Translations under genes and position numbers: made by a program
Shown here: in pieces, positions 1 to 64,000 of the stretch
Layout of the letters: each line of letters opens with the position of its first letter
Position numbering within the stretch: position 1 is the first letter of the stretch
Assembly: GCF_001008165.2 (NCBI RefSeq)
Contig: NZ_CP011452.2
Coordinates: forward strand, 2,542,001 to 2,606,000
From: Croceibacterium atlanticum
GTDB lineage: Bacteria > Pseudomonadota > Alphaproteobacteria > Sphingomonadales > Sphingomonadaceae
Reading direction: 5' to 3'
Length of the DNA stretch: 64,000 bases
Notes under the pieces: generated by a model
The model's input: the letters and a program-made list of their open reading frames with translations, nothing else
Databases searched by the model: none
What the model was told of the DNA's origin: nothing

Positions 1-125
1 GGCGGGGCCAGTATCGCCATCAGTTCAGCGGGGGTGGCCGACCAGAAATCATCCGGGCGCCAGCCGAGCTGGCGAGAGGCCAGGCCGGACAGTCGCAGCG
101 CCGCCGCCGCGAAACATGCACTCAT
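1..125 (-). CDS. GTA phage tail assembly chaperone (gp10.1-like), 3' end outside window
   Basis: The visible N-terminal 41 codons begin at an ATG at 125 and run off the left edge. The translation contains LGWRPDDFWSATPAEL, which matches the short tail-assembly chaperone (TAC) proteins of alphaproteobacterial gene transfer agents: a W/L-rich helix followed by the typical FW..TPAEL motif. The start codon overlaps the stop of the upstream gp10 remnant (ATGA), the normal arrangement in GTA tail clusters, so the two were translationally coupled. The rest of the GTA tail and baseplate genes would lie to the left. Because the head genes upstream are deleted, this gene may be a relic or may serve an inactive particle. 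Family assignment rests on the motif only. Confidence 0.6.
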   Translation of the reverse strand, partial: MSACFAAAALRLSGLASRQLGWRPDDFWSATPAELMAILAP

Positions 126-241
126 GCGCGGCCCTGCAATATTTGCTGCAGGAGACAGCGCAGCGGGCCAGCGCAACCTGCGAGACCGGTTTGCATGACT
201 GCCTGGCCAAGCGTTTCGCGGCTTACCGTGTCCCGCTTCTC
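122..241 (-). pseudogene. 3' remnant of GTA gp10 gene
   Basis: Read on the minus strand from about 241, a frame one base off the terminase frame encodes EKRDTVSRETLGQAV, then a leucine-rich stretch ending LLQQILQGRA and a TGA at 124-122. This resembles the C-terminus of the GTA gp10 (tail tube/TAC-11) family, which typically ends in a TREALG...LL.QILQGR-like segment. There is no start codon or N-terminal half: at 241 the sequence passes directly into terminase coding sequence. I read this as one side of a deletion junction. Recognition is from memory of the family pattern and needs a profile search. Confidence 0.5.
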
Positions 242-711
242 CAGGCATGGCTGTGCTGCGGGCCGCGCAGCGATTCAGGTTCGGCGGCGGAAAACAGGAA
301 TGCCTGCGCGCCGTTTTCCCATTGCAGCCGCCGCAGGGACGGTTCGAATATCGGCGTGTAGGCGCCCGGCGCGGCGGCCAGCACCCCGCTTTCCCCTTCC
401 ACCATGATCGCACGCGCTTCTGCCAGGGAAGCGCCGACCAGCGCGATCCGGGCCGTGCCGTCCATCCGGGCGATATGCCGCACCCATTCGGCGCCCGCGC
501 GTGTCTTGCCGAAACCGCGCCCGGCGCAAACCAGCCAGACGCGCCAGTCTCCCGGTGGCGGCAATTGGTCGCTCCGCCCCCAGATTTCCCAGTGATAGCG
601 CCCGGTCGCCTCGCGCTCTTCCTCGTTCAGCTGGTTCCACAGGCAGAGCCGCTTTTCGTGATCGGTTTCGCGGAACCATTCGCCGCGATCCGCCGCCAGC
701 TCAGCCATCAC
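223..711 (-). pseudogene. Truncated GTA/phage terminase large subunit (gp2), 5' part
   Basis: The 162-residue product carries the Walker A of large terminases (CAGRGFGKTRAGAEW, about residues 62-76) and the following GASLAEAR and LRGPQHSHAW segments. Intact GTA terminases are well over 400 residues. Here the frame ends five codons after HSHAW, exactly where the Walker B acidic residues (DE) should follow, and the whole nuclease domain is absent. Downstream DNA is gp10 sequence in another frame, so the gene was fused by deletion. The start overlaps the stop of the small-terminase-like gene upstream (701-711), as in intact GTA clusters. The product cannot package DNA. Confidence 0.75.
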
Positions 712-1201
712 TTTCTGTATCCGTTTTGTTCCTGCGTAGGCCCGCCATCAGCCGCTTGGCTTCCGCTTCACGGGCCCGCATCGCATCGATCTTGGCATTG
801 ACTGAAGCGATGGTCGCGGCCTCCTGCGCCAGTGTTCGGCGGCCTTTTTCCCGCGCCACGGTTTCGCGATGGGCAAGCAGGCAGCGAAAGGCGGTGCCGA
901 GATCGAATTTGCGCTTGTTGCCGTCCTCGTCGACATATTCGGTCTGCCCGCTGCGCAGGCGGTGGAGCAGTTCCATTTCCAGATTGTCATAGCCTTCGGT
1001 CAACGCCCCGAACCAGCGGCGGGCGAAGGTGGGATCGTTGCGCCGTATCTTATAGACCTGGCTTACGCTGATATTGGCGGCCTGCGCGGCGGCGCTGACA
1101 TTGGATGTTTCTCCCAGCTTGGCGATGAAGATGTCGCGCCAGTTCTTTGGCGCACCGGTTTTGCGGCGCGAACGGGTCGCGCCCTTGGCGTCATTGGTCA
1201 T
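701..1201 (-). CDS. GTA gp1 / small terminase-like protein
   Basis: About 166 residues if the ATG at 1201 (MTNDAKGATRS) is used; the frame is open a further 31 codons upstream but that part is Arg-rich and unconvincing. The protein has a helix-turn-helix-like segment near the N-terminus (NVSAAAQAANISVSQVYKIR), as in DNA-recognition subunits of phage terminases, and a charged helical C-terminus. It lies immediately upstream of, and overlaps, the truncated large terminase, which is the gp1-gp2 order of alphaproteobacterial GTAs. It appears intact although its partner is broken. It is likely non-functional in packaging. The name comes mainly from context. Confidence 0.6.
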   Translation of the reverse strand: MTNDAKGATRSRRKTGAPKNWRDIFIAKLGETSNVSAAAQAANISVSQVYKIRRNDPTFARRWFGALTEGYDNLEMELLHRLRSGQTEYVDEDGNKRKFDLGTAFRCLLAHRETVAREKGRRTLAQEAATIASVNAKIDAMRAREAEAKRLMAGLRRNKTDTESDG

Positions 1202-1410
1202 GGCAGGAAGTCCCAGGGGAATGCCGGGAGGGCCCCGGCGACTCGCTCTATCGCGATGTTCCGCTTCTCTAACCAAAGAGCGTCGCGATGTCAATCAAAA
1301 AGTGCCATATAGGTTATATTGGGGATTCGTGGCCTATTGCACGGCGCCGGGGGCTGGCCTAGTTCGCGGCAACTGCCGGGCAGGACACGGCTGGATTACA
1401 GGGGATAACC

Positions 1411-2049
1411 ATGCTGCGCCGGCTCTATGACTGGACGATGGAAAAGGCTGCGCATCGCCATGCGCCGGGCTGGCTGGCGCTGATCAGCTTCGTTGAATCG
1501 AGCTTTTTCCCGATCCCGCCGCATCCACTGCTGGGCCTGATGTGCCTGGCGGAGCCGAAAAAGGCCGTCCGCTTCGCGCTGATCTGCACCTTCGCTTCGG
1601 TGCTGGGCGGCCTGTTCGGCTATGCGATCGGGTTCTTCCTGTACGAATCAGTGGGCGCCTGGCTGATCGGTGTGCTGGGCCTCGGGGAAAGTTTTCCCAA
1701 GGCGGCCTGCTATCTCAAGGAATATGACTGGGAAGTGATCCTGCTGGCGGGCACCACGCCGGTTCCGTTCAAGCTGCTGACGATCACGGCCGGCTTCATC
1801 GGCATGGGGCTGGTGCCCTTCATCCTCGCCAGCATTGCCGGACGCGCGCTGATCTTCATGACGGTGGGCATCCTGTTCCGCCTGTTCGGTGCCCCGATCA
1901 AACGGATCGTGGATGAATATCTGGGGCTGGTGACGGCCGTATTCGGCGCCCTGCTGGTTGGCGGTTTCCTCGTCCTGGCCCTGCTGGGCGGCGGGGGTGA
2001 GGAAGCCCAGGACAAATGCTCCCAGGTCACGAGCATTGCCCAGATCTGA
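1411..2049 (+). CDS. YqaA/DedA-like membrane protein (VTT domain)
   Basis: A 212-residue integral membrane protein of the YqaA family within the DedA/VTT superfamily. It starts MLRRLYDWTMEKAAHRHAPGWLA, then has the re-entrant helix motif ESSFFPIPP that is typical of the family, followed by several hydrophobic segments and a glycine-rich end. DedA-superfamily proteins are thought to be phospholipid flippase-like or proton-coupled transporters; the role of the YqaA branch is poorly defined. It stands alone, transcribed away from the GTA remnant and convergent with the sphingolipid gene pair. An ATAACC stretch precedes the ATG and no strong Shine-Dalgarno sequence is seen. Confidence 0.85.
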   Translation: MLRRLYDWTMEKAAHRHAPGWLALISFVESSFFPIPPHPLLGLMCLAEPKKAVRFALICTFASVLGGLFGYAIGFFLYESVGAWLIGVLGLGESFPKAACYLKEYDWEVILLAGTTPVPFKLLTITAGFIGMGLVPFILASIAGRALIFMTVGILFRLFGAPIKRIVDEYLGLVTAVFGALLVGGFLVLALLGGGGEEAQDKCSQVTSIAQI

Positions 2050-2062
2050 TGCCTGATCGCAA

Positions 2063-3313
2063 TCAGATAATCCCCACCGCCTTGCCGGCGCGTTCGAACA
2101 TGCCGAGGATGGTTTCCACCTCTTCCGCGCTGTGTTCGGCGCATAGGGAGCAGCGCAGCAGCGTCATGCCTGCGGGCGTTGCCGGCGGGCGTGCCAGATT
2201 GACGTAAAGCCCTTCATGCAGCAGCGCTTCCCACATGGCGGCGCCGTGTTCCAGATCGGGCATGATCACGGCCACGATCGCGCTTTGCGGATGGTCCGTT
2301 CCCAGCGCGAAGCCGAGATCCTTCAGCCCGCCATGCAGGCGTTTGGAATTTTCCCAGAGATGGGCGCGCTTGTCGCCCCCCTGGATCAGCTTGCGGATCG
2401 AAGTGGCGGCAGTGGCCACCACGCTCGGCGGCAGGCTGGCGGTGAAGACATAGGGGCGGCAGACCAGCCGCATGATTTCGAACTTCGGATGGTTGGAAAC
2501 GCAGAAGCCGCCCACCGTGCCGACGCTCTTGGAAAACGTCCCGATGATGAAATCGACATCGTCGATCACGCCCTGTTCTTCGGCAACGCCGCGCCCGTTC
2601 GGGCCGATGAAGCCCATCGAATGCGCTTCATCCACCAGCACCATGGCGCCGTATTTCTTGGCGATGGCGACCATTTCCTTCAGCGGGGCGACATCCCCCA
2701 GCATGGAATAGACGCCTTCGAGAACCACCAGCTTGCCCGCCCCTTCGGGAATGCGGCGCAGGCGCTTTTCCATCGCTTCGAGGTCGTTATGCCTGAAGGG
2801 CACGACTTCGGCATTGCCCATCGCGCAGCCGTCCCAGATGCTGGCATGGCTGTCTATGTCGAGGACGATGTAATCGCCCTTGCCGGCAATGGTGGAAATG
2901 ATGCCGAGATTGGCCTGATAGCCGGTGGAGAATACCATGGCATGGTCCATGGCGTAGAATTCGCGCAGCGCGGCCTCTACCTCCACATGGCCCTGATACG
3001 TGCCGTTGAGCACCCGGCTGCCGGTGGTGCCGGACCCGTATTTTTCCAGCGCTTCCTTGCCCGCCGCGATCACGTCGGGGTCGAAGGTCATGCCCATGTA
3101 ATTATAGGTGCCCAGCAGGATCGTGTCCCGCCCGTTGCAGATCGCGCGGGTGGGGGAGAGCACTTTCTCCATCACCAGGCCGAACGGATCTTCCGCGCCC
3201 TGCGACAGCAGGTTTTCGCGCGTCTGGATGATGCCGTCGAACTTGGAGAAGAGATCGCCCGCCGGGGCGCCGCCCGATTCCGCCGTGGCCGCCTTTGCCG
3301 ATTGCTCGCTCAT
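2063..3313 (-). CDS. spt: Serine palmitoyltransferase
   Basis: A 416-residue soluble PLP enzyme of the alpha-oxoamine synthase family. It condenses L-serine with a fatty acyl thioester to give 3-ketodihydrosphingosine, the first step of sphingolipid synthesis. Visible features are GTYNYMGM near residue 68, GSGTTGSRVLNG (93-104), His156 in DSHASIWDG (stacks on the cofactor), VDEAHS (227-232, PLP-binding Asp and His) and the Schiff-base lysine Lys262 in GTFSKSVGTVGG. Length and motifs fit the soluble sphingomonad enzyme better than KBL or ALAS. The gene lies 7 bp downstream of an acyl carrier protein gene on the same strand, so the pair is almost certainly one operon. This strongly suggests a sphingolipid-making alphaproteobacterium. 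Confidence 0.95.
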   Translation of the reverse strand: MSEQSAKAATAESGGAPAGDLFSKFDGIIQTRENLLSQGAEDPFGLVMEKVLSPTRAICNGRDTILLGTYNYMGMTFDPDVIAAGKEALEKYGSGTTGSRVLNGTYQGHVEVEAALREFYAMDHAMVFSTGYQANLGIISTIAGKGDYIVLDIDSHASIWDGCAMGNAEVVPFRHNDLEAMEKRLRRIPEGAGKLVVLEGVYSMLGDVAPLKEMVAIAKKYGAMVLVDEAHSMGFIGPNGRGVAEEQGVIDDVDFIIGTFSKSVGTVGGFCVSNHPKFEIMRLVCRPYVFTASLPPSVVATAATSIRKLIQGGDKRAHLWENSKRLHGGLKDLGFALGTDHPQSAIVAVIMPDLEHGAAMWEALLHEGLYVNLARPPATPAGMTLLRCSLCAEHSAEEVETILGMFERAGKAVGII

Positions 3314-3320
3314 GCCGGCC

Positions 3321-3563
3321 TCACTTGTCCTGCAGATCGCTCACGGCGCTGACCAGCTGCCCGTAGGTTTCGATTTCGGCCTGCTGGTTCATGCTGATAA
3401 TGATGTCGAATTCGTCTTCAATCGCGGCGACGAAATCCATCACCGTCAGACTGTCGAATTCCAGGTCACCGGCGAAAGTCGTCTCGTCCGCGATCGCGAT
3501 TCCCTTCTTGTTGAAGGGTTCGATCAACGAACGGATGCGGCTGTCGATTTCGGCGCGATCCAT
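3321..3563 (-). CDS. Acyl carrier protein for sphingolipid synthesis
   Basis: An 80-residue acidic four-helix acyl carrier protein. The phosphopantetheine attachment site is Ser38 within EFDSLTVMDFV, the DSL motif. It lies directly upstream of spt in the same orientation. In sphingolipid-producing alphaproteobacteria, a dedicated carrier encoded beside spt delivers the long-chain acyl group to serine palmitoyltransferase, and that is the inferred role here. It is distinct from the housekeeping AcpP, whose gene normally sits in the fab cluster. A TTTC..GGATT stretch precedes the ATG on the coding strand (revcomp of 3564-3575). Confidence 0.9.
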   Translation of the reverse strand: MDRAEIDSRIRSLIEPFNKKGIAIADETTFAGDLEFDSLTVMDFVAAIEDEFDIIISMNQQAEIETYGQLVSAVSDLQDK

Positions 3564-3749
3564 AGAAAAATCCTATCCAATCTGCGCGCCGGCAAAAGGC
3601 CGGCCACGCTCTGCCGCGCAAAAGCGGCCCATCGGGTTGCTTGTCAAGCGAGGGCGCAATTGGCAAGCGCCAGTGCCCCGACGATCCACGACCATATTTG
3701 TCTGGGCGATGAACGGGATACAGGCAGCCTGCCGCCAGAGCGGGGATGC

Positions 3750-4118
3750 CTATTGGCCAACCAGCCCCTTCACCGCGGCCATGAACGGGCCGAGCGAAAC
3801 CGGTTTCGACAAATAGCCTTCCGCGCCCGTTTCGCGAATCCGTTCCTCGTCCCCCTTGCCGGCATAGGCGGTCACGGCAAGTACGGGGACATCGGCCAGC
3901 TGGGCATCGTTTTTCAGGGTGGCGATCAGGTCCAGCCCCGATACGTCCTGAAGCTGGATATCCATCACCACCAGGTTGGGGTTGAAAATGCGGGCTTTTT
4001 CAATGGCATGATTGCCATTGGCGACCGGCTCCACCGCGAAACCGCTGGCTTGCAGCACATCGCAGAAAAGCTTCCGGTTCAGATCGTTGTCCTCGACAAC
4101 AAGGATGCGCTTCGTCAT
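3750..4118 (-). CDS. divK: DivK-type single-domain response regulator
   Basis: A stand-alone receiver domain of 122 residues when the ATG at 4118 (MTKRILVVEDND) is used; 13 upstream codons in the frame look non-coding. The acidic pocket (ED at 9-10), phospho-acceptor Asp53 in VVMDIQLQDVSG, Thr/Ala switch (AVTAYA) and Lys in LSKPVS are all present. There is no output domain. Length, Asp53 and sequence match DivK, the essential cell-cycle receiver of alphaproteobacteria that links PleC/DivJ to DivL-CckA. It is transcribed divergently from the DUF3572-HAD-RidA gene row, an arrangement plausible for sphingomonads. Confidence 0.88.
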   Translation of the reverse strand: MTKRILVVEDNDLNRKLFCDVLQASGFAVEPVANGNHAIEKARIFNPNLVVMDIQLQDVSGLDLIATLKNDAQLADVPVLAVTAYAGKGDEERIRETGAEGYLSKPVSLGPFMAAVKGLVGQ

Positions 4119-4189
4119 GGATCCCCCGATCAATCCGCCCCCACGGAAGACCTGCAATCTTCTCCTATACGTTTACAGGATGGCTTACA

Positions 4190-4465
4190 ATTATTAACCA
4201 AAGCCGGACTTCGCCCCGCGACCATTCAGACCTGGCGCTTGCCGCGCTTGGCTGGATTCTTTCGGATGGCGATCGGGCGCAGCGTTTCCTCGACCTTACC
4301 GGGCTGACGCCCGACGGATTGCGCGCTGCGATCGCACGGCCGGAAACCCATCGCGCCGTTCTGGAATTTCTCTGTGCACATGAGCCGGATCTTGTGGCAT
4401 CTGCCGAAGCGCTCGGTATCCAGCCTGCCGAGCTCGCCTCCGCGCGAGAGGAAATGTGCCGATGA
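4190..4465 (+). CDS. DUF3572 family protein with no conventional start codon
   Basis: The frame ending in TGA at 4463-4465 encodes LALAALGWILSDGDRAQRFL...LTGLTPDGLRAAI...VLEFLCAHEPDLVASAEALG, a good match to DUF3572, a small alphaproteobacterial family of unknown function. There is no ATG, GTG or TTG between the conserved region and well upstream of 4100 in this frame. Candidates are ATT at 4190 or 4193, preceded by GGATGG at about 8 bases; an ATG at 4180 is in the wrong frame and stops at once. Either an ATT start is used, as in infC, or a base is missing. The stop overlaps the next gene's ATG (ATGA), suggesting translational coupling, so translation probably does occur. Reported start is a best guess. 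Confidence 0.6.
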   Translation: MINQSRTSPRDHSDLALAALGWILSDGDRAQRFLDLTGLTPDGLRAAIARPETHRAVLEFLCAHEPDLVASAEALGIQPAELASAREEMCR

Positions 4466-5091
4466 ACCGCCCGCTTGTTGTGACCGATTGCGATGAAGTG
4501 CTGCTGCATATGGTGCGGCATTTCCGGGACTGGCTGGGCGAAGCGCATGACATAGAATTCTCGCTGGAAGGCAACCCCTTCAGCCAGGCGATGAAGCGGC
4601 GCGGCGCGGCGGAGCCGCTGTCGGAAGAGGAAAGCTGGGCCCTGCTGAAGGATTTTTTCCGCAGCGAAATGGGCCGGCAGACCCCGATCGAAGGGTCGGT
4701 GGACGCAATCGCCGAATTGCAGCGCGATGCCGATGTGGTCGTGCTCACCAACCTGGTCGATGAATTCAACGAAGATCGCCGCCGCCAATTGCTCGGCCAC
4801 GGGATCGAGGCGCGGATTTTTACCAATCAGGGGCCAAAGGGAGAGGCTCTGCGCCGCATCGTGGAAGAGTTCGCGCCCAGCCGCGCGGTCTTCATCGACG
4901 ATATCGCCAAGCATCATGCCTCTGCAGCGGAGATCCTGCCCGATACGTTCCGCCTGCATTTCTGCGGCGAACCGGCCATCGCCCGGTATGTGCCCTGTGC
5001 GCATGAGGGCGGGCATGCCCATGCGCGGATCGACAATTGGCAGGAGGCCTTGCCCTGGCTGCTGGAAACATTGCATGGGGTCAAATCATGA
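4462..5091 (+). CDS. HAD-family hydrolase, substrate unknown
   Basis: A 209-residue haloacid dehalogenase-like phosphatase. Motif I is VVTDCDEVLL (nucleophile and acid Asp pair), motif II is VVLTNLVDE, motif III Lys is in NQGPKGEAL and motif IV is VFIDDIAKHH. A helical cap lies between motifs I and II. The ATG at 4462 overlaps the DUF3572 stop by ATGA, and its own stop overlaps the RidA start by ATGA, so three genes form a tightly coupled operon. A GTG at 4456 is an alternative start. The true substrate cannot be told from sequence. Confidence 0.85.
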   Translation: MNRPLVVTDCDEVLLHMVRHFRDWLGEAHDIEFSLEGNPFSQAMKRRGAAEPLSEEESWALLKDFFRSEMGRQTPIEGSVDAIAELQRDADVVVLTNLVDEFNEDRRRQLLGHGIEARIFTNQGPKGEALRRIVEEFAPSRAVFIDDIAKHHASAAEILPDTFRLHFCGEPAIARYVPCAHEGGHAHARIDNWQEALPWLLETLHGVKS

Positions 5092-5549
5092 CAATTCAGG
5101 CACGTCTCGCAGAACTCGGTATCACCCTGCCGCAGGCAGCCGCCCCGGTGGCCAGCTATGTCCCCGTGGTGGTAACCGGTAACCTGGCCCATGTTTCGGG
5201 CCAGCTTCCCTTCATTGACGGGCAATTGGTGACTGGCCGCCTGGGCGAAGATGTATCCGTTGATCAGGGCGCTGCCGCCGCGCGGGCGTGCGGATTAATG
5301 ATCCTGGCCCAGCTGGAAGCTGCGCGGATTCCGCTCGAACGGGTGCAGCGGATCGTGAAGCTGGGGGCTTTCGTCAATTCCACCCCCGATTTCACCGATC
5401 AGCCGAAAGTGGCCAATGGCGCTTCGGAACTGATGTTCGACATTTTCGGAGAAGCCGGCCGGCACGCCCGCGCCGCGGTTGGCGTGCCTTCCCTGCCGCT
5501 TGGCGCTGCTGTCGAGATCGACGCTATCATTGCCCTGGCCGCTGCTTGA
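5088..5549 (+). CDS. RidA family enamine/imine deaminase
   Basis: A 153-residue protein of the RidA/YjgF/UK114 family (MTIQARLAELGITLPQ start at 5088). Conserved segments are HVSGQLP, GRLGEDVSVDQG, a central ARACGLMILAQLEAA helix, KLGAFVNSTPDFTDQP and the C-terminal RAAVGVPSLPLGAAVEIDAI. In well-studied members the Arg near the C-terminus (here RAAVGV) binds the 2-iminoacid carboxylate; RidA hydrolyses reactive enamines from PLP enzymes. This is the slightly longer subfamily with an extended N-terminus. It is coupled by ATGA to the HAD gene and overlaps the next gene by about 20 bp. Confidence 0.92.
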   Translation: MTIQARLAELGITLPQAAAPVASYVPVVVTGNLAHVSGQLPFIDGQLVTGRLGEDVSVDQGAAAARACGLMILAQLEAARIPLERVQRIVKLGAFVNSTPDFTDQPKVANGASELMFDIFGEAGRHARAAVGVPSLPLGAAVEIDAIIALAAA

Positions 5550-6294
5550 CCGCTGGCTGGCCGCCGCGCCCGAACCGGCGCGGACGGACTGGCTGAAAGA
5601 TCACCATTATGCCCATCGCGGCCTGCATGGCGGCGATGTGGTGGAGAATTCGCCCGGCGCCTTCGCCGCCGCCATCGCGGCGGGAATGGGCGTGGAATGC
5701 GATGTGCAGAAAAGCCGTGATGGCCGGGCAATCGTGTTCCACGATGCGGATCTGGATCGGCTGACGGCGGAAGCCGGGCCGCTCGCTGCCCGCAGCGTGG
5801 GGGAACTGACCCGTATCGCGCTGAGGGGAAGTGGGGAGCGCATTCCCACCCTGCATGATTTGCTGGCGCAGACGCGGGGCGCCGTGCCTCTGCTGATCGA
5901 GATAAAATCGCACCGGGATCGCCCCGTGTCATCGCTTTGCGCTGCGGTTCGCCGTAATCTTGAAGGTTATGGCGGGCCATATGCGGTGATGTCGTTCGAT
6001 CCCCGCGTGGTCCGCTGGTTCGCGCGGCAGGCGCCCGCCATTCCGCGCGGGCTGGTTGTGACGGAACAGGGGCGAAAAGGCTGGCGCGGGCGTGCCGGGC
6101 GCCATTTCGCCCTGTGGCAATCGTGCGCCAATTTCCTCGCCTGTGACATTCGCGACTTGCCGAGCCGCTTTGCCGCTGCCCAGCGGGCCCGTGGGCTGCC
6201 GGTCCTGACCTGGACGGTCGACAGCGCGGAATTGCTCGACCGGGCGAAAAATCACGCGGATGCGCCGATCGTGGAAGGGGAAGGGGTCGCATAG
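5530..6294 (+). CDS. Glycerophosphodiester phosphodiesterase
   Basis: About 254 residues from a TTG at 5530 (LPWPLLDRWLAAAP); a TTG at 5479 would add a stretch with no family support. GDPD-family motifs are clear: YAHRGLHG (catalytic His), ENSPGAF, VECDVQKSRDG and VFHDADLDRLT, then a TIM-barrel with LIEIKSH and the C-terminal LTWTVDS. The enzyme hydrolyses glycerophosphodiesters such as glycerophosphocholine to glycerol-3-phosphate and alcohol. There is no signal peptide, so it is presumably cytoplasmic. It overlaps the RidA stop, as part of the DUF3572-HAD-RidA-GDPD run. Confidence 0.88.
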   Translation: MPWPLLDRWLAAAPEPARTDWLKDHHYAHRGLHGGDVVENSPGAFAAAIAAGMGVECDVQKSRDGRAIVFHDADLDRLTAEAGPLAARSVGELTRIALRGSGERIPTLHDLLAQTRGAVPLLIEIKSHRDRPVSSLCAAVRRNLEGYGGPYAVMSFDPRVVRWFARQAPAIPRGLVVTEQGRKGWRGRAGRHFALWQSCANFLACDIRDLPSRFAAAQRARGLPVLTWTVDSAELLDRAKNHADAPIVEGEGVA

Positions 6295-6322
6295 AAGCTG
6301 CGGCTTCTCTATCTTGCCGGCA

Positions 6323-7459
6323 ATGGCGGATGGCGATCTGACGGCACGCGTGGCACCTTCGGTCGGGTCTTTCCCGGCTGCGGACTGGGATACCCTGGCG
6401 GGATCGGGCAATCCCTTCATGAGCCATGCCTTCCTTACCGCGTTGGAGGATTCGGGCAGTGTCGGCCCGGGCAGCGGCTGGACGCCAGCCCCCCTGGTGA
6501 TCGAGGATGCACGGGGCCAGCTGCTGGCGGCGCTCCCTTCCTATGCCAAGATGCACAGCCAGGGGGAATATGTGTTCGATCATGCCTGGGCCGATGCATG
6601 GCACCGGGCGGGCGGGGATTATTATCCCAAATTGCAGATCGCCGCGCCTTTTACGCCGGCCACCGGGCCGCGCCTTTTGCTGTCGGACGATGCCTATGCC
6701 GGCGTGCTGCTGAAAGCGGCGGAGCGGCTGTGCCAGCAGCACGGTTTTTCTTCCGCCCACGCCACCTTCATCGAAGAAGAACAGCGCGGCTTCTTCGAAC
6801 AGGCAGGCTGGCTGCCGCGCCGCGATATCCAGTTCCACTGGGAAAACCGCGATTATGCCAGTTTCGACGATTTCCTGGCCGCGCTGGCTTCGCGCAAGCG
6901 GAAGGCCGTTCGCAAGGAACGCAAGGCGGCACAGGAAGGGGTCATGATTCGCGCCCTGTCAGGGGGCGATATCCGCCCTGAACACTGGGATGCATTCTGG
7001 GATTTCTATCAGGATACCGGCGCGCGCAAATGGGGCACGCCCTATCTGACGCGCGAAGCGTTTGACCTGTTCGGCGAAAGGATGGGCGATCAGGTGCTGC
7101 TGGTGCTGGCCTTCGAGGATGACCGGCCGATTGCCGGGGCGCTGAATTTCATCGGCTCACAGGCGCTTTACGGCCGATATTGGGGCTGCCTGGTGGACAA
7201 GCCCTTCCTTCATTTCGAACTGTGTTATTACCAGGCGATCGATGCCGCGATAGAACGCGGGCTGCGCCGGGTGGAAGCCGGCGCGCAGGGCGGGCACAAG
7301 CTGGCCCGCGGTTATGAGCCGGTGCAGACATTGTCGATGCACTACATCGCCGATCCCGGCTTTCGCGCGGCTGTGGCGGATTATCTGGAACAGGAACGTC
7401 TCGGCATTTCGCAGGACAGCATGATGCTGGGCGAAAGGACGCCGTTCCGCAAAGCCTGA
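6323..7459 (+). CDS. GNAT/FemAB-like acyltransferase (COG3146, DUF482)
   Basis: A 378-residue protein starting MADGDLTARV at 6323. It matches the COG3146 family annotated as putative peptidoglycan-related or GNAT acyltransferases: NPFMSHAFLTALEDSGSVG near the N-terminus, RKRKAVRKERK with FWDFYQDTGARKWGTPYLT in the middle, and GRYWGC...HFELCYYQAI...GAQGGHKLARGY toward the C-terminus. The paired GNAT fold resembles FemAB aminoacyltransferases, but no substrate is established. It follows the GDPD gene by 28 bp and is probably in the same transcript. It converges with a small Sel1-like gene: the two stop codons abut at 7459/7460. Confidence 0.85.
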   Translation: MADGDLTARVAPSVGSFPAADWDTLAGSGNPFMSHAFLTALEDSGSVGPGSGWTPAPLVIEDARGQLLAALPSYAKMHSQGEYVFDHAWADAWHRAGGDYYPKLQIAAPFTPATGPRLLLSDDAYAGVLLKAAERLCQQHGFSSAHATFIEEEQRGFFEQAGWLPRRDIQFHWENRDYASFDDFLAALASRKRKAVRKERKAAQEGVMIRALSGGDIRPEHWDAFWDFYQDTGARKWGTPYLTREAFDLFGERMGDQVLLVLAFEDDRPIAGALNFIGSQALYGRYWGCLVDKPFLHFELCYYQAIDAAIERGLRRVEAGAQGGHKLARGYEPVQTLSMHYIADPGFRAAVADYLEQERLGISQDSMMLGERTPFRKA

Positions 7460-7792
7460 TCAGGCGACGCGCTTGTCCGCGCAGACCAGCCACTGGCGCG
7501 CGCGGCGCTGGGCTTCGGCGATTTCGCGGGCGGTCATTTCATCGGACAGGTCGGCGCGGCACCAGCCGGCTTCCTCGTTTCCGCGCGATGCGGCGATGTT
7601 GAACCATTTATGCGCTTCGATCAGATCGCACTCCACGCCATAACCGCCGGTCGAATAAACGACCCCCAGATCATAGCAGGCGTCCATGTCCCCATCCGAC
7701 GCGGCGGCGAGATAATGCGCAATCTTCAAATCATTCCGGCTTTCATCGGCCGGACGTATTTTCGCGAATTCTTCGATATTGGCCCATTCCAT
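7460..7792 (-). CDS. Small Sel1-repeat protein
   Basis: A 110-residue protein with one to two Sel1-like (TPR-type) repeats: ASDGDMDACYDLGVVYSTG and ECDLIEAHKWFNIAASRGNEEAG follow the A..G...A...LG..Y..G pattern. Such repeats mediate protein-protein contacts. The C-terminal helix (TAREIAEAQRRARQW) is charged. No signal peptide is seen, so it is likely cytoplasmic. Small single-repeat proteins of this form are common in sphingomonads; their function is unknown. It is transcribed away from dksA, with a 281-bp shared upstream region in which I see no clear promoter boxes. Confidence 0.8.
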   Translation of the reverse strand: MEWANIEEFAKIRPADESRNDLKIAHYLAAASDGDMDACYDLGVVYSTGGYGVECDLIEAHKWFNIAASRGNEEAGWCRADLSDEMTAREIAEAQRRARQWLVCADKRVA

Positions 7793-8073
7793 GACGGGTT
7801 TCCCTGTGTTGCCCGCACCCCCACGAGCTTCGCCGGGAATGTTCTGCCGAAGACGGTCAAGAAATGGTTAACAGGCTGTCAGGCAAGTTCTGCCGCGCAA
7901 GTTCGGTCCTGCCTGAACTTATTGCCACCAGTGCTGGCGGGATTGCCGCTTGTGCCGGAATCGCACTGCCACTATAGGCCGCGAAATCTTGCCGGGGTGC
8001 GCAAGCAAATTGCCGGACCCGCCAGAAGGACCGGCAAGCCCGCGGGGGGCGGATACGCATTCGGAGTTCTTGA

Positions 8074-8532
8074 ATGGCATCGATGCCAGGAGACGAAATC
8101 GACATTCTCGCCAAGGCCAAACGGGCTTTGGACCGTGATTATGCACCTTCCGACGATGAAGAATACATGTCGGAAAAGCAGCTCAATTATTTCCGCGTCC
8201 TGCTGCTGGAATGGAAGAAGTCGATCCTCAGCGCATCGGAAGGCACGTTGCAATCGCTGCAGGATGGCCCGATTCGCGAACCCGATCTGAATGATCGCGC
8301 GTCGAGCGAAACGGATTGGGGCATCGAATTGCGGACCCGCGATCGCCAGCGCAAACTGATTTCCAAGATTGATGCCGCCCTGCGCCGAATCGACGAAGGC
8401 GAATATGGATGGTGCGAAGTCACGGGTGAACCGATCGGGATCAAGCGGCTGACCGCCCGGCCGATCGCGACGATGACCGTGGAAGCGCAGCAGGCCCATG
8501 AACGGCGCGAAAAGATTTCCCGCGACGACTGA
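8074..8532 (+). CDS. dksA: DksA-type transcription factor with degenerate zinc site
   Basis: A 152-residue RNA-polymerase secondary-channel regulator that acts with ppGpp to reset rRNA and amino-acid promoters. The coiled-coil core is visible (SEKQLNYFRVLLLEWKKSIL ... ASSETDWGIELRTRDRQRKLI, including the acidic tip region), followed by the C-terminal EYGWCEVTGEPIGIKRLTARP. E. coli DksA has four Cys; here only the first remains (C-x-x-T ... T-x-x-A). One-Cys DksA proteins are known in other alphaproteobacteria, where they work without zinc. A GGAGTT stretch sits about 8 bases before the ATG. It is likely essential housekeeping. Confidence 0.92.
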   Translation: MASMPGDEIDILAKAKRALDRDYAPSDDEEYMSEKQLNYFRVLLLEWKKSILSASEGTLQSLQDGPIREPDLNDRASSETDWGIELRTRDRQRKLISKIDAALRRIDEGEYGWCEVTGEPIGIKRLTARPIATMTVEAQQAHERREKISRDD

Positions 8533-8645
8533 CCCAATCTGGCACAGCTTTGTATCTGGAGGGCGCGCGTTAACTTCGCGTTAGCCAAAGCGGGCGACAA
8601 ACCACTCCATCTAATGAGATAGTCGCGCAACAGGCGGCTTTCGCT

Positions 8646-9047
8646 GTGGAAGATAAGGATCAGACGCCTGCCATGAGCAATGTCGATACGCGTCAGATGA
8701 ACCGTGACAGCCTGTTCCTGCTCGCCCAGCTGCGAGTGGACGGGCAGGATGCGGTCCACCGCGTCAAGGTTCGCAACCTCTCCTCCGGCGGTATGATGGC
8801 CGAAGGCGATGTCCGCGTAATGCGCGGTTCGCTTGTGTCGGTGGAATTGCGCAATATCGGATGGGTCGAAGGCTCCGTTGCCTGGAAGCAGGAAAACCGC
8901 TTCGGCATCGCCTTTGTCGAGGAAATCGACCCCAAGCTGGCCCGCGCATCCGCCCCCAAGGAAGCGCCCGGCTTTGAGAGCCCGCGTTTCACGCGCAATC
9001 ACCAGGTGGAAAAACCGGTCGATCCTTCCGTCATCAGAAAGATCTGA
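8646..9047 (+). CDS. PilZ-domain protein
   Basis: A single PilZ domain, 133 residues from a GTG at 8646 or 124 from an ATG at 8673 (MSNVDTRQMNR). The second PilZ motif is clear (NLSSGGMMAEG, the D/N-x-S-x-x-G loop) followed by strands VSVELRNIGWVEGSVAW and RFGIAFVEEI. The usual first RxxxR motif is only weakly represented (RQMNRDS), so c-di-GMP binding is uncertain. A charged tail follows. PilZ-only proteins in sphingomonads are numerous and mostly uncharacterised. It sits between dksA and a lipoprotein gene, each separated by short gaps. Confidence 0.85.
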   Translation: MEDKDQTPAMSNVDTRQMNRDSLFLLAQLRVDGQDAVHRVKVRNLSSGGMMAEGDVRVMRGSLVSVELRNIGWVEGSVAWKQENRFGIAFVEEIDPKLARASAPKEAPGFESPRFTRNHQVEKPVDPSVIRKI

Positions 9048-9099
9048 ACCTCCGCAAGCCTTGTTGAAGCGCTGCGCGGCCCGGCCTAGGAGTTGGGCG

Positions 9100-10593
9100 A
9101 TGGTGCGGCGCCTTTTCCTGATCCCGCTTCTGGCGGTGTTGCCACTGACCGGATGTGGCCAGCGGGAAAGCGGCGCGCTGGACATCGCCTTTATTGCATC
9201 GGAAGACAGCCTGTTCGCAGGTGGGCTGCGCCTGTCCTCCGCCGCGCAGCATCTCCGCGCGGCAACCGGCACGGGCATGGTCGCGCTGGACGAATATGGC
9301 GAAACGATCCCTGCCCTGGCCGATCGCTGGATCGTCACCGATGACGGCATGAGCTTCATTTTCCGCCTGCGTGAAGGCAGCTGGCCCGATGGCAGCGAAA
9401 TCACTGCCGAGAGCGCCCGCGCCGCCCTGCTGGATGCCATCCGCCGCCTTCGCGGAACTTCGCTTGGCCTCGATCTCGCGCCGATAGAGGAAGTGCGGGC
9501 CATGGCGGGGCGCGTGGTCGAAATTCGCCTGTCCGGCCCTGTCCCCACCCTGCTGCAATTGCTGGCCCAGCCCGAACTGGCCCTGTCCAATAACGGGGAA
9601 GGCGCCGGGCCCATGGAATTACGGCGTCAGGGTTCGCTTGCCATCCTGACCATGAAGGCGCCTGAACAACGCGGCCTGCCCGCGGACGAGGAATGGCAGG
9701 ATCATGTCCGCACCGTGCGGATCCATGCCGCCGGTCCGCAACAGGCGATCGACCTGTTTGAAGAGGGGGAGGTAGATGCCGTGCTGGGCGGGCGGATCGG
9801 TTCATTGCCGCTGGCCGATACCGGGCCCCTGTCGCGCGGCACGGTTCGCATCGATCCGGCGATCGGGCTGTTCGGGATGCAGGTGCGCAATGCCACCGGC
9901 CTGCTGGCGACGCCGGAAGGGCGCGAAGTCCTTTCCATGGCGCTCGACCGGGCAGAACTGATGGCGCCGTTCAATATTGGCGGCTGGGTGGCCACGACGC
10001 GCATCGTGCCTCCGGGCCTGCCGGGCGGATCGGATTTCAATACCGAAAGATGGGTCGGCATCGACATGGATCAGCGGCGGGCGGAAGCATCCGCCCGTGT
10101 GGCGGAATGGCTGCGGCTCAACCCGCCTGAAAATGGCGAGGCCGGGGCTGATCGCCGGGTCGTGCTGACGCTCGCCATTGGCGACGAGCCGGGGTTGCAG
10201 ACCCTGTTCCGGCAGATCGCTGACCAGCTTTCCACGGTGCGCATCAGGCTGGAACGCGCCGAGGATACGCGCCGCGCCGATCTCGTCCTGGTGGACCGGG
10301 TGGCGCGTTTTGCCGGGCCCCGCTGGTTCCTTGACCAGTTCAATTGCTCGCTGCGGCGCGGTGTGTGCGATGATGATGCGGATTACCTGGTGGAACAGGC
10401 GATTGCCGAAACCGATCCGCAGGTCCGATCCTCGCTATTGTCCGAAGCGGAAGCCTCGCTCAACCTCGCCAATGCCTATATTCCGTTCGGCTCGCCGCTG
10501 CGCTGGTCGCTCATTCGCGGCAATGTGGATGGCTTCGCCGCCAATGCCTGGGCCTTCCATCCCTTGCCGCCGATGGCGACACTCCCCAGATAG
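9100..10593 (+). CDS. ABC-type substrate-binding lipoprotein (SBP family 5)
   Basis: A 497-residue exported protein. The start at 9100 gives a lipoprotein signal, VRRLFLIPLLAVLPLTGC, with lipobox LTGC. The body follows family-5 solute-binding proteins (peptide, nickel and related): ALADRWIVTDDGMSFIFRLREGSWPDGSEITAESARAA is the usual N-terminal lobe pattern. There is no adjacent permease or ATPase gene, so partner and ligand are unknown. It may act as an orphan receptor. The 5-bp gap to the following DUF4112 gene suggests co-transcription. The same coding DNA has long antisense frames, which I discount. Confidence 0.85.
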   Translation: MVRRLFLIPLLAVLPLTGCGQRESGALDIAFIASEDSLFAGGLRLSSAAQHLRAATGTGMVALDEYGETIPALADRWIVTDDGMSFIFRLREGSWPDGSEITAESARAALLDAIRRLRGTSLGLDLAPIEEVRAMAGRVVEIRLSGPVPTLLQLLAQPELALSNNGEGAGPMELRRQGSLAILTMKAPEQRGLPADEEWQDHVRTVRIHAAGPQQAIDLFEEGEVDAVLGGRIGSLPLADTGPLSRGTVRIDPAIGLFGMQVRNATGLLATPEGREVLSMALDRAELMAPFNIGGWVATTRIVPPGLPGGSDFNTERWVGIDMDQRRAEASARVAEWLRLNPPENGEAGADRRVVLTLAIGDEPGLQTLFRQIADQLSTVRIRLERAEDTRRADLVLVDRVARFAGPRWFLDQFNCSLRRGVCDDDADYLVEQAIAETDPQVRSSLLSEAEASLNLANAYIPFGSPLRWSLIRGNVDGFAANAWAFHPLPPMATLPR

Positions 10594-10598
10594 GCGGG

Positions 10599-11042
10599 AT
10601 GGAAAGGGACACGCCAGAAATCGTGCGCCCGGAGAGGATCCGGGCCGAGCGCCCCCGGCGCATGGCCTATGAATTGCCGGTCGGCACTGACCCGCACTCC
10701 GTGCGCCAGCGGGTTGAAGCCATGGAAATGATCCTGGAGCGCAGCTTCGTGGTCCCCGGTATCAACCGGACCGTCGGGCTGGATGCGATTGTCGGGCTGG
10801 TTCCCGTTGTCGGCGATATCATCACTGCGGCGATGGGCGCCTATCTGATCTGGGAAGCGAAGAATATCGGCATGCCCAGGTGGAAATTGTGGCGCATGGC
10901 CGGCAATCTCGCTTTCGATAGCGCAGTCGGCGCAATCCCGGTGGCGGGCGATCTGTTCGACTTCATGTTCCGGTCCAACACCCGCAATCTGAAGATCATC
11001 AAGCGTCATCTCGACAAGCATCACCCGGTGATCGAACAATAA
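10599..11042 (+). CDS. DUF4112 membrane protein
   Basis: A 147-residue protein of the DUF4112 family. After a basic N-terminus it has LERSFVVPGINRTVGLDAIVGLVPVVGD, then a short hydrophobic segment (IITAAMGAYLIWEA), and a second VAGDLFDFMFRSNTRNLKIIKRHL. The repeated G-D-A-I-x-G-L-x-P-V-x-G-D pattern is the family signature. The function is unknown; two membrane-inserted hairpins are likely. It follows the lipoprotein gene by 5 bp and precedes mutS by 72 bp. Confidence 0.88.
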   Translation: MERDTPEIVRPERIRAERPRRMAYELPVGTDPHSVRQRVEAMEMILERSFVVPGINRTVGLDAIVGLVPVVGDIITAAMGAYLIWEAKNIGMPRWKLWRMAGNLAFDSAVGAIPVAGDLFDFMFRSNTRNLKIIKRHLDKHHPVIEQ

Positions 11043-11114
11043 GCGGCAGCTTTCCGCAGCAAATCCGCCGCCCCCGGTGATTTTGGCGGCATAAGCCGCT
11101 AATCCGCGTCCCTC

Positions 11115-13721
11115 ATGGCCGATGCTTCCGCACCTACCCCGATGATGGCGCAATATCTCTCGCTCAAGCGGGAGGCTGGCGATTGCCTGCTGTTCTATCG
11201 CATGGGCGATTTCTTCGAGCTGTTTTTCGACGATGCGAAGCGGGCCAGCGCCGTGCTCGACATCGCGCTGACCAGTCGCGGGGAACATGATGGGGCGCCC
11301 GTGCCGATGTGCGGCGTGCCCGTGCATTCGGCGGAAAGCTATCTCGCCCGGCTGATTCGCGCCGGTTGCCGCGTGGCTATCGCGGAACAGGTGGAAAGCC
11401 CTGAAGAAGCGAAGAAACGCGGCGGCTCCAAGGCTCTCGTGCGGCGGGACATCGTGCGCTTCGTCACGGCAGGAACGCTGACGGAAGAGGCGCTGCTGGA
11501 ACCGCGCCGGGCCAATCTGCTGGTTGCCGCCTGCGAATTGCGCGGGACATGCGGCATCGCCGCCTGCGATATTTCCACCGGTCGGATGGAGCTGGAGGAA
11601 TGCGATCCGGGCTCGCTGGACGCCACATTGGCGCGTTTTGCGGCCAGTGAAGTGGTTGCGCCCGAAGGCTGGGACGCAGCGCCGCCCGATGCGATAAGCC
11701 GCCCGGCGCGCGATTTTGCCAGTGATGAGGGGGAGGCCCGCCTCAAATCCGTGCATGGTGTCGCCACTCTGGACGGTTTCGGTGATTTCTCCCGTCCGAT
11801 GCTGGCCGCTGCGGGAGGGCTGATCGCCTATCTCGACCATGTCGGGCGGGGCAGCCTGCCGCTGTTGCTGCCCCCGGAAATGCGCGGGTCGGACAGCGTG
11901 CTGGCCATGGACCAGGCGACGCGGGCCAGCCTTGAAATCATCGAGGCGCAGGGTGGCGGGCGGCAGGGCAGCCTGCTGGCCGAAGTGGATCGCTGCGTCA
12001 CCGGGGCCGGCGCGCGGCAATTGGCGGAAGATCTTGCCACGCCGCTGGCGAACCGGGCGGCGATCGGGCGGCGCCACGATCTGGTGCATTTTTTCCATGC
12101 CGATCCGCTGCTTCGCGCGGATTTGCGGGAAGTCCTGCGTGGCCTTCCGGATATCGGCAGGGCACTTGGCCGTGTGGTCGCCGGGCGTGGATCCCCGCGC
12201 GATCTTGGCCAATTGCGCGACGGGTTGGCCGAAGCGCGCCGGATTGGCGATTATCTCCAGCCACGTGGCGACAAGCCGGATCTGCTGTCCGAATTACTGC
12301 CGCGCCTGGGCGGTCATGGCGCGTTGACCGATCTGCTGTCGCGCGCGCTGGTGGCCGCCCCGCCGACGGAGCGTGGATCGGGCGGGTTCATCGCGGAAGG
12401 TTATGATGCCGCGCTGGATGAATTGCGCGCCGTATCGGGCAATGCCCGCCGCGCTATCGCGGCGATGGAGGCACGCTATCGCGACGATACCGGCATCGCC
12501 GCGCTCAAGATCAAGCACAACGGCGTGCTCGGCTATTTCATCGAAGTGCCGGCCAGACATGCCGACAAGCTGATGACGCCCGAAAGCGGCTTCACCCATC
12601 GCCAGACCATGGCCAACGCGGTGCGGTTCAATTCGCTGCAATTGCACGAGGAAGCGGGCCGCATTGCTGAAGCGGGCGCCCACGCGCTGGCGGCGGAGGA
12701 TGCCCATTTCGAGGAGCTGGTCGGCGAAGTGGTGAATGCGCGCGAGAAAATCGCTGCCACCGCCGCCGCGCTTGCCCGCCTCGATGTGGCCGCCGGACAG
12801 GCCGAACGCGCGGCGGAAGGGGGCTGGTGCCGTCCCGAAATTCTGGACGATCCCTGCCTGGAAATCGAAGGCGGGCGGCACCCGGTGGTGGAAGCCGCCC
12901 TGGCCCGTGCGGGCGAACGTTTCGTGGCGAATGATTGCCGGCTGGCGAGCGAGGATCGGCTTTGGCTGATCGGCGGCCCGAATATGGGCGGCAAGTCCAC
13001 CTTCCTGCGCCAGAATGCGCTGATCGTCCTGCTTGGCCAGGCTGGCGGCTTCGTGCCGGCGGCAAGCGCGCGGATCGGGCTGGTGGACCGCCTGTTCAGC
13101 CGGGTCGGCGCGTCGGATAATCTCGCCCGAGGCCGTTCCACCTTCATGGTGGAAATGGTCGAAACCGCAGCCATTCTCGCCCAGGCGAGCGAGCGCAGTT
13201 TCGTGATTCTGGACGAGGTGGGCCGGGGCACTTCCACTTATGACGGGCTGGCGCTTGCCTGGGCCGTTGCCGAAGCGATTCACGAGGTCAATCGCTGCCG
13301 CTGCCTGTTCGCCACCCATTATCACGAATTGTCCCGGCTGGCTGACAGCTGCCCCTCCCTTTCGCTCCACCATGTCCGCGCGAAGGAGTGGAAGGGGGAA
13401 CTGGTACTGCTGCACGAACTTGCCGAAGGGGCGGCCGATCGCAGCTATGGGCTTGCCGTCGCCCGGCTGGCCGGCGTTCCCCGGGAAGTGGTGGCGCGTG
13501 CCAAGGCCGTATTGGAAAAGCTGGAGAAAGGGCGGGCAGAAACGGGTGGTCTGGCTGCCGGTCTGGGCGAACTCCCGCTATTCGCTGCTGCGGCGGAAGC
13601 GGAGGAGGAGCAATGCGACGCCCTGCGCGACAGGCTGCATGGTCTGGACGTGGACGCGCTTAGCCCGCGGGAGGCGCTGGACCTGCTTTATGAACTGAAG
13701 CGCGAGGCGGGCGAAGCATAG
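11115..13721 (+). CDS. mutS: DNA mismatch repair protein MutS
   Basis: An 868-residue mismatch-recognition ATPase of normal family length. The mismatch-wedge domain begins TPMMAQYLSLKREAGDCLLFYRMGDFFE, with the Phe/Glu reading loop region near residues 30-38. The connector, lever and clamp domains follow. The ATPase has Walker A GGPNMGGKST at about 619-628, Walker B VILDEVGRGTSTYDG at about 697-711, and the FATHYHEL segment. The C-terminal helix-turn-helix ends in LSPREALDLLYELKR. It would initiate methyl-independent mismatch repair with MutL. All key residues seen are intact. Confidence 0.98.
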   Translation: MADASAPTPMMAQYLSLKREAGDCLLFYRMGDFFELFFDDAKRASAVLDIALTSRGEHDGAPVPMCGVPVHSAESYLARLIRAGCRVAIAEQVESPEEAKKRGGSKALVRRDIVRFVTAGTLTEEALLEPRRANLLVAACELRGTCGIAACDISTGRMELEECDPGSLDATLARFAASEVVAPEGWDAAPPDAISRPARDFASDEGEARLKSVHGVATLDGFGDFSRPMLAAAGGLIAYLDHVGRGSLPLLLPPEMRGSDSVLAMDQATRASLEIIEAQGGGRQGSLLAEVDRCVTGAGARQLAEDLATPLANRAAIGRRHDLVHFFHADPLLRADLREVLRGLPDIGRALGRVVAGRGSPRDLGQLRDGLAEARRIGDYLQPRGDKPDLLSELLPRLGGHGALTDLLSRALVAAPPTERGSGGFIAEGYDAALDELRAVSGNARRAIAAMEARYRDDTGIAALKIKHNGVLGYFIEVPARHADKLMTPESGFTHRQTMANAVRFNSLQLHEEAGRIAEAGAHALAAEDAHFEELVGEVVNAREKIAATAAALARLDVAAGQAERAAEGGWCRPEILDDPCLEIEGGRHPVVEAALARAGERFVANDCRLASEDRLWLIGGPNMGGKSTFLRQNALIVLLGQAGGFVPAASARIGLVDRLFSRVGASDNLARGRSTFMVEMVETAAILAQASERSFVILDEVGRGTSTYDGLALAWAVAEAIHEVNRCRCLFATHYHELSRLADSCPSLSLHHVRAKEWKGELVLLHELAEGAADRSYGLAVARLAGVPREVVARAKAVLEKLEKGRAETGGLAAGLGELPLFAAAAEAEEEQCDALRDRLHGLDVDALSPREALDLLYELKREAGEA

Positions 13722-13762
13722 GGATAGTTTGCCTTTTCCCTTCCGCCGGTTAGCCTTCCGGA

Positions 13763-14167
13763 ATGAGCGAGGGTAAGGACAAGCCTGACCGCAGTACACG
13801 CCTGGCGGAAGATCGCACCGACTGGGCGGAGGACCGCACGATCCTGGCGGTGGAGCGGACTTTCGCAGGCTGGATGCGGACTGCCTTCGGGGCGATCGGC
13901 ATCGGCCTGGCCTTCAATGCATTATTCGGTGAACTGGATCCGCCCTGGCTGGCGCGGGCCATCGCGACATTGTTCCTCCTTCTGGGGGCGGGTGTGGCGC
14001 TCACCGCCCAGCACCGCGCGAGAAAATCCTTTGAAAAACTGGATTGTCACGCGGTGGATACGGTGAGCGCGCCGAATATCCGCTGGATCGCATGGATCGT
14101 TGCGATCGGATCTGTTCTGCTGGTCGCCGGCTTGTGGGTTCTCAATGACGGGAGGATCGGCGGCTAG
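13763..14167 (+). CDS. DUF202 (YidH-like) membrane protein
   Basis: A 134-residue protein of the DUF202/YidH family. The signature DRTILAVERTFAGWMRTAFGAIGIGLAF lies at about residues 26-53, giving the first transmembrane helix. Two further hydrophobic segments follow (LARAIATLFLLLGAGVAL and IVAIGSVLLVAGLWVL). Function in the family is unknown; some members associate with stress or vacuole-transporter-like complexes. Its stop overlaps that of the convergent acidic small gene by a few bases. Confidence 0.88.
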   Translation: MSEGKDKPDRSTRLAEDRTDWAEDRTILAVERTFAGWMRTAFGAIGIGLAFNALFGELDPPWLARAIATLFLLLGAGVALTAQHRARKSFEKLDCHAVDTVSAPNIRWIAWIVAIGSVLLVAGLWVLNDGRIGG

Positions 14168-14493
14168 CTGCCGTCGGAAGGCAAATCGTCCACGCGGTTG
14201 CTACGGTCATATTTGTCTTCGTTATCGTCCAGATTATCCTCGCCGCGATAGGCGGCCATGTCGATCCGGCCGGACTGTTCCATGTCCTTCATGTGATCGA
14301 CGAGATCCTGCGAATCCTCGCCCATGATGCCACTGCCGCGCTTCTTGGTGCTTTCCGTCGCGCGGTCTTCATCGGGCATGCGCTTGCGCGCTTCCTCGGC
14401 GATTTCCTGTGACTGGCTGCTTTCGTCCTCCTGCTCGTCATTATAGAGCTCGGGGGCCTGGCTGTTTTTATTCTTTTCGGGTTTGTCGATCAT
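14164..14493 (-). CDS. Acidic low-complexity hypothetical protein
   Basis: A 109-residue, very hydrophilic protein rich in Asp, Glu, Ser, Lys and Asn, with no hydrophobic core, so probably disordered. I use the ATG at 14493, which has GGAG eight bases upstream; a GTG nine bases earlier is less likely. I recognise no domain. It is followed on the same strand by the 3-hydroxyacyl-CoA dehydrogenase gene only in the upstream direction (start at 15423), and it ends against the DUF202 gene. Composition resembles stress-related disordered proteins, but no function can be given. Confidence 0.65.
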   Translation of the reverse strand: MIDKPEKNKNSQAPELYNDEQEDESSQSQEIAEEARKRMPDEDRATESTKKRGSGIMGEDSQDLVDHMKDMEQSGRIDMAAYRGEDNLDDNEDKYDRSNRVDDLPSDGS

Positions 14494-14553
14494 CGCGAAC
14501 ACTCCTTCTGCCGGATAACGGGCCGGAGGTGCGGCCTGTTCCCGGCTGCGGAA

Positions 14554-15423
14554 TCAACGCGTAGGGACGGGCTCCTCGCCCGAATAGTCGTAGAATCCCT
14601 TGCCCGTCTTGCGGCCCAGCCAGCCAGCTTCGACATATTTCACCAGCAATGGGGCGGGGCGATATTTCGTGTCGCCCGTGCCATCGAAGATCACGCGCAC
14701 GATTTCCAGGCAGGTATCCAGCCCGATGAAATCGGCCAGTTCCAGCGGGCCCATCGGGTGATTGAGGCCAAGCCGGCAGCCCTTGTCGATATCCGCCACG
14801 CTGGCCGTGCCATTGCCCAGGGTGAACACCGCCTCGTTAATCATGGGCAGGAGAATGCGATTGACGATGAAGCCGGGTTCGTCCTCGCTCTTCACCACTT
14901 CCTTGCCCAGGCTTGCCGCGAAGGCGCAGGTCTTTTCCACCGTGCCGGCGGCAGTGGCCAGGCCGGGTATGACTTCCACCAGCTTCATCACCGGCACCGG
15001 ATTGAAGAAATGCATTCCGATGAAGCGGGCCGGATCGGGCACCCCGGCGGCCATGCGGGTGATCGGGATGGAACTTGTGTTGGTGGCCAGAATCGCGTCG
15101 GGGGAGAGCACTTCGCTGGCAGACCGGAAGATCGCCTGCTTGATCTCCTCATTTTCGGTCGCCGCTTCGATGATGAAGCCGCAACCGCCCATGGCGGAAT
15201 AATCCGCGGTCGGCACGATCAGGCCAATTGCGTTATCGGCATCGGCCTGCGCGATCTTTTCCTTTTCGACCAGGCGGGCGAGGCGTTTGGCAATGCTGCC
15301 TTTCGCCTTTTCAGCCACGGCGATTTCACGATCCGCCAGAAAGACCTTCCGTCCACTGGCCGCCGCGACCTGGGCAATGCCCGATCCCATTTGCCCCGCG
15401 CCAATTACGCCGATCGAATCCAT
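14554..15423 (-). CDS. 3-hydroxybutyryl-CoA dehydrogenase
   Basis: A 289-residue NAD-dependent 3-hydroxyacyl-CoA dehydrogenase oxidising (S)-3-hydroxybutyryl-CoA to acetoacetyl-CoA (or the reverse). The Rossmann motif is [16 protein letters not shown] at the N-terminus, followed by the [10 protein letters not shown] and [17 protein letters not shown] segments (catalytic His in MHFFNP) and the dimerisation domain with [12 protein letters not shown] and [17 protein letters not shown]. Length matches HbdA/FadB2-type stand-alone enzymes rather than the multifunctional FadB. It is the fourth gene of a minus-strand run gluQ - small membrane protein - pduO - hbd. Confidence 0.93.
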
Positions 15424-15477
15424 CAGATCGCTCCTTCGCAGTTGCGAAGACGGGTTAGCGGATGCGGAATGGCCGCG

Positions 15478-16044
15478 CTACCGGTTCGCGCCGGGCTGCC
15501 ATAGGACATCGCCTGTTCCGCCCGAATTGGCTGCGCGCGCCATGACGAAGAGCAGGTCGGACAGGCGGTTTATATAGGTAAGGGCCGCGGGGTTCACCGG
15601 CTGGAATTCCGCCAGCGCACTGATTGCGCGTTCCGCCCTGCGCGCGGCGGCGCGGGCGACATGCAGCCTTGCGGCGGCTTCACTGCCACCCGGCAAGATG
15701 AAGTTTTTCAGTGGTTCCAGCCCGGCATTCAGCGCATCGATCCGCTTTTCCAGCCATTCCGTCTGGGTCGGGACCATGCGCAGGACCATTTCCGAAGGTT
15801 CGAAATCATCCCCCGGCGTCGCCAGATCGGCGCCCAGGTCGAACAGGTCGTTCTGGATGCGGTAAAGATCGGCGGCAGTTTCGCCTTCCAGCGATAATGC
15901 GGCGAGGCCGAGCGCGGAATTCGCCTCGTCCACCGCGCCGACGGCTTTCATGCGGATGGCGTGTTTGGGCAGGCGGGATCCGTCGACCAGCCCGGTCGTG
16001 CCGTCATCCCCGGTGCGTGTGTAGATCTTGGAAAGCCGGACCAC
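15478..16044 (-). CDS. Cob(I)alamin adenosyltransferase, PduO type
   Basis: A 188-residue PduO-family enzyme that transfers the adenosyl group of ATP to cob(I)alamin to make adenosylcobalamin. The ATP-binding N-terminus is KIYTRTGDDGTTGLVDGSRLPK, and AVGAVDEANSALGLA, LPGGSEAAARLHVARAAARRAER and NRLSDLLFVMARAAN are the conserved active-site segments. It would supply coenzyme B12 for mutases or ribonucleotide reductase. It lies 54 bp upstream of the hydroxyacyl-CoA dehydrogenase and 20 bp downstream of a small membrane protein. Confidence 0.93.
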   Translation of the reverse strand: MVRLSKIYTRTGDDGTTGLVDGSRLPKHAIRMKAVGAVDEANSALGLAALSLEGETAADLYRIQNDLFDLGADLATPGDDFEPSEMVLRMVPTQTEWLEKRIDALNAGLEPLKNFILPGGSEAAARLHVARAAARRAERAISALAEFQPVNPAALTYINRLSDLLFVMARAANSGGTGDVLWQPGANR

Positions 16045-16063
16045 TTTGCGTCGGCGCTGCCGC

Positions 16064-16297
16064 TTAGCGGCTGATCATCAGCAGCACGGCAACCACTGCG
16101 ACCGCCAGCGCCTGATATTTGATGCGGGCGAACATCATCTGGTTCTGTTTCAGCTGAAGCCGGCCGACTCTTTCCGCTTCTTCCGGGTTGTCCACTTCCA
16201 GGCGGGAACTTTGCAGAAAGGCAATGATCCCACGCACCAGCGATACGACGACCATGATTGCCAAGCCGATGATGGCGAGGATGAGTAGATAGGTCAT
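16064..16297 (-). CDS. HIG1-like twin-transmembrane protein
   Basis: A 77-residue protein with two hydrophobic helices (LLILAIIGLAIMVVVSLVRGIIAFL and ALAVAVVAVLLMI) separated by a charged loop with MMFARIKYQALA. The loop and second helix (R-x-K-Y/W-Q) fit the HIG1/twin-transmembrane family associated with respiratory oxidases. Its ATG overlaps the stop of the upstream gluQ gene (16294-16297), so the two are co-translated. The role is not known for this bacterial branch. Confidence 0.8.
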   Translation of the reverse strand: MTYLLILAIIGLAIMVVVSLVRGIIAFLQSSRLEVDNPEEAERVGRLQLKQNQMMFARIKYQALAVAVVAVLLMISR

Positions 16298-17145
16298 GCG
16301 TGGATATGTAGGCCTTCATCCAGCACAATTCCAGCCGGTAACTCGCCCCGGCGCAACGCATCGGCCAGGGCGTGCCCGTCTTCCCCCGCCAGCCGCCGGT
16401 CGGCCAGCGATGGGGAGCCGCGTCTTTTGGCGAGCTTGCGCCCGCCACTGTCCAGCAGCAGCGCATGATGGTGCCAATGCGGAACGGGCAATTCCAGCAG
16501 GGCCTGGATCAGGCAGTGAATGTGAGTCGCGGCGAAAAGATCCCGTCCGCGTGTGACCAGTGTGACACCGTCTGCCGCATCGTCCAGCGTGGCGGCAAGG
16601 TGATAGCTGGCCGGCGTGCTCGCATCCTTGCGGATCAGCACGACATCGCCGGCCAGGTCTGGCCGGGCCTGCTGTTCGCCCGCCAGTTCATCCAACCAGG
16701 TCAGCGGCCCGGTTTGTTCCAGCGCGGCCCGGACATCGAGCCGCCAGGCCACCGGCCGGTCCGTGTCGATTGCCGCGCCCCGGCAGGTGCCCGGATAGAC
16801 GGGGCCGTCAGGTCCGGTTGCGGTTGCGGCTTCGGCGATTTCGGACCGTGTACAGGCGCAGGGATAGAGCAGGCCCATGTCCCGCAGCCTTGCGGCTGCC
16901 GCTTCGTAGGCCGCGATGCGGGAGGATTGCGGGGCGACTTCTTCCCATTCCAGGCCCAGCCAATGCAGGTCGGCGCGAAATTCCCCGGCCAGTTCCGCCT
17001 TGCTGCGCGCGCCGTCAATATCCTCGATCCGAAGCAGGAAACGGCCATGCGCCTGACGGGCCAGATCATGTGCCCTGATTGCCGAATAGGCGTGTCCGAG
17101 ATGCAACGAACCGTTCGGGCTGGGGGCGAAACGGGTCACGATCAT
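16294..17145 (-). CDS. gluQ: Glutamyl-Q tRNA(Asp) synthetase
   Basis: A 283-residue truncated GluRS paralogue that charges the queuosine of tRNA-Asp with glutamate. It has the class I signatures TRFAPSPNGSLHLGHAYSA (HIGH-like) and KLAKRRGSPS (KMSKS-like), the zinc-site segment YPCACTRSE with YPGTCRG, and lacks the anticodon-binding domain of true GluRS. Length is typical of GluQ. The start at 17145 lies 121 bp from the divergent HNH gene. It heads the minus-strand operon leading to pduO and hbd. Confidence 0.93.
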   Translation of the reverse strand: MIVTRFAPSPNGSLHLGHAYSAIRAHDLARQAHGRFLLRIEDIDGARSKAELAGEFRADLHWLGLEWEEVAPQSSRIAAYEAAAARLRDMGLLYPCACTRSEIAEAATATGPDGPVYPGTCRGAAIDTDRPVAWRLDVRAALEQTGPLTWLDELAGEQQARPDLAGDVVLIRKDASTPASYHLAATLDDAADGVTLVTRGRDLFAATHIHCLIQALLELPVPHWHHHALLLDSGGRKLAKRRGSPSLADRRLAGEDGHALADALRRGELPAGIVLDEGLHIHA

Positions 17146-17266
17146 GTCATTGCTGCTTTCTGCCTGACGGCCCGACTCGCGGATTTTGCTGTGGATTCAA
17201 CTTTTGTAACAGGCTTGACGCTTTTCCGCGCAAATGCTCCTCTCACAGTATCAGGGAGGACACGCC

Positions 17267-17875
17267 GTGTTCAAAGCCGAACTGATCGAACGCGCAGCCC
17301 GTTTCCGGAGCGCGGAAGAAGATCCAACGCGCAGGCTGGAAAGCTGCCCTGCGCTGGTTCTCAACGCGGATTACACGCCGCTTTCCTATTATCCACTAAG
17401 CCTGTGGCCATGGCAGACCGCGATCAAGGCGGTCTTTCTCGAACGGGTGGATATTGTCGCCAGCTATGACCGGGAAGTGCATTCGCCCTCGCTCGACATG
17501 AAAATCCCCAGCGTGATCGCGCTGCGGCAATTCGTGAAGGCGAGCGAATTTCCAGCCTTTACCCGCTTCAACCTGTTCCTGCGCGATCGCTTCAATTGCC
17601 AATATTGCGGCAGCCCGCAGAACCTGACCTTCGACCACGTCGTGCCCCGCCGGCTGGGCGGCAAGACGACGTGGGAGAATATCATCACCGCCTGCGCGCC
17701 CTGCAACATGAAGAAGGGCGGGCGGACGCCGGAACAGGCCAATATGCGGCCGCTGGTGAACCCGATCCGGCCGACAAGCTGGCAATTGCAGCAGCATGGC
17801 AAATGCTTTCCGCCCAACTATCTGCACGAGACATGGCGGGACTGGCTCTATTGGGATATAGAGCTGGAAGCCTGA
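17267..17875 (+). CDS. HNH endonuclease family protein
   Basis: A 202-residue protein with a C-terminal HNH nuclease core: FNCQYCGSPQNLTFDHVVPRRLGG...TTWENIITACAPCNMKKGGRTP, with two CxxC zinc pairs and the DH/N/H catalytic residues. The N-terminal half (LVLNADYTPLSYYPLSLWPWQTAIKAVF) is the conserved domain seen in widespread chromosomal HNH proteins of alphaproteobacteria. I chose the GTG at 17267 because GGGAGGA lies nine bases upstream; the TTG-type start at 17234 has none. It is a stand-alone gene before the malic enzyme and is probably housekeeping rather than phage-borne. Confidence 0.88.
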   Translation: MFKAELIERAARFRSAEEDPTRRLESCPALVLNADYTPLSYYPLSLWPWQTAIKAVFLERVDIVASYDREVHSPSLDMKIPSVIALRQFVKASEFPAFTRFNLFLRDRFNCQYCGSPQNLTFDHVVPRRLGGKTTWENIITACAPCNMKKGGRTPEQANMRPLVNPIRPTSWQLQQHGKCFPPNYLHETWRDWLYWDIELEA

Positions 17876-17992
17876 GCGGCTGGACAGCCGCCGTTGCCGT
17901 TGCTGCTTTTTTATGCGGGTTTTCGCTATACCGGGCGCGCCTCGCGCGTTAGGGCGCGGCCACGGGTGCATTAGAACGATCAGAGGATTGCC

Positions 17993-20251
17993 TTGGCGGA
18001 CCAGACCGACAGCTTCACCGCGCGCGAAGCGCTCTTCTATCACGAGACCGTCCGGCCGGGTAAGATCGAGATTGTCGCCAGCAAGCCGATGGCGACGCAG
18101 CGCGATCTGAGCCTGGCCTATTCGCCGGGTGTGGCCGTGCCGGTGCAGGCCATCGCCGATGATCCGGCCAATGCCGCGCGTTACACGGCGCGTTCCAACC
18201 TCGTTGCCGTGATTTCCAACGGAACGGCCATTCTCGGCATGGGCAATCTGGGCGCTCTGGCTTCCAAGCCGGTGATGGAAGGCAAGGCGGTGTTGTTCAA
18301 ACGCTTTGCCGATGTCGATGCGATCGACCTGGAACTGGCGACGGAAGACCCTGAGGCCTTCATCAATGCCGTGGCGCTGATGGAACCGAGCTTTGGCGGC
18401 ATCAATCTGGAAGATATCCGCGCGCCTGAATGCTTCATCATTGAACAGGCCCTGCGCGAAAAGCTGAACATCCCGGTCATGCATGATGACCAGCACGGCA
18501 CGGCGATCATTTCCGCCGCCGGCCTGCTGAATGCCTGCCACATTACCGGGCGCGACCTGAAGGATGTGAAGGTCGTGGTGAACGGCGCCGGCGCGGCGGC
18601 CATCGCCTGCACCGCGCTGATCAAGGCGATGGGCGTGCAGCATGAAAACGTGCTGATGTGCGACCGCAGCGGCGTGATCTATCCGGGGCGCGACAATGTT
18701 GACCAGTGGAAGAGCGCGCACGCGGTCCAGACGGATCGCCGCACGCTGGAAGATGCGCTGGTCGGTGCGGATATTTTCCTCGGCCTGTCGGTCGGCGGCG
18801 CGCTGAAACCCGAATGGGTGGAAAAGATGGCGGATCAGCCCATCATCTTCGCCATGGCCAATCCCGATCCGGAAATCACGCCGGATGCCGCCAAGGCCGT
18901 GCGTCCCGATGCGATCGTGGCCACGGGCAGGTCGGACTATCCGAACCAGGTCAATAATGTTCTGGGCTTCCCCTTCATCTTCCGCGGCGCGCTGGACGTA
19001 AGGGCCACGGCCATCAATGAGGAAATGAAGATTGCCGCGGCGCAGGCCATCGCCGAACTGGCGCGCAAGCCGGTTCCGGAAGAAGTGGCGGCGGCCTATG
19101 GCAAGAATCACCAGTTCGGGCGTGATTACATCATTCCCGTGCCGTTCGATCCGCGGCTGATGGAAGTCGTTTCCGCCGCAGTGGCCAAGGCCGCCATGGA
19201 TAGCGGCGTGGCCCAGACGCAGATCGAGGATTTCGACGCCTATCGCCATGCGCTGAAGAGCCGGCTCAACCCGACGACTTCGGTTCTGACCAATGTCTAT
19301 GCCGAAGTGAAGAACAATCCCAAGCGGGTGGTTTTCGCGGAAGCGGAAGAAGAAGTGGTGCTGCGCGCCGCCATCCAGTTCCGCGATTTCGGATATGGCA
19401 CGCCGGTCCTGGTTGGCCGCACCAATGCGGTGCGGGAAAAGCTGGTGGAACTGGCCGCGGCCAATCCCGATTCCTTCGAAATCCAGAATTCCGCCGAATC
19501 CGAATTCGTGCCGGACATGGTGGATTATCTCTACAAGCGGCTCCAGCGGCGCGGCCATACGGAACGCGATGTGCGCCGCATGGTCAATCAGGACCGCAAT
19601 ATCTTCTCCTCGCTGTTGCTGGCGCTTGGCCATGGCGATGCGATGATCACTGGCCTGACGCGGCCCTTCGCCCAGACCATTCGCGAAGTGAATCTCGTGC
19701 TCGATCACAAGCAGGGCGAAGTGCCCTTCGGCGTGCACATGATGATCGGCAAGAATTTCACCGTGTTCCTGGCCGATACGACGATCAATGAACGGCCCAC
19801 GGCTGAACAGCTGGCGCATATCGCCAAGGATACGGCGGCCGTCGCACGGCGGCTGGGCCATGAACCGCGCGTGGCCTTCCTGTCCTATTCCACCTTCGGC
19901 AATCCGGCGGGCAAATGGCTCGAAAATATCCGTGAGGCCGTGCATATCCTGGACGAGGAAAAGCCGGACTTCGAATATGAAGGCGAAATGGCGCCCGATG
20001 CCGCGCTCAATCCGCAGGTAATGGCGCAATATCCGTTCAGTCGCCTGTCCGGCCCCGCCAATGTGCTGGTCATGCCGGGCCTGCAATCCGCCAATCTTTC
20101 GGCCAAATTGCTGCGCGAACTGGGCGGCAATGCCACTATCGGGCCAATGCTGATCGGTATGGAAAAGCCAGTCCAGATCGCACCGATGACGGCCAATGCG
20201 CCGGATGTGCTGACCCTGTCCGTGCTGGCCGCGGCCGGCGTGGTGGGCTGA
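17993..20251 (+). CDS. maeB: NADP-dependent malic enzyme with phosphotransacetylase-like domain
   Basis: A 752-residue MaeB-type enzyme: residues about 1-430 are malic enzyme (SLAYSPGVAVP, HDDQHGTAIISAAGL metal site, VVNGAGAAAIACTAL NADP fold, FAMANPDPEI), and the rest is a phosphotransacetylase-like domain (VFAEAEEEVVLRAA, VLVMPGLQSANL) that binds acetyl-CoA as an allosteric regulator in enteric MaeB. The reaction is malate + NADP+ to pyruvate + CO2. The start is a TTG at 17993 with AGAGGA about nine bases upstream. Length is as expected and no residues are missing. A GC-rich hairpin terminator follows. Confidence 0.96.
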   Translation: MADQTDSFTAREALFYHETVRPGKIEIVASKPMATQRDLSLAYSPGVAVPVQAIADDPANAARYTARSNLVAVISNGTAILGMGNLGALASKPVMEGKAVLFKRFADVDAIDLELATEDPEAFINAVALMEPSFGGINLEDIRAPECFIIEQALREKLNIPVMHDDQHGTAIISAAGLLNACHITGRDLKDVKVVVNGAGAAAIACTALIKAMGVQHENVLMCDRSGVIYPGRDNVDQWKSAHAVQTDRRTLEDALVGADIFLGLSVGGALKPEWVEKMADQPIIFAMANPDPEITPDAAKAVRPDAIVATGRSDYPNQVNNVLGFPFIFRGALDVRATAINEEMKIAAAQAIAELARKPVPEEVAAAYGKNHQFGRDYIIPVPFDPRLMEVVSAAVAKAAMDSGVAQTQIEDFDAYRHALKSRLNPTTSVLTNVYAEVKNNPKRVVFAEAEEEVVLRAAIQFRDFGYGTPVLVGRTNAVREKLVELAAANPDSFEIQNSAESEFVPDMVDYLYKRLQRRGHTERDVRRMVNQDRNIFSSLLLALGHGDAMITGLTRPFAQTIREVNLVLDHKQGEVPFGVHMMIGKNFTVFLADTTINERPTAEQLAHIAKDTAAVARRLGHEPRVAFLSYSTFGNPAGKWLENIREAVHILDEEKPDFEYEGEMAPDAALNPQVMAQYPFSRLSGPANVLVMPGLQSANLSAKLLRELGGNATIGPMLIGMEKPVQIAPMTANAPDVLTLSVLAAAGVVG

Positions 20252-20309
20252 TGTGACGGGCTGATACCGGCCGGATTACCGAATAACCGAAACACTGACA
20301 GAACATGTG

Positions 20310-20340
20310 GCCGCGTCCGATAATCGTCGGGCGCGGCTTC
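20310..20340 (+). terminator. Hairpin terminator after maeB
   Basis: The 11-bp stem 20310-20320 / 20327-20337 pairs with one G-U, closing a 6-base loop (TAATCG). The trailing T tract is weak (TTCGTGT), so this may need Rho or act partly. Its position 59 bp after the maeB stop supports the call. Confidence 0.5.
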
Positions 20341-20479
20341 GTGTATCGCGGCCATTACCGTTCCCGGCATCTCCCCCGCTTTGAGCGACGTCAAAGATCA
20401 GGCCCGTGATTCGCGCCATGGCTGCCTGGCGCGCGGTATCGGCATGGGTTCGGACCGCATTCCTGATGGGAGGGATTTC

Positions 20480-20989
20480 ATGAAGAAAGTTTCTTGGCTG
20501 TCCGTTGTTTCGCTTGCTCCTCTGGCCCTGCTTGCTGCCTGCGGTGGCACCGCGGTGGATCCGGCTGAAACCGTGCAGACCGTGAAGGACACGGAAACCG
20601 CGCAGCTGCAATCGCTGGCTGCAAAGGATGTCGATGGCGTGATGCGTTATTACGCGGATGATGCCGTGATCGTGACGCCCGGCGCTGCTCCGGCCACTGG
20701 CAAGGCCGCCATCCAGAATGCGCTTGCCGGGCTGATGGAAGACCCCAATCTGGCCGTCGAAATGCAGCAGGGAGAAGGCTGGGCGGCACAGAGCGGCGAA
20801 CTGGCCGTGACGACGTCCGATGGCACGATGACGGTCACCGATCCGGAAACGGGCGAAGCCACCGTCGTGCCCATGCGCAACCAGACCGTGTGGTACAAGG
20901 CCACCGGCGACACCTGGAAAATCGTGTCTGAATATAATGTCGACCTGACGCCGGTTTCCGCCGAGGCGGAGGCGATGGCCGCCGAATAA
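20480..20989 (+). CDS. SnoaL/DUF4440-like lipoprotein
   Basis: A 169-residue exported protein. The ATG at 20480 has GGGAGGG about seven bases upstream and gives MKKVSWLSVVSLAPLALLAAC, a lipoprotein signal with lipobox LAAC. The mature part is an NTF2-fold domain of the SgcJ/DUF4440 type: LAAKDVDGVMRYYADDAVIVTPG, ATGKAAIQNAL, GTMTVTDPETGEAT and TVWYKATGDTWKIVSEYN are the usual cone-fold strands. Catalytic activity is not implied. It is followed by a strong hairpin terminator and is the last backbone gene before the acquired region. Confidence 0.85.
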   Translation: MKKVSWLSVVSLAPLALLAACGGTAVDPAETVQTVKDTETAQLQSLAAKDVDGVMRYYADDAVIVTPGAAPATGKAAIQNALAGLMEDPNLAVEMQQGEGWAAQSGELAVTTSDGTMTVTDPETGEATVVPMRNQTVWYKATGDTWKIVSEYNVDLTPVSAEAEAMAAE

Positions 20990-21000
20990 GGCTCCACCCG

Positions 21001-21038
21001 CGCCATCCGCCGGCAGGCCCGGCGGGTGGCGTATTCCT
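21001..21038 (+). terminator. Hairpin terminator after the SnoaL-like lipoprotein gene
   Basis: A 13-bp stem (21001-21013 with 21019-21031, one G-U pair) closes a 5-base CAGGC loop and is followed by TATTCCTTC. It lies 11 bp after the stop codon and may also terminate from the other strand. Confidence 0.65.
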
Positions 21039-21232
21039 TCTGCGGTCAGCTTTCTTCCAGACGGCGGAAGCGGAAATACCAGACCTTAGTGGCCATACTA
21101 TCATAACACACTGATATATAATCACTAACTAGCATTTTTTGATCCCCATTTTCTCGGCTAGCAATCACCGGGTAATCACCGTGCCGAATTTGGTAAGCGC
21201 GCGCCCCCATGAACGGATTTCTGCGTTTGTGA
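21039..21232. other. Backbone/accessory junction region
   Basis: No gene is supported here. Base composition shifts to AT-rich between about 21,095 and 21,160, including ATATATAATCACTAACTAGCATTTTTT-like sequence, before the hipA stop at 21233. On the minus strand, 21096-21046 reads as a 16-codon tail (ATG-like start, VWYFRFRRLEES, TGA), which may be the end of a chromosomal gene cut by insertion. Codon usage and gene content change on the two sides, so I place the left boundary of an acquired element here. No integrase or att repeat can be shown from this window alone. Confidence 0.4.
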
Positions 21233-22483
21233 TCATGACGCAGGTGCTGCCAATCGGAAGCAGGTGGCGAAACGCTTGCGATCAGCCGCGCTTATCCCTG
21301 CTTCTGTGAATAGGTGTTCCCACCGTGTCGCTACGATCCTACTCATGTCTTCGGCGATTGCTGTCGCGTCCTCATGGCCGAGGTCGAAGACCGCGGCACC
21401 GGCGAGAGCATTCTCGATCGTTGCATTGCGGCCTTCCGGCCCCACACCGAGGACGAGCCGTCGCTCCAGTCCCAGCTGCGGCTTTGGCACTACATCGTAA
21501 AGCGGCGATAGCCGCCAACCCTCACCATCGAACAGGAAGCCATGATTACGCAGGTGATCATCATCATTCGTGACGAGGATATTGAGCAGCATACGACGAA
21601 ATAGCTCGTGCAGATCCTGACGTACTTCGGTTCCGAATTGCCGGATCGCTCCTGCGAGATCGGCATAGCTGAAGCTGCTGACCTCGCTCTCATGCGCCCC
21701 GAGCATTGTGAGCCCCGAAGCGAAGGGCCTACGCTCCAGCCAGTTCCCGTGAGGAATCCGGTCGAACCGTTCGATCAGATAGATGTCGCGATCAAGGACG
21801 CAGCGGAAGTCGAGTGGCGGAACGTCGAGACCACATTCGCCGGCAAGCCGCATTGTCGCTAGTTCGACCCTGCATTCGGGAAAGCTATCCCCCCGCTTCT
21901 GGAATTTCGCGATCCAGGGCTGCTCGCCGATTTTTGTAGCTGCCTTCGGCCGGGCGCCGCCCAGAGATGACCCGGCGGCCAGCAACGCCCTCAAGTTCTC
22001 GTCGAGTTCGTCGACATGCTGCGCTCGTTCGGCGGCTTCTGCTAGCTCTGCGAGCGTGAACTCTTCGCCCGGAGCAGGGCCGTCCCCCCATGGCGTAATT
22101 CTCTCAGGCTGGGCGGACGTCGGCCCAAAGGCGAGCGCACCCACGCGATGTTCGCCCGAGGCCAGAATGAGATCGATTTCGCTCGGCAAGCGATCGCCCA
22201 TCGCCTTGTACATTAGGTATTGGCCCCAGCCGTCAGGAGCAGCATCCCGAATGCCACCGAACACGGCAAAGCCTTCTTCCGTCCTGAATGTTCGAGAAGT
22301 TCCAGCTTCGTGCAACGGCAGAGCTACAGGATCGACCGCAATACGGTCAGCGCGTTCCAGATAACGCCGCCCGTAAGCGAAGGTAGCAAACTGGTTGCGC
22401 GGTTCGTCGGTCATCGTGAGAAGGCCTGCCGGAACAGGCCCCTCCTCAAGATGCACGAAGACATAGGTGCGGATGGTCGTCAC
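21233..22483 (-). CDS. hipA: HipA-family kinase toxin
   Basis: A 416-residue HipA-type Ser/Thr kinase; E. coli HipA phosphorylates GltX and induces dormancy. The activation-loop/P-loop GSSLGGARPK is at about 171-180 (containing the Ser residues autophosphorylated in the family), catalytic NILVTNDDDHLRNHGF at about 301-316, and the metal-binding PLYDVVPKP Asp at 330. N-terminal lobe segments such as DGWGQYLM fit. The gene starts 6 bp after the HipB-like antitoxin gene, in the usual antitoxin-first order. All catalytic residues are present, so the toxin looks active. It sits at the left edge of the acquired region, where it could stabilise the element. Confidence 0.93.
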   Translation of the reverse strand: MTTIRTYVFVHLEEGPVPAGLLTMTDEPRNQFATFAYGRRYLERADRIAVDPVALPLHEAGTSRTFRTEEGFAVFGGIRDAAPDGWGQYLMYKAMGDRLPSEIDLILASGEHRVGALAFGPTSAQPERITPWGDGPAPGEEFTLAELAEAAERAQHVDELDENLRALLAAGSSLGGARPKAATKIGEQPWIAKFQKRGDSFPECRVELATMRLAGECGLDVPPLDFRCVLDRDIYLIERFDRIPHGNWLERRPFASGLTMLGAHESEVSSFSYADLAGAIRQFGTEVRQDLHELFRRMLLNILVTNDDDHLRNHGFLFDGEGWRLSPLYDVVPKPQLGLERRLVLGVGPEGRNATIENALAGAAVFDLGHEDATAIAEDMSRIVATRWEHLFTEAGISAADRKRFATCFRLAAPAS

Positions 22484-22489
22484 GGCTTG

Positions 22490-22831
22490 CTAGAAATCCA
22501 GATCATCGTCGCTGACAGCGTGGGTCTTCTGGGGCAGGCGGGACAAATCCTCGCTGATGCCAGCCCGGTCACTGTCTGGGGTTACCAGCTCGGCAAGGCG
22601 CTGTGTCATCCCCAGGACATGCAGGGCGCTCGCCAGAACCGCGAGGCCCACGGTAGGATCTCCCGCTTCGAGGCGTTGCAGCGTTTGAACCGAGACGATC
22701 ATGCGCTCGGCCATTAAACGCTGAGGAAGTTTTCTCCGGCGGCGAGCAAGGGCGATATCCTTACCTAGCCGTGTAATCGCACGTTGGCTCTGGGGCGGTA
22801 GTCCGCTAGCAGCTCGAGACGAACGGGGCAT
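22490..22831 (-). CDS. hipB: HipB-like XRE-family antitoxin
   Basis: A 113-residue DNA-binding protein. The helix-turn-helix is at about residues 22-60: GKDIALARRRRKLPQRLMAERMIVSVQTLQRLEAGDPTVGLAVLASAL, typical of XRE/HipB. The C-terminal tail is acidic and ends SDDDLDF, a form like those that contact the toxin or are proteolysed in HipB. It is immediately upstream of hipA. A perfect pair of inverted repeats lies 11-54 bp upstream of its start, which is the likely autorepression site. Confidence 0.9.
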   Translation of the reverse strand: MPRSSRAASGLPPQSQRAITRLGKDIALARRRRKLPQRLMAERMIVSVQTLQRLEAGDPTVGLAVLASALHVLGMTQRLAELVTPDSDRAGISEDLSRLPQKTHAVSDDDLDF

Positions 22832-22841
22832 GGCCCGATAT

Positions 22842-22885
22842 ATGACATATCATGCTAAATTCCGCAAATAGAAATGATATGTCAT
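22842..22885. promoter_or_regulatory. Putative HipB operator (inverted pair)
   Basis: ATGACATATCAT (22842-22853) and its exact reverse complement ATGATATGTCAT (22874-22885) are separated by 20 bp, just upstream of hipB. Each half is itself nearly palindromic (ATGA...TCAT). Two dyads two helical turns apart upstream of hipBA is the expected layout for cooperative HipB binding and autorepression. Confidence 0.75.
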
Positions 22886-23206
22886 GTTTTTGTGCTCTTT
22901 CGCTTGAAGCAGATTTACCGAAGGAAGATGCTTCACCGCCTCCTGCACGAGGCTTACAATGACCATGACTGAGTGGAGAGGCGCTAGTGAGCGGTCGCTA
23001 GGCCGCGGCTTGACCATCGTACTTCAAAAGTCGCTGTGCAGTTGCGCGAATTGTCTCAGCGACTATATCGCAAACGTCACGCATGTCGGCACAAGCCGAC
23101 AGCCTCGGAAGAATTCCGAGGTCCCGTCCTCCAGTTGGAGGTTAACCGGCGGACCCTGCAGAGGGTTCGCCGAATTTCGTTCGAACGCTCTCGCAGGTCC
23201 AACCCG
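22886..23206. other. Non-coding stretch containing a tandem hairpin array
   Basis: No credible gene. From 23030 to 23187 five inverted repeats follow one another: 23030-23036/23057-23063 (7 bp), 23085-23090/23095-23100 (6 bp, ACAA loop), 23103-23110/23114-23121 (8 bp, GAA loop), 23128-23132/23137-23141 (5 bp) and 23147-23157/23162-23172 (11 bp with one G-U, GCAG loop), then the palindrome CGTTCGAACG at 23178-23187. Short loops with perfect stems suggest a structured RNA or a single-strand DNA landmark such as an origin of transfer or priming site. Confidence 0.5.
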
Positions 23207-23461
23207 ATGGAGCATCGAATGCATTATTCAGACGAGGAAATCGAACGCGCGAAGACATTATTCGCTCGTGAAAATGATCAACCCGGCCATGGCAGAATGG
23301 CGGTTGCCGCGATGGCGGGAATGAGCAAGCCCGGCAAAATCAGCCATATCACTCATCGACGGACTTGGCGGGACTACCTTCCGAAGGCACGACGCGATTT
23401 GCAAAAGGAAAGATCGGACCGGAATTTTCGATTAGGTAACGTGTCGCATGATCTAAACTGA
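23207..23461 (+). CDS. Hypothetical small protein
   Basis: A possible 84-residue basic protein starting MEHRMHYSDEEIERAKTLFA (ATG at 23207 or 23219). The frame is open much further upstream, but that part runs through the hairpin array and has an unconvincing, Arg-rich translation. The middle part (GHGRMAVAAMAGMSKPGKIS) has plausible codon use. I recognise no family. It could be a small element-borne regulator or merely an open frame; the tail (DLQKERSDRNFRLGNVSH) is hydrophilic. Confidence 0.35.
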   Translation: MEHRMHYSDEEIERAKTLFARENDQPGHGRMAVAAMAGMSKPGKISHITHRRTWRDYLPKARRDLQKERSDRNFRLGNVSHDLN

Positions 23462-23628
23462 CCAGGTCGTGGGGCAGCAATAAGGATCAATGGCGCTAGT
23501 GAGAAGTCACTACGAATAATCGGTAGACCTCGCGGGTGAGCGGCGATGTCGATGTGACGCTCAAATCGACGGGCTCGCAGTGCAGACGTGAATCCCCTCC
23601 GACCTGTTCTTACAACACAGAAGGGCTG

Positions 23629-23676
23629 GAGGGGAGGAGGGCCTTTGTGAGCGAGCCGAAAGGATCGCGATGTGCC
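23629..23676 (+). promoter_or_regulatory. Leader of the Toprim gene (weak copy of recurring leader)
   Basis: A purine-rich run followed by GAGGGCCTTTGTGAGCG, similar to the front part of the leaders at 24590, 29903, 41003 and 42478. It lacks the ATCAGGAG box; AAAGGATCG takes its place before the start codon. Inclusion in the set is tentative. Confidence 0.35.
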
Positions 23677-24582
23677 ATGTCCCACCGATATTCCACCAAG
23701 ATAAGCTCTTTGGAAGAAGCCGCCCGCCGCATCTGTGAAAACCGGGGCGGCAAATGGTCCGGCACAAAGGGCATGGCCTGCTGCCCTGCGCATGACGACC
23801 GTACGCCGTCACTCGGTGTGTCACTCGGGCGAGGAGCCATTCTCCTCCATTGCTTTGCCGGATGCGATCAGGAGTCCGTGCTCGCAGCGCTAGCGCGTGA
23901 AGGCGTACCGGCGTCAACCTTGTTTTCGGAAGGTGCAATCGAGCCCACGATGGACACTGGTCACGCAGCGAAGCCTTCGGCCGCTGCCTTGCGCATCTGG
24001 CGCGATGCGCAACCGCTGCTTACCAGTCCGGCAAAGGCTTACTTGGAGAGCCGAGGCATTCTCGCCGCATCGTCAGCGCTCCGCTTTCATCCGCGAACAC
24101 CGCTTGGCCCGAAGGGACGCACCCGCTTTTTGCCGGCCATGATCTCGGCGGTCAGTCTCGATGAGGGGTCGATCGCCATCCATCGCACATTCCTTTCGGG
24201 CAATGCCAAGGCCGAATTCGACAAACCGAAGCGCGCGCTCGGCGCGCTCGGTGAAGCTGCCGTCCGCCTCTTCGCTCCGGTTTCCGGCAAGCTCGGCCTC
24301 GCCGAGGGCATCGAAAGCGCGATGTCGGCCTATGCTCTTACCGGCATCCCCGTCTGGGCGACCCTGGGCAATGAGCGGTTCGGCCTCGTCAGCGTGCCTG
24401 AGAGCGTGACCGAGCTTCATCTCTTCGTCGATCACGATGCTGGCGGCGAGCTAGCCGCGTCCCGTGGCCTGGCCGCTTATGCCCACGATGGGCGGTCAAT
24501 CCACGTTCGCAAGCCTTCCTTAAACGACACCGACTGGAACGATGAACTCACGGCATGGCTGCGCCGCAAAGCGGCGCGGTAG
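23677..24582 (+). CDS. Toprim/zinc-finger primase-like protein (DUF7146-type)
   Basis: A 301-residue protein starting MSHRYSTKISSLEEAARRIC at 23677. The N-terminus has a CHC2-like zinc finger pattern (MACCPAHDDRTPSLGVSLG...ILLHCFAGCD). A linker region, often annotated as DUF7146, follows, then a Toprim-like core: KLGLAEGIESAMSA supplies the Glu and ELHLFVDHDAGGELAAS the DxD pair. Such proteins are usual on alphaproteobacterial plasmids and ICEs and are thought to prime or handle single-stranded DNA during transfer, without a full DnaG. It is followed 75 bp later by the methyltransferase-helicase gene, and is probably part of the same mobile-element module. Confidence 0.82.
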   Translation: MSHRYSTKISSLEEAARRICENRGGKWSGTKGMACCPAHDDRTPSLGVSLGRGAILLHCFAGCDQESVLAALAREGVPASTLFSEGAIEPTMDTGHAAKPSAAALRIWRDAQPLLTSPAKAYLESRGILAASSALRFHPRTPLGPKGRTRFLPAMISAVSLDEGSIAIHRTFLSGNAKAEFDKPKRALGALGEAAVRLFAPVSGKLGLAEGIESAMSAYALTGIPVWATLGNERFGLVSVPESVTELHLFVDHDAGGELAASRGLAAYAHDGRSIHVRKPSLNDTDWNDELTAWLRRKAAR

Positions 24583-24589
24583 AGGAGAG

Positions 24590-24657
24590 AGGGCTTCTCG
24601 AATTCCTGATCCGGCAGAGGGCGTGTCCCGATGCCCCCATCAGGAGCACGAATTGCC
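24590..24657 (+). promoter_or_regulatory. Recurring leader, copy upstream of the methyltransferase-helicase gene
   Basis: Contains a GAGAGAGGG purine tract with a GAGA/TCTC hairpin, then GATCCGG, and ends with ATCAGGAG (24639-24646) eleven bases before the ATG at 24658. The same order of elements occurs before parB, the ardC-like gene and the DUF2493 gene. Confidence 0.5.
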
Positions 24658-27600
24658 ATGTTTCAATCAGACCTGTTTCCAGCTGGCGAGCAGTCGCCGT
24701 CAGAGCCCCTGGCTTATGCCATCGGCACCCGAGTTGCCGAACTTCTCGCTTCGGGACGTCATCTTACCCGTGCGGACATTTCCGGCTTCTTCGCTGAAGA
24801 GACCGGCGCCCTGGACTGGGGAAGCGCCTGGACTATCGACGACTACAACAACGCGGCCGAGATCGGCGCACTGCTCTGGCTTCGCGAGTCTTCACGCATC
24901 GATCTGACGACAAGCGTGCACGAAGCCGAAGCGCGGTTCGACTGGCTCGAAGCAGCCTTGCCGCCCCGGCACGTTCGCAGCGAAGCACAGGTCGAGCTCC
25001 AGCAGTTCTCCACCCCGCCGATGCTGGCCTGGCTGACGGCGAAGGCCGCAGCTATCTCTGCGCAAGACACGCTCCTCGAACCATCCGCAGGCAATGGTGC
25101 GCTTGCTCTTTGGGGCAGCGTTCAGAGTGCCTCGCTGCTTCTCAATGAGATCGATCCGGCAAGACGAGACAGCCTGGGCCATATCTTCCCCAAGGCCACA
25201 ATCACTGCGCATGACGGGGAACTGATCGCCGACCTGCATCGCGGCCCTGTTCCGTCAGTCGTGCTGATGAACCCGCCGTTCGCCCGGAGCCAGGAACGAG
25301 GCATGGACGGCGAGACGGCACAGCGCCACCTTCGAAGTGCAATCCGGTCTGCTGCTGCTGGGGCGAGGATTGTTGCGATCATGCCCGAAGGATTCGATGC
25401 TTCCACGTTCGCCAAAGCACAGGACGAAGCGTCGCTCCTGCTCAATGTCCGCTTGGAGCAGATGTTTCGCCGGACAGGGACGGGGATTGCCGTTCGCCTG
25501 ATCGTGATCGACAAGGTGTCGACTGCGCCCTCGTCAGCGATCACCGGAGATACCTGCGATCTCATCGCGCTCCACGAGCTGCTCAACGCGCTTCCGCCAC
25601 GCGTAGAGACCTCCACCAACATCCATCGCCTGGCAATCGGGAAGCCAGTCTGCCTCGTTGGCAAGACCTCAGTGTATCGCGCGCCAGTCCGCCCGGTAGC
25701 ACCATTCGCAGGGACTCCTGCACTCACAGCAACTGCGATCGAGCTGACCTATTCGGTCCTCGCCGAACCTGCGCCGGTGCCTGAACAAACAGGCATCTAC
25801 CTGCCCTACCGGCCCAGCCGCATCGCGTTCGAGGATGCGCTGGTACATCCCACCCCGCTCGTGGAATCGGTCGCGATGGGCTCGGTCGCGGCTCCGCAGC
25901 CGGAAGTGCGGCCACGTCTCCCCACCAACTGGCAGGCCGATGGCCTTTTATCCGAGGCTCAGTGCGAGACACTGGTCTACGCTGCCCAGGCATTCGCGCG
26001 CGACCTACCGGGCCAGTTCAAAATCAGTCAGGAAGGCACCGCGCTGGAACTGTCCGAAGACGGGCACGCATTCCGCCAAGGCTTCTTCCTTGGCGACGGA
26101 ACCGGAGCGGGCAAGGGACGACAGATCGCCGCAGTCATCATGGACCGCTGGCTCGCAGGCGAGCGTCGCCATATCTGGATCACCAAGAACGAGGCGCTGC
26201 TCGAAGATGCACGCCGCGACTGGGAAGCGCTTGGCGGGCTGCCACTCGATCTCCAGCCGCTCTCACGCTGGAAACTCGGCCAATCCATTACGATGTCCGA
26301 AGGCATTCTCTTCGTCACCTATCCGACGCTGCGCTCGGGCCGCGCCGAGGATACGCGGCTCGACCAGATTCTTGCCTGGGCGGGCGTGGATTTCGACGGC
26401 GTGATCGCTTTCGACGAAGCCCATGCGATGGCCAATGCGCTCGGGGGCTCTTCAACCCGTGGCAAGGTCAAAGGCTCCGAACAGGGGATGGCGGGCCTCA
26501 GGCTACAGAACCGTCTCCCGCGCGCCCGGGTGCTCTACGCGTCTGCCACTGGCGCCTCGGATATCGCCAATCTGGGCTATACTTCCCGGCTTGGCCTCTG
26601 GGGACCCGAGACCGCTTTCCCGACCCACGAGGCGTTCTTGACCGAGATCCGCGCTGGCGGCGTCGCGGCGATGGAGCTTGTCGCCCGCGACCTAAAGGCT
26701 CAGGGCCTCTATCTCGCCCGTGCGCTGTCCTTCGCCTGGGTAGAGTACGAGATCCTCGAACACAGCCTGACCGAAGCACAGGTGCGGATCTACGATGCCT
26801 ATGCCGATGCCTGGGCGATCATTCACCGCAACCTAGAAGCCGCGCTCGAAGCAACCCGCGTGGTCGACGAGGACAGCGGCGATACGCTCAATCGCAACGC
26901 CAAAGCTGCTGCGCTGTCGATCTTCGAAGGCACCAAGCAGCGCTTCTTTGCCCAGCTCCTGCTCTCGATGAAACTGCCGAGCCTGATCCCCGCGATGGAA
27001 GCGGCGCTTGGCGATGATCATTCGGTTGTCGTGCAGCTCGTCTCGACCGCCGAGGCCATGCTCGACCGGCGCCTTGCCGACCTTAGCGTGGAAGAACGCG
27101 AAGCGCTCGACATCGATCTGTCCCCGCGTGAATATGTCATCGACTATCTTGCGATGAGCTTCCCTGTGCGATTGATGCAGGTCTTCGCCGACGAGGACGG
27201 AAATCTTCGCTCCGAGGCGATGAGCGACGAGGAAGGCAATCCCGTTTTCTGCCCGCGCGCCATGGCCGCGCGCGATGCGCTGATCGAACAGCTCTGTGCG
27301 CTGCCGCCGATCGCCACTGCGCTCGATGCGATCATCGAACACTTCGGAACCGACGCCGTGGCCGAGGTTACGGGCCGGACCCGCAGGCTGGTCCTGGGCC
27401 GCGATGGTCAGCAGCGCCTCGAACGCCGGAGCCCCAGTGCGAATGTCGCCGAAGCGCAAAGCTTCATGGAAGGGACCAAGCGCATCCTGGTCTTCTCGGA
27501 TGCCGGCGGTACGGGGCGTTCCTACCATGCCGACCTCGGCGCCAGGAATCAGCAACGCCGGGTCCATTTTCTGCTCGAGCCGGGATGGCGCGCCGACAAC

Positions 27601-28911
27601 GCCATCCAAGGTCTTGGTCGTACCAACCGCACCAACCAGGCCTCGGCCCCGCTGTTCCGCCCGGTCACCACAGATGTGAAGGGCGAGCGCCGGTTCATCT
27701 CGACTATTGCGCGAAGGCTCGACGCTTTGGGCGCGCTTACGCGCGGTCAGCGCCAGACCGGCGGACAAAACCTTTTCGATCCGGCCGACAATCTCGAAAG
27801 CGACTATGCGCGCGATGCGCTCAGCCGCTGGTTCCAGCTGCTCTATGACGGCAAGCTCGAAGCCACGAGCTTCGGTAACTTCGTCGAGCGCACCGGGCTT
27901 AGGCTCGAAAACCCCGATGGCGGGCTGACTGACAATCTCCCCACGATCCAGCGCTGGCTCAACCGCATCCTCGCGCTGCCGATCGCGCTCCAGAACGCGA
28001 TCTTCGATGAATATCTCGGCCTCGTCGAAGCGCGGATCGAAGCCGCGCGCGAGGCCGGGACGCTCGACCAGGGACTGGAAACCGTGAGGGTCGATCACTT
28101 CACGATCCTCGCCGACGAACTCCTGCGCACGGACCCCGTGACCGGTGCCGAGACCCGTCTTGTCTCGCTCGAAGTAACGAGGCACCTTCGGCCCCTAAGA
28201 TTGCAGCGCCTGGTGCGGATGCACGAGATTGGCAGCCCGCACGCGATCCCGATGCGCAATGCGCGCTCGGGCAAGGTCGCCCTGTCGGTTCCTGTCCGGC
28301 GCCTCATCGCTGACGACGGCGCCGTGATCGAACGCCGGCGCCTGCTTCGACCGCTCAAGTCCGCGAACTGGACGCTTGAGGCACTCGGTGAAAGCCACTG
28401 GGAAGAAATTGGCGTCACCGCGTTCACGAGCGCCTGGCGGGCCGAGGAAGCAGAGGCGGCCATGTCACCGGTGACCGAGCGCGTCCATCTTGCTACCGGC
28501 CTGTTGCTCCCGGTCTGGAAGCGCCTGCCCGGCGATCATGTTCGGGTCACCCGGCTCGTTGCCGAAGATGGTCAAGCGATCATCGGCCGCGAAGTGCTCG
28601 ATATCGATCTCGCCGCAATCGCCGAAACCTTTGGCCTCTCCGGCGTTGTCGGACCATCGGCAGATCAGATCGGCGACCTCGTCCTCGCCAGCGGCAAACC
28701 GCTGGGCCTTGTGAGCCACGATCCACTCACCTTGAAGCGCTCGCTGGTCGGCGGCGAACAGCGCCTTGAACTGACCGGATTCTCGCCGGATCGCCTCGAC
28801 TGGTACAAGAACAAGGGCTGCTTCACCGAGATCATCCGCTACCGCACGCGGCTATTTGCCTCGGTCTCGAGAGCAAGCGAGATCCTCCAAAGCATCGCAA
28901 TCGAGCCTTGA
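24658..28911 (+). CDS. Methyltransferase-helicase, strawberry-notch type
   Basis: A 1,417-residue fusion starting MFQSDLFPAGEQ. The N-terminal third is an N6-adenine-type methyltransferase: TLLEPSAGNGALA (AdoMet site) and VVLMNPPFARSQ (NPPF motif at about 203). The second part is an SF2 helicase of the strawberry-notch class: Walker A GDGTGAGKGRQIAA at about 478, FDEAHAMAN at about 586, SATGASD, and the helicase C motif NAIQGLGRTNRTNQ at about 986. A further 400 residues lack recognised motifs. Such giants are common on sphingomonad plasmids and ICEs beside ParB and ArdC genes; suggested roles are protecting transferred DNA from restriction or remodelling it, but none is proven. It appears intact. 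Confidence 0.88.
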   Translation: MFQSDLFPAGEQSPSEPLAYAIGTRVAELLASGRHLTRADISGFFAEETGALDWGSAWTIDDYNNAAEIGALLWLRESSRIDLTTSVHEAEARFDWLEAALPPRHVRSEAQVELQQFSTPPMLAWLTAKAAAISAQDTLLEPSAGNGALALWGSVQSASLLLNEIDPARRDSLGHIFPKATITAHDGELIADLHRGPVPSVVLMNPPFARSQERGMDGETAQRHLRSAIRSAAAGARIVAIMPEGFDASTFAKAQDEASLLLNVRLEQMFRRTGTGIAVRLIVIDKVSTAPSSAITGDTCDLIALHELLNALPPRVETSTNIHRLAIGKPVCLVGKTSVYRAPVRPVAPFAGTPALTATAIELTYSVLAEPAPVPEQTGIYLPYRPSRIAFEDALVHPTPLVESVAMGSVAAPQPEVRPRLPTNWQADGLLSEAQCETLVYAAQAFARDLPGQFKISQEGTALELSEDGHAFRQGFFLGDGTGAGKGRQIAAVIMDRWLAGERRHIWITKNEALLEDARRDWEALGGLPLDLQPLSRWKLGQSITMSEGILFVTYPTLRSGRAEDTRLDQILAWAGVDFDGVIAFDEAHAMANALGGSSTRGKVKGSEQGMAGLRLQNRLPRARVLYASATGASDIANLGYTSRLGLWGPETAFPTHEAFLTEIRAGGVAAMELVARDLKAQGLYLARALSFAWVEYEILEHSLTEAQVRIYDAYADAWAIIHRNLEAALEATRVVDEDSGDTLNRNAKAAALSIFEGTKQRFFAQLLLSMKLPSLIPAMEAALGDDHSVVVQLVSTAEAMLDRRLADLSVEEREALDIDLSPREYVIDYLAMSFPVRLMQVFADEDGNLRSEAMSDEEGNPVFCPRAMAARDALIEQLCALPPIATALDAIIEHFGTDAVAEVTGRTRRLVLGRDGQQRLERRSPSANVAEAQSFMEGTKRILVFSDAGGTGRSYHADLGARNQQRRVHFLLEPGWRADNAIQGLGRTNRTNQASAPLFRPVTTDVKGERRFISTIARRLDALGALTRGQRQTGGQNLFDPADNLESDYARDALSRWFQLLYDGKLEATSFGNFVERTGLRLENPDGGLTDNLPTIQRWLNRILALPIALQNAIFDEYLGLVEARIEAAREAGTLDQGLETVRVDHFTILADELLRTDPVTGAETRLVSLEVTRHLRPLRLQRLVRMHEIGSPHAIPMRNARSGKVALSVPVRRLIADDGAVIERRRLLRPLKSANWTLEALGESHWEEIGVTAFTSAWRAEEAEAAMSPVTERVHLATGLLLPVWKRLPGDHVRVTRLVAEDGQAIIGREVLDIDLAAIAETFGLSGVVGPSADQIGDLVLASGKPLGLVSHDPLTLKRSLVGGEQRLELTGFSPDRLDWYKNKGCFTEIIRYRTRLFASVSRASEILQSIAIEP

Positions 28912-28931
28912 ACTTCTCATTTGCCCTAAAC

Positions 28932-28949
28932 TGGTCTATATAGAGACCA
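28932..28949. promoter_or_regulatory. Putative antitoxin operator
   Basis: TGGTCT (28932-28937) and AGACCA (28944-28949) form an inverted repeat around TATATAG's centre, 22 bp upstream of the Phd-like start. Its place and AT-rich core suit autoregulation by the antitoxin. Confidence 0.55.
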
Positions 28950-28970
28950 AATTCAGTCCTAAGGTGTTCT

Positions 28971-29240
28971 ATGAAGCTGGACCAGCGCATCAAACCGATC
29001 AGCTATCTGAAGGCCCACAGCGCCGAAATTATCCGGGAGATTGGAGATGGCGCCGGGCCAATGGTCATCACGCAGAATGGCGAAGCCAAGGCAGTTCTGC
29101 AGGATGTCGCCAGCTACGAGCGCGCACAGGAAACGCTCGCTCTGCTAAAACTTCTGGCGCTCGGACAGGCCGATGTTGCCGCCGGTCGGACCCGCCTGGT
29201 GGCAGGCCTTGCGGATCGCGTACGGGGTAAGTCAAACTGA
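28971..29240 (+). CDS. Phd/YefM-family antitoxin
   Basis: An 89-residue antitoxin with the Phd/YefM N-terminal fold: IKPISYLKAHSAEIIREIGDGAGPMVITQNGEAKAVLQDVASYER. The pattern of an SYLK/AEII helix, then VITQNGEAKAVL strand and SYE helix, is typical. The C-terminal half is helical and would block the toxin. The stop codon directly abuts the ATG of the ParE-like gene, as in coupled toxin-antitoxin operons. The inverted repeat upstream probably binds this protein. It likely contributes to element maintenance. Confidence 0.88.
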   Translation: MKLDQRIKPISYLKAHSAEIIREIGDGAGPMVITQNGEAKAVLQDVASYERAQETLALLKLLALGQADVAAGRTRLVAGLADRVRGKSN

Positions 29241-29600
29241 ATGATGACGGCCGCCGTAGCGATCGAGATCACCTCCGGTGCGGAGCGCGATCTCACGGGT
29301 ATCTGGCAGCGCCGCCTGACGCAGCGCGGGCCGGATGGCGACGATGGTGCGGACGCACTGCTGGATGACATTGTCGCGTCTATCGAATCCCTTGTGAACA
29401 ATCCTGAGAAAGGACCGGTTCCACCGGAACTTGAGGCTCTCGGGATTACCGACTTTCGGCAATTGTCGCGCTTTCCGTTCCGCATCATCTACGGGTATCA
29501 GCCCGAGCCAGCACCCGGTCAAGTGACCGTGTTCGTAATCGCTGATGCGCGTCGGGATTTTCGGACGCTTCTCGAAGAGCGCTTGCTTAGCAGCGGATAG
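29241..29600 (+). CDS. ParE/RelE-family toxin
   Basis: A 119-residue toxin of the ParE/RelE superfamily: IEITSGAERDLTGIWQRRL at the N-terminus, a central helix with DDIVASIESLVNNPEKGPV and the C-terminal FRIIYGYQP...VTVFVIADARRDFRTLLEERL strands. The pattern fits ParE (gyrase poison) as well as RelE-like RNA cleavage; a short sequence cannot decide. It starts at the base after the antitoxin stop, so the pair is translated together. The helicase gene ends 60 bp upstream of the antitoxin. Confidence 0.85.
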   Translation: MMTAAVAIEITSGAERDLTGIWQRRLTQRGPDGDDGADALLDDIVASIESLVNNPEKGPVPPELEALGITDFRQLSRFPFRIIYGYQPEPAPGQVTVFVIADARRDFRTLLEERLLSSG

Positions 29601-29978
29601 GCATAGGCTCCGCTGAAGAGGTCAGGGTCCGGATGAATCTGAGCGCTGCCTTCGATTGCGCTCAAGTTTCCCCTTCTCTCCTCCCCTCCGTGTGACTGAA
29701 TGAATCGATAAGCTCCCGTATCGCGTACGCCGGAGCCTAATCACGTCCTTCCTCCAGTCCGAGCGGCTGATCTGCCTGTGCCCGCTGATGACGGGCCTGC
29801 GAATGGGTTCGCGCATTGAGAACAACTGCTCTCATGGACGGAACTCAGCCGATCCCTGCTCGCCCCATCTCGGTCGTATAGATGGTCGCCACAGCCATTG
29901 AAGAGAGTGGAGGGAGCCCTTTGGGCTTGTGGGCCTCGTGATCCTCACCTGCGCCTTCATTCCATCAGGAGAAAACCC
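29601..29978 (+). promoter_or_regulatory. Intergenic region with recurring leader upstream of parB
   Basis: No gene is seen in 29601-29900; it holds a small hairpin (29780-29784/29792-29796). From about 29903 the leader repeats: purine-rich GAGAGTGGAGGGAGCCC, an AGCCC-TTT-GGGCT hairpin, and ATCAGGAG at 29964-29971, seven bases before the parB ATG at 29979. Confidence 0.5.
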
Positions 29979-31970
29979 ATGATCCAGTCGATCCCCTTGA
30001 AGAAGCTCGCTGCGAGCCCCCGCAACGTTCGCAAGTCGAGCGACGTGCTCGCCGACCTCCAGCTGCGGGCAGACATTGCTGCGCGCGGTCTGCTGCAGAA
30101 CCTCGTCGTTCGCAAAGGAAAGCGCGGCAAGTTCGAGGTCGAGGCCGGCGGTCGTCGGCTCGCCGCGCTGCAGGCACTGGCCGAAGAGGGCACCTTGTCC
30201 CAAAACCACGAGGTCACCTGCCTCGTGATCGAAGGCGAGGAAAGCGAGGTGCGTGAAGCCAGCCTTGCCGAAAACTTCCAACGTCTCGCGATGAATCCGG
30301 CCGACGAGGCCCAGGCCTTCGCCTCCATCATCGAGGCGGGGGCTACCACAGAAGACGTGGCGCGCCGCTTCGGCCTCACTGTCCGTTTTGTCGAAGGACG
30401 GCTGCGCCTGGCCTCTCTCGCGCCTTGCGTCTTCGAAGCGCTCGCCGAAGGCACCATCACGCTCGACATGGCCAAGGCCTACGGCGCAATCTCTGACATC
30501 GAGCGACAGGCGCATGTCTATGCCGAGTTGCAGGACGCCTGGTACCAGATCACGCCTGACACGATCCGCCGCATGGTGCTTGATGCCACGGTGCGCGGTT
30601 CCGATCCGCGAGCCGTTCTGGTCGGACGCGATGCGTACCTCGCCGCAGGTGGCCGGATCGAGCGCGAATTGTTCGACGATGAAGCCAGCGAGAGCTGGAT
30701 CGATGTCGCGCTGCTCGAGGACCTCGCGCACAAGGCCATGGAAGGGGCGGCAGAAAAGGCCGCGCTCGAATATGGCCTTGCCTGGGTCCGGCCGACGCTT
30801 GGCACCTATGTCAGCCATGACCTTGTCGACGGCCTCAATCGCTTGCCTTGCGAACCTGCACCGATGACCGAGCAGGAAGCGCAGGAGCTCGGCGAGCTCG
30901 AGGCCGACTACGACCGCGTCGCCGCCATTCTCGAAGACGAGGACAGCGACGAGGACGAGGTCGCCAAGGCCGAGGAGGAACTGGTGGCGATCAATCGCGC
31001 CATGCGGGACCTCACCGATCGTCCGCCGGTGCTGGCCGACGAACTGAAAGCCGAGGCCGGTGCCTTCCTCGTCCTCTCGCGCAATGGCGAGCCGACCTTG
31101 GTCCCGCAGTTCTACACCGAGACCGAGGTCATCGCTGACGAAGGCGTGGTCGAGCCCATTGAAGAGAGCGGTGCGGCGAAGCCCAAGGGAAGCTCTTTGT
31201 CGCAGCGCCTACTCGACGAACTGGCAATGCAGCGCCGCGATATCCTGGCGATCCACCTCGCCAACGATCCGGCACTGGCGCTCGACTTCATGGTCTTCAC
31301 GCTCGCAGATGCAGATGGACACGACTGGCGCGCCAAGAAGGCATCGACGCTGTCTGGCCCCGTCGCGTCCGGCCCGGTCACTGGGTTCGAGGCCAAGGAC
31401 GCGCCGGCGAGCGCTGCGCTGGCCGAGTTTGCCGGTTCGCTCAATGAGAGCTGGCGTTCTGGCGAAAGCGACGTGGAGCGATTTGCGAGGTTCCGGGCGC
31501 TTTCCGACGAAGTGCGTTCGGCCTGGCTCGGCCATGTCGTCTCGCGCACACTGGTTGCCAGCCTGGCCTGCGAAGGCGAACGCTCGGTGCCGCTGCACGA
31601 AGCACTCGGCTCCCTCCTCGAAATCGAGACCGCGCATTGGTGGCGTCCTACGGCGGCGAACTACTTCGACCGCGTGGCCAAGGCTCGCACGCTCGAAGCG
31701 CTCGACGCTGCTGGTGGTCCCGAACTGGTCAGTCGCTATGCCGCATCGAAGAAGGCCGAACTGGCGAGCGCTGCCGAACGCATCTTCTCGGGCAACTTCA
31801 TCGGCGAGGCCGAGGTCAAGGAACGGGCGCAGGCCTGGGTTCCTTCGATCATGCGGTTCACTGATGCCGATGTTCCAGCTGATCTCGAAGAAGCTGCGTG
31901 GATTGATGACGAAGCTGACGAAACGGTCAGCGACGATGCGACTGGTGAGATTGCCGAGCAGGCTGCCTGA
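29979..31970 (+). CDS. Large ParB-family protein
   Basis: A 663-residue protein starting MIQSIPLKKLAASPRNVRK. The N-terminal ParB/Srx CTP-binding domain is clear: EAGGRRLAALQAL (GERR-like box) and EASLAENFQRLAMNPADEAQAF (ENxQR box). A helix-turn-helix follows (TTEDVARRFGLTVRFVEGRLRLASL). The remaining 450 residues, with a very acidic stretch (EDEDSDEDEVAKAEEE), are far longer than chromosomal ParB (about 300). No ParA lies in the window. Proteins of this size and form are common on sphingomonad plasmids and may regulate or organise DNA rather than segregate it. A strong terminator follows. Confidence 0.88.
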   Translation: MIQSIPLKKLAASPRNVRKSSDVLADLQLRADIAARGLLQNLVVRKGKRGKFEVEAGGRRLAALQALAEEGTLSQNHEVTCLVIEGEESEVREASLAENFQRLAMNPADEAQAFASIIEAGATTEDVARRFGLTVRFVEGRLRLASLAPCVFEALAEGTITLDMAKAYGAISDIERQAHVYAELQDAWYQITPDTIRRMVLDATVRGSDPRAVLVGRDAYLAAGGRIERELFDDEASESWIDVALLEDLAHKAMEGAAEKAALEYGLAWVRPTLGTYVSHDLVDGLNRLPCEPAPMTEQEAQELGELEADYDRVAAILEDEDSDEDEVAKAEEELVAINRAMRDLTDRPPVLADELKAEAGAFLVLSRNGEPTLVPQFYTETEVIADEGVVEPIEESGAAKPKGSSLSQRLLDELAMQRRDILAIHLANDPALALDFMVFTLADADGHDWRAKKASTLSGPVASGPVTGFEAKDAPASAALAEFAGSLNESWRSGESDVERFARFRALSDEVRSAWLGHVVSRTLVASLACEGERSVPLHEALGSLLEIETAHWWRPTAANYFDRVAKARTLEALDAAGGPELVSRYAASKKAELASAAERIFSGNFIGEAEVKERAQAWVPSIMRFTDADVPADLEEAAWIDDEADETVSDDATGEIAEQAA

Positions 31971-32000
31971 CCCCTCCTGACAGGTCCAGGTCACTCGGCG

Positions 32001-32037
32001 GGCGGTCCGTCCCAATCGGGACGGGCCGCCTTTCTTG
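32001..32037 (+). terminator. Rho-independent terminator after parB
   Basis: A 13-bp stem (32001-32013 with 32018-32030, one G-U pair) with an AATC loop is followed by TTTCTTG. It separates parB from the convergent metal-efflux operon, whose last stop codon is at 32040. Confidence 0.85.
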
Positions 32038-32039
32038 CT

Positions 32040-33374
32040 TCACACCTTGCCCGGCCACCCAGTGTGCAGATCGTCGATGACAAAATGATGCTGGTGACTG
32101 CTGCCTCCGTGCTCTTCCAAGTGCGGATGATCGGATGGCAGGTCGGGATGCGAATGGAGCAATTTCGCGGGGTCGTTGCGGGGCCATAGCCACAGGGCAA
32201 GTCCGACACCCAGTGCGGCCAGGCCAGCGAGAACCAGGAAGGTCGGTGCCATGCCGAACCGTGCGCCGATTTGACCTGCCAGGGGATATGCGACGAGCCA
32301 GCAAACATGGCTGAGCGCGAATTGGGCGGCGAACAATGCCGGGCGGTCCTCATCCGCCGACGAGCGTTTGAGCAATCTCCCATTGGGCGTGACGCAAAGC
32401 GAATACCCGATACCCATCGTCAGCCAGCCGACCAGCACAACCGGCCAGAAGGTTCGGGGGCCCAACTGCCCGAACACCAGGCCTATCGTTGCCAGCGTGA
32501 CCAGCAAGAGGCCGCCGCCGGCGATCATGATCGTGCGATCGTCAATTCGCGTCAGAATGCGTGGGAGGGCGAGGGCAGCCATCATCGAGCCCGCTCCGTA
32601 AGCCGCCAGAGCCAGCGCGACGTCGCCCTCCGTCCCTCCCATGTTCTTCACGATCACGACCGTGTTGACGATGACCATGGCGCTGCCGGCTGCCGCTGCC
32701 AGGGTGACCGCCAGCAAGCCGACAAGCCTCGGGGTCTTGAGATAGACCCGTATACCGCGCGTGGTTTTACGCCAGACGCCCTCGACCCGCTTTGCGACCG
32801 ATTTCCTGTACGGCAGAGCGGCACTCATCACCAGCAACGCAGAGATCACGAAACCGACGGCTGTTCCTGCAAATAGCCAGTGAAAACTCAGGATTGTCAG
32901 CAGCGCGGCGGCCAGGACCGGACTGATGAGGCTCTCGAGATCGTAGGCCAGTCGGGACAGGGACAGAGCCTTGGTGTATTTCTCTTCGTCGGGCAGGATG
33001 TCGGGTATGGTGGCCTGGAAGGTAGGCGTGAACACGGCCGATGCCGATTGCAGCAGGAAAATGAGCAGATAGATCTGCCAGACCGCATCGACGAAGGGAA
33101 GCAGGAGCGCCACGCCGGCACGGACAATGTCCATTCCTACAAGCAGACGTTTGCGTGGTAATTTGTCGGCATGAGCGCCCGCGAGGGGGGCGATGCCGAC
33201 ATAAGCGACCATCTTGATGGCCAGGGCCGTTCCCAAGACCGCGCCGGCGTCGGCACCGGCGAGATCGTAGGCCAGCAAGCCCAGAGCGACCGTCGCCAGC
33301 CCCGTTCCGACAAGCGCGATGACCTGCGCAAGAAACAGGTGACGATAAGTGCGATTGGTCAGAACGGAGAGCAT
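32040..33374 (-). CDS. MFS metal exporter with His-rich C-terminus
   Basis: A 444-residue major facilitator protein with about twelve membrane segments and the loop LAGAHADKLPRKRLLVG between helices 2 and 3 in MFS style. After the last helix a cytoplasmic tail holds many His: HSHPDLPSDHPHLEEHGGSSHQHHF. This layout resembles NreB-type nickel and cobalt exporters. It is the last gene of the minus-strand operon that starts at 40,879, which also carries CzcCBA and a HupE/UreJ gene, so nickel or cobalt efflux is the best guess. The tail could bind metal at the cytoplasmic face. Substrate is inferred from context. Confidence 0.82.
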   Translation of the reverse strand: MLSVLTNRTYRHLFLAQVIALVGTGLATVALGLLAYDLAGADAGAVLGTALAIKMVAYVGIAPLAGAHADKLPRKRLLVGMDIVRAGVALLLPFVDAVWQIYLLIFLLQSASAVFTPTFQATIPDILPDEEKYTKALSLSRLAYDLESLISPVLAAALLTILSFHWLFAGTAVGFVISALLVMSAALPYRKSVAKRVEGVWRKTTRGIRVYLKTPRLVGLLAVTLAAAAGSAMVIVNTVVIVKNMGGTEGDVALALAAYGAGSMMAALALPRILTRIDDRTIMIAGGGLLLVTLATIGLVFGQLGPRTFWPVVLVGWLTMGIGYSLCVTPNGRLLKRSSADEDRPALFAAQFALSHVCWLVAYPLAGQIGARFGMAPTFLVLAGLAALGVGLALWLWPRNDPAKLLHSHPDLPSDHPHLEEHGGSSHQHHFVIDDLHTGWPGKV

Positions 33375-33404
33375 GGCGATGTCTTCCTTCAGCCAGAGCG
33401 TGAT

Positions 33405-34007
33405 CTAGACCACGCGCTTGATATCGGAGTAGCTGCCGTCGGTCTTGAGGGTCACGGTGACGGTTGCGCCTGAACGATTGCGCCAGAACCATCCATGGCT
33501 GCCATCGAAGGCGGCGACGAGCGTGCCCGCTTCTCCCGTGGATTCACGGCCCTTGTCATACCCGTGATAAGAGATGCCCGGCGCATCGGCATGCGTATCG
33601 AAGTTGACGTGGCCGTCCTGCACCGACCATTCGTATTGAAGGCTGGCCCCTTCGGCCATGACCGCCTTGACTTCCGCACCCTCACCAGGCGCGAGCGTTA
33701 ATTCGGTCACATCGCTGCGCGTTGCCGCTTCTGCGCCGTTATCGCTGTTACCGGCGAGCGTACGAACCTCCCCGATGGCTGTGTTCTGCTCGTCGGCGGC
33801 TGCTTCCGCGGCAAGTTGCTGTTTGATCTCGCCCATCTCGGAATATCCAAGAAGACGACCCGCTCCGGTCGGATCGATCGCATATTCCGCGGGTAGAACC
33901 ACGGTGACCAAGAGGACGGTCGCGGTCACCAAGGCGAACGCGGTCGCCCTGACAAGCTGGCGGTTGGTGGGAAGGTCGCTGATGGACGGGCGCTGTGAAT
34001 TGAACAT
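33405..34007 (-). CDS. Membrane-anchored protein of the metal operon
   Basis: A 200-residue protein with one N-terminal hydrophobic segment (ALVTATVLLVTVVLPAEYAI) and a periplasmic domain. The mature part begins with helical, Gln/Ala/Glu-rich sequence and ends in a compact region with SLQYEWSVQDGHVNFDTHADAPG and GSHGWFWRNRSGATVTVTLKTDG. The family is annotated only as 'transmembrane anchor protein' and usually accompanies HupE/UreJ and MFS metal transporters. The conserved His and Trp residues (DTH, HGWFW) could bind metal, but this is inference. It starts 26 bp after the end of the hupE reading frame. Confidence 0.75.
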   Translation of the reverse strand: MFNSQRPSISDLPTNRQLVRATAFALVTATVLLVTVVLPAEYAIDPTGAGRLLGYSEMGEIKQQLAAEAAADEQNTAIGEVRTLAGNSDNGAEAATRSDVTELTLAPGEGAEVKAVMAEGASLQYEWSVQDGHVNFDTHADAPGISYHGYDKGRESTGEAGTLVAAFDGSHGWFWRNRSGATVTVTLKTDGSYSDIKRVV

Positions 34008-34032
34008 GTCTATTGCTCCTGGAAAAATGTGA

Positions 34033-34752
34033 TCAGGCTACGGCGAAGCCGACGAGTTGGTAGCCGACGAGCATGAAGCCCGCGGTCATGAGAAGAGTGT
34101 TGGCGGCGAAGGCGTGACGCATGAAGCTCTCGGTCCTGCGTCAGAAGCCCATCACGATCAGGATTGCGCCAAGGGCGAGCAATTGCCCGATTTCCACACC
34201 GACATTGAAGGCGAGAAGATTTGGGATGAGGCCATCTTCGGCGATCTCGAATTCGATGATCTTTGTGGCAAGGCCGAAGCCGTGAAAGAAGCCGAAAATG
34301 AGGGTTGCTGCCTTGGTACTTGGCTGGAATCCGAACCACCGCTGGAAGGCACCGAGATTGTCCAAGGCCTTGTAGACGACCGACAGACCGATGATCGCAT
34401 CGATGAGATAGGCGTTGGCGGTGATACCGGTCAGGACACCGAAAAGCAGCGTGGTTGAATGGCCGATCGCGAACAGCGTCACGTAGATTCCGACGTCCTT
34501 CAACCGGTAGAGAAAGAAGATGACGCCGAAAAGAAAGAGCAGGTGATCGTATCCGGTCACCATGTGTTTCGCGCCGAGATAGATGAAGGGCAGGATCAGC
34601 GTTCCGCTGCTCTCCTGGATGTAGCCCTTGTCCCCCTCGGCGACATTGTACGCCCACGCTTCGGCACCCGAGGCGAGGAAGATCAACAGAACTGCAGCGA
34701 GCGCGAGAATGCGCACGACTGATGTATTGGAAAGAGATTGCGTTATGGACAT
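34033..34752 (-). pseudogene. HupE/UreJ-like metal permease with in-frame TGA
   Basis: The reading frame encodes a HupE/UreJ family protein: signal-like start MSITQSLSNTSVVRILALAAVL, a processed N-terminus near GAEAWAYN, several membrane helices and the conserved His motif LGAKHMVTGYDHLLFLFGVIFF plus FGFFHGFGLATKI. The frame meets TGA at 34143-34141 after IVMGF, then continues without interruption for 36 codons (RRTESFMRHAFAANTLLMTAG...GYQLVGFAVA) to a TGA at 34035-34033. A TGG at that position would restore the last helix. The truncated 203-residue product may lose the final membrane segment; an error in the read or a real nonsense change are both possible. Confidence 0.8.
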
Positions 34753-34820
34753 TATTTCGTTCTCCGGTCCCGGATGTCGGCCGCCCGCGGGATTGCACCC
34801 TGCGGACGACCGCTCCGGCT

Positions 34821-39237
<4,417 letters not shown>

Positions 39238-39239
39238 GA

Positions 39240-40463
39240 TCAATAACCCCCAACAAGTTCGATGAAGCGGCCAGTCAGTCGGTCGTAGTCGACCTTGGCC
39301 TGATGATATTCGGCGAGCGCATCGACGAAGCGGACTCTGGCTTCGTGCAATGCGGTCTGGGCAATGGAGACATCGAGAAAGGTGAACCCTCCGCGATTGT
39401 AGCCGGCACGGACCTCCCGCAGGGTCTGTTCGGCACCGGGCACCACCTGCTCCTGGATCGCCTCGGCCTGGTGGCGCGCCTCTTCGACGCGTTCGGCAGC
39501 CAGAGCGATCTGCCGGCGACGCTGGAACCGTTCGACCGCGAGGTCCGCCTCTACCTGCCGCTGCTCGGCCGCGGCGCGGTCGATGTTGGCCCGATTGAGC
39601 GCGCGGTTGGGCAAAGGCAGCGAGAAGCCCGCAATGACGGCGACGTCGCCATTGCCGAACAACCTGGGTCCCGCGAAGACAGTTGGATCGGTGCGCGAAT
39701 TGGCTTCCTGGAGGCGATAGTTCGCGTCCGCCCTCTCGCGCCGGGCCTGGAAAACGGCAAGATCGACTGGCGTAAGGTCGGCAGTGGTGATGGCAATCTC
39801 TTCGGCTTCGAGGAAGCCCGAGGTCACGACTCCGATGCTGCGTGGATCTCCGCCGGTAAGGAGCGCCAGGCGCGCCAGAGCGGCTTCGAAGGCGTGTTCC
39901 GCCAGCCCAAGATCCACCCGGGCTTCGGCCAGTTGTGTGCGGGCCCGCGTTCCGGCGAACAGAGGGTCGCGCGCCTCATCGACCCTGCGCTGCACCTCAT
40001 TGGCGAGGGTCTCGGCGATCTCGACCCTGCTCCTGGCAAGTTCGAGCGACAAGGCGGCGGCTTGCGCTTCCACGTACAACGCCTGGACTTCGCTCGCGAG
40101 ATCGAGACGCCGCACGAGCGCCTCGGCCTCGGCAACGGCGATATCGCCTTGCGCGAGGCCCACGCGCGCCGCGCGTTTGCCGCCGCGCTCCAGTCGCTGG
40201 TTGTAAGTCCCGTCGATCTGCCATTGGGAAAAGCCCGGGGTGCCGATGTTCTCGACGGTCCCATCGATCGTGGGCGCGGGGTTGGTATCGGCAGCGCTTC
40301 GCGCTGCGTTGAGGCCGTCGAGGCGCGCGGCGGTCGCCTCGCCCTGCGGTGAATTGGCGACCGCAGTTCGAACGGCCTCCTCGAGTGTGTACGTCTGGGC
40401 GGATGCCGAGGTCGCCCACACCAACGTGGCCGCCAGAAGGGCGGCACGCGTGGACACGTGCAT
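39240..40463 (-). CDS. Outer-membrane factor, CzcC/TolC type (copy 1)
   Basis: A 407-residue TolC-family outer-membrane channel. A signal peptide is evident (LLAATLVWATSASA, cut before QTYTLEEAV), and two repeats of long coiled helices follow (AARSAADTNPAPTIDGTVENIGTPG..., REVRAGYNRGGFTFLDVSIAQTALHEARVRFVDALAEYHQAKVDYDRLTG). It forms the exit duct of the first CzcCBA pump. The gene precedes czcB by a two-base gap and follows a small His-rich protein gene by 62 bp, all on the same strand. Confidence 0.93.
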   Translation of the reverse strand: MHVSTRAALLAATLVWATSASAQTYTLEEAVRTAVANSPQGEATAARLDGLNAARSAADTNPAPTIDGTVENIGTPGFSQWQIDGTYNQRLERGGKRAARVGLAQGDIAVAEAEALVRRLDLASEVQALYVEAQAAALSLELARSRVEIAETLANEVQRRVDEARDPLFAGTRARTQLAEARVDLGLAEHAFEAALARLALLTGGDPRSIGVVTSGFLEAEEIAITTADLTPVDLAVFQARRERADANYRLQEANSRTDPTVFAGPRLFGNGDVAVIAGFSLPLPNRALNRANIDRAAAEQRQVEADLAVERFQRRRQIALAAERVEEARHQAEAIQEQVVPGAEQTLREVRAGYNRGGFTFLDVSIAQTALHEARVRFVDALAEYHQAKVDYDRLTGRFIELVGGY

Positions 40464-40525
40464 GATAGACTGCTCCTGATTGTCTGAATGGAAATTGGCC
40501 CGGAATGCGGGCCGGATTCAGAAAA

Positions 40526-40879
40526 TCAGGCTGATGGGGGCTGTGTTAACGGAGCCGGCGAAGAGCCGATGAGAGGCGGTGTCTCGCCCGGCCGCAGAAG
40601 TGTTCGAGACGCAGGGGCGTTGCCCGCGAACTCGGTCTGGTCCGGCATCGCAATCGAGCTGTGCGAATGCGAAGCGGGGTGAGGCACGATATCTTCGGAC
40701 GCGAGCGAATCGGCGTCTGTCTCGACCTCGATGACATCGGCGGAATTGTGCTCATGCGCATGATGCGCGCTTGCCGCCTCGTGTGCATGCGCCGCTTCCA
40801 GATGCGGAATCGATCCCGGAAGTCCGCCATGCGAGACCAGGAGCAATGCCAACAAAAACAGGAAATGGAGCTGGCGCAT
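40526..40879 (-). CDS. Small His-rich exported protein (CzcI-like), copy 1
   Basis: A 117-residue protein starting MRQLHFLFLLALLLVSHGG at 40879; the longer frame is Arg-rich and unlikely. The N-terminus is a signal or anchor, and the next part is His-rich (EAAHAHEAASAHHAHEHNSADV, PASHSHS), followed by a Pro-rich end. It is the first gene of the minus-strand czc operon. Its role may be metal sensing or binding in the periplasm, as proposed for CzcI-like proteins, but no family match is certain. A similar gene precedes the second czc operon at 44,820. Confidence 0.6.
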   Translation of the reverse strand: MRQLHFLFLLALLLVSHGGLPGSIPHLEAAHAHEAASAHHAHEHNSADVIEVETDADSLASEDIVPHPASHSHSSIAMPDQTEFAGNAPASRTLLRPGETPPLIGSSPAPLTQPPSA

Positions 40880-41002
40880 CGGCGGGCGGTTAGCCGATCG
40901 CAAGCGAATGGGCAAGCCGCGGGGACCGGTTTTTGAGCGATTGCTTGCCGTACGACCCCGTGTCCGACGGAAGATCCGGCGCGTGCGAGGTTGCACGCAG
41001 CA

Positions 41003-41073
41003 AAAAGAGAGAAGAGGGAGCTTTGCTCTTCCTGAACCGGGATATGCCCGTCCCGGCGATCAGGAGACCTCCC
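41003..41073 (+). promoter_or_regulatory. Recurring leader upstream of the ardC-like gene
   Basis: Purine tract GAGAGAAGAGGGAGC with a GAGC-TTT-GCTC hairpin, a CCGGGA/TCCCGG hairpin at about 41,038-41,056, then ATCAGGAG at 41059-41066, seven bases before the ATG at 41074. The same order of elements is found at three other starts. Confidence 0.5.
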
Positions 41074-42003
41074 ATGACCAAGTCCCGCCGCGCTGCTTCA
41101 GCTTCGCCAGCCCACCGCATCACTGCCGCCATCATTGAAAAGCTCGAGCAAGGCACCAAGCCCTGGGTCAAGCCGTGGCGCGGCGTGCCGGTCTCGCGAC
41201 CCTTGCGGAGCTGCGGGACACCCTATCGCGGCATGAACACCTTCTGGCTGTGGATGGTGGCCGATTGCTGCGACTTCGCCTCGCCATACTGGATGACCTA
41301 CCGCCAGTGCCAGAAACTTGGCGGACAGGTTCGCAAGGGCGAGAAGTCGACCATCGCGATCTTCTACAAGAGTTACACCAAGGAGGTCGAAAACGCCGAA
41401 GGCGAGGCCGACACCGAGAACCGGCGCGTGCTCAAGGCCTATGCCGTGTTCAATGCCGACCAGTGCGACGGCCTCCCTGCATTTTACCATCCCAAGCCGC
41501 TGGTTGCCGCGCTTGAGCCCGCAGGACGCGAAGACCGCCTCGATGCCTTCTTTGCCCATATCGGCGCAGACCTGCGCCATCACGGTGCGCAGGCCTATTA
41601 CGAGCCGCTGCGCGACCGGGTCACCATGCCGCCAGCCGAACTCTTCCAAGCCTATGACCACTATTACGCGACACTCGCCCACGAGCTGTCGCACTGGACC
41701 GGGCATTCTTCGCGGCTCGACCGCGACCTCAAGAACCGCTTCGGCAGCGATGCCTATGCTGCCGAGGAATTGATCGCCGAATTGTCCTCGGCCATCCTCG
41801 GGGCCGAACTGGGTCTTCCGGTCACCCACCTCGACCATCACGCCAGCTACATCGCGTCCTGGCTCAAGATCCTCAAATCTGACGAGCGCGCGATCCTGAC
41901 CGCTGCGGCCAAGGCCGAGGAAGCGGCCAGCCTGTTGCTTGACCTTGGTGGTCACCAATCCCGTGAAAGCGAGGCCGACATCGATCTCGCTGATGCAGCC
42001 TGA
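41074..42003 (+). CDS. ArdC-like antirestriction protein with metallopeptidase domain
   Basis: A 309-residue protein starting MTKSRRAASASPAHRITAAI at 41074. The N-terminal part is the ArdC/ssDNA-binding domain (IEKLEQGTKPWVKPWRG, TPYRGMNTFWLWM, KLGGQVRKGEKSTIAIFYKS). The C-terminal part has a zinc-peptidase motif HELSHWTGHSSRLDRDL (HExxH) and YAAEELIAELSSAI. IncW ArdC protects incoming DNA against restriction and binds single-stranded DNA; the same role is inferred. It follows the recurring leader and precedes a conserved small gene by 12 bp, in the mobile-element module. Confidence 0.88.
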   Translation: MTKSRRAASASPAHRITAAIIEKLEQGTKPWVKPWRGVPVSRPLRSCGTPYRGMNTFWLWMVADCCDFASPYWMTYRQCQKLGGQVRKGEKSTIAIFYKSYTKEVENAEGEADTENRRVLKAYAVFNADQCDGLPAFYHPKPLVAALEPAGREDRLDAFFAHIGADLRHHGAQAYYEPLRDRVTMPPAELFQAYDHYYATLAHELSHWTGHSSRLDRDLKNRFGSDAYAAEELIAELSSAILGAELGLPVTHLDHHASYIASWLKILKSDERAILTAAAKAEEAASLLLDLGGHQSRESEADIDLADAA

Positions 42004-42014
42004 GGAGCAGTGAG

Positions 42015-42455
42015 ATGGGACGTTCCGTCAGCTATCCGACCGGCTCCGTGGTGGCCTTTCGCCTGCTCGATGAGGGCGAAGACGACGATGTCGACTGGGT
42101 TTATGAGTGCCTCGTCGACGAGGTCATCGACACCATGAAGGCGACCTTTCCTTCCTTCGAACGCTTCGATGGATGGCGCGGCCGCGAGGATCGCATCCTC
42201 TTGCGCAACGCCTTCGCCGATTGCGGCATATCGACATATTGCGGGCTCGCTGCGATCTGGCTCGCCGAGCGGGATGACGCCCGCTATTGGGAAGCCGATT
42301 TCTACGTCCCACGAACGGCAAGGGCACGGCACTGGCTCGCCCAGGTGTCGGGACGCTTCATCGACCTGTTCGGGGATCTGCGCCTGATCGGGCGATTCTC
42401 GAATGGCGAAGCGATCTTCGAGCGCTCCCGATCCACCTGCGACATCGGGACCTGA
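42015..42455 (+). CDS. Conserved hypothetical of the ArdC module
   Basis: A 146-residue soluble protein: MGRSVSYPTGSVVAFRLLDE, an acidic patch, then FERFDGWRGREDRILLRNAFADCGISTYCGLAAIWLAE and ARHWLAQVSGRFIDLFGDLRLIG. I know no domain for it, but the same kind of gene is usually found between ardC and DUF2493 genes on sphingomonad plasmids. The 12-bp gap from ardC and the shared direction suggest one operon. Predicted cytoplasmic, no signal peptide. Confidence 0.7.
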   Translation: MGRSVSYPTGSVVAFRLLDEGEDDDVDWVYECLVDEVIDTMKATFPSFERFDGWRGREDRILLRNAFADCGISTYCGLAAIWLAERDDARYWEADFYVPRTARARHWLAQVSGRFIDLFGDLRLIGRFSNGEAIFERSRSTCDIGT

Positions 42456-42466
42456 TCCTGCCTCAT

Positions 42467-42624
42467 CCCTGTCCGCCGGGAGAGGCCCTTGGGCCGGTCG
42501 GGGCGCGCCGCAACCTGCGGCCCGTCGGCCCGTGTTGCCCGCGCCAGCCTAGGGCCGCAGGTTTCCCGCTGCGCGGTGCGTCTCGCCCCTTTTACCGGCC
42601 CTGATCGGGCTCCGGCGGACAGGG
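42467..42624. repeat. 158-bp long imperfect inverted repeat
   Basis: Nested arms pair end to end: 42467-42482 with 42610-42624 (15 bp, one bulged G), GGGCCGGT 42491-42498 with 42594-42601, GGGGCG 42500-42505 with 42584-42589, 42504-42511 with 42573-42580 (one wobble, overlapping the previous arm) and 12 perfect bp 42512-42523 with 42552-42563. The loop is 42524-42551. It lies between the conserved hypothetical and the DUF2493 gene, in the position of the recurring leader. Confidence 0.8.
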
Positions 42625-42659
42625 CCGAGGCAATAGTGCCTCCTCTCCTTGTCCCCGCG

Positions 42660-42673
42660 ATCAGGAGACACCC
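42660..42673 (+). promoter_or_regulatory. ATCAGGAG ribosome-binding box before the DUF2493 gene
   Basis: ATCAGGAG at 42660-42667 lies six bases before the ATG at 42674. Upstream, a GAGGCA-ATAG-TGCCTC hairpin (about 42,627-42,642) sits between the long inverted repeat and this box. Confidence 0.5.
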
Positions 42674-43612
42674 ATGTACGACAGCTTCATCGACCAGTTG
42701 AGCGGCCTTGACCTTTCAGGCCTCAGCATCAGGCCAGCTCCCTTCAACGAGACCGACTTTCCCTGCGAGGACGCGATTGACCAGACGCTTGGCGCCGTCT
42801 GGTCCGACCTCTTCGCGATGTTTTCCGACACCGCCCTGGAAGCCGATGCCGAGGACATTGCCTGGGGCGTGGTCAATCTGTTTCACCGCGCAGCCAGCCG
42901 CAAGTCGGCTCAACTTGATCGGGCCAGCGACGAGATCAGGGTCCTTCTAGCATCAGCCGATGGCTCCGAAGTGCATTCGAGCAATCTTGAAGAGCAGGTC
43001 GAGCGTGCGCAGGCTGCCGAAGCCAGCATGCTGGCCTTCGAGCAGATGCGCGAGGCTGCTGCAGCACTCTATCGCGACGAAACTGGTTCCTCGTGGAAGC
43101 CCGTTTCGGGCTCGCGTACGAGCCATTCGCGCCACCTTACTTCGGCTGTGATCGATGCCCGCGATTTCCTCCGCGCACGTGCTGAGAACCGGCGTCACGC
43201 CCTGATCCCTGAAGGAACTCCGGTCGTCTTTGCCGGTGGTCGCCAGAGCTTCGACAACGCTGAGGACGCGCGCATCTATGCCGACACTATCTGGGCAACG
43301 CTGGACAAGGTTCGCGATGCGGTTCCCGATCTCTTCCTGGTCCATGGCGGCGACGGCAAGGGTGCCGATCGCCTCGCCGCGAGCTGGGCTGAACGCCGCG
43401 AAGTCCAGCAGCTGACCTTTTCGCTCGATCGTCGTCTTGGTGCCCGCGCCGGGTTCAAGCGCAACGAGCAGATGCTCTCGCTCAATCCGCGCTACGTTGT
43501 CGCCTTTCCGGGCAATGGCGTGACTGAACGGCTAGTGATCGACGCCAAGACGCGCCGGATCACCGTGGTCGATCGCAGGACCGTCACGTCCCGATCCAAG
43601 ACTAAGGGATAA
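42674..43612 (+). CDS. DUF2493 protein (SLOG-like domain)
   Basis: A 312-residue protein. The N-terminal half is helical and variable; the C-terminal half has a DUF2493 Rossmann-like domain: TPVVFAGGRQSFDNAEDARIYADTIW, then VHGGDGKGADRLAASWAERREV (nucleotide-binding G-G-x-x-G-A-D-x-L-A signature), RNEQMLSLNPRYVVAFPGNG. This is a SLOG-superfamily fold thought to bind nucleotides. Such proteins travel on plasmids and ICEs, often with ArdC and helicase genes; the role is unknown. It follows the long inverted repeat. A perfect 9-bp inverted repeat (43624-43632/43652-43660) after the stop could be its terminator. Confidence 0.85.
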   Translation: MYDSFIDQLSGLDLSGLSIRPAPFNETDFPCEDAIDQTLGAVWSDLFAMFSDTALEADAEDIAWGVVNLFHRAASRKSAQLDRASDEIRVLLASADGSEVHSSNLEEQVERAQAAEASMLAFEQMREAAAALYRDETGSSWKPVSGSRTSHSRHLTSAVIDARDFLRARAENRRHALIPEGTPVVFAGGRQSFDNAEDARIYADTIWATLDKVRDAVPDLFLVHGGDGKGADRLAASWAERREVQQLTFSLDRRLGARAGFKRNEQMLSLNPRYVVAFPGNGVTERLVIDAKTRRITVVDRRTVTSRSKTKG

Positions 43613-43623
43613 TAGCCTGTTGG

Positions 43624-43660
43624 TCGCCGCAGCGTTTCTACCATCGATTAGCTGCGGCGA
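43624..43660 (+). terminator. Possible hairpin terminator after DUF2493 gene
   Basis: A perfect 9-bp inverted repeat, TCGCCGCAG and CTGCGGCGA, with a 19-base loop. No T tract follows, so a role in termination is uncertain. Confidence 0.3.
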
Positions 43661-43742
43661 TCATCACAGACAATCGTCGTCGATTGCCTTTTCGGTTGGA
43701 GAGGGGATTTCTTGGGAAGGCATCTCGGGTTATCCGCCCCGC

Positions 43743-44696
43743 ATGCACCACGCCGACTCCAATCCGCTCGCCCATGATCACAACTTCCTGAGCGCCTCGC
43801 ACGACGCCCATGAGCGGCGCACGCGTTATGTCGTTGCCTTGACCGCCGCGATGATGGTGGTCGAAATCATCGCTGGCCTGTGGACCGGATCGATGGCGCT
43901 TCTAGCCGATGGTATCCACATGGCGACCCATGCAGGTACCTTGGGCGTCGCGGCCTTCGCCTACTGGTTTGCCAGGCGCCATGCGAACAACCCGCGTTTC
44001 ACATTCGGTACCGGCAAGGTGGGCGACCTCGCCGGCTTCGCGAGCGCGCTTGTCCTCGCCATCTTCGCAATCGGGATCGCGGTTGAATCGGCTCAAAGGT
44101 TCGTCAGTCCGCTCACGATTGCCTATACCGAGGCTATCTGGATCGCCGTGCTCGGCCTCGTGGTGAACCTCGCGAGTGCCTGGCTGCTTGGTGCCGATCA
44201 TCACCATGGGCATGATCACGACCATCATCATCACCACGACCATGCGCATGCCGATAACAATCTGCGGTCCGCCTATTTCCACGTGCTTGCCGATGCCCTG
44301 ACCTCCGTCCTGGCTATCGTGGCCCTTCTCGCCGGCATGTACCTCGGCTGGGCATGGATGGACGCGGCAATGGGGCTGGTGGGTGCATTCGTGATCGGGC
44401 GCTGGTCATGGTCACTGCTGCGCGATACCGCTGCCGTGCTTGTCGACGCCGAAGCGGCCTCTGAACGGTACACAGAGGTGCGCGAGGCGCTCGAGGACCG
44501 GGACGCCGCGATCGGCGATCTGCACATCTGGCGGATCGGTCCCGGCAAGTATGCAGTCATCGCCTCGCTCATCGCCGATGATCCGCTCGCGCCCGACAAT
44601 TATGCCAGCCGACTTTCAGAGTATGCAGAATATGTGCACGTCACGATCGAAGTTCATCGCTGCGAGCATCCGCATCCCGAGCTTCGCGCGGCCTGA
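43743..44696 (+). CDS. dmeF: DmeF-type cation diffusion facilitator
   Basis: A 317-residue CDF exporter with six membrane segments, starting at the ATG 43743 (MHHADSNPLAHDH). It contains the DmeF signature LLADGIHMATHAGTLG, the TM5 motif YFHVLADALTSV (H-x3-D) and a cytoplasmic loop rich in His between TM4 and TM5 (HHGHDHDHHHHHDHAHADN). DmeF exports cobalt, zinc or nickel to the periplasm, feeding CzcCBA pumps; an RcnR-like regulator often lies nearby but none is visible here. It heads the plus-strand metal region and is 123 bp from the next gene. The N-terminal His (MHHAD.. AHDHN) may be a second metal site. Confidence 0.92.
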   Translation: MHHADSNPLAHDHNFLSASHDAHERRTRYVVALTAAMMVVEIIAGLWTGSMALLADGIHMATHAGTLGVAAFAYWFARRHANNPRFTFGTGKVGDLAGFASALVLAIFAIGIAVESAQRFVSPLTIAYTEAIWIAVLGLVVNLASAWLLGADHHHGHDHDHHHHHDHAHADNNLRSAYFHVLADALTSVLAIVALLAGMYLGWAWMDAAMGLVGAFVIGRWSWSLLRDTAAVLVDAEAASERYTEVREALEDRDAAIGDLHIWRIGPGKYAVIASLIADDPLAPDNYASRLSEYAEYVHVTIEVHRCEHPHPELRAA

Positions 44697-44719
44697 TCGC
44701 GCCGTTCTAAAAGACCGAA

Positions 44720-44748
44720 ACAGTATTCGAGGACTGTTATACTGTAAC
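44720..44748 (+). promoter_or_regulatory. Inverted repeats upstream of czc operon 2
   Basis: ACAGTAT (44720-44726) and ATACTGT (44739-44745) are exact inverted repeats, and GTTATACTGTAAC (44736-44748) has GTTA/TAAC ends. They lie 75-100 bp upstream of the next start codon, in a 123-bp gap after dmeF. A metal-responsive regulator site is plausible; no regulator gene is adjacent. Confidence 0.4.
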
Positions 44749-44819
44749 AAAAGACTTATACTTCATCGTGTTACGGAACTTGCAATCTTGATGCGGTTTG
44801 CTAGGAGCCGTTGGAATCC

Positions 44820-45194
44820 ATGACTACAAGCTATCGTCGCCTTGTCCTGCACCCTTTCGTCGTCCTGCTTATGCTGGTCGCGATGGTGTTCGTGACGGCG
44901 GCGGATGCTGCTGCTTGCGGTGCCGAAGTGGCGCCCGGAAGCACGCCCGTTCTGGCTTCGCTCGATAGCGCGTCTGCGTCATCCGCAGCCGCCGACGAAG
45001 TGCCGGGCGATCCGGATGCGCCGGCCGAGCAACACGGCGTGTGTGGACACGGCCATTGCCATCACGGGGCGAGCTTTGCCGGCACCGTGCAGAAGAATTC
45101 GGTCCCTCACTTGGTCGTGGTTCCCGATGCGCCTCCCGCCGAAGCGCTCGCTTCCGACATTACCGACCGACTGAAGCGCCCCCCTCGCGCCTGA
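44820..45194 (+). CDS. Small His-rich exported protein (CzcI-like), copy 2
   Basis: A 124-residue protein starting at ATG 44820 (MTTSYRRLVLHPFVVLLMLV). An N-terminal signal is followed by Ala/Ser/Asp-rich sequence and a Cys/His cluster, EQHGVCGHGHCHHGASF, then a Pro-rich end. The layout (signal, acidic low complexity, metal-binding cluster) matches the gene at 40,526-40,879, though sequence identity is low. It lies directly before czcC of operon 2, as CzcI-like proteins do. Function is inferred to be periplasmic metal binding or sensing. Confidence 0.62.
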   Translation: MTTSYRRLVLHPFVVLLMLVAMVFVTAADAAACGAEVAPGSTPVLASLDSASASSAAADEVPGDPDAPAEQHGVCGHGHCHHGASFAGTVQKNSVPHLVVVPDAPPAEALASDITDRLKRPPRA

Positions 45195-45257
45195 CGACCG
45201 TCACCGCGCTGCATGCCGCAGCGCAGTTCGGATCGTCAGCAGAGGAATTTTCGAAAA

Positions 45258-46511
45258 ATGTCAGCCATTCATTGGCGAGGGGTCCTCCTTGGAGGGCTGT
45301 TCCTCGCCGCTCAAGCCACGACCGTGGCGGCGCAGGAGCGTGAGCTTCTGACGCTCGAAGCTGCGCTCGCTCGTGCGGGCATCGTCGACAGCGCAGATGA
45401 GCCCCCAGAAAATCCGCGCCTGATCGGACCGCGGGCCGAAGCCGACGCGGCGCGGGCCCTGGTCGACCAGGCGCGGCTGCGGCCCAACCCCGAAATTGCT
45501 CTCGAAGCCGAAAACATTGCCGGAAGCGGCGCATTTTCGGGATTGCAGGCCACCGAGTACACTTTGTCCCTGAGCCAGCGGCTCGAATTGGGCGGCAAAC
45601 AAGGAGCGCGCGTCCGCGCCGCCCAAGCGGAAGCGCGCGTCGCGACCCTTTCAGGAGCGCTCTCGGTTGCTCAGCTCGGGCGATCGGTGCGCGAACGCTA
45701 TGTCGAAGCCGTCGCTGCGGCAGCCCGATTGGAACTCGCGCGCGACATAGTCGAGCGCAATCGCGAGCTTGCCAGGATCGCAGGCGTACTGGTCGATGTT
45801 GGGCGGGAGCCTCCCCTGCGCTCGCTTCGTGCCGAAGCGGCACTTGCGGAGGCGCTCGCGGAGCTTGAAGCGGCCCTGGCTGCCGACAGTACGGCGAGGA
45901 ACGCGCTCGCCGCGCTTTGGGGCGAGGCAACACCTGCTACGGACGTGCCTTCGGTGTTCCCCGAGATCGAACCTCCGGCGACGCTGCTCGCGTCACCTTC
46001 GGCCTTACGTCTTCAGGTCGCCCGTGCCGAACGCGAGGCCGCGGATGCCGCGATCGCCCGGGAACGCTCTTTAGGCATTCCGGATCCGGCAATATCCGCC
46101 GGAATCCGACGGTTCGAGGAAAGTAGAGACCAGGCGTTTCTCGTGGGGGTTTCGATCCCGCTTCCATTCCGTAATCGCAACCAGGGAAACATCGCCGCTG
46201 CCGAAGCGCGGCTTCGCGCCGCGACGGCGCGGGAAGCAATTGCCCGCACCGATTTCGAACTCGAGGTCACGCAGGCCCGCGGACAATTTCTGGCAGCCGA
46301 AGCGCGGGTCGAGACCCTCGCGGAGACGTCCTTACCCCAAGCCGAAGAAGCCTTGCGCCTCGTTCGGATTGGCTACCGCAACGGCAGGTTTCCGCTGATC
46401 GAAGTTCTGGCTGCGGCCGAAGCACGCGACACCATCCGTGAAGCTTTGATTCAAGCTCAGGAAGATCGTGGTCGCCTGGCGGCGACACTGATCTGGCTCG
46501 GTGCACAATGA
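45258..46511 (+). CDS. Outer-membrane factor, CzcC/TolC type (copy 2)
   Basis: A 417-residue outer-membrane channel starting MSAIHWRGVLLGGLFLAAQ at 45258; the signal ends near TTVAAQERELL. TolC-type repeats are visible in the coiled helices (ARALVDQARLRPNPEIALEAENIAG, GGKQGARVRAAQAEARVATL, SLPQAEEALRLVRIGYRNGRFPLIEVLAAAEARDT). It partners the second RND pump. The gene ends with an ATGA overlap into the adaptor gene, and begins 63 bp after the His-rich protein gene. Confidence 0.92.
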   Translation: MSAIHWRGVLLGGLFLAAQATTVAAQERELLTLEAALARAGIVDSADEPPENPRLIGPRAEADAARALVDQARLRPNPEIALEAENIAGSGAFSGLQATEYTLSLSQRLELGGKQGARVRAAQAEARVATLSGALSVAQLGRSVRERYVEAVAAAARLELARDIVERNRELARIAGVLVDVGREPPLRSLRAEAALAEALAELEAALAADSTARNALAALWGEATPATDVPSVFPEIEPPATLLASPSALRLQVARAEREAADAAIARERSLGIPDPAISAGIRRFEESRDQAFLVGVSIPLPFRNRNQGNIAAAEARLRAATAREAIARTDFELEVTQARGQFLAAEARVETLAETSLPQAEEALRLVRIGYRNGRFPLIEVLAAAEARDTIREALIQAQEDRGRLAATLIWLGAQ

Positions 46512-47671
46512 GGTATTTCCCGATGAACCGTAAACGTCTGGCCGTCGTGATCGGCCTTGCCATTCTCTTTGTAGTCGCGGCGCTCATGCTGTGGCCCGAT
46601 AACAAAGCTGACCAAAACGCCGAGGAGACGAGTGAGGAGGTCGAGCTTCCCGAAGGCCTTGTCCTGCTTGGCGCCGAACAAATTGAAGCGTCCCAGATAG
46701 TGGTTGAAACCGTCGGCCAGGGATCGGCGGTCGAGCTGGTCTTCCCGGCCACCGTCGCGGCAAGCCCGACGGCAAGTGCCCGCATCGATGCCCGCGCGGC
46801 GGGCGTGGTCCGCAGTGTCGGCAAAACGCTGGGCGATTACGTGAGGCAGGGCGAGACGATTGCCCGCATCGAGAGCGCCGACGCGGCTGCTCTCGCAGCG
46901 CAGTTGAGCGCAGCACGCGCGAGGGTCAACGAACTGTCCGCTGCCTACGATCGGGAGCGCCGCCTGTTCGAGGCCAATGTCACCGCACGGCAGGATCTCG
47001 AGGCCGCGCGAGCAAATCTGCAGGTCGCCCAGTCGGAACTTGCGCGCGCCCAGGCGGCAGTCTCCGCGGCGGGCGTTAGCGGCGACGGGCGCTCCCTTGC
47101 GGTTACGAGCCCGCTCGCGGGCAGAGTGACCTCGGCGCCTATCGTTCTCGGTTCCTTCGTCGATGCCGGGGAAGAACTCTATCAGGTCGTGAATCCGAAC
47201 GGCATGCAGGTCGAGGTTGCCCTCCCGTCGGCTGAAGCAAGCCGCATCCAGCCTGGCGACGAGGCGACGCTGGAAATCGCGGACAACCGGGAAGTGGGTG
47301 CGCGCGTGCGGTCTGTCACTCCCTCGCTCGATCCCGAAAGCCGCAGCGCTACGGCGGTCCTGTCGCTGGCAAGGCCGATTCCCGGCCTGCAGCCCGGGGC
47401 CTTCCTGCAGGCACGTATCCGCCCTTCGGGTGAGGTCGATACAGGCCGCATGTCGGTGCCGGAAAGTGCCGTCCAGACAATCGATGGCGCAGAAGTGGTC
47501 TTCGTTCGCACGCGCCGCGGGTTTCAAGCCCGTCCGGTGGTCACCGGTGCGCGTTCGGGAGGACGGGTGGTCATCGAGTCCGGTCTCGAAGCGCAGTGGC
47601 GGATCGCCACCACCAATGCCTTTTTGCTGAAGGCTGAACTCGAGAAGGAGGAGGCCGAGCATGGACACTGA
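46508..47671 (+). CDS. RND periplasmic adaptor, CzcB type (copy 2)
   Basis: A 387-residue adaptor anchored by an N-terminal helix (RKRLAVVIGLAILFVVAALML), unlike the lipoprotein adaptor of copy 1. The core has AAGVVRSVGKTLGDYVRQGETIARI (lipoyl half-domain), a long helical hairpin and LAGRVTSAPIVLGSFVDAGEEL. The tail ends EEAEHGH, possibly a metal-binding end. It overlaps czcC by ATGA and the RND gene by about 11 bp. It lacks the extra N-terminal CzcB domain seen in copy 1, so metal specificity may differ. Confidence 0.9.
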   Translation: MRYFPMNRKRLAVVIGLAILFVVAALMLWPDNKADQNAEETSEEVELPEGLVLLGAEQIEASQIVVETVGQGSAVELVFPATVAASPTASARIDARAAGVVRSVGKTLGDYVRQGETIARIESADAAALAAQLSAARARVNELSAAYDRERRLFEANVTARQDLEAARANLQVAQSELARAQAAVSAAGVSGDGRSLAVTSPLAGRVTSAPIVLGSFVDAGEELYQVVNPNGMQVEVALPSAEASRIQPGDEATLEIADNREVGARVRSVTPSLDPESRSATAVLSLARPIPGLQPGAFLQARIRPSGEVDTGRMSVPESAVQTIDGAEVVFVRTRRGFQARPVVTGARSGGRVVIESGLEAQWRIATTNAFLLKAELEKEEAEHGH

Positions 47672-50600
47672 TCACATGCAGGACGCGGATCGCTCCCACC
47701 ACCATGGCCTGATCGGCATGATCCTCGACGTCGCCGTGCGCTTTCGCTGGGCGATGGTCGTGCTGACGCTCGGTGTGGCAATCTATGGCGTGGTGAATTT
47801 GCTCCGCCTGCCCATCGATGCCGTGCCCGATATCACCAACGTACAGGTGCAGATCAACACCGAGGCACCAGCCTTGTCGCCCTCGCAAGTCGAGACGCAG
47901 GTCACCTATCCCGTTGAAACCGGGCTTGCCGGTATCGAGGGTCTGGAGATGACCCGCTCGATATCGCGCAACGGGTTCAGCCAGGTGACCGCAATTTTCG
48001 AGGAAGGGACCGACATCTATTTCGCGCGTCAGCAGGTCAACGAACGGCTGACGCCCATAAGCGCCTCCCTACCCGAGGGTGCCGAACCGGTGATGGGACC
48101 CATCTCGACCGGCTTGGGCGAAGTGCTCATGTATACCATCGAGTACGAGTTTCCGGACGGCAAGGAAGCACCGCGGGGCGGAGCGGTCGGTTGGCAGTCC
48201 GACGGGAGTTTTGTGACCGAACGTGGCGACCGGCTCGACAGCGATGTTGCCAAGGCTGCCTATCTGCGAACCATCCAGGACTGGGTGGTTGCACCCCTCA
48301 TGCGGTCGGTCGACGGTGTGGCAGGTGTCGACTCGATCGGCGGCTTCGAAAAGCAATACCTCGTTCAACCCGATCCCGCGCGAATGACCGGATACGGTTT
48401 GTCGTTCGACGAAGTGATTACCGCGCTGGAAGCGGCCAACCTCGCCGAAGGCGCCAATTTCGTCGAGCGGGCCGGTGAAGCGCTCCTCGCCCGGGTCGAT
48501 GCGCGCCTCGGCAGTGTCGAGGATATCGAGCAGGCGGTCGTTTCCACCCGCGAGGGGGTCCCCATTCGCGTAGGCGACATTGCCACGGTCAGCATCGGTG
48601 GCGACCTGCGAACGGGCGCGGCGTCGCTGAATGGCGATGAAGCAGTCGTGGGTACCGTGCTCATGCGCGCGGGCGAGAACAGCCGCACCGTTTCGGCCCA
48701 GGCGGCCGAACGGCTCGAGGAAGTTCGCAGCTCCCTGCCGGAAGGAATTGTCGCGGAGATCGTCTACAACCGGTCTTCGCTGGTCGATGCCACGATCGCG
48801 ACCGTCGAGAAGAACCTCGTTGAAGGCGCGCTTCTGGTGATCGCAATCCTGTTCTTGCTGTTGGGAAATATCCGGGCAGCGATCATCGCGGCGCTGGTCA
48901 TTCCTTTTTCCATGCTGATGGCATCGATCGGAATGAACCGGCTCGGCGTTTCGGGCAACCTCATGAGCCTGGGTGCGCTGGACTTCGGCTTGATCGTCGA
49001 TGGTGCAGTCATCATCGTCGAGAACAGCGTCGCGAGGCTCGCGGCCCGACAGGAACACGAAGGGCGACTTCTCACACTGGGCGAGAGGCTGACGGAAACG
49101 CGGCTTGCCGCGCAGGAAATGATCAAGCCGACTGTGTACGGGCAGGCGATCATTCTTCTCGTCTTCGCACCGCTTCTGACCTTTACCGGGGTCGAAGGCA
49201 AAACCTTCTCGCCCATGGCGATCACGGTCATGCTCGCGCTCGCCTCGGCGTTCGTGTTGTCGCTGACCTTCGTCCCGGCAATGATCGCCATCCTGCTCAA
49301 CAAGAAGCTGACGGAAAAGGAGGTCAAGCCGATCCGGATCGCCAAGGAGCGATACGGACCGCTGGTCCGCAGGGCGATCACCCGCCCTTGGCCGGTCATC
49401 GGCATGGGCGTCGGCATCTTCGCCTTTGCGGCCTTCGTGTTCAGCTTCCTCGGGAGCGAGTTCACACCGCAATTGGACGAGCGCGACATCGCCGTGCAAT
49501 CGCTGCGTATTCCTTCGACATCGCTCGAACGTTCGCTCGCGATGCAAAGGCGGGTCGAGGACCGGCTCGAGCAGTTTGAGCAGGTCGAGCTCGTCTTTTC
49601 GCGGACGGGCACGGCGGAAGTGGCCAGTGACCCGATGCCGCCGAACGCTTCCGATGCGTACGTGATCCTCAAACCCCGTGAGGAATGGCCCGATCCCGAC
49701 CTCGCCAAGGACGAGTTGGTCGCGCAAATGGAGAGCGCCCTCAGCAGTCTCGTCGGCAACCTTTACGAGTTCAGCCAACCGATCGAATTGCGGTTCAACG
49801 AATTGATCGCAGGCGTTCGCGGAGATGTTGCCGTCAAGATCTACGGAGACGATCTCAGCGCCATGACCTCGGCGGCGAACGAGGTTGCGGGCGCGCTGCG
49901 CAATGTCGACGGCGCCGCGGACGTCAAGGTCCAGCAAGTGACCGGGTTCCCCACCCTCGATATTGCCTTCGATCGGCCAGCGATTGCCCGTTACGGGCTG
50001 AAGGTCGAAGACGTTGCGCAATCGGTGGCGATCGCACTGGGCGGTCGGCCTGCGGGCCTCGTTTTCGAAGGCGATCGCCGCTTCGATGTGGTTGTGCGGT
50101 TGTCGGACGCGACCCGCGACGATTTCGACCAGTTGGGTGCTTTGCCGGTGCTGCTCCCGAACGGGGCAACCATACCGCTACGCTCGGTTGCCGAGTTCCG
50201 TGTGGTGGATGGTCTCGCGGAGGTTCGCCGGGAACAGGGACGCAGACTGGTGATCGTCTCGTCCAACGTGCGAGAACGCGACCTCGGGTCTTTTGTAGAA
50301 GAGGCCCAGGAAAGGGTCGCGGCGCAGGTCGAACTGCCCGCTGCCGCGTTTATCGAGTGGGGCGGGCAATACCAGAACCTCCAAGCCGCTCAGGAAAGAC
50401 TTCAGATAGTCATTCCCATCGCGTTCGCGGTCATTCTCCTGCTGCTTTACATGGCGGTTGGGGGCTGGGTGCCGGCGCTCGCCGTATTCAGCGCGATCCC
50501 GTTGGCCCTGGCAGGCGGAATATTCTCCTTGGCTCTGCGCGGGATGCCATTCTCGGTATCTGCGGCGGTAGGCTTTATCGCCCTGTCGGGCGTGGCGACC

Positions 50601-50972
50601 TTGAATGGCCTTGTGATGGTGACTGCGATCCGTCAGCGGCTCGACAAGGGCATGGCGCTCGATGATGCGATCGTCGATGGTGGACTGGCGCGCCTGAGGC
50701 CGGTTCTCATGACCGCGCTCGTCGCATCGCTCGGCTTCGTGCCGATGGCCATTGCGACCGGGACCGGCGCGGAAGTGCAGCGTCCCTTGGCGACAGTCGT
50801 CATCGGAGGATTGATCACGGCCACCGCGCTCACCCTCTTCGTCTTGCCCGCAGTCTTGAAGCTGGTTTTCGGGACCAGAGAAGATGACCGGACCTGGCGA
50901 CAGCGCTGGTGGGAGCGGCTGCGGCGCAATTTGACAAGCGATGAGCAGCGCGAGCTGAAGGACATCGCATGA
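47661..50972 (+). CDS. Heavy-metal RND efflux pump, CzcA type (copy 2)
   Basis: A 1,103-residue HME-RND pump, about 50 longer than copy 1. The N-terminus carries an extra cytoplasmic His stretch (MDTDHMQDADRSHHHG). The proton-relay motif is [21 protein letters not shown] longer loop after YEFPDGKEAPRGGAVG is absent in copy 1. Core segments such as [15 protein letters not shown] and [20 protein letters not shown] are conserved. With the CzcB/CzcC encoded upstream it forms a tripartite efflux complex for divalent metals. The pump has all key residues. Confidence 0.94.
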   Translation: MDTDHMQDADRSHHHGLIGMILDVAVRFRWAMVVLTLGVAIYGVVNLLRLPIDAVPDITNVQVQINTEAPALSPSQVETQVTYPVETGLAGIEGLEMTRSISRNGFSQVTAIFEEGTDIYFARQQVNERLTPISASLPEGAEPVMGPISTGLGEVLMYTIEYEFPDGKEAPRGGAVGWQSDGSFVTERGDRLDSDVAKAAYLRTIQDWVVAPLMRSVDGVAGVDSIGGFEKQYLVQPDPARMTGYGLSFDEVITALEAANLAEGANFVERAGEALLARVDARLGSVEDIEQAVVSTREGVPIRVGDIATVSIGGDLRTGAASLNGDEAVVGTVLMRAGENSRTVSAQAAERLEEVRSSLPEGIVAEIVYNRSSLVDATIATVEKNLVEGALLVIAILFLLLGNIRAAIIAALVIPFSMLMASIGMNRLGVSGNLMSLGALDFGLIVDGAVIIVENSVARLAARQEHEGRLLTLGERLTETRLAAQEMIKPTVYGQAIILLVFAPLLTFTGVEGKTFSPMAITVMLALASAFVLSLTFVPAMIAILLNKKLTEKEVKPIRIAKERYGPLVRRAITRPWPVIGMGVGIFAFAAFVFSFLGSEFTPQLDERDIAVQSLRIPSTSLERSLAMQRRVEDRLEQFEQVELVFSRTGTAEVASDPMPPNASDAYVILKPREEWPDPDLAKDELVAQMESALSSLVGNLYEFSQPIELRFNELIAGVRGDVAVKIYGDDLSAMTSAANEVAGALRNVDGAADVKVQQVTGFPTLDIAFDRPAIARYGLKVEDVAQSVAIALGGRPAGLVFEGDRRFDVVVRLSDATRDDFDQLGALPVLLPNGATIPLRSVAEFRVVDGLAEVRREQGRRLVIVSSNVRERDLGSFVEEAQERVAAQVELPAAAFIEWGGQYQNLQAAQERLQIVIPIAFAVILLLLYMAVGGWVPALAVFSAIPLALAGGIFSLALRGMPFSVSAAVGFIALSGVATLNGLVMVTAIRQRLDKGMALDDAIVDGGLARLRPVLMTALVASLGFVPMAIATGTGAEVQRPLATVVIGGLITATALTLFVLPAVLKLVFGTREDDRTWRQRWWERLRRNLTSDEQRELKDIA

Positions 50973-50994
50973 CCGATCGGGAAAGGAAAATACG

Positions 50995-51366
50995 GTGCTG
51001 GCACTGAAGGAAAAGAACGGACTGCTCTGGATACGTGCCGGAGGCAGGCAGGGGGATGAAGCCTATGACCGCTTTGTTCCCCAATTCGAACATATCGCAG
51101 AGCGCGAGGCCGGTACCGTCCCGATGGTGATCGAGCTCGCGCCTGACTTTTCGGGTTGGAACTTCGGAGGTCTCTGGCGCGATCTCAAGTTCGACATCCG
51201 GCATAAGGATTGTTTCGGCCGGATCGCCATAATCGGCGACAGCGAATGGGAAGAGTGGGGCACGAAATTGTCATCCTCACTCTTCCGCACCGAAATGAAG
51301 TTCTTCCGGCCAACACAGCGTAGTCATGCGGAAAGCTGGGTACAAACCGAGGAGGACGCAGCATGA
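50995..51366 (+). CDS. STAS/SpoIIAA-like protein
   Basis: A 123-residue soluble protein from a GTG at 50995. It fits the SpoIIAA-like (STAS/SEC14-type) fold: ALKEKNGLLWIRAGGRQ, FVPQFEHIAEREAGTVPMVIELAPDFSGWNFGGLWRDLKFDIRH, then GRIAIIGDSEWEEWGTKL and a C-terminal FFRPTQRSHAESWV. Such proteins are often found in metal and stress gene clusters without known function. The stop codon overlaps the start of the CDF transporter gene (51363-51366), so it belongs to the same operon. Confidence 0.75.
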   Translation: MLALKEKNGLLWIRAGGRQGDEAYDRFVPQFEHIAEREAGTVPMVIELAPDFSGWNFGGLWRDLKFDIRHKDCFGRIAIIGDSEWEEWGTKLSSSLFRTEMKFFRPTQRSHAESWVQTEEDAA

Positions 51367-51992
51367 GTGGCGGACATGAGGTCGATGTCGGGTCGCCTGA
51401 AAAGCGCAAGACCCTGTGGGTTGTCCTGTGGCTTAACGTGGCCATCGCGATCGGCTTTTTCGCGGTCGGGTATTTTGCCGATTCTAATGCGCTGTTGGCG
51501 AACGGCCTCGATAATTCATCCGATGCCATCGTTTATGCGCTCAGCCTGCTCGCGCTGACCCGCTCACGGACCTGGAAACGCGGGGCCGCACGTTTCTCCG
51601 GCATCATGCTGCTGATCTTCTCTGCTGGGGTTATCTTCGATGCTTACCGACGGTTTGTGGAAGGGTCCGATCCGGGCGGGATATTGATGATGGCGATGGC
51701 GTTCATCGCGGGGATGGTCAATCTCTATTGCCTGCGCCTGCTGCAGAAGATGGAGAACAAGGACGTCAATATGCGGGCGGCGACCACCTTCAGCTTCAAC
51801 GACTTTATCTCTAATGGCGGGATCATTATCGCCGGCATCATTGTGATGCTGACCGGAACCAACTGGCCCGACCTCGTTGTGGGCATCGCGGTAGCTTGCA
51901 TCGCTCTCTATGGCGGCATCGAGATTCTGCGCGACGCTCACATGGATAGCCACGACGATGCGGGAACCAAACACGGCGAGAAGAGGAATTGA
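51363..51992 (+). CDS. Short CDF-like cation transporter
   Basis: A 209-residue protein with about six membrane segments and no C-terminal CDF domain. The TM2 region is LANGLDNSSDAIVYALSLLAL and the TM5 region is FSFNDFISNGGIIIAG, where canonical CDF H/D-x3-D residues are replaced by N and D. The tail (HMDSHDDAGTKHG) is His/Asp-rich. Similar short transporters occur with mer, pbr and czc genes. It probably exports a divalent metal, but the unusual binding residues make the substrate uncertain. The next reading frame begins immediately after its stop. Confidence 0.78.
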   Translation: MSGGHEVDVGSPEKRKTLWVVLWLNVAIAIGFFAVGYFADSNALLANGLDNSSDAIVYALSLLALTRSRTWKRGAARFSGIMLLIFSAGVIFDAYRRFVEGSDPGGILMMAMAFIAGMVNLYCLRLLQKMENKDVNMRAATTFSFNDFISNGGIIIAGIIVMLTGTNWPDLVVGIAVACIALYGGIEILRDAHMDSHDDAGTKHGEKRN

Positions 51993-52496
51993 CCCTATTC
52001 GATCTTCCTGCACAATGTGTCCGATGCGCTGGCTTCGGCCGGTGTGATCGTGGCTGGCGTGCTCATTCTGCGATACGAACTTTATATCGCCGATCTGACC
52101 ATCACGGTGGTCATTGGTGACTTTGTGATCTGGCAGGGCGTTACTTTGTTGCCTCGCACGGTGCGTCTCTTGATGGGCGCGGTGCCGGACGAAAGCGAGT
52201 TCGATCGCATTGTGAGCGACCTGCGTGACGCAGAAGGCGTGGCCGACGTCCATCACGTCCAAGTCTGGAGCATCAGCGAGCATTATCGCGCGCTTGAGGC
52301 GCATGTCGTTCCTGCCGAATCTTCGTTGCAGGCTTTCGAGGATGTGAAGGCGCGGGCTCGCGGTATGCTCGAGACGCGGCACGCCATCACCCATGCAACG
52401 TTCGAAGCCTGCCTCGCTGCCAACTGTGATCCGGTTATGGTCCCGGGCCATCAGGTCGAAAAGAACCAATGCCAAGACCATGATCACGACCATTGA
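51993..52496 (+). pseudogene. CDF transporter fragment (3' half)
   Basis: Directly after the TGA of the short transporter, and in the same frame, comes PYSIFLHNVSDALASAGVIVAGVLI, which is TM5 of an ordinary CDF transporter with its H-x3-D site, then TM6 and a complete C-terminal domain (VHHVQVWSISEHYRALEAHVV) ending in a His-rich tail (QCQDHDHDH). TM1-TM4 are missing and no good start codon is seen (GTG at 52017 lies inside TM5). It looks like the 3' half of a CzcD-like gene brought next to another transporter by recombination. It may be untranslated, or read through from the gene before it. Confidence 0.75.
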
Positions 52497-52587
52497 CAAG
52501 CGCGGCGATCAGGTCGGCCGCTGCAAGCAAGCAGTTTGGTAGCGCACGGCATGAACCGCCCTGCAACTCGTAAATGAGGACCGACGA

Positions 52588-54228
52588 ATGAAAGCTTCCG
52601 ATCTTATGGTCGCCGCGCTCGAGGCAGAGGGTGTCGAGTATGTTTTCGCCGTTCCAGGCGAAGAGAACCTGGATCTTCTGGAATCGCTGCGAACTTCCAC
52701 CATCACGCTGGTTCTGGCCCGTCACGAACAGGGCGCTGGCTTCATGGCGGCAACTTATGGCCGCCTGACCGGCAAGGCAGGTGTGTGCCTGGCAACACTC
52801 GGGCCAGGTGCCACGAACCTGACCACACCGGCGGCCTATGCCGCGCTCGGAGCCTTCCCGCTCGTGATCATTACCGGGCAGAAACCGATCAAGACCTCGA
52901 AACAGGCCCAGTTCCAGATTGTCGACGTCGTTTCCCTGTTCACCCCGCTGTGCAAGGCATCGACCCAGATTGTGAACGGCAACCGCATCCCGTCGCTCGT
53001 TCGCGAGGGATTTCGCCTGGCGCAGGAAGAAAGGCCGGGCGCTGTGCTGCTCGAGCTGCCCGAAGACATTGCTGAAGAGCAAACGGTCGAACCTGTCATA
53101 CCGCCGCATGACAGGCGCTATGCCGTAGCGGGTGACGCCGCTCTAGATGAGGCAGCGAGACGTATCCTCGCTGCACAGAGACCTCTGCTACTGATCGGAG
53201 CCGGAGCGAACCGCCGCTGCGCTTCGAAGGCGTTGCGCAAATTCGTATCCGATACGGGCTTTCCCTTCTTTGACACCCAGATGGGCAAAGGCGTGGTCGA
53301 TGAAGATAGCGAGCTCTATCTGGGCACCGCAGCACTATCGTCGGGAGATTATGTTCACTGCGCGATCGAAAAGGCCGATCTGATCGTCAATATCGGTCAC
53401 GATGTGGTTGAAAAGCCGCCCTTCTTCATGGAGCCGGGCGGGCAGACCGTCATCCATATCAATTACAAGGCGGCCGAAGTCGATCAGGTCTACTTCCCGC
53501 AGCTCGAGGTCATCGGCGACATCGCCGGATCGGTCGAGCGCCTCGGAAGCCGTTTGGATGGCAAGCTCCAATGCGACCGCGGCTATTATACCGCGCTGCA
53601 TCGCGAGATTGCTTCGCACATCTCCGAAACCAGCGACGACGAACGTTTTCCGATGGTCCCCCAGCGCGTGGTTGCCGACGTACGCAGCGTAATGGCGCGC
53701 GATGATATCGTTGCGCTCGACAACGGCATCTACAAGATCTGGTTCGCCAGAAACTACATTGCGAATGAACCGGGCACCATCCTTCTCGACAATGCATTGG
53801 CGACGATGGGCGCGGGCCTTCCGTCGGCCATGGTGGCGGCGATGCTGTCTCCCGGGCAAAGAGTTCTCGCGGTATGCGGTGATGGCGGGTTCATGATGAA
53901 CTCGCAGGAGCTGGAAACGGCCGTCAGGCTGGGCCTGAACCTCGTCGTACTCGTCTTGAACGATGCGGCATACGGCATGATCCGCTGGAAGCAGGACCAG
54001 CTCGGTTTTCCGGACTACGGCCTGACCTTTTCCAATCCCGACTTTGTCACCTATGCACAAAGCTATGGAGCGACCGGCCACCGTGTCGAGCGAAGCGCGG
54101 ATCTGGTTTCGGTCCTGAACGCCGCATTCGAGGCTGGCGGCGTGCACCTTGTCGACCTGCCCGTCGATTATTCCGAAAACAAGAAGGTGCTGATCGACGA
54201 ACTCGGCGCAAAGGTGTGCGAGCTATGA
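52588..54228 (+). CDS. ThDP-dependent enzyme, acetolactate synthase-like
   Basis: A 546-residue ThDP-binding enzyme with three domains: FAVPGEENLDLLESLR and ARHEQGAGFMAATYGRLTGKAG (cofactor Glu47) at the N-terminus, a central domain with DTQMGKGVVDE, and a C-terminal ThDP fold with VCGDGGFMMNSQELETA...LVLNDAAYGMIRWKQ (Mg-binding GDG...N at about 430-460). It best resembles the acetolactate synthase large subunit branch. There is no small subunit gene, and the adjacent aldehyde dehydrogenase suggests a degradative carboligase or decarboxylase role. The substrate is unknown. It lies 91 bp after the CDF fragment. Confidence 0.85.
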   Translation: MKASDLMVAALEAEGVEYVFAVPGEENLDLLESLRTSTITLVLARHEQGAGFMAATYGRLTGKAGVCLATLGPGATNLTTPAAYAALGAFPLVIITGQKPIKTSKQAQFQIVDVVSLFTPLCKASTQIVNGNRIPSLVREGFRLAQEERPGAVLLELPEDIAEEQTVEPVIPPHDRRYAVAGDAALDEAARRILAAQRPLLLIGAGANRRCASKALRKFVSDTGFPFFDTQMGKGVVDEDSELYLGTAALSSGDYVHCAIEKADLIVNIGHDVVEKPPFFMEPGGQTVIHINYKAAEVDQVYFPQLEVIGDIAGSVERLGSRLDGKLQCDRGYYTALHREIASHISETSDDERFPMVPQRVVADVRSVMARDDIVALDNGIYKIWFARNYIANEPGTILLDNALATMGAGLPSAMVAAMLSPGQRVLAVCGDGGFMMNSQELETAVRLGLNLVVLVLNDAAYGMIRWKQDQLGFPDYGLTFSNPDFVTYAQSYGATGHRVERSADLVSVLNAAFEAGGVHLVDLPVDYSENKKVLIDELGAKVCEL

Positions 54229-55619
54229 AAACGATCGTTCACAATCCCTTCGACCGCTCGCCGATTGCAGAAGTAGCGCTTGTCGACTGGGCTCAAATCG
54301 ATGAATGGCTGAATGAAGCGCAGTTGCTCCACCGCGACCGCCATGGCTGGCTTGCCGTGCACGAGCGTGTCGCCATCCTCCGGCGGGCTGCGGATATCAT
54401 GCGCGAACGAGCCGAGGATCTGGCTCTCCAGATCGTCAGGGAGGGCGGCAAACCGCTGGTCGATGCGCGGGTGGAAGCCGGTCGCGCGATCAACAGCGTC
54501 GACTTGTGCGTTCAGGCGCTGAGTGAGGGCGGCGGCCATGAAATTCCGATGGACCTGACAGAAGCGGGTGCGGGAAGGACGGCCTATACCTTCCGCGAAC
54601 CGATCGGTCCTGTCGTGGCGATCTCGGCATTCAATCACCCGCTCAACCTGATCGTCCATCAGGTTGGACCGGCGGTAGCAGCCGGGTGCCCCGTTCTCAT
54701 CAAGCCTGCGCTGGAAACGCCTCTGTCATGCCAGAGCTTCGTGAGCATTCTTCATGAAGCCGGCCTGCCCGAGGCCTGGTGCCGGTTCGCACCTTGCGGC
54801 AACGATATTGCCGAAAGAATGGTAACCGATCCGCGCACGGAGTTCTTCTCATTCATCGGTTCTGCGAAAATTGGCTGGATGCTCCGCTCGAAGCTGGCGC
54901 CGGGAACCCGCATTGCTCTCGAGCACGGCGGCGCGGCGCCGGTAATCGTGGACAGCGGCGTGGAGCGCGCAGCAGTGATCGCCTCGTTGCTCAAAGGCGG
55001 GTTCTATCATTCGGGTCAGGTCTGCGTTTCCGTGCAGCGCGTGTACGTCCCTACTGCAGAATTGAAAGACTTCGCCAATGACCTAGGGCGAGCTGCCGAA
55101 AAGCTGGTCGTGGGCGATCCCGCCGATGCTAAAACCCAATGCGGCCCCTTGATCCGGACGGAGGAAGTCGACCGCGTCGAACGCTGGGTCGATGAAGCCA
55201 TTGCAGCAGGCGGCACCCTGGTGTGCGGGGGAAGCCGTCTGAGTGACACTCTTTTCTCCCCGACCGTCATTGTCGATCCTCCCGAAAGTGCCAAGGTATC
55301 CCAGGAAGAAATCTTCGGCCCCGTGATCTGCGTGTATGGCTATGACGATATCGACCTGGCTATCGAGCAGGCCAATGCCCTGCCTTACGCCTTTCAGGCC
55401 GCTGTATTCAGCGATCGGCTGTCAATCGCCAATCATTGCATACAGTCTCTGGCGGGATCGGCTGTGATGGTGAACGACCATACGGCATTCCGCGTGGACT
55501 GGATGCCTTTTGCAGGGCTGCGCCGCTCCGGGCTTGGCGTCGGCGGGATCCCCTACACTATGGCGGATATGAGCATTGAAAAAATGGCCGTCTGGAACTG
55601 GCCTGCGGCGGCATCATAG
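54225..55619 (+). CDS. Aldehyde dehydrogenase family protein
   Basis: A 464-residue NAD(P)-dependent aldehyde dehydrogenase. It starts at the ATG 54225 overlapping the previous stop (ATGA). The NAD segments are VVAISAFNHPLNL, VGPAVAAGCPVLIKPA and FFSFIGSAKIGWML; the general base Glu lies in ALEHGGAAPVIV (about 232) and the catalytic Cys in GFYHSGQVCVSVQRV (about 265). SQEEIFGPVICV and the C-terminal FAGLRRSGLGVGG are conserved. The coupling to the ThDP enzyme gene suggests the two act in sequence: one makes an aldehyde or keto product and the other oxidises it. Substrate unknown. Confidence 0.9.
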   Translation: MKTIVHNPFDRSPIAEVALVDWAQIDEWLNEAQLLHRDRHGWLAVHERVAILRRAADIMRERAEDLALQIVREGGKPLVDARVEAGRAINSVDLCVQALSEGGGHEIPMDLTEAGAGRTAYTFREPIGPVVAISAFNHPLNLIVHQVGPAVAAGCPVLIKPALETPLSCQSFVSILHEAGLPEAWCRFAPCGNDIAERMVTDPRTEFFSFIGSAKIGWMLRSKLAPGTRIALEHGGAAPVIVDSGVERAAVIASLLKGGFYHSGQVCVSVQRVYVPTAELKDFANDLGRAAEKLVVGDPADAKTQCGPLIRTEEVDRVERWVDEAIAAGGTLVCGGSRLSDTLFSPTVIVDPPESAKVSQEEIFGPVICVYGYDDIDLAIEQANALPYAFQAAVFSDRLSIANHCIQSLAGSAVMVNDHTAFRVDWMPFAGLRRSGLGVGGIPYTMADMSIEKMAVWNWPAAAS

Positions 55620-55756
55620 CCCGTTCGACAGACCCGGGATGGCGACACGGGCAGCTTCGCACTCGTCGGCCTTTCCCGAAGTTAAGTCTCTTATGGGCGG
55701 CCGACAAAAGCCGTGCATTGGCGAGCCTGACCGAACTGGCGCACGAGGCGCGGACA

Positions 55757-56155
55757 TCAAGGCTCGGCGGTACCCGCAAGTGCATCGATGATGCGGCAAT
55801 CGCCTACAGTGTCTTGCTCGCAGGCAGCGATCATACGCCCAAGTTCCGTCCGCAACGCCTCCAGGCTCGCGATCTTGCGCTCGACCTCGCCGAGATGGCT
55901 TCTGGCCAGAGCGTCGATGCCCGCGCAGGACCGGTCGGCATCATCGGAGAGATCGAGCAATTCCCTGATGCGTGCCATGGAGAAGCCGAGATCACGCGCG
56001 CGCCGTATGAAGTTAAGGCGCGCTTCCTCTGCTGGTCCATAATCGCGATAATTGGCCTGCGTGCGTGGAGGGGCAGCGAGGATACCCTCACGCTCGTAGA
56101 AGCGGATTGTTTCGGATTTGACGCCGGTTATCCGGGCAAGTTGACCAATTCTCAT
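55757..56155 (-). CDS. MerR-family metal-responsive regulator (CadR/PbrR/ZntR-like)
   Basis: A 132-residue MerR family activator. The winged helix is MRIGQLARITGVKSETIRFYEREGILAAPPRT; the dimerisation helix follows. Putative metal ligands are Cys77, Cys112 and Cys120, near the positions used by the CadR/PbrR subgroup. It is divergent from a CDF gene, with a perfect dyad in a long-spaced promoter between them. On binding metal it would unwind the spacer and start transcription of the transporter and permease genes. Cd, Pb or Zn are candidates. Confidence 0.9.
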   Translation of the reverse strand: MRIGQLARITGVKSETIRFYEREGILAAPPRTQANYRDYGPAEEARLNFIRRARDLGFSMARIRELLDLSDDADRSCAGIDALARSHLGEVERKIASLEALRTELGRMIAACEQDTVGDCRIIDALAGTAEP

Positions 56156-56173
56156 GACAAAGGCTCCTGTCGC

Positions 56174-56205
56174 TTGACCTTGTAGTTACTACAAGGTGCA
56201 TAGGG
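56174..56205 (+). promoter_or_regulatory. MerR-type promoter with dyad operator
   Basis: TTGACC (56174-56179) is a good -35 box; about 19-20 bp further lies CATAGG/ATAGGG as a -10 element. Between them CCTTGTAG-TTA-CTACAAGG (56178-56196) is a perfect 19-bp dyad. The over-long spacer with an internal dyad is the hallmark of MerR-family activation, and drives the CDF gene at 56231. Confidence 0.85.
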
Positions 56206-56230
56206 CGGATTGACGCAAGGAGTCGAGTAA

Positions 56231-56848
56231 ATGGGAAAGACCTGCTGCGGCCCCGATGAGGCCGGTGCAAACAACAACGATCCGACATGGCGGCGCATTC
56301 TGTGGATCGCACTGGGCCTTAATGCAATCATGTTCGGCGTGGAGATCGTGGCAGGCATTGCTGCGGATTCGCGCGCCTTGCAGGCCGACGCGCTCGACTT
56401 TCTCGGTGATGCGGCAAACTATGCTATCAGTCTCGGTGTAGCGGGGATGGCGCTCGTCTGGCGCGCGCGTGCGGCTCTCGTAAAGGCGGCGACCATGCTG
56501 GCTTTCGGCCTGTGGGTGCTCGGCTCGGCCATCTGGGGTTTCTTTGTCGGGGCGTCGCCCGACCCGGGAACGATGGGCGCCATCGGTTCTCTTGCTCTGG
56601 CGGTAAATCTCGCCGTCGCCGCGATGCTGTTCCGGTATCGCTCGGGCGATGCGAACATGCGCTCGGTGTGGATCTGTTCGCGCAACGACGCGATCGGTAA
56701 TATCGCCGTGCTGGCGGCAGCGATTGGCGTTTTCGGCACCGGCCGTGCGTGGCCCGATCTGGTTGTGGCGAGCATCATGGCAGGACTGGCGGTGTGGGGA
56801 AGTGCCGAAGTCTCCAAACAGGCCCGTGGCGAACTGCGCTCTACCTAA
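56231..56848 (+). CDS. Short CDF-like cation transporter under MerR control
   Basis: A 205-residue transporter of the same short type as that at 51363. It begins with a Cys/Pro patch (MGKTCCGPDEAG) that could bind soft metals, then six membrane segments with DALDFLGDAANYAISLG in TM2 and WICSRNDAIGNIAVL in TM5. No C-terminal CDF domain follows. It is the first gene under the dyad promoter and precedes the FTR1-type permease by 96 bp. A role in Pb/Cd/Zn export is inferred from the MerR partner. Confidence 0.8.
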   Translation: MGKTCCGPDEAGANNNDPTWRRILWIALGLNAIMFGVEIVAGIAADSRALQADALDFLGDAANYAISLGVAGMALVWRARAALVKAATMLAFGLWVLGSAIWGFFVGASPDPGTMGAIGSLALAVNLAVAAMLFRYRSGDANMRSVWICSRNDAIGNIAVLAAAIGVFGTGRAWPDLVVASIMAGLAVWGSAEVSKQARGELRST

Positions 56849-56909
56849 ACTCCAGAATATCCCCGCGATCGGGGGTTGGAGGAAATACATTTCCGTCTAC
56901 ACCCTGCTA

Positions 56910-56926
56910 TTGCGAATTAATTGCAA
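56910..56926. promoter_or_regulatory. Possible Fur-like operator upstream of FTR1 gene
   Basis: TTGCGAATTAATTGCAA is a 17-base near-palindrome (12 of 17 positions symmetric). It lies 19 bp before the ATG of the permease gene. AT-rich dyads of this form occur at iron-regulated genes. A CCCC...GGGG hairpin at about 56,864-56,877 may end the preceding transcript. Confidence 0.35.
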
Positions 56927-56944
56927 CAGATATAGAGACCCCTC

Positions 56945-58897
56945 ATGCATCGCATCGTCTCCGCCACCGTCCATCCGGCACTGCGGCTCATTCTGCTGGC
57001 GCTTGCGCTGTGTCTGTCCGTCACCGCGAACGCGGAAGAACCCGACGTGCGAACCACCTGGCGTCTGCTCGATTATATCGCGGTCGACTACGCCTCCGCC
57101 GTTTCCGAGGGACGTGTTGCCGACGAATTCGAATATCGCGAAATGGTGGAGTTTTCCGATGTCGTGGCGCGGCAGATCGCTGCATTGCCGGATACTAAAG
57201 ACAATCAAGCACTCATCCGCCGATCGGACCAGCTGCGAGCTCTGATCGCCAATAAGGAACCCGCCGAGCGAGTTGGGCGCTTAGCGCGCGCGCTGGCAGC
57301 CTCGTTGCTGACAGCCTACCCGGTTCCGCTTGCCCCTTCGCAAGCGCCCGACCTTGACCGCGCCCGCACTCTCTTCGCGCAGAACTGCGCCTCGTGTCAC
57401 GGCGCCGCCGGAAGTGCGCCACCGGCCGCAATGCAGGCACTTGATCCCCCGCCGATCGACTTCACCGATATCGACCGGGCGCGGCAGCGCAGTGCGTTCG
57501 GGCTTTACCAGGTCATCACGCAAGGGCTGGAAGGAACGTCCATGGCCAGCTTCGCATCGCTGTCCGACGAGGATCGCTGGGCGCTTGCATTCCATGCCGG
57601 CAGCATTGCTTTTGAAGATGTGGCCAAGGGCGAGCGTATTTGGCGGGAAGATGATGGCATACGCCAGCTTGTCCCCGATCTCGAGACGCTCGCCGCGCTC
57701 ACACCGGAAAGTCTGGCCGAGCAGATCGGCGAGGACCGTGCGCTCGCCGTCATGGCCTATCTTCGCGCCAATCCCGATGCGGTGGGACAGGCAAATGACG
57801 CAGGTTCGCTCGCCTTCGTTCGCGATACGCTCGATCGCAGCCTGTCAGCTTATCGGGCTGGCAACCGAGAGGAAGCGCGGCAGCTTGCCCTGTCTGCCTA
57901 TCTCGACGGGTTTGAACCCCTGGAGGCCCTCCTGGCAACGCGCGATGGCGGTTTGATGCGGGAGGTAGAACAGGCGCTCGGGCAATTCCGGGCCGGAATA
58001 GAGTCCGGTGCGAATCCATCCGAACTACAGCAACTAAGGGCTCGCATCGATAGTCTGCTGGCAAGAGCCGAGGAAGCGTTGGCTCCTGAGGCGGCCAGCG
58101 AAATCTCGACCTTTCTCGGGGCGTTCACCATCCTGCTGCGCGAGGGGATCGAAGCACTTCTGGTTGTGATCGCCATGATCGCCTTTGTGAAAAAGTCGCA
58201 CCGCTTCGAGGTACTGCCCTATGTCCATGGCGGGTGGATCGCTGCTCTTCTTGCAGGTGTCGCCACCTGGGTCCTGGCAACCTACTTTGTGAGCATCAGC
58301 GGTGCGAGCCGCGAGATGACCGAAGGGATCGGCGCGCTGCTTGCGGCTGTCATTCTCGTATCGGTCGGGATCTGGATGCATGGCAAATCTCAGGCCGAGG
58401 AATGGCGGCGCTATATCCAGGAAAAAATGGGCAAGGCGCTTTCGCGCGGATCGGCATGGTTTCTCTTCGGTCTTGCGTTCGTGGTCGTCTATCGCGAAGC
58501 CTTCGAGACAATTCTGTTCTACGCCGCCCTATGGAATCCGCAGAGCAGCAGCGTGATACTGGCGGGCGCCTTGTCGGCAGTCGCCCTGCTGGCGCTCATT
58601 GCATGGGCCATGCTGCGCTACAGCCGCAAACTGCCGATCACCCAGTTCTTCCGCTACAGTGCTATCCTGATTGCGATCCTTGCGGTCATTCTCGCGGGCA
58701 AGGGCGTGGGCGCTTTCCAGGAGGCCGGAGTTCTTTCCGCCACTTTCATCGCCGACTTGCCGCGCCTCGCCGAACTCGGCTTCTTCCCGACTGTCGAGAC
58801 GATCGGCGCGCAATTGCTCACGCTGCTGGCCCTGATTGCCGGATTTCGCGCAAGCCGGGCTTCTTCCAATTCGCCACCGGCAAACGTTAAGGGATGA
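56945..58897 (+). CDS. Cytochrome c-FTR1 iron/lead permease
   Basis: A 650-residue fusion: signal peptide (LILLALALCLSVTANA), a helical periplasmic region, a class I cytochrome c domain (CASCHG at 148-153), a long periplasmic helical region, then a seven-helix FTR1 permease. Permease motifs are LLREGIEALLVV (about 398, REGxE) and YREAFETILF (about 516). Bacterial proteins of this make-up (PbrT-like, EfeU-like) import ferrous or ferric iron, or in pbr operons lead. Because it sits beside a MerR-controlled CDF transporter, a role in lead handling is possible. All motifs are intact. Confidence 0.9.
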   Translation: MHRIVSATVHPALRLILLALALCLSVTANAEEPDVRTTWRLLDYIAVDYASAVSEGRVADEFEYREMVEFSDVVARQIAALPDTKDNQALIRRSDQLRALIANKEPAERVGRLARALAASLLTAYPVPLAPSQAPDLDRARTLFAQNCASCHGAAGSAPPAAMQALDPPPIDFTDIDRARQRSAFGLYQVITQGLEGTSMASFASLSDEDRWALAFHAGSIAFEDVAKGERIWREDDGIRQLVPDLETLAALTPESLAEQIGEDRALAVMAYLRANPDAVGQANDAGSLAFVRDTLDRSLSAYRAGNREEARQLALSAYLDGFEPLEALLATRDGGLMREVEQALGQFRAGIESGANPSELQQLRARIDSLLARAEEALAPEAASEISTFLGAFTILLREGIEALLVVIAMIAFVKKSHRFEVLPYVHGGWIAALLAGVATWVLATYFVSISGASREMTEGIGALLAAVILVSVGIWMHGKSQAEEWRRYIQEKMGKALSRGSAWFLFGLAFVVVYREAFETILFYAALWNPQSSSVILAGALSAVALLALIAWAMLRYSRKLPITQFFRYSAILIAILAVILAGKGVGAFQEAGVLSATFIADLPRLAELGFFPTVETIGAQLLTLLALIAGFRASRASSNSPPANVKG

Positions 58898-59021
58898 GCG
58901 GTCCCGGTTACGTAGTCTCCTCGGTCCGGACGCGGGGCGGGTCTGCGAAGGAACATCCCACGTTTCAGAGCAAGCATAGAGTTCGGCCGAAAAGGAACCC
59001 TGCCGATCTGTAATATCTCGC

Positions 59022-59039
59022 TGACTGATGCGTCAGTCA
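59022..59039. promoter_or_regulatory. TetR-type operator
   Basis: TGACTGA-TGCG-TCAGTCA is a perfect palindrome, 16 bp before the regulator start codon. The TetR gene and the efflux genes run in the same direction downstream, so the regulator probably controls the whole row through this site. Confidence 0.8.
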
Positions 59040-59054
59040 TATCGAGGTGTTCAA

Positions 59055-59672
59055 ATGGCCGATGATATCGCCGGAAAATTGAAATCTGCCGCGGCCTGGC
59101 TGTTCACTCAGCACGGATTTACGGCGACCCGCGTCGCCGACATCGTCGCGAATGCGGGCGTAGCGCAGGGGACCTTTTACCTGCATTTTGAAAACAAGCC
59201 ATCGCTGTTTGTCGCGCTTATCGATGAATTCTTTGCAGGACTGATTGAGGAGACCATTGCCCGCCATCCCGGCAAGCGGCTGCAAACTGGAGAGCATCTA
59301 TCAGCCGAGGTTGAGGAGATCTGGATGACCATCATTCGGTATGGCCGCAAGCATGATATTCTGACCAGGCTGGTCTTGCGTGAGGCCTATGCGCTTCCGC
59401 CCGAGCAGCGCGCTCATATCAATCGACATTTCGAGCAAGGTGCTGACGCGCTCGCGCGGTATCTCGAAGATGCCCAACAGCTCGGCCTGGTGAAGAATCT
59501 CCCGGCGCGACTCATTGCTTGGCTTCTTGTCGGAATGATCGAGCGGGCAATGCACTACGCCGTTTTTGTCGCGCCGAACGCACCGAGCGTGTCGCTGGCA
59601 GGGCATTGCACCGAGTTCGAACTCCTGGGCCTGCTGGAACCTAGTGCCGCTAGGACCGGAGGCGAATCATGA
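59055..59672 (+). CDS. TetR-family regulator (CecR/YbiH-like)
   Basis: A 205-residue regulator starting MADDIAGKLKSAAAWLFTQ. An ATG 27 bases upstream lies in the operator and is unlikely to be the start. The HTH is FTATRVADIVANAGVAQGTFYLHFENKPSLFVAL. The ligand-binding domain has several helices (EEIWMTIIRYGRKHDILTRL). In E. coli, CecR (YbiH) controls the ybhGFSR drug and ion efflux genes, the same set that follows here. The stop overlaps the next start by ATGA (59669-59672), so it is autoregulated with the operon. Confidence 0.88.
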   Translation: MADDIAGKLKSAAAWLFTQHGFTATRVADIVANAGVAQGTFYLHFENKPSLFVALIDEFFAGLIEETIARHPGKRLQTGEHLSAEVEEIWMTIIRYGRKHDILTRLVLREAYALPPEQRAHINRHFEQGADALARYLEDAQQLGLVKNLPARLIAWLLVGMIERAMHYAVFVAPNAPSVSLAGHCTEFELLGLLEPSAARTGGES

Positions 59673-60673
59673 GATCCAAACAGAAGGTCTACATCGGCAT
59701 TGGCCTGCTCGTATTGCTAGCCGCTTCGGCAGCGACAATCTGGCTGATGCAGCCTGATCGGCATGAGCGAGAAGGTCATCTGGTACTCAATGGAAATGTC
59801 GATATTCGTCAGGTCAATCTGGCGTTCAAGGTTCCAGGCAGGATCGACCGATTGGCGTTCGATGAGGGAGATAGGGTTGAAGCTGGCGATCTTTTGGCCT
59901 CGCTTGAACCTCAGGATTATAAGAACGAGATCGCGCTTGCCGAAGCGCATGCCAGCCAACGCTCCGCAGCGCTCGCCGCTCTCGAATCGGGCAGCAGGCC
60001 GGAGGAGATCGAGCGGGCGAGAGCGCGGGTTGCAGAAGCGGAGTCCGCGCTGAGCGTTGCCCAGGCAACCCTGGACAGGGTCGAACACCTCGCCGGGAAG
60101 GGCTTTGCCTCACGGCAGACCCGGGACGAGGCGCGCTCTCAGCGCGATCGCGCGGCCGCTCAGCGGCAGGCGGCACTCGAAGAACTCTCGCTTGTCCGCG
60201 AGGGACCCCGACGCGAAGAAATCCGGCAAGGACGCGCGGCGCTTGGAGCCGAGCGAGCTGCCGCTGCACTCGCCCGGCAACGCCTAGTAGACGCGAACCT
60301 TTACGCGCCCGCTGACGGGATCATCCTGACGCGCGCACGCGAGGCTGGAGCCATCGTGGGGCCGGGCGAAACCGTATTCACACTCGCACACACCTCGCCC
60401 ATGTGGATCCGGGCCTATATCGAGGAACCCGACCTCGAGCGCGTCGAGATCGGTACCCCCGCGACAGTGTTGACCGAGGCTGGCCGCGAATTTCCCGGCC
60501 GCATTGCCTACATCTCACCGACAGCCGAGTTTACACCCAAGTCCGTTGAGACCCGCGAACAACGCACCAGCCTTGTCTACCGGGTGCGTGTGCGTACCGA
60601 AGATCAAGACGGAATCCTGAAGCAGGGCATGCCGGTCTCCGTGATCGTCCGTCCCGTCGCCCGCGGGCGTTGA
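59669..60673 (+). CDS. HlyD-family adaptor (YbhG-like)
   Basis: A 334-residue membrane-fusion protein. One N-terminal anchor (VYIGIGLLVLLAASAATIWLM) is followed by the lipoyl-like half GNVDIRQVNLAFKVPGRIDRLAFDEGDRVEAGDLLA, a long coiled coil rich in Ala, Arg, Glu and Gln, and the second half YAPADGIILTRAREAGAIVGPGETVFTLA. This matches YbhG, which links a YbhFSR ABC transporter to the outer membrane. The gene is translationally linked to the TetR gene and 3 bp from the ATPase gene. Confidence 0.9.
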   Translation: MRSKQKVYIGIGLLVLLAASAATIWLMQPDRHEREGHLVLNGNVDIRQVNLAFKVPGRIDRLAFDEGDRVEAGDLLASLEPQDYKNEIALAEAHASQRSAALAALESGSRPEEIERARARVAEAESALSVAQATLDRVEHLAGKGFASRQTRDEARSQRDRAAAQRQAALEELSLVREGPRREEIRQGRAALGAERAAAALARQRLVDANLYAPADGIILTRAREAGAIVGPGETVFTLAHTSPMWIRAYIEEPDLERVEIGTPATVLTEAGREFPGRIAYISPTAEFTPKSVETREQRTSLVYRVRVRTEDQDGILKQGMPVSVIVRPVARGR

Positions 60674-60676
60674 CGG

Positions 60677-62401
60677 GTGGTGGCCCTGGTAACCATCGAA
60701 GGCCTGACCAAACGGTTCCCCAAGCAAGCCGAACCGGCATTGCGCAGTGTTAGTACACAGATCAGATCGGGCCACATCGTCGGGCTGGTGGGGCCCGATG
60801 GCTCGGGGAAGACAACCTTCTTGCGCTTGATCGCCGGACTGCTGCGCGCCGATGAAGGCGGGATCGACGTGGGAGGTTTCGATCCCGTCGCCAACGCGAA
60901 GGAGGTGCGCGCGCGCATTGCCTATATGCCGCAACGTTTCGGCCTCTACGAGGATCTGAGCGTGGAGGAAAATCTCAAACTCTACGCAGATCTGCGCGGA
61001 CTGGTTGGATCAGCGCGCAAGGCGACATTCGAGCGGCTTCTCGATTTTACCGGCCTAGCGCCATTTACCGGCAGATTGGCAGGCGCCTTGTCGGGCGGCA
61101 TGAAGCAGAAGCTCGGGCTCGCCTGCGCTCTCGTTGTTACGCCTGAACTCCTGTTGCTGGACGAGCCAAGCGTCGGCGTAGATCCGATTTCGCGCCGTGA
61201 ACTCTGGCGAATGGTAAGCCGACTGACCGATGAAGGGATCACGGTCGTTTGGGCAACCGCCTACCTCGATGAGGCAGAGAAATGCGAGACTGTGCTCGTC
61301 TTGAGCGAGGGCGATCTCATCTTCGACGGTCGACCGACCGATCTGGCCGCGCGTGTCGCTGGCCGGGTGTTTTTGATCGAGGGCATCGAGGGCGATCGGC
61401 GCTACGTTTTGAACAGAGCACGCCAACACGAGGCTGTGATGGATGGAACAATCCAGGCCAGCCATGTCAGGCTGTTGCTCAATGAGAACGCGCGTGCCCT
61501 CTCTCTGGCTTCGATTGGCGCGGGGGATGAAGCTCGGCTGAAACCTGTCGCGCCGCGGTTCGAGGATGCGTTCATCGATCTCATTGGCGGCGGGTTTCGC
61601 GCTGAATCGCCCTTCGCCGGCGGTTCGCAGCGCAGCCACAATATAGCGATTGCCGTAGAGGCGCGCGGACTAACGCGGATGTTCGGCTCCTTCACTGCGG
61701 CTTCCGAGATCAGTTTCGATGTGCGTCGAGGTGAAGTGTTTGGGCTTATCGGACCCAATGGCGCGGGCAAGTCGACTACATTCAAAATGCTCTCCGGCCT
61801 TCTCAAGCCGACCAGCGGTGAGGCTCGTATTGCCGGTGTCGATTTGCGTACTGCCGCGAGCGAGGCACGGGCTCGTCTCGGATACATGGCGCAGAAATTT
61901 TCGCTGTATGGCGATCTCAGCACGATGCAGAATCTGCGGTTCTTCGCACGCGTTTACGGCCTTACCGGAGTGCGGCAGCGTACCATGATTGCGCGTATGA
62001 TCGAAAGCTTCGCCCTCACGGACAAGCTCGATGAAAATTCCGCCCAGCTCCCGCTTGGCTTCAAGCAGCGCCTGTCGCTCGCCTGTGCCGTCATGCACGA
62101 GCCTGACGTCCTTTTTCTCGACGAGCCGACCTCGGGTGTCGATCCGCGTACGCGCCGTGAATTCTGGGCCCATATCAACGCCATGGTCACGAACGGCGTA
62201 ACCGTCATCGTGACGACACATTTTCTCGACGAAGCGGAGTATTGCGACCGCGCCGCGCTCATATATCGCGGCCAGATGATTGCTTTGGGGACTCCCGCCG
62301 AACTCAAGGCGCAAGCGGCCTCCTCGACCATGCCCAACCCGACCTTTGAGGATGCATTCATCGCTCTCGTCGAAAAGAACGAAGCGGAGACCTCGCCATG
62401 A
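60677..62401 (+). CDS. Tandem ABC ATPase (YbhF-like)
   Basis: A 574-residue protein with two ABC nucleotide-binding domains. The first has Walker A GPDGSGKTTF, signature LSGGMKQK and Walker B LLLLDEPSVGVDP; the second has GPNGAGKSTTF, a degenerate signature-like LPLGFKQRLSL and FLDEPTSGVDPRTRREFW. The start is a GTG at 60677 or 60680. As in YbhF, the two ATPases are fused in one chain and work with two permease subunits encoded downstream. The second signature (LGFKQ) lacks the usual LSGG, a feature also common in this family. Substrates of E. coli YbhFSR include cationic drugs. Confidence 0.93.
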   Translation: MVALVTIEGLTKRFPKQAEPALRSVSTQIRSGHIVGLVGPDGSGKTTFLRLIAGLLRADEGGIDVGGFDPVANAKEVRARIAYMPQRFGLYEDLSVEENLKLYADLRGLVGSARKATFERLLDFTGLAPFTGRLAGALSGGMKQKLGLACALVVTPELLLLDEPSVGVDPISRRELWRMVSRLTDEGITVVWATAYLDEAEKCETVLVLSEGDLIFDGRPTDLAARVAGRVFLIEGIEGDRRYVLNRARQHEAVMDGTIQASHVRLLLNENARALSLASIGAGDEARLKPVAPRFEDAFIDLIGGGFRAESPFAGGSQRSHNIAIAVEARGLTRMFGSFTAASEISFDVRRGEVFGLIGPNGAGKSTTFKMLSGLLKPTSGEARIAGVDLRTAASEARARLGYMAQKFSLYGDLSTMQNLRFFARVYGLTGVRQRTMIARMIESFALTDKLDENSAQLPLGFKQRLSLACAVMHEPDVLFLDEPTSGVDPRTRREFWAHINAMVTNGVTVIVTTHFLDEAEYCDRAALIYRGQMIALGTPAELKAQAASSTMPNPTFEDAFIALVEKNEAETSP

Positions 62402-63516
62402 GTTTTTCGCGTTTCGCCGCGATCATGCGCAAGGAAACCCGGCAGGCTATCCGGGACCCGAGCACACTCATGATTGCCGGCCTATTGCCGATCATGCTGA
62501 TTTTCCTGTTCGGTTATGCGGTTTCGTTCGACCCCCGGCAGTTCTCGGTCGGCGTTGTGGTCGAACAGCCGACCGGAGAGACGGAGAGCTTTGTCGCGTC
62601 GCTGCGCAACACGCGCTATTTCGAGATTGAAACAGCGCCTGTGCGAAAGGACTTCGAAACCCTCATGGCCGCGGGCGAGCTCGATGCGATCATCATCCTG
62701 CCACAGGATTTCAGCGCAATTGCGCTCCGCGGAGAGGCGGCGCCGATCCAGATCCTGGTCGATGGGGGTGATCCAAACACAGCCGGACTGGTTGGCTCCT
62801 ATATTGAATTGCTCGTTATCAATTGGCTCGAGCAGGAATGGCTCGATCGCGGGCAACCGCCGCTCGCGCCTCTCGTCTCGATTGAGCCGCGTGTCTGGTT
62901 TAACGCCGAGATTTCGAGCCGCAACTATCTGGTCCCCGGCTCGGTGGCGATCATTCTCACCATAATCGGCGCCTTGCTCACAGCGCTTGTGGTCGCCCGC
63001 GAATGGGAGCGCGGCACAATGGAGGCCCTTCTTGCGACACCTGTCGGTCCGCTCGAACTGCTGCTGGGCAAGCTTGTGCCCTATTTCGTGCTGGGCCTCG
63101 GCTCGTTCATGCTGTCCGTGTTTGTGGCCGTGGCGTTTTTTGGTGTTCCCTTCCGCGGATCGTTTCTCGCGCTCTCGCTCGCAGCCGCACTCTTCATGCT
63201 GTGCTCGCTGGGCCAAGGACTGCTCATTTCGACGCTCACCCGCAACCAGCTTGTGGCAGCGCAGGTCGCGGTGATGCTTGCCTTTTTGCCCGCGTTCTAC
63301 TTTTCCAATTTCGTTTTTGAGCTCGACAGCATGCCACTGGCGCTCCAGCTCTTCAGCTACGCGATCCCGGCGCGCTTTCTCGTCTCTACCCTGCAGACGC
63401 AGTTTCTTGCCGGCAATGTCTGGGCGGTTCTGCTGCCCGATCTCGCTGCCCTTGCCATCTTCGCGATTGTGATCTTCGCGATCTGCGCTCTGTTCACACG
63501 CACCCGGCTCGACTGA
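62398..63516 (+). CDS. ABC-2 type permease (YbhS-like)
   Basis: A 372-residue integral membrane permease. An N-terminal helix (STLMIAGLLPIMLIFLFGYAV) is followed by a large periplasmic domain, then five helices (VAIILTIIGALLTALVV, LGLGSFMLSVFVAVAFFG, LSLAAALFMLCSLGQGLLIS, and others). The ABC-2 cytoplasmic motif REWERGTMEALLATPVGPLELLLGKLVPYF is present. It forms half of a heterodimeric exporter with the next gene. The ATG overlaps the ATPase stop by ATGA. Confidence 0.92.
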   Translation: MSFSRFAAIMRKETRQAIRDPSTLMIAGLLPIMLIFLFGYAVSFDPRQFSVGVVVEQPTGETESFVASLRNTRYFEIETAPVRKDFETLMAAGELDAIIILPQDFSAIALRGEAAPIQILVDGGDPNTAGLVGSYIELLVINWLEQEWLDRGQPPLAPLVSIEPRVWFNAEISSRNYLVPGSVAIILTIIGALLTALVVAREWERGTMEALLATPVGPLELLLGKLVPYFVLGLGSFMLSVFVAVAFFGVPFRGSFLALSLAAALFMLCSLGQGLLISTLTRNQLVAAQVAVMLAFLPAFYFSNFVFELDSMPLALQLFSYAIPARFLVSTLQTQFLAGNVWAVLLPDLAALAIFAIVIFAICALFTRTRLD

Positions 63517-63520
63517 GACC

Positions 63521-64000
63521 ATGTGGCAACGCATCTACGCCTTGATCGTGAAGGAGCTTCTGGCAAGCGCGCGCGATCCGCAAACCCGTTGGGTGGTGCT
63601 GTTTTCGCCGCCCTTTCTGCTCCTCATCTACGCCTTTGCAATTACGCAGGAAGTATCGGACGTCACCCTGGCGGTCTACAACCAGGACCACGGCAATGCC
63701 TCGGTCGAGCTTATCAGCCGCTTCGAGGGTGCCGAAGTATTCGATCAGATTATCCATTTGCGAGCAGGCGCGGATATCGCGCCGACAATCGACGCACGCC
63801 GTGCGACGCTGGTCATGCGCGTTGGCGAAGACTTCTCGCGGCGACTCGAGCGCGGCGAAAGTGCCGAGGTTCAGCTAATCCTCGATGGCCGCAGATCCAA
63901 CACCGCTCAGATCCTGCTGGGATACAGCAGCCGGATCGTCGAAACCTATAATCAGGAGCGGCTCGATCGACTGCGCGCGACGGCACCTGTGCGTCTTGTC
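63521..64000 (+). CDS. ABC-2 type permease (YbhR-like), 3' end outside window
   Basis: The first 160 codons are visible, starting ATG at 63521 (MWQRIYALIVKELLASARDPQTRW) and running off the right edge in frame. The N-terminal helix (VLFSPPFLLLIYAFAITQEVS) and the start of a periplasmic domain (DVTLAVYNQDHGNASVELISRF) match the second permease of the YbhFSR exporter. It begins 5 bp after the YbhS-like gene stop. It lacks the membrane-spanning part only because the window ends. Confidence 0.9.
   Translation, partial: MWQRIYALIVKELLASARDPQTRWVVLFSPPFLLLIYAFAITQEVSDVTLAVYNQDHGNASVELISRFEGAEVFDQIIHLRAGADIAPTIDARRATLVMRVGEDFSRRLERGESAEVQLILDGRRSNTAQILLGYSSRIVETYNQERLDRLRATAPVRLV

Follow-up and report, generated by a model that had tools for sequence, protein, structure and literature searches.

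A conserved structured RNA upstream of a small open reading frame in marine sphingomonads, a candidate attenuator-type leader

A dense cluster of hairpins lies between hipBA and a Toprim/DUF7146 gene at 23030-23187 of the window, i.e., the whole 64-kb stretch of Croceibacterium atlanticum DNA analyzed here. The cluster is real and exceptional, and comparison with its homologues supports a conserved structured RNA encoded on the + strand, ahead of a small ORF. We consider it slightly better than an even bet that 23076 to ~23180 constitutes the transcribed part of a structured cis-acting leader RNA for this ORF, of the attenuator type. The features of the locus are given in Table 1.

Table 1. 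Features of the hairpin array, the small ORF and the module that contains them (positions in the window; L numbers are locus handles)
Feature	Position	Strand	Remarks
Module (upstream part, RNA, ORF)	22946-23482	+	~537 bp; absent from L043, L057 and L058, which otherwise match
Promoter-like sequence	23042-23069	+	TTGCGC (23042-23047), 16-nt spacer, TATATC (23064-23069)
P1, 5' strand (GUCACGC)	23076-23082	+	can pair with 23149-23154 (GCGGAC)
Hairpin 2	23084-23101	+	U86-A99 to C-G in L102; loop variable; top pair lost in L013 and L025
Hairpin 3	23103-23121	+	C106-G118 to U-A and A110-U114 to U-A in L102; loop longer by 2 nt in L013 and L025; wobble changes (C>U) at 23104 and 23116
Hairpin 4 (CCUCC/GGAGG)	23128-23141	+	stem paired in 9/9 homologues; different loop in L102; wobble change (C>U) at 23131
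Hairpin 5 and tail	23147-23180	+	hairpin at 23147-23172; most likely an intrinsic terminator, weak in the window
Hairpin 6	23178-23221	+	predicted over the Shine-Dalgarno sequence and start codon of the small ORF
Shine-Dalgarno sequence (GGAG)	23209-23212	+	as in the window; AAGGAG in L102
Small ORF	23219-23461	+	ATG at 23219; 80 aa, MHYSDEEIERAK...; no known family

Each of the hairpins claimed for 23030-23187 in a preliminary description of this DNA was found in the sequence. As + strand RNA, the segment folded at -76 kcal/mol (z -6.8), which none of 200 shuffles equalled; the z-score was -5.0 for the - strand as RNA and about -5.5 for both strands when folded as DNA. When the whole 64 kb was scanned with 158-nt tiles at steps of 200 nt, the tile on the array had the lowest folding z-score of all 320 tiles (-6.2, the runner-up being at -3.9), and the density of perfect short-loop stems reached its maximum at the array among 3193 windows scanned. 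The density had been described as improbable, and these values bear this out. The hairpins as originally drawn fared unevenly: hairpins 2-5 on the + strand are supported, but conservation in the drawn form fails for the first hairpin at the 5' end (23030-23063) and for the final palindrome (23178-23187). The former shares bases with the conserved promoter-like sequence, and some of its pairs are lost in the homologous locus L025; the latter is broken in the divergent homologue L102. The Rfam 15 covariance models gave no match in the window at gathering score, and a permissive Rfam 15 search of 22950-23250 gave none up to an E-value of 10.

To obtain a set of loci, a scan was made with the neighboring Toprim/DUF7146 protein and 80 loci were fetched, from genomes titled sphingomonads or alphaproteobacterial MAGs. 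The whole region 22830-23700 is carried by 15 of them at 85-99.9% identity (L009-L013, L015, L017-L022, L025, L030 and L055), with the array homologue upstream of the Toprim/DUF7146 gene. Three loci (L043, L057 and L058) are without 22946-23482, the hipB promoter region being joined directly to the Toprim leader, and hipBA is present with the module absent in L069, L076 and L088 (only hipB lies within the contig of L076). The other 59 loci have neither the module nor, in the fetched DNA, hipBA, and a module without hipBA was found in none of the 80. The Toprim protein had been put forward as a possible partner of the array. This finds no support, the unit of RNA and small ORF being absent from three hipBA-Toprim loci of the same arrangement; moreover, the next gene downstream of the array is the small ORF and not the Toprim gene.

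When 397 genomes of the family were searched with the small protein, additional close copies came to light, together with a single divergent one, L102, which is ~70% identical over the module and likewise located between hipBA and Toprim. Plasmids (PLSDB), searched by DNA and by the small protein, and phages (INPHARED), searched by DNA, yielded nothing of use, and pattern searches of IMG/VR yielded nothing. A profile of the small protein found no convincing relative outside the mobile-element-like region in 376 genomes of the class, and none in IMG/VR, PDB, PHROGs and NCBIfam; two weak genome matches of the profile looked like chance on inspection. A covariance model of the array RNA was also run over 396 genomes of the order Sphingomonadales. 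Its weak matches (L114, L115 and below) mainly had a terminator-like hairpin in common and were judged to be chance, because the ORFs around the best two give no small-ORF context. The region is one of marine sphingomonads and, going by these sequence searches, its distribution is narrow.

Structure and conservation were assessed in an alignment of nine homologues, comprising eight close ones and L102. The four-hairpin structure at 23084-23172 is 98.2% paired across the nine. Two-sided compensatory changes were observed at three pairs (23086-23099, 23106-23118 and 23110-23114), all of them in L102; no two-sided pair was left when the partners were slid by 1-3 columns, and the observed number was reached by 1 of 500 shuffles. 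Several changes in the hairpin stems are G.U-preserving, and no sequence departs from the G.U pair 23152-23167, as would be expected of RNA from the + strand. Invariant positions make up 21/22 in the linkers, 46/62 in the stems and 4/15 in the hairpin loops (Fisher p ~1e-4), and the indels of L013 and L025 are located in hairpin loops 3 and 5. The pairing is conserved across homologues, and the structured RNA that had been offered as one option for the array is favored by the compensatory changes, the G.U-preserving changes, the invariant G.U pair, and the promoter-like start and terminator-like end described below. We regard the covariation as good but not deep evidence, because it is drawn from one divergent sequence.

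At the 5' end, AGTTG and CTATAT of the promoter-like sequence are retained in all nine aligned homologues, the version in L102 being TTGTAT-16-TATATC. This conservation suggests promoter activity, with transcription expected to start at ~23076; TTGCGC-16-TATATC was absent from the list produced by a consensus promoter scan. At the 3' end, hairpin 5 scored as terminator-like, and termination probably takes place here, which would give an RNA of ~100 nt. The bases next to the hairpin on its 3' side read TTTTTTT in L102 and AATTTCGTT, a weak tail, in the window; the earlier view that terminators do not explain the array, no T tract being present, is therefore wrong for hairpin 5. The form GGCGG..CCC..GGG.CGCC with a U-rich tail recurs in weak covariance-model matches elsewhere in sphingomonad genomes (L114, L115).

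The small ORF, with its own Shine-Dalgarno sequence, follows the RNA in all 15 loci with the full-length module and in L102. It encodes 80 aa in the window, 71-80 aa in the close relatives and 67 aa in L102. Comparison of the copies indicates that it is under purifying selection: the substitutions have a third-position bias, and dN/dS over the first 71 codons was about 0.2 (0.12-0.34) for every pair with finite dS. Searches of Pfam, PHROGs and NCBIfam assigned the protein to no family. Its predicted structure is mostly helical at low confidence (pLDDT 67), and a fold search with this model gave no useful match.

For a cis-acting leader, we envisage the following course of events. Transcription would begin just past TATATC, and the nascent RNA would first fold hairpins 2, 3 and 4, which P1 (GUCACGC with GCGGAC) would then close into a four-way junction with nearly invariant linker nucleotides. 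P1 would thereby take the 5' arm of hairpin 5; the same GCGGAC would form the 5' arm of the terminator, so that P1 and terminator are expected to exclude each other. If some ligand (metabolite, ion, protein or RNA) stabilized the junction, transcription would read through into the ORF; if the junction was not stabilized, hairpin 5 would form and the ~100-nt RNA would be released. The predicted P1 and terminator would hence represent an antiterminator/terminator choice in the manner of riboswitch-type leaders. With hairpin 5 deprived of its 3' arm, the predicted RNA fold changed, GUCACGC being paired to GCGGAC around hairpins 2-4. The pair probability of P1 was 0.63-0.97 in 8 of 9 nascent-RNA folds, P1 being disrupted in L030, and no covariation of P1 was found in the nine homologues, as its 5' strand is invariant and the single variable position of its 3' strand is 23149, changed in L030. 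Hairpin 6, a second hairpin over the Shine-Dalgarno sequence, may add translational control. De novo prediction gave it for each of the eight close homologues and, with a shorter stem, over the Shine-Dalgarno sequence of L102; its pair-change support is weak, with 54 of 500 shuffles as high.

Riboswitch and attenuator leaders share several properties with the RNA: the position in a 5' leader, the multi-hairpin junction, the near-invariant linkers, the predicted use of the 3' strand of P1 as the 5' arm of the terminator, and possible masking of the Shine-Dalgarno sequence. Both a conserved structured RNA in the 5' leader and a probable intrinsic terminator between RNA and ORF, two features of attenuating leaders, were found. 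In contrast to such leaders, the array RNA has no Rfam 15 match and a very narrow host range. A narrow distribution is unusual for metabolite riboswitches and counts against a leader, as do the sole strongly divergent homologue with its few covariation events, the P1 without covariation, the weakening of both P1 and terminator in L030, and the poor tail in the window. The leader explanation is grounded in the conserved structure, its strand, the purifying selection on the ORF and the presence or absence of the module; it would further entail that the promoter is used, that transcription terminates, that P1 acts as a switch and that the RNA controls the ORF.

In the main rival, which we consider unlikely, the ~100-nt RNA released on termination would serve as a trans-acting antitoxin of the small protein, in a type III or AbiF-like manner. 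The order of parts agrees with that in ToxIN, a type III toxin-antitoxin system with promoter, structured RNA, leaky terminator and protein gene in a similarly small module (PMC8860590), and with that in RCd22-AbiF, in which a terminated RNA of ~100-130 nt, located 168 nt upstream of the gene (compared with ~143 nt here), neutralizes the protein (PMC12373285). In addition, RNA and ORF are gained and lost together, and two other toxin-antitoxin-like pairs, hipBA and PhdYeFM/ParE, are located nearby. By analogy, the module may work like these systems. However, the array hairpins differ in sequence and include no tandem repeat family, neither pseudoknot tandem repeats nor a downstream endoribonuclease toxin of the ToxN kind was found, and the protein is far smaller. 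RCd22 differs also by its two copies of the abiF motif and its Abi_2/AbiF protein, neither of which was found here; the gene after the RNA encodes 67-80 aa without a toxin or HEPN family match in Pfam or NCBIfam and without a useful fold match. The predicted P1 switch would moreover be superfluous for an RNA antitoxin.

A stand-alone, trans-acting small RNA that base-pairs with other mRNAs, the ORF being read separately, is less likely still. The promoter-like start and terminator-like end would delimit a ~100-nt RNA, part of which can pair with the start region of the ORF itself, but this region was the only base-pairing target identified in the window, where no seed longer than 11 nt was found elsewhere. 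Furthermore, the hairpin loops, the usual seed regions of small RNAs, are the most variable part, and the RNA is invariably accompanied by the ORF.

It is very improbable that the array simply opens a 141-codon gene (23036-23461) and that its hairpins are incidental. The window has no stop in this frame, whose third position takes 7 of 10 substitutions at 23098-23187, but in relatives the frame is broken by a 2-nt insertion at 23108 (L013 and L025), an extra base at 23159 (L025) and stops in the matching part of L102, and incidental hairpins would leave the compensatory changes unexplained. A coding explanation of the array, which the preliminary description had named as a possible refutation, was accordingly rejected, and coding was accepted just downstream, for 23219-23461. 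The poorest candidate is a function of the hairpins in single-stranded DNA, be it at an origin of transfer, a single-strand origin or a recombination site, for which the mobile-element-like region, the presence or absence of the module as a unit and the folding of the array as DNA could speak, but against which stand the invariant G.U position (G.T in DNA) and C>T wobble changes that fit RNA on one strand, the promoter-like and terminator-like parts, and the unchanged gene order in loci without the module; the few nic patterns tried matched neither strand, other nic types being possible, and the single-stranded-DNA options raised earlier, an origin of transfer among them, gained no positive evidence.

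The structured RNA may belong to an RNA family not described before, although we hold this only tentatively: either an orphan riboswitch-like junction on a mobile element that gates a small regulatory protein, or a repeat-less module of RNA antitoxin and small toxin. To our knowledge, the mobile elements of alphaproteobacteria have been little catalogued for structured regulatory RNAs. The RNA is missing from Rfam, its anatomy is clear, the predicted switch is testable, and the ORF appears to be under purifying selection. Should the RNA prove to be a sensor, it would reveal the way in which an element of this kind gates a small protein; should it instead act as an antitoxin, RNA and protein would make up an addiction module that has no repeats.

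The surroundings probably represent an integrated mobile element, because the module is patchy, the gene set comprises Toprim, strawberry-notch-helicase and ParB genes, and this set recurs in many genera. Several further observations were made in this neighborhood. Upstream of hipB, a perfect 12-bp inverted repeat (ATGACATATCAT/ATGATATGTCAT) at 22842-22885 is a probable HipB operator, beside which L011 has a 13-bp tandem duplication. The sequence GGCGCTAGTGAG flanks the array at 22980-22991 and 23492-23503, 512 bp apart; the copies in relatives differ (GGCGCTGGTGAG / GGCGCAAGTGAG), and the repeat could be accidental or stem from an old duplication. The Toprim leader at 23480-23676 is moderately structured (z -3.0) and is conserved even in loci without the module. 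Further downstream, a PhdYeFM antitoxin/ParE toxin pair (28971-29600) is located between the strawberry-notch helicase and ParB-like genes, and two large ORFs (34821-37982 and 47661-50972) resemble heavy-metal RND efflux pumps by eye, the first being adjoined by outer-membrane- and fusion-protein-like ORFs, likewise by eye. In L102, hipB and the RNA module are separated by an extra ORF of ~200 codons (~1930-2560), oriented like hipBA, which suggests that the hipB-to-module interval takes up cargo. Three Toprim loci without hipBA (L014, 1861-3090; L016, 1828-3057; L087, 1779-3032) have an upstream ORF of 409-417 aa that by eye is tyrosine integrase-like, suggesting that an end of the element is nearby.
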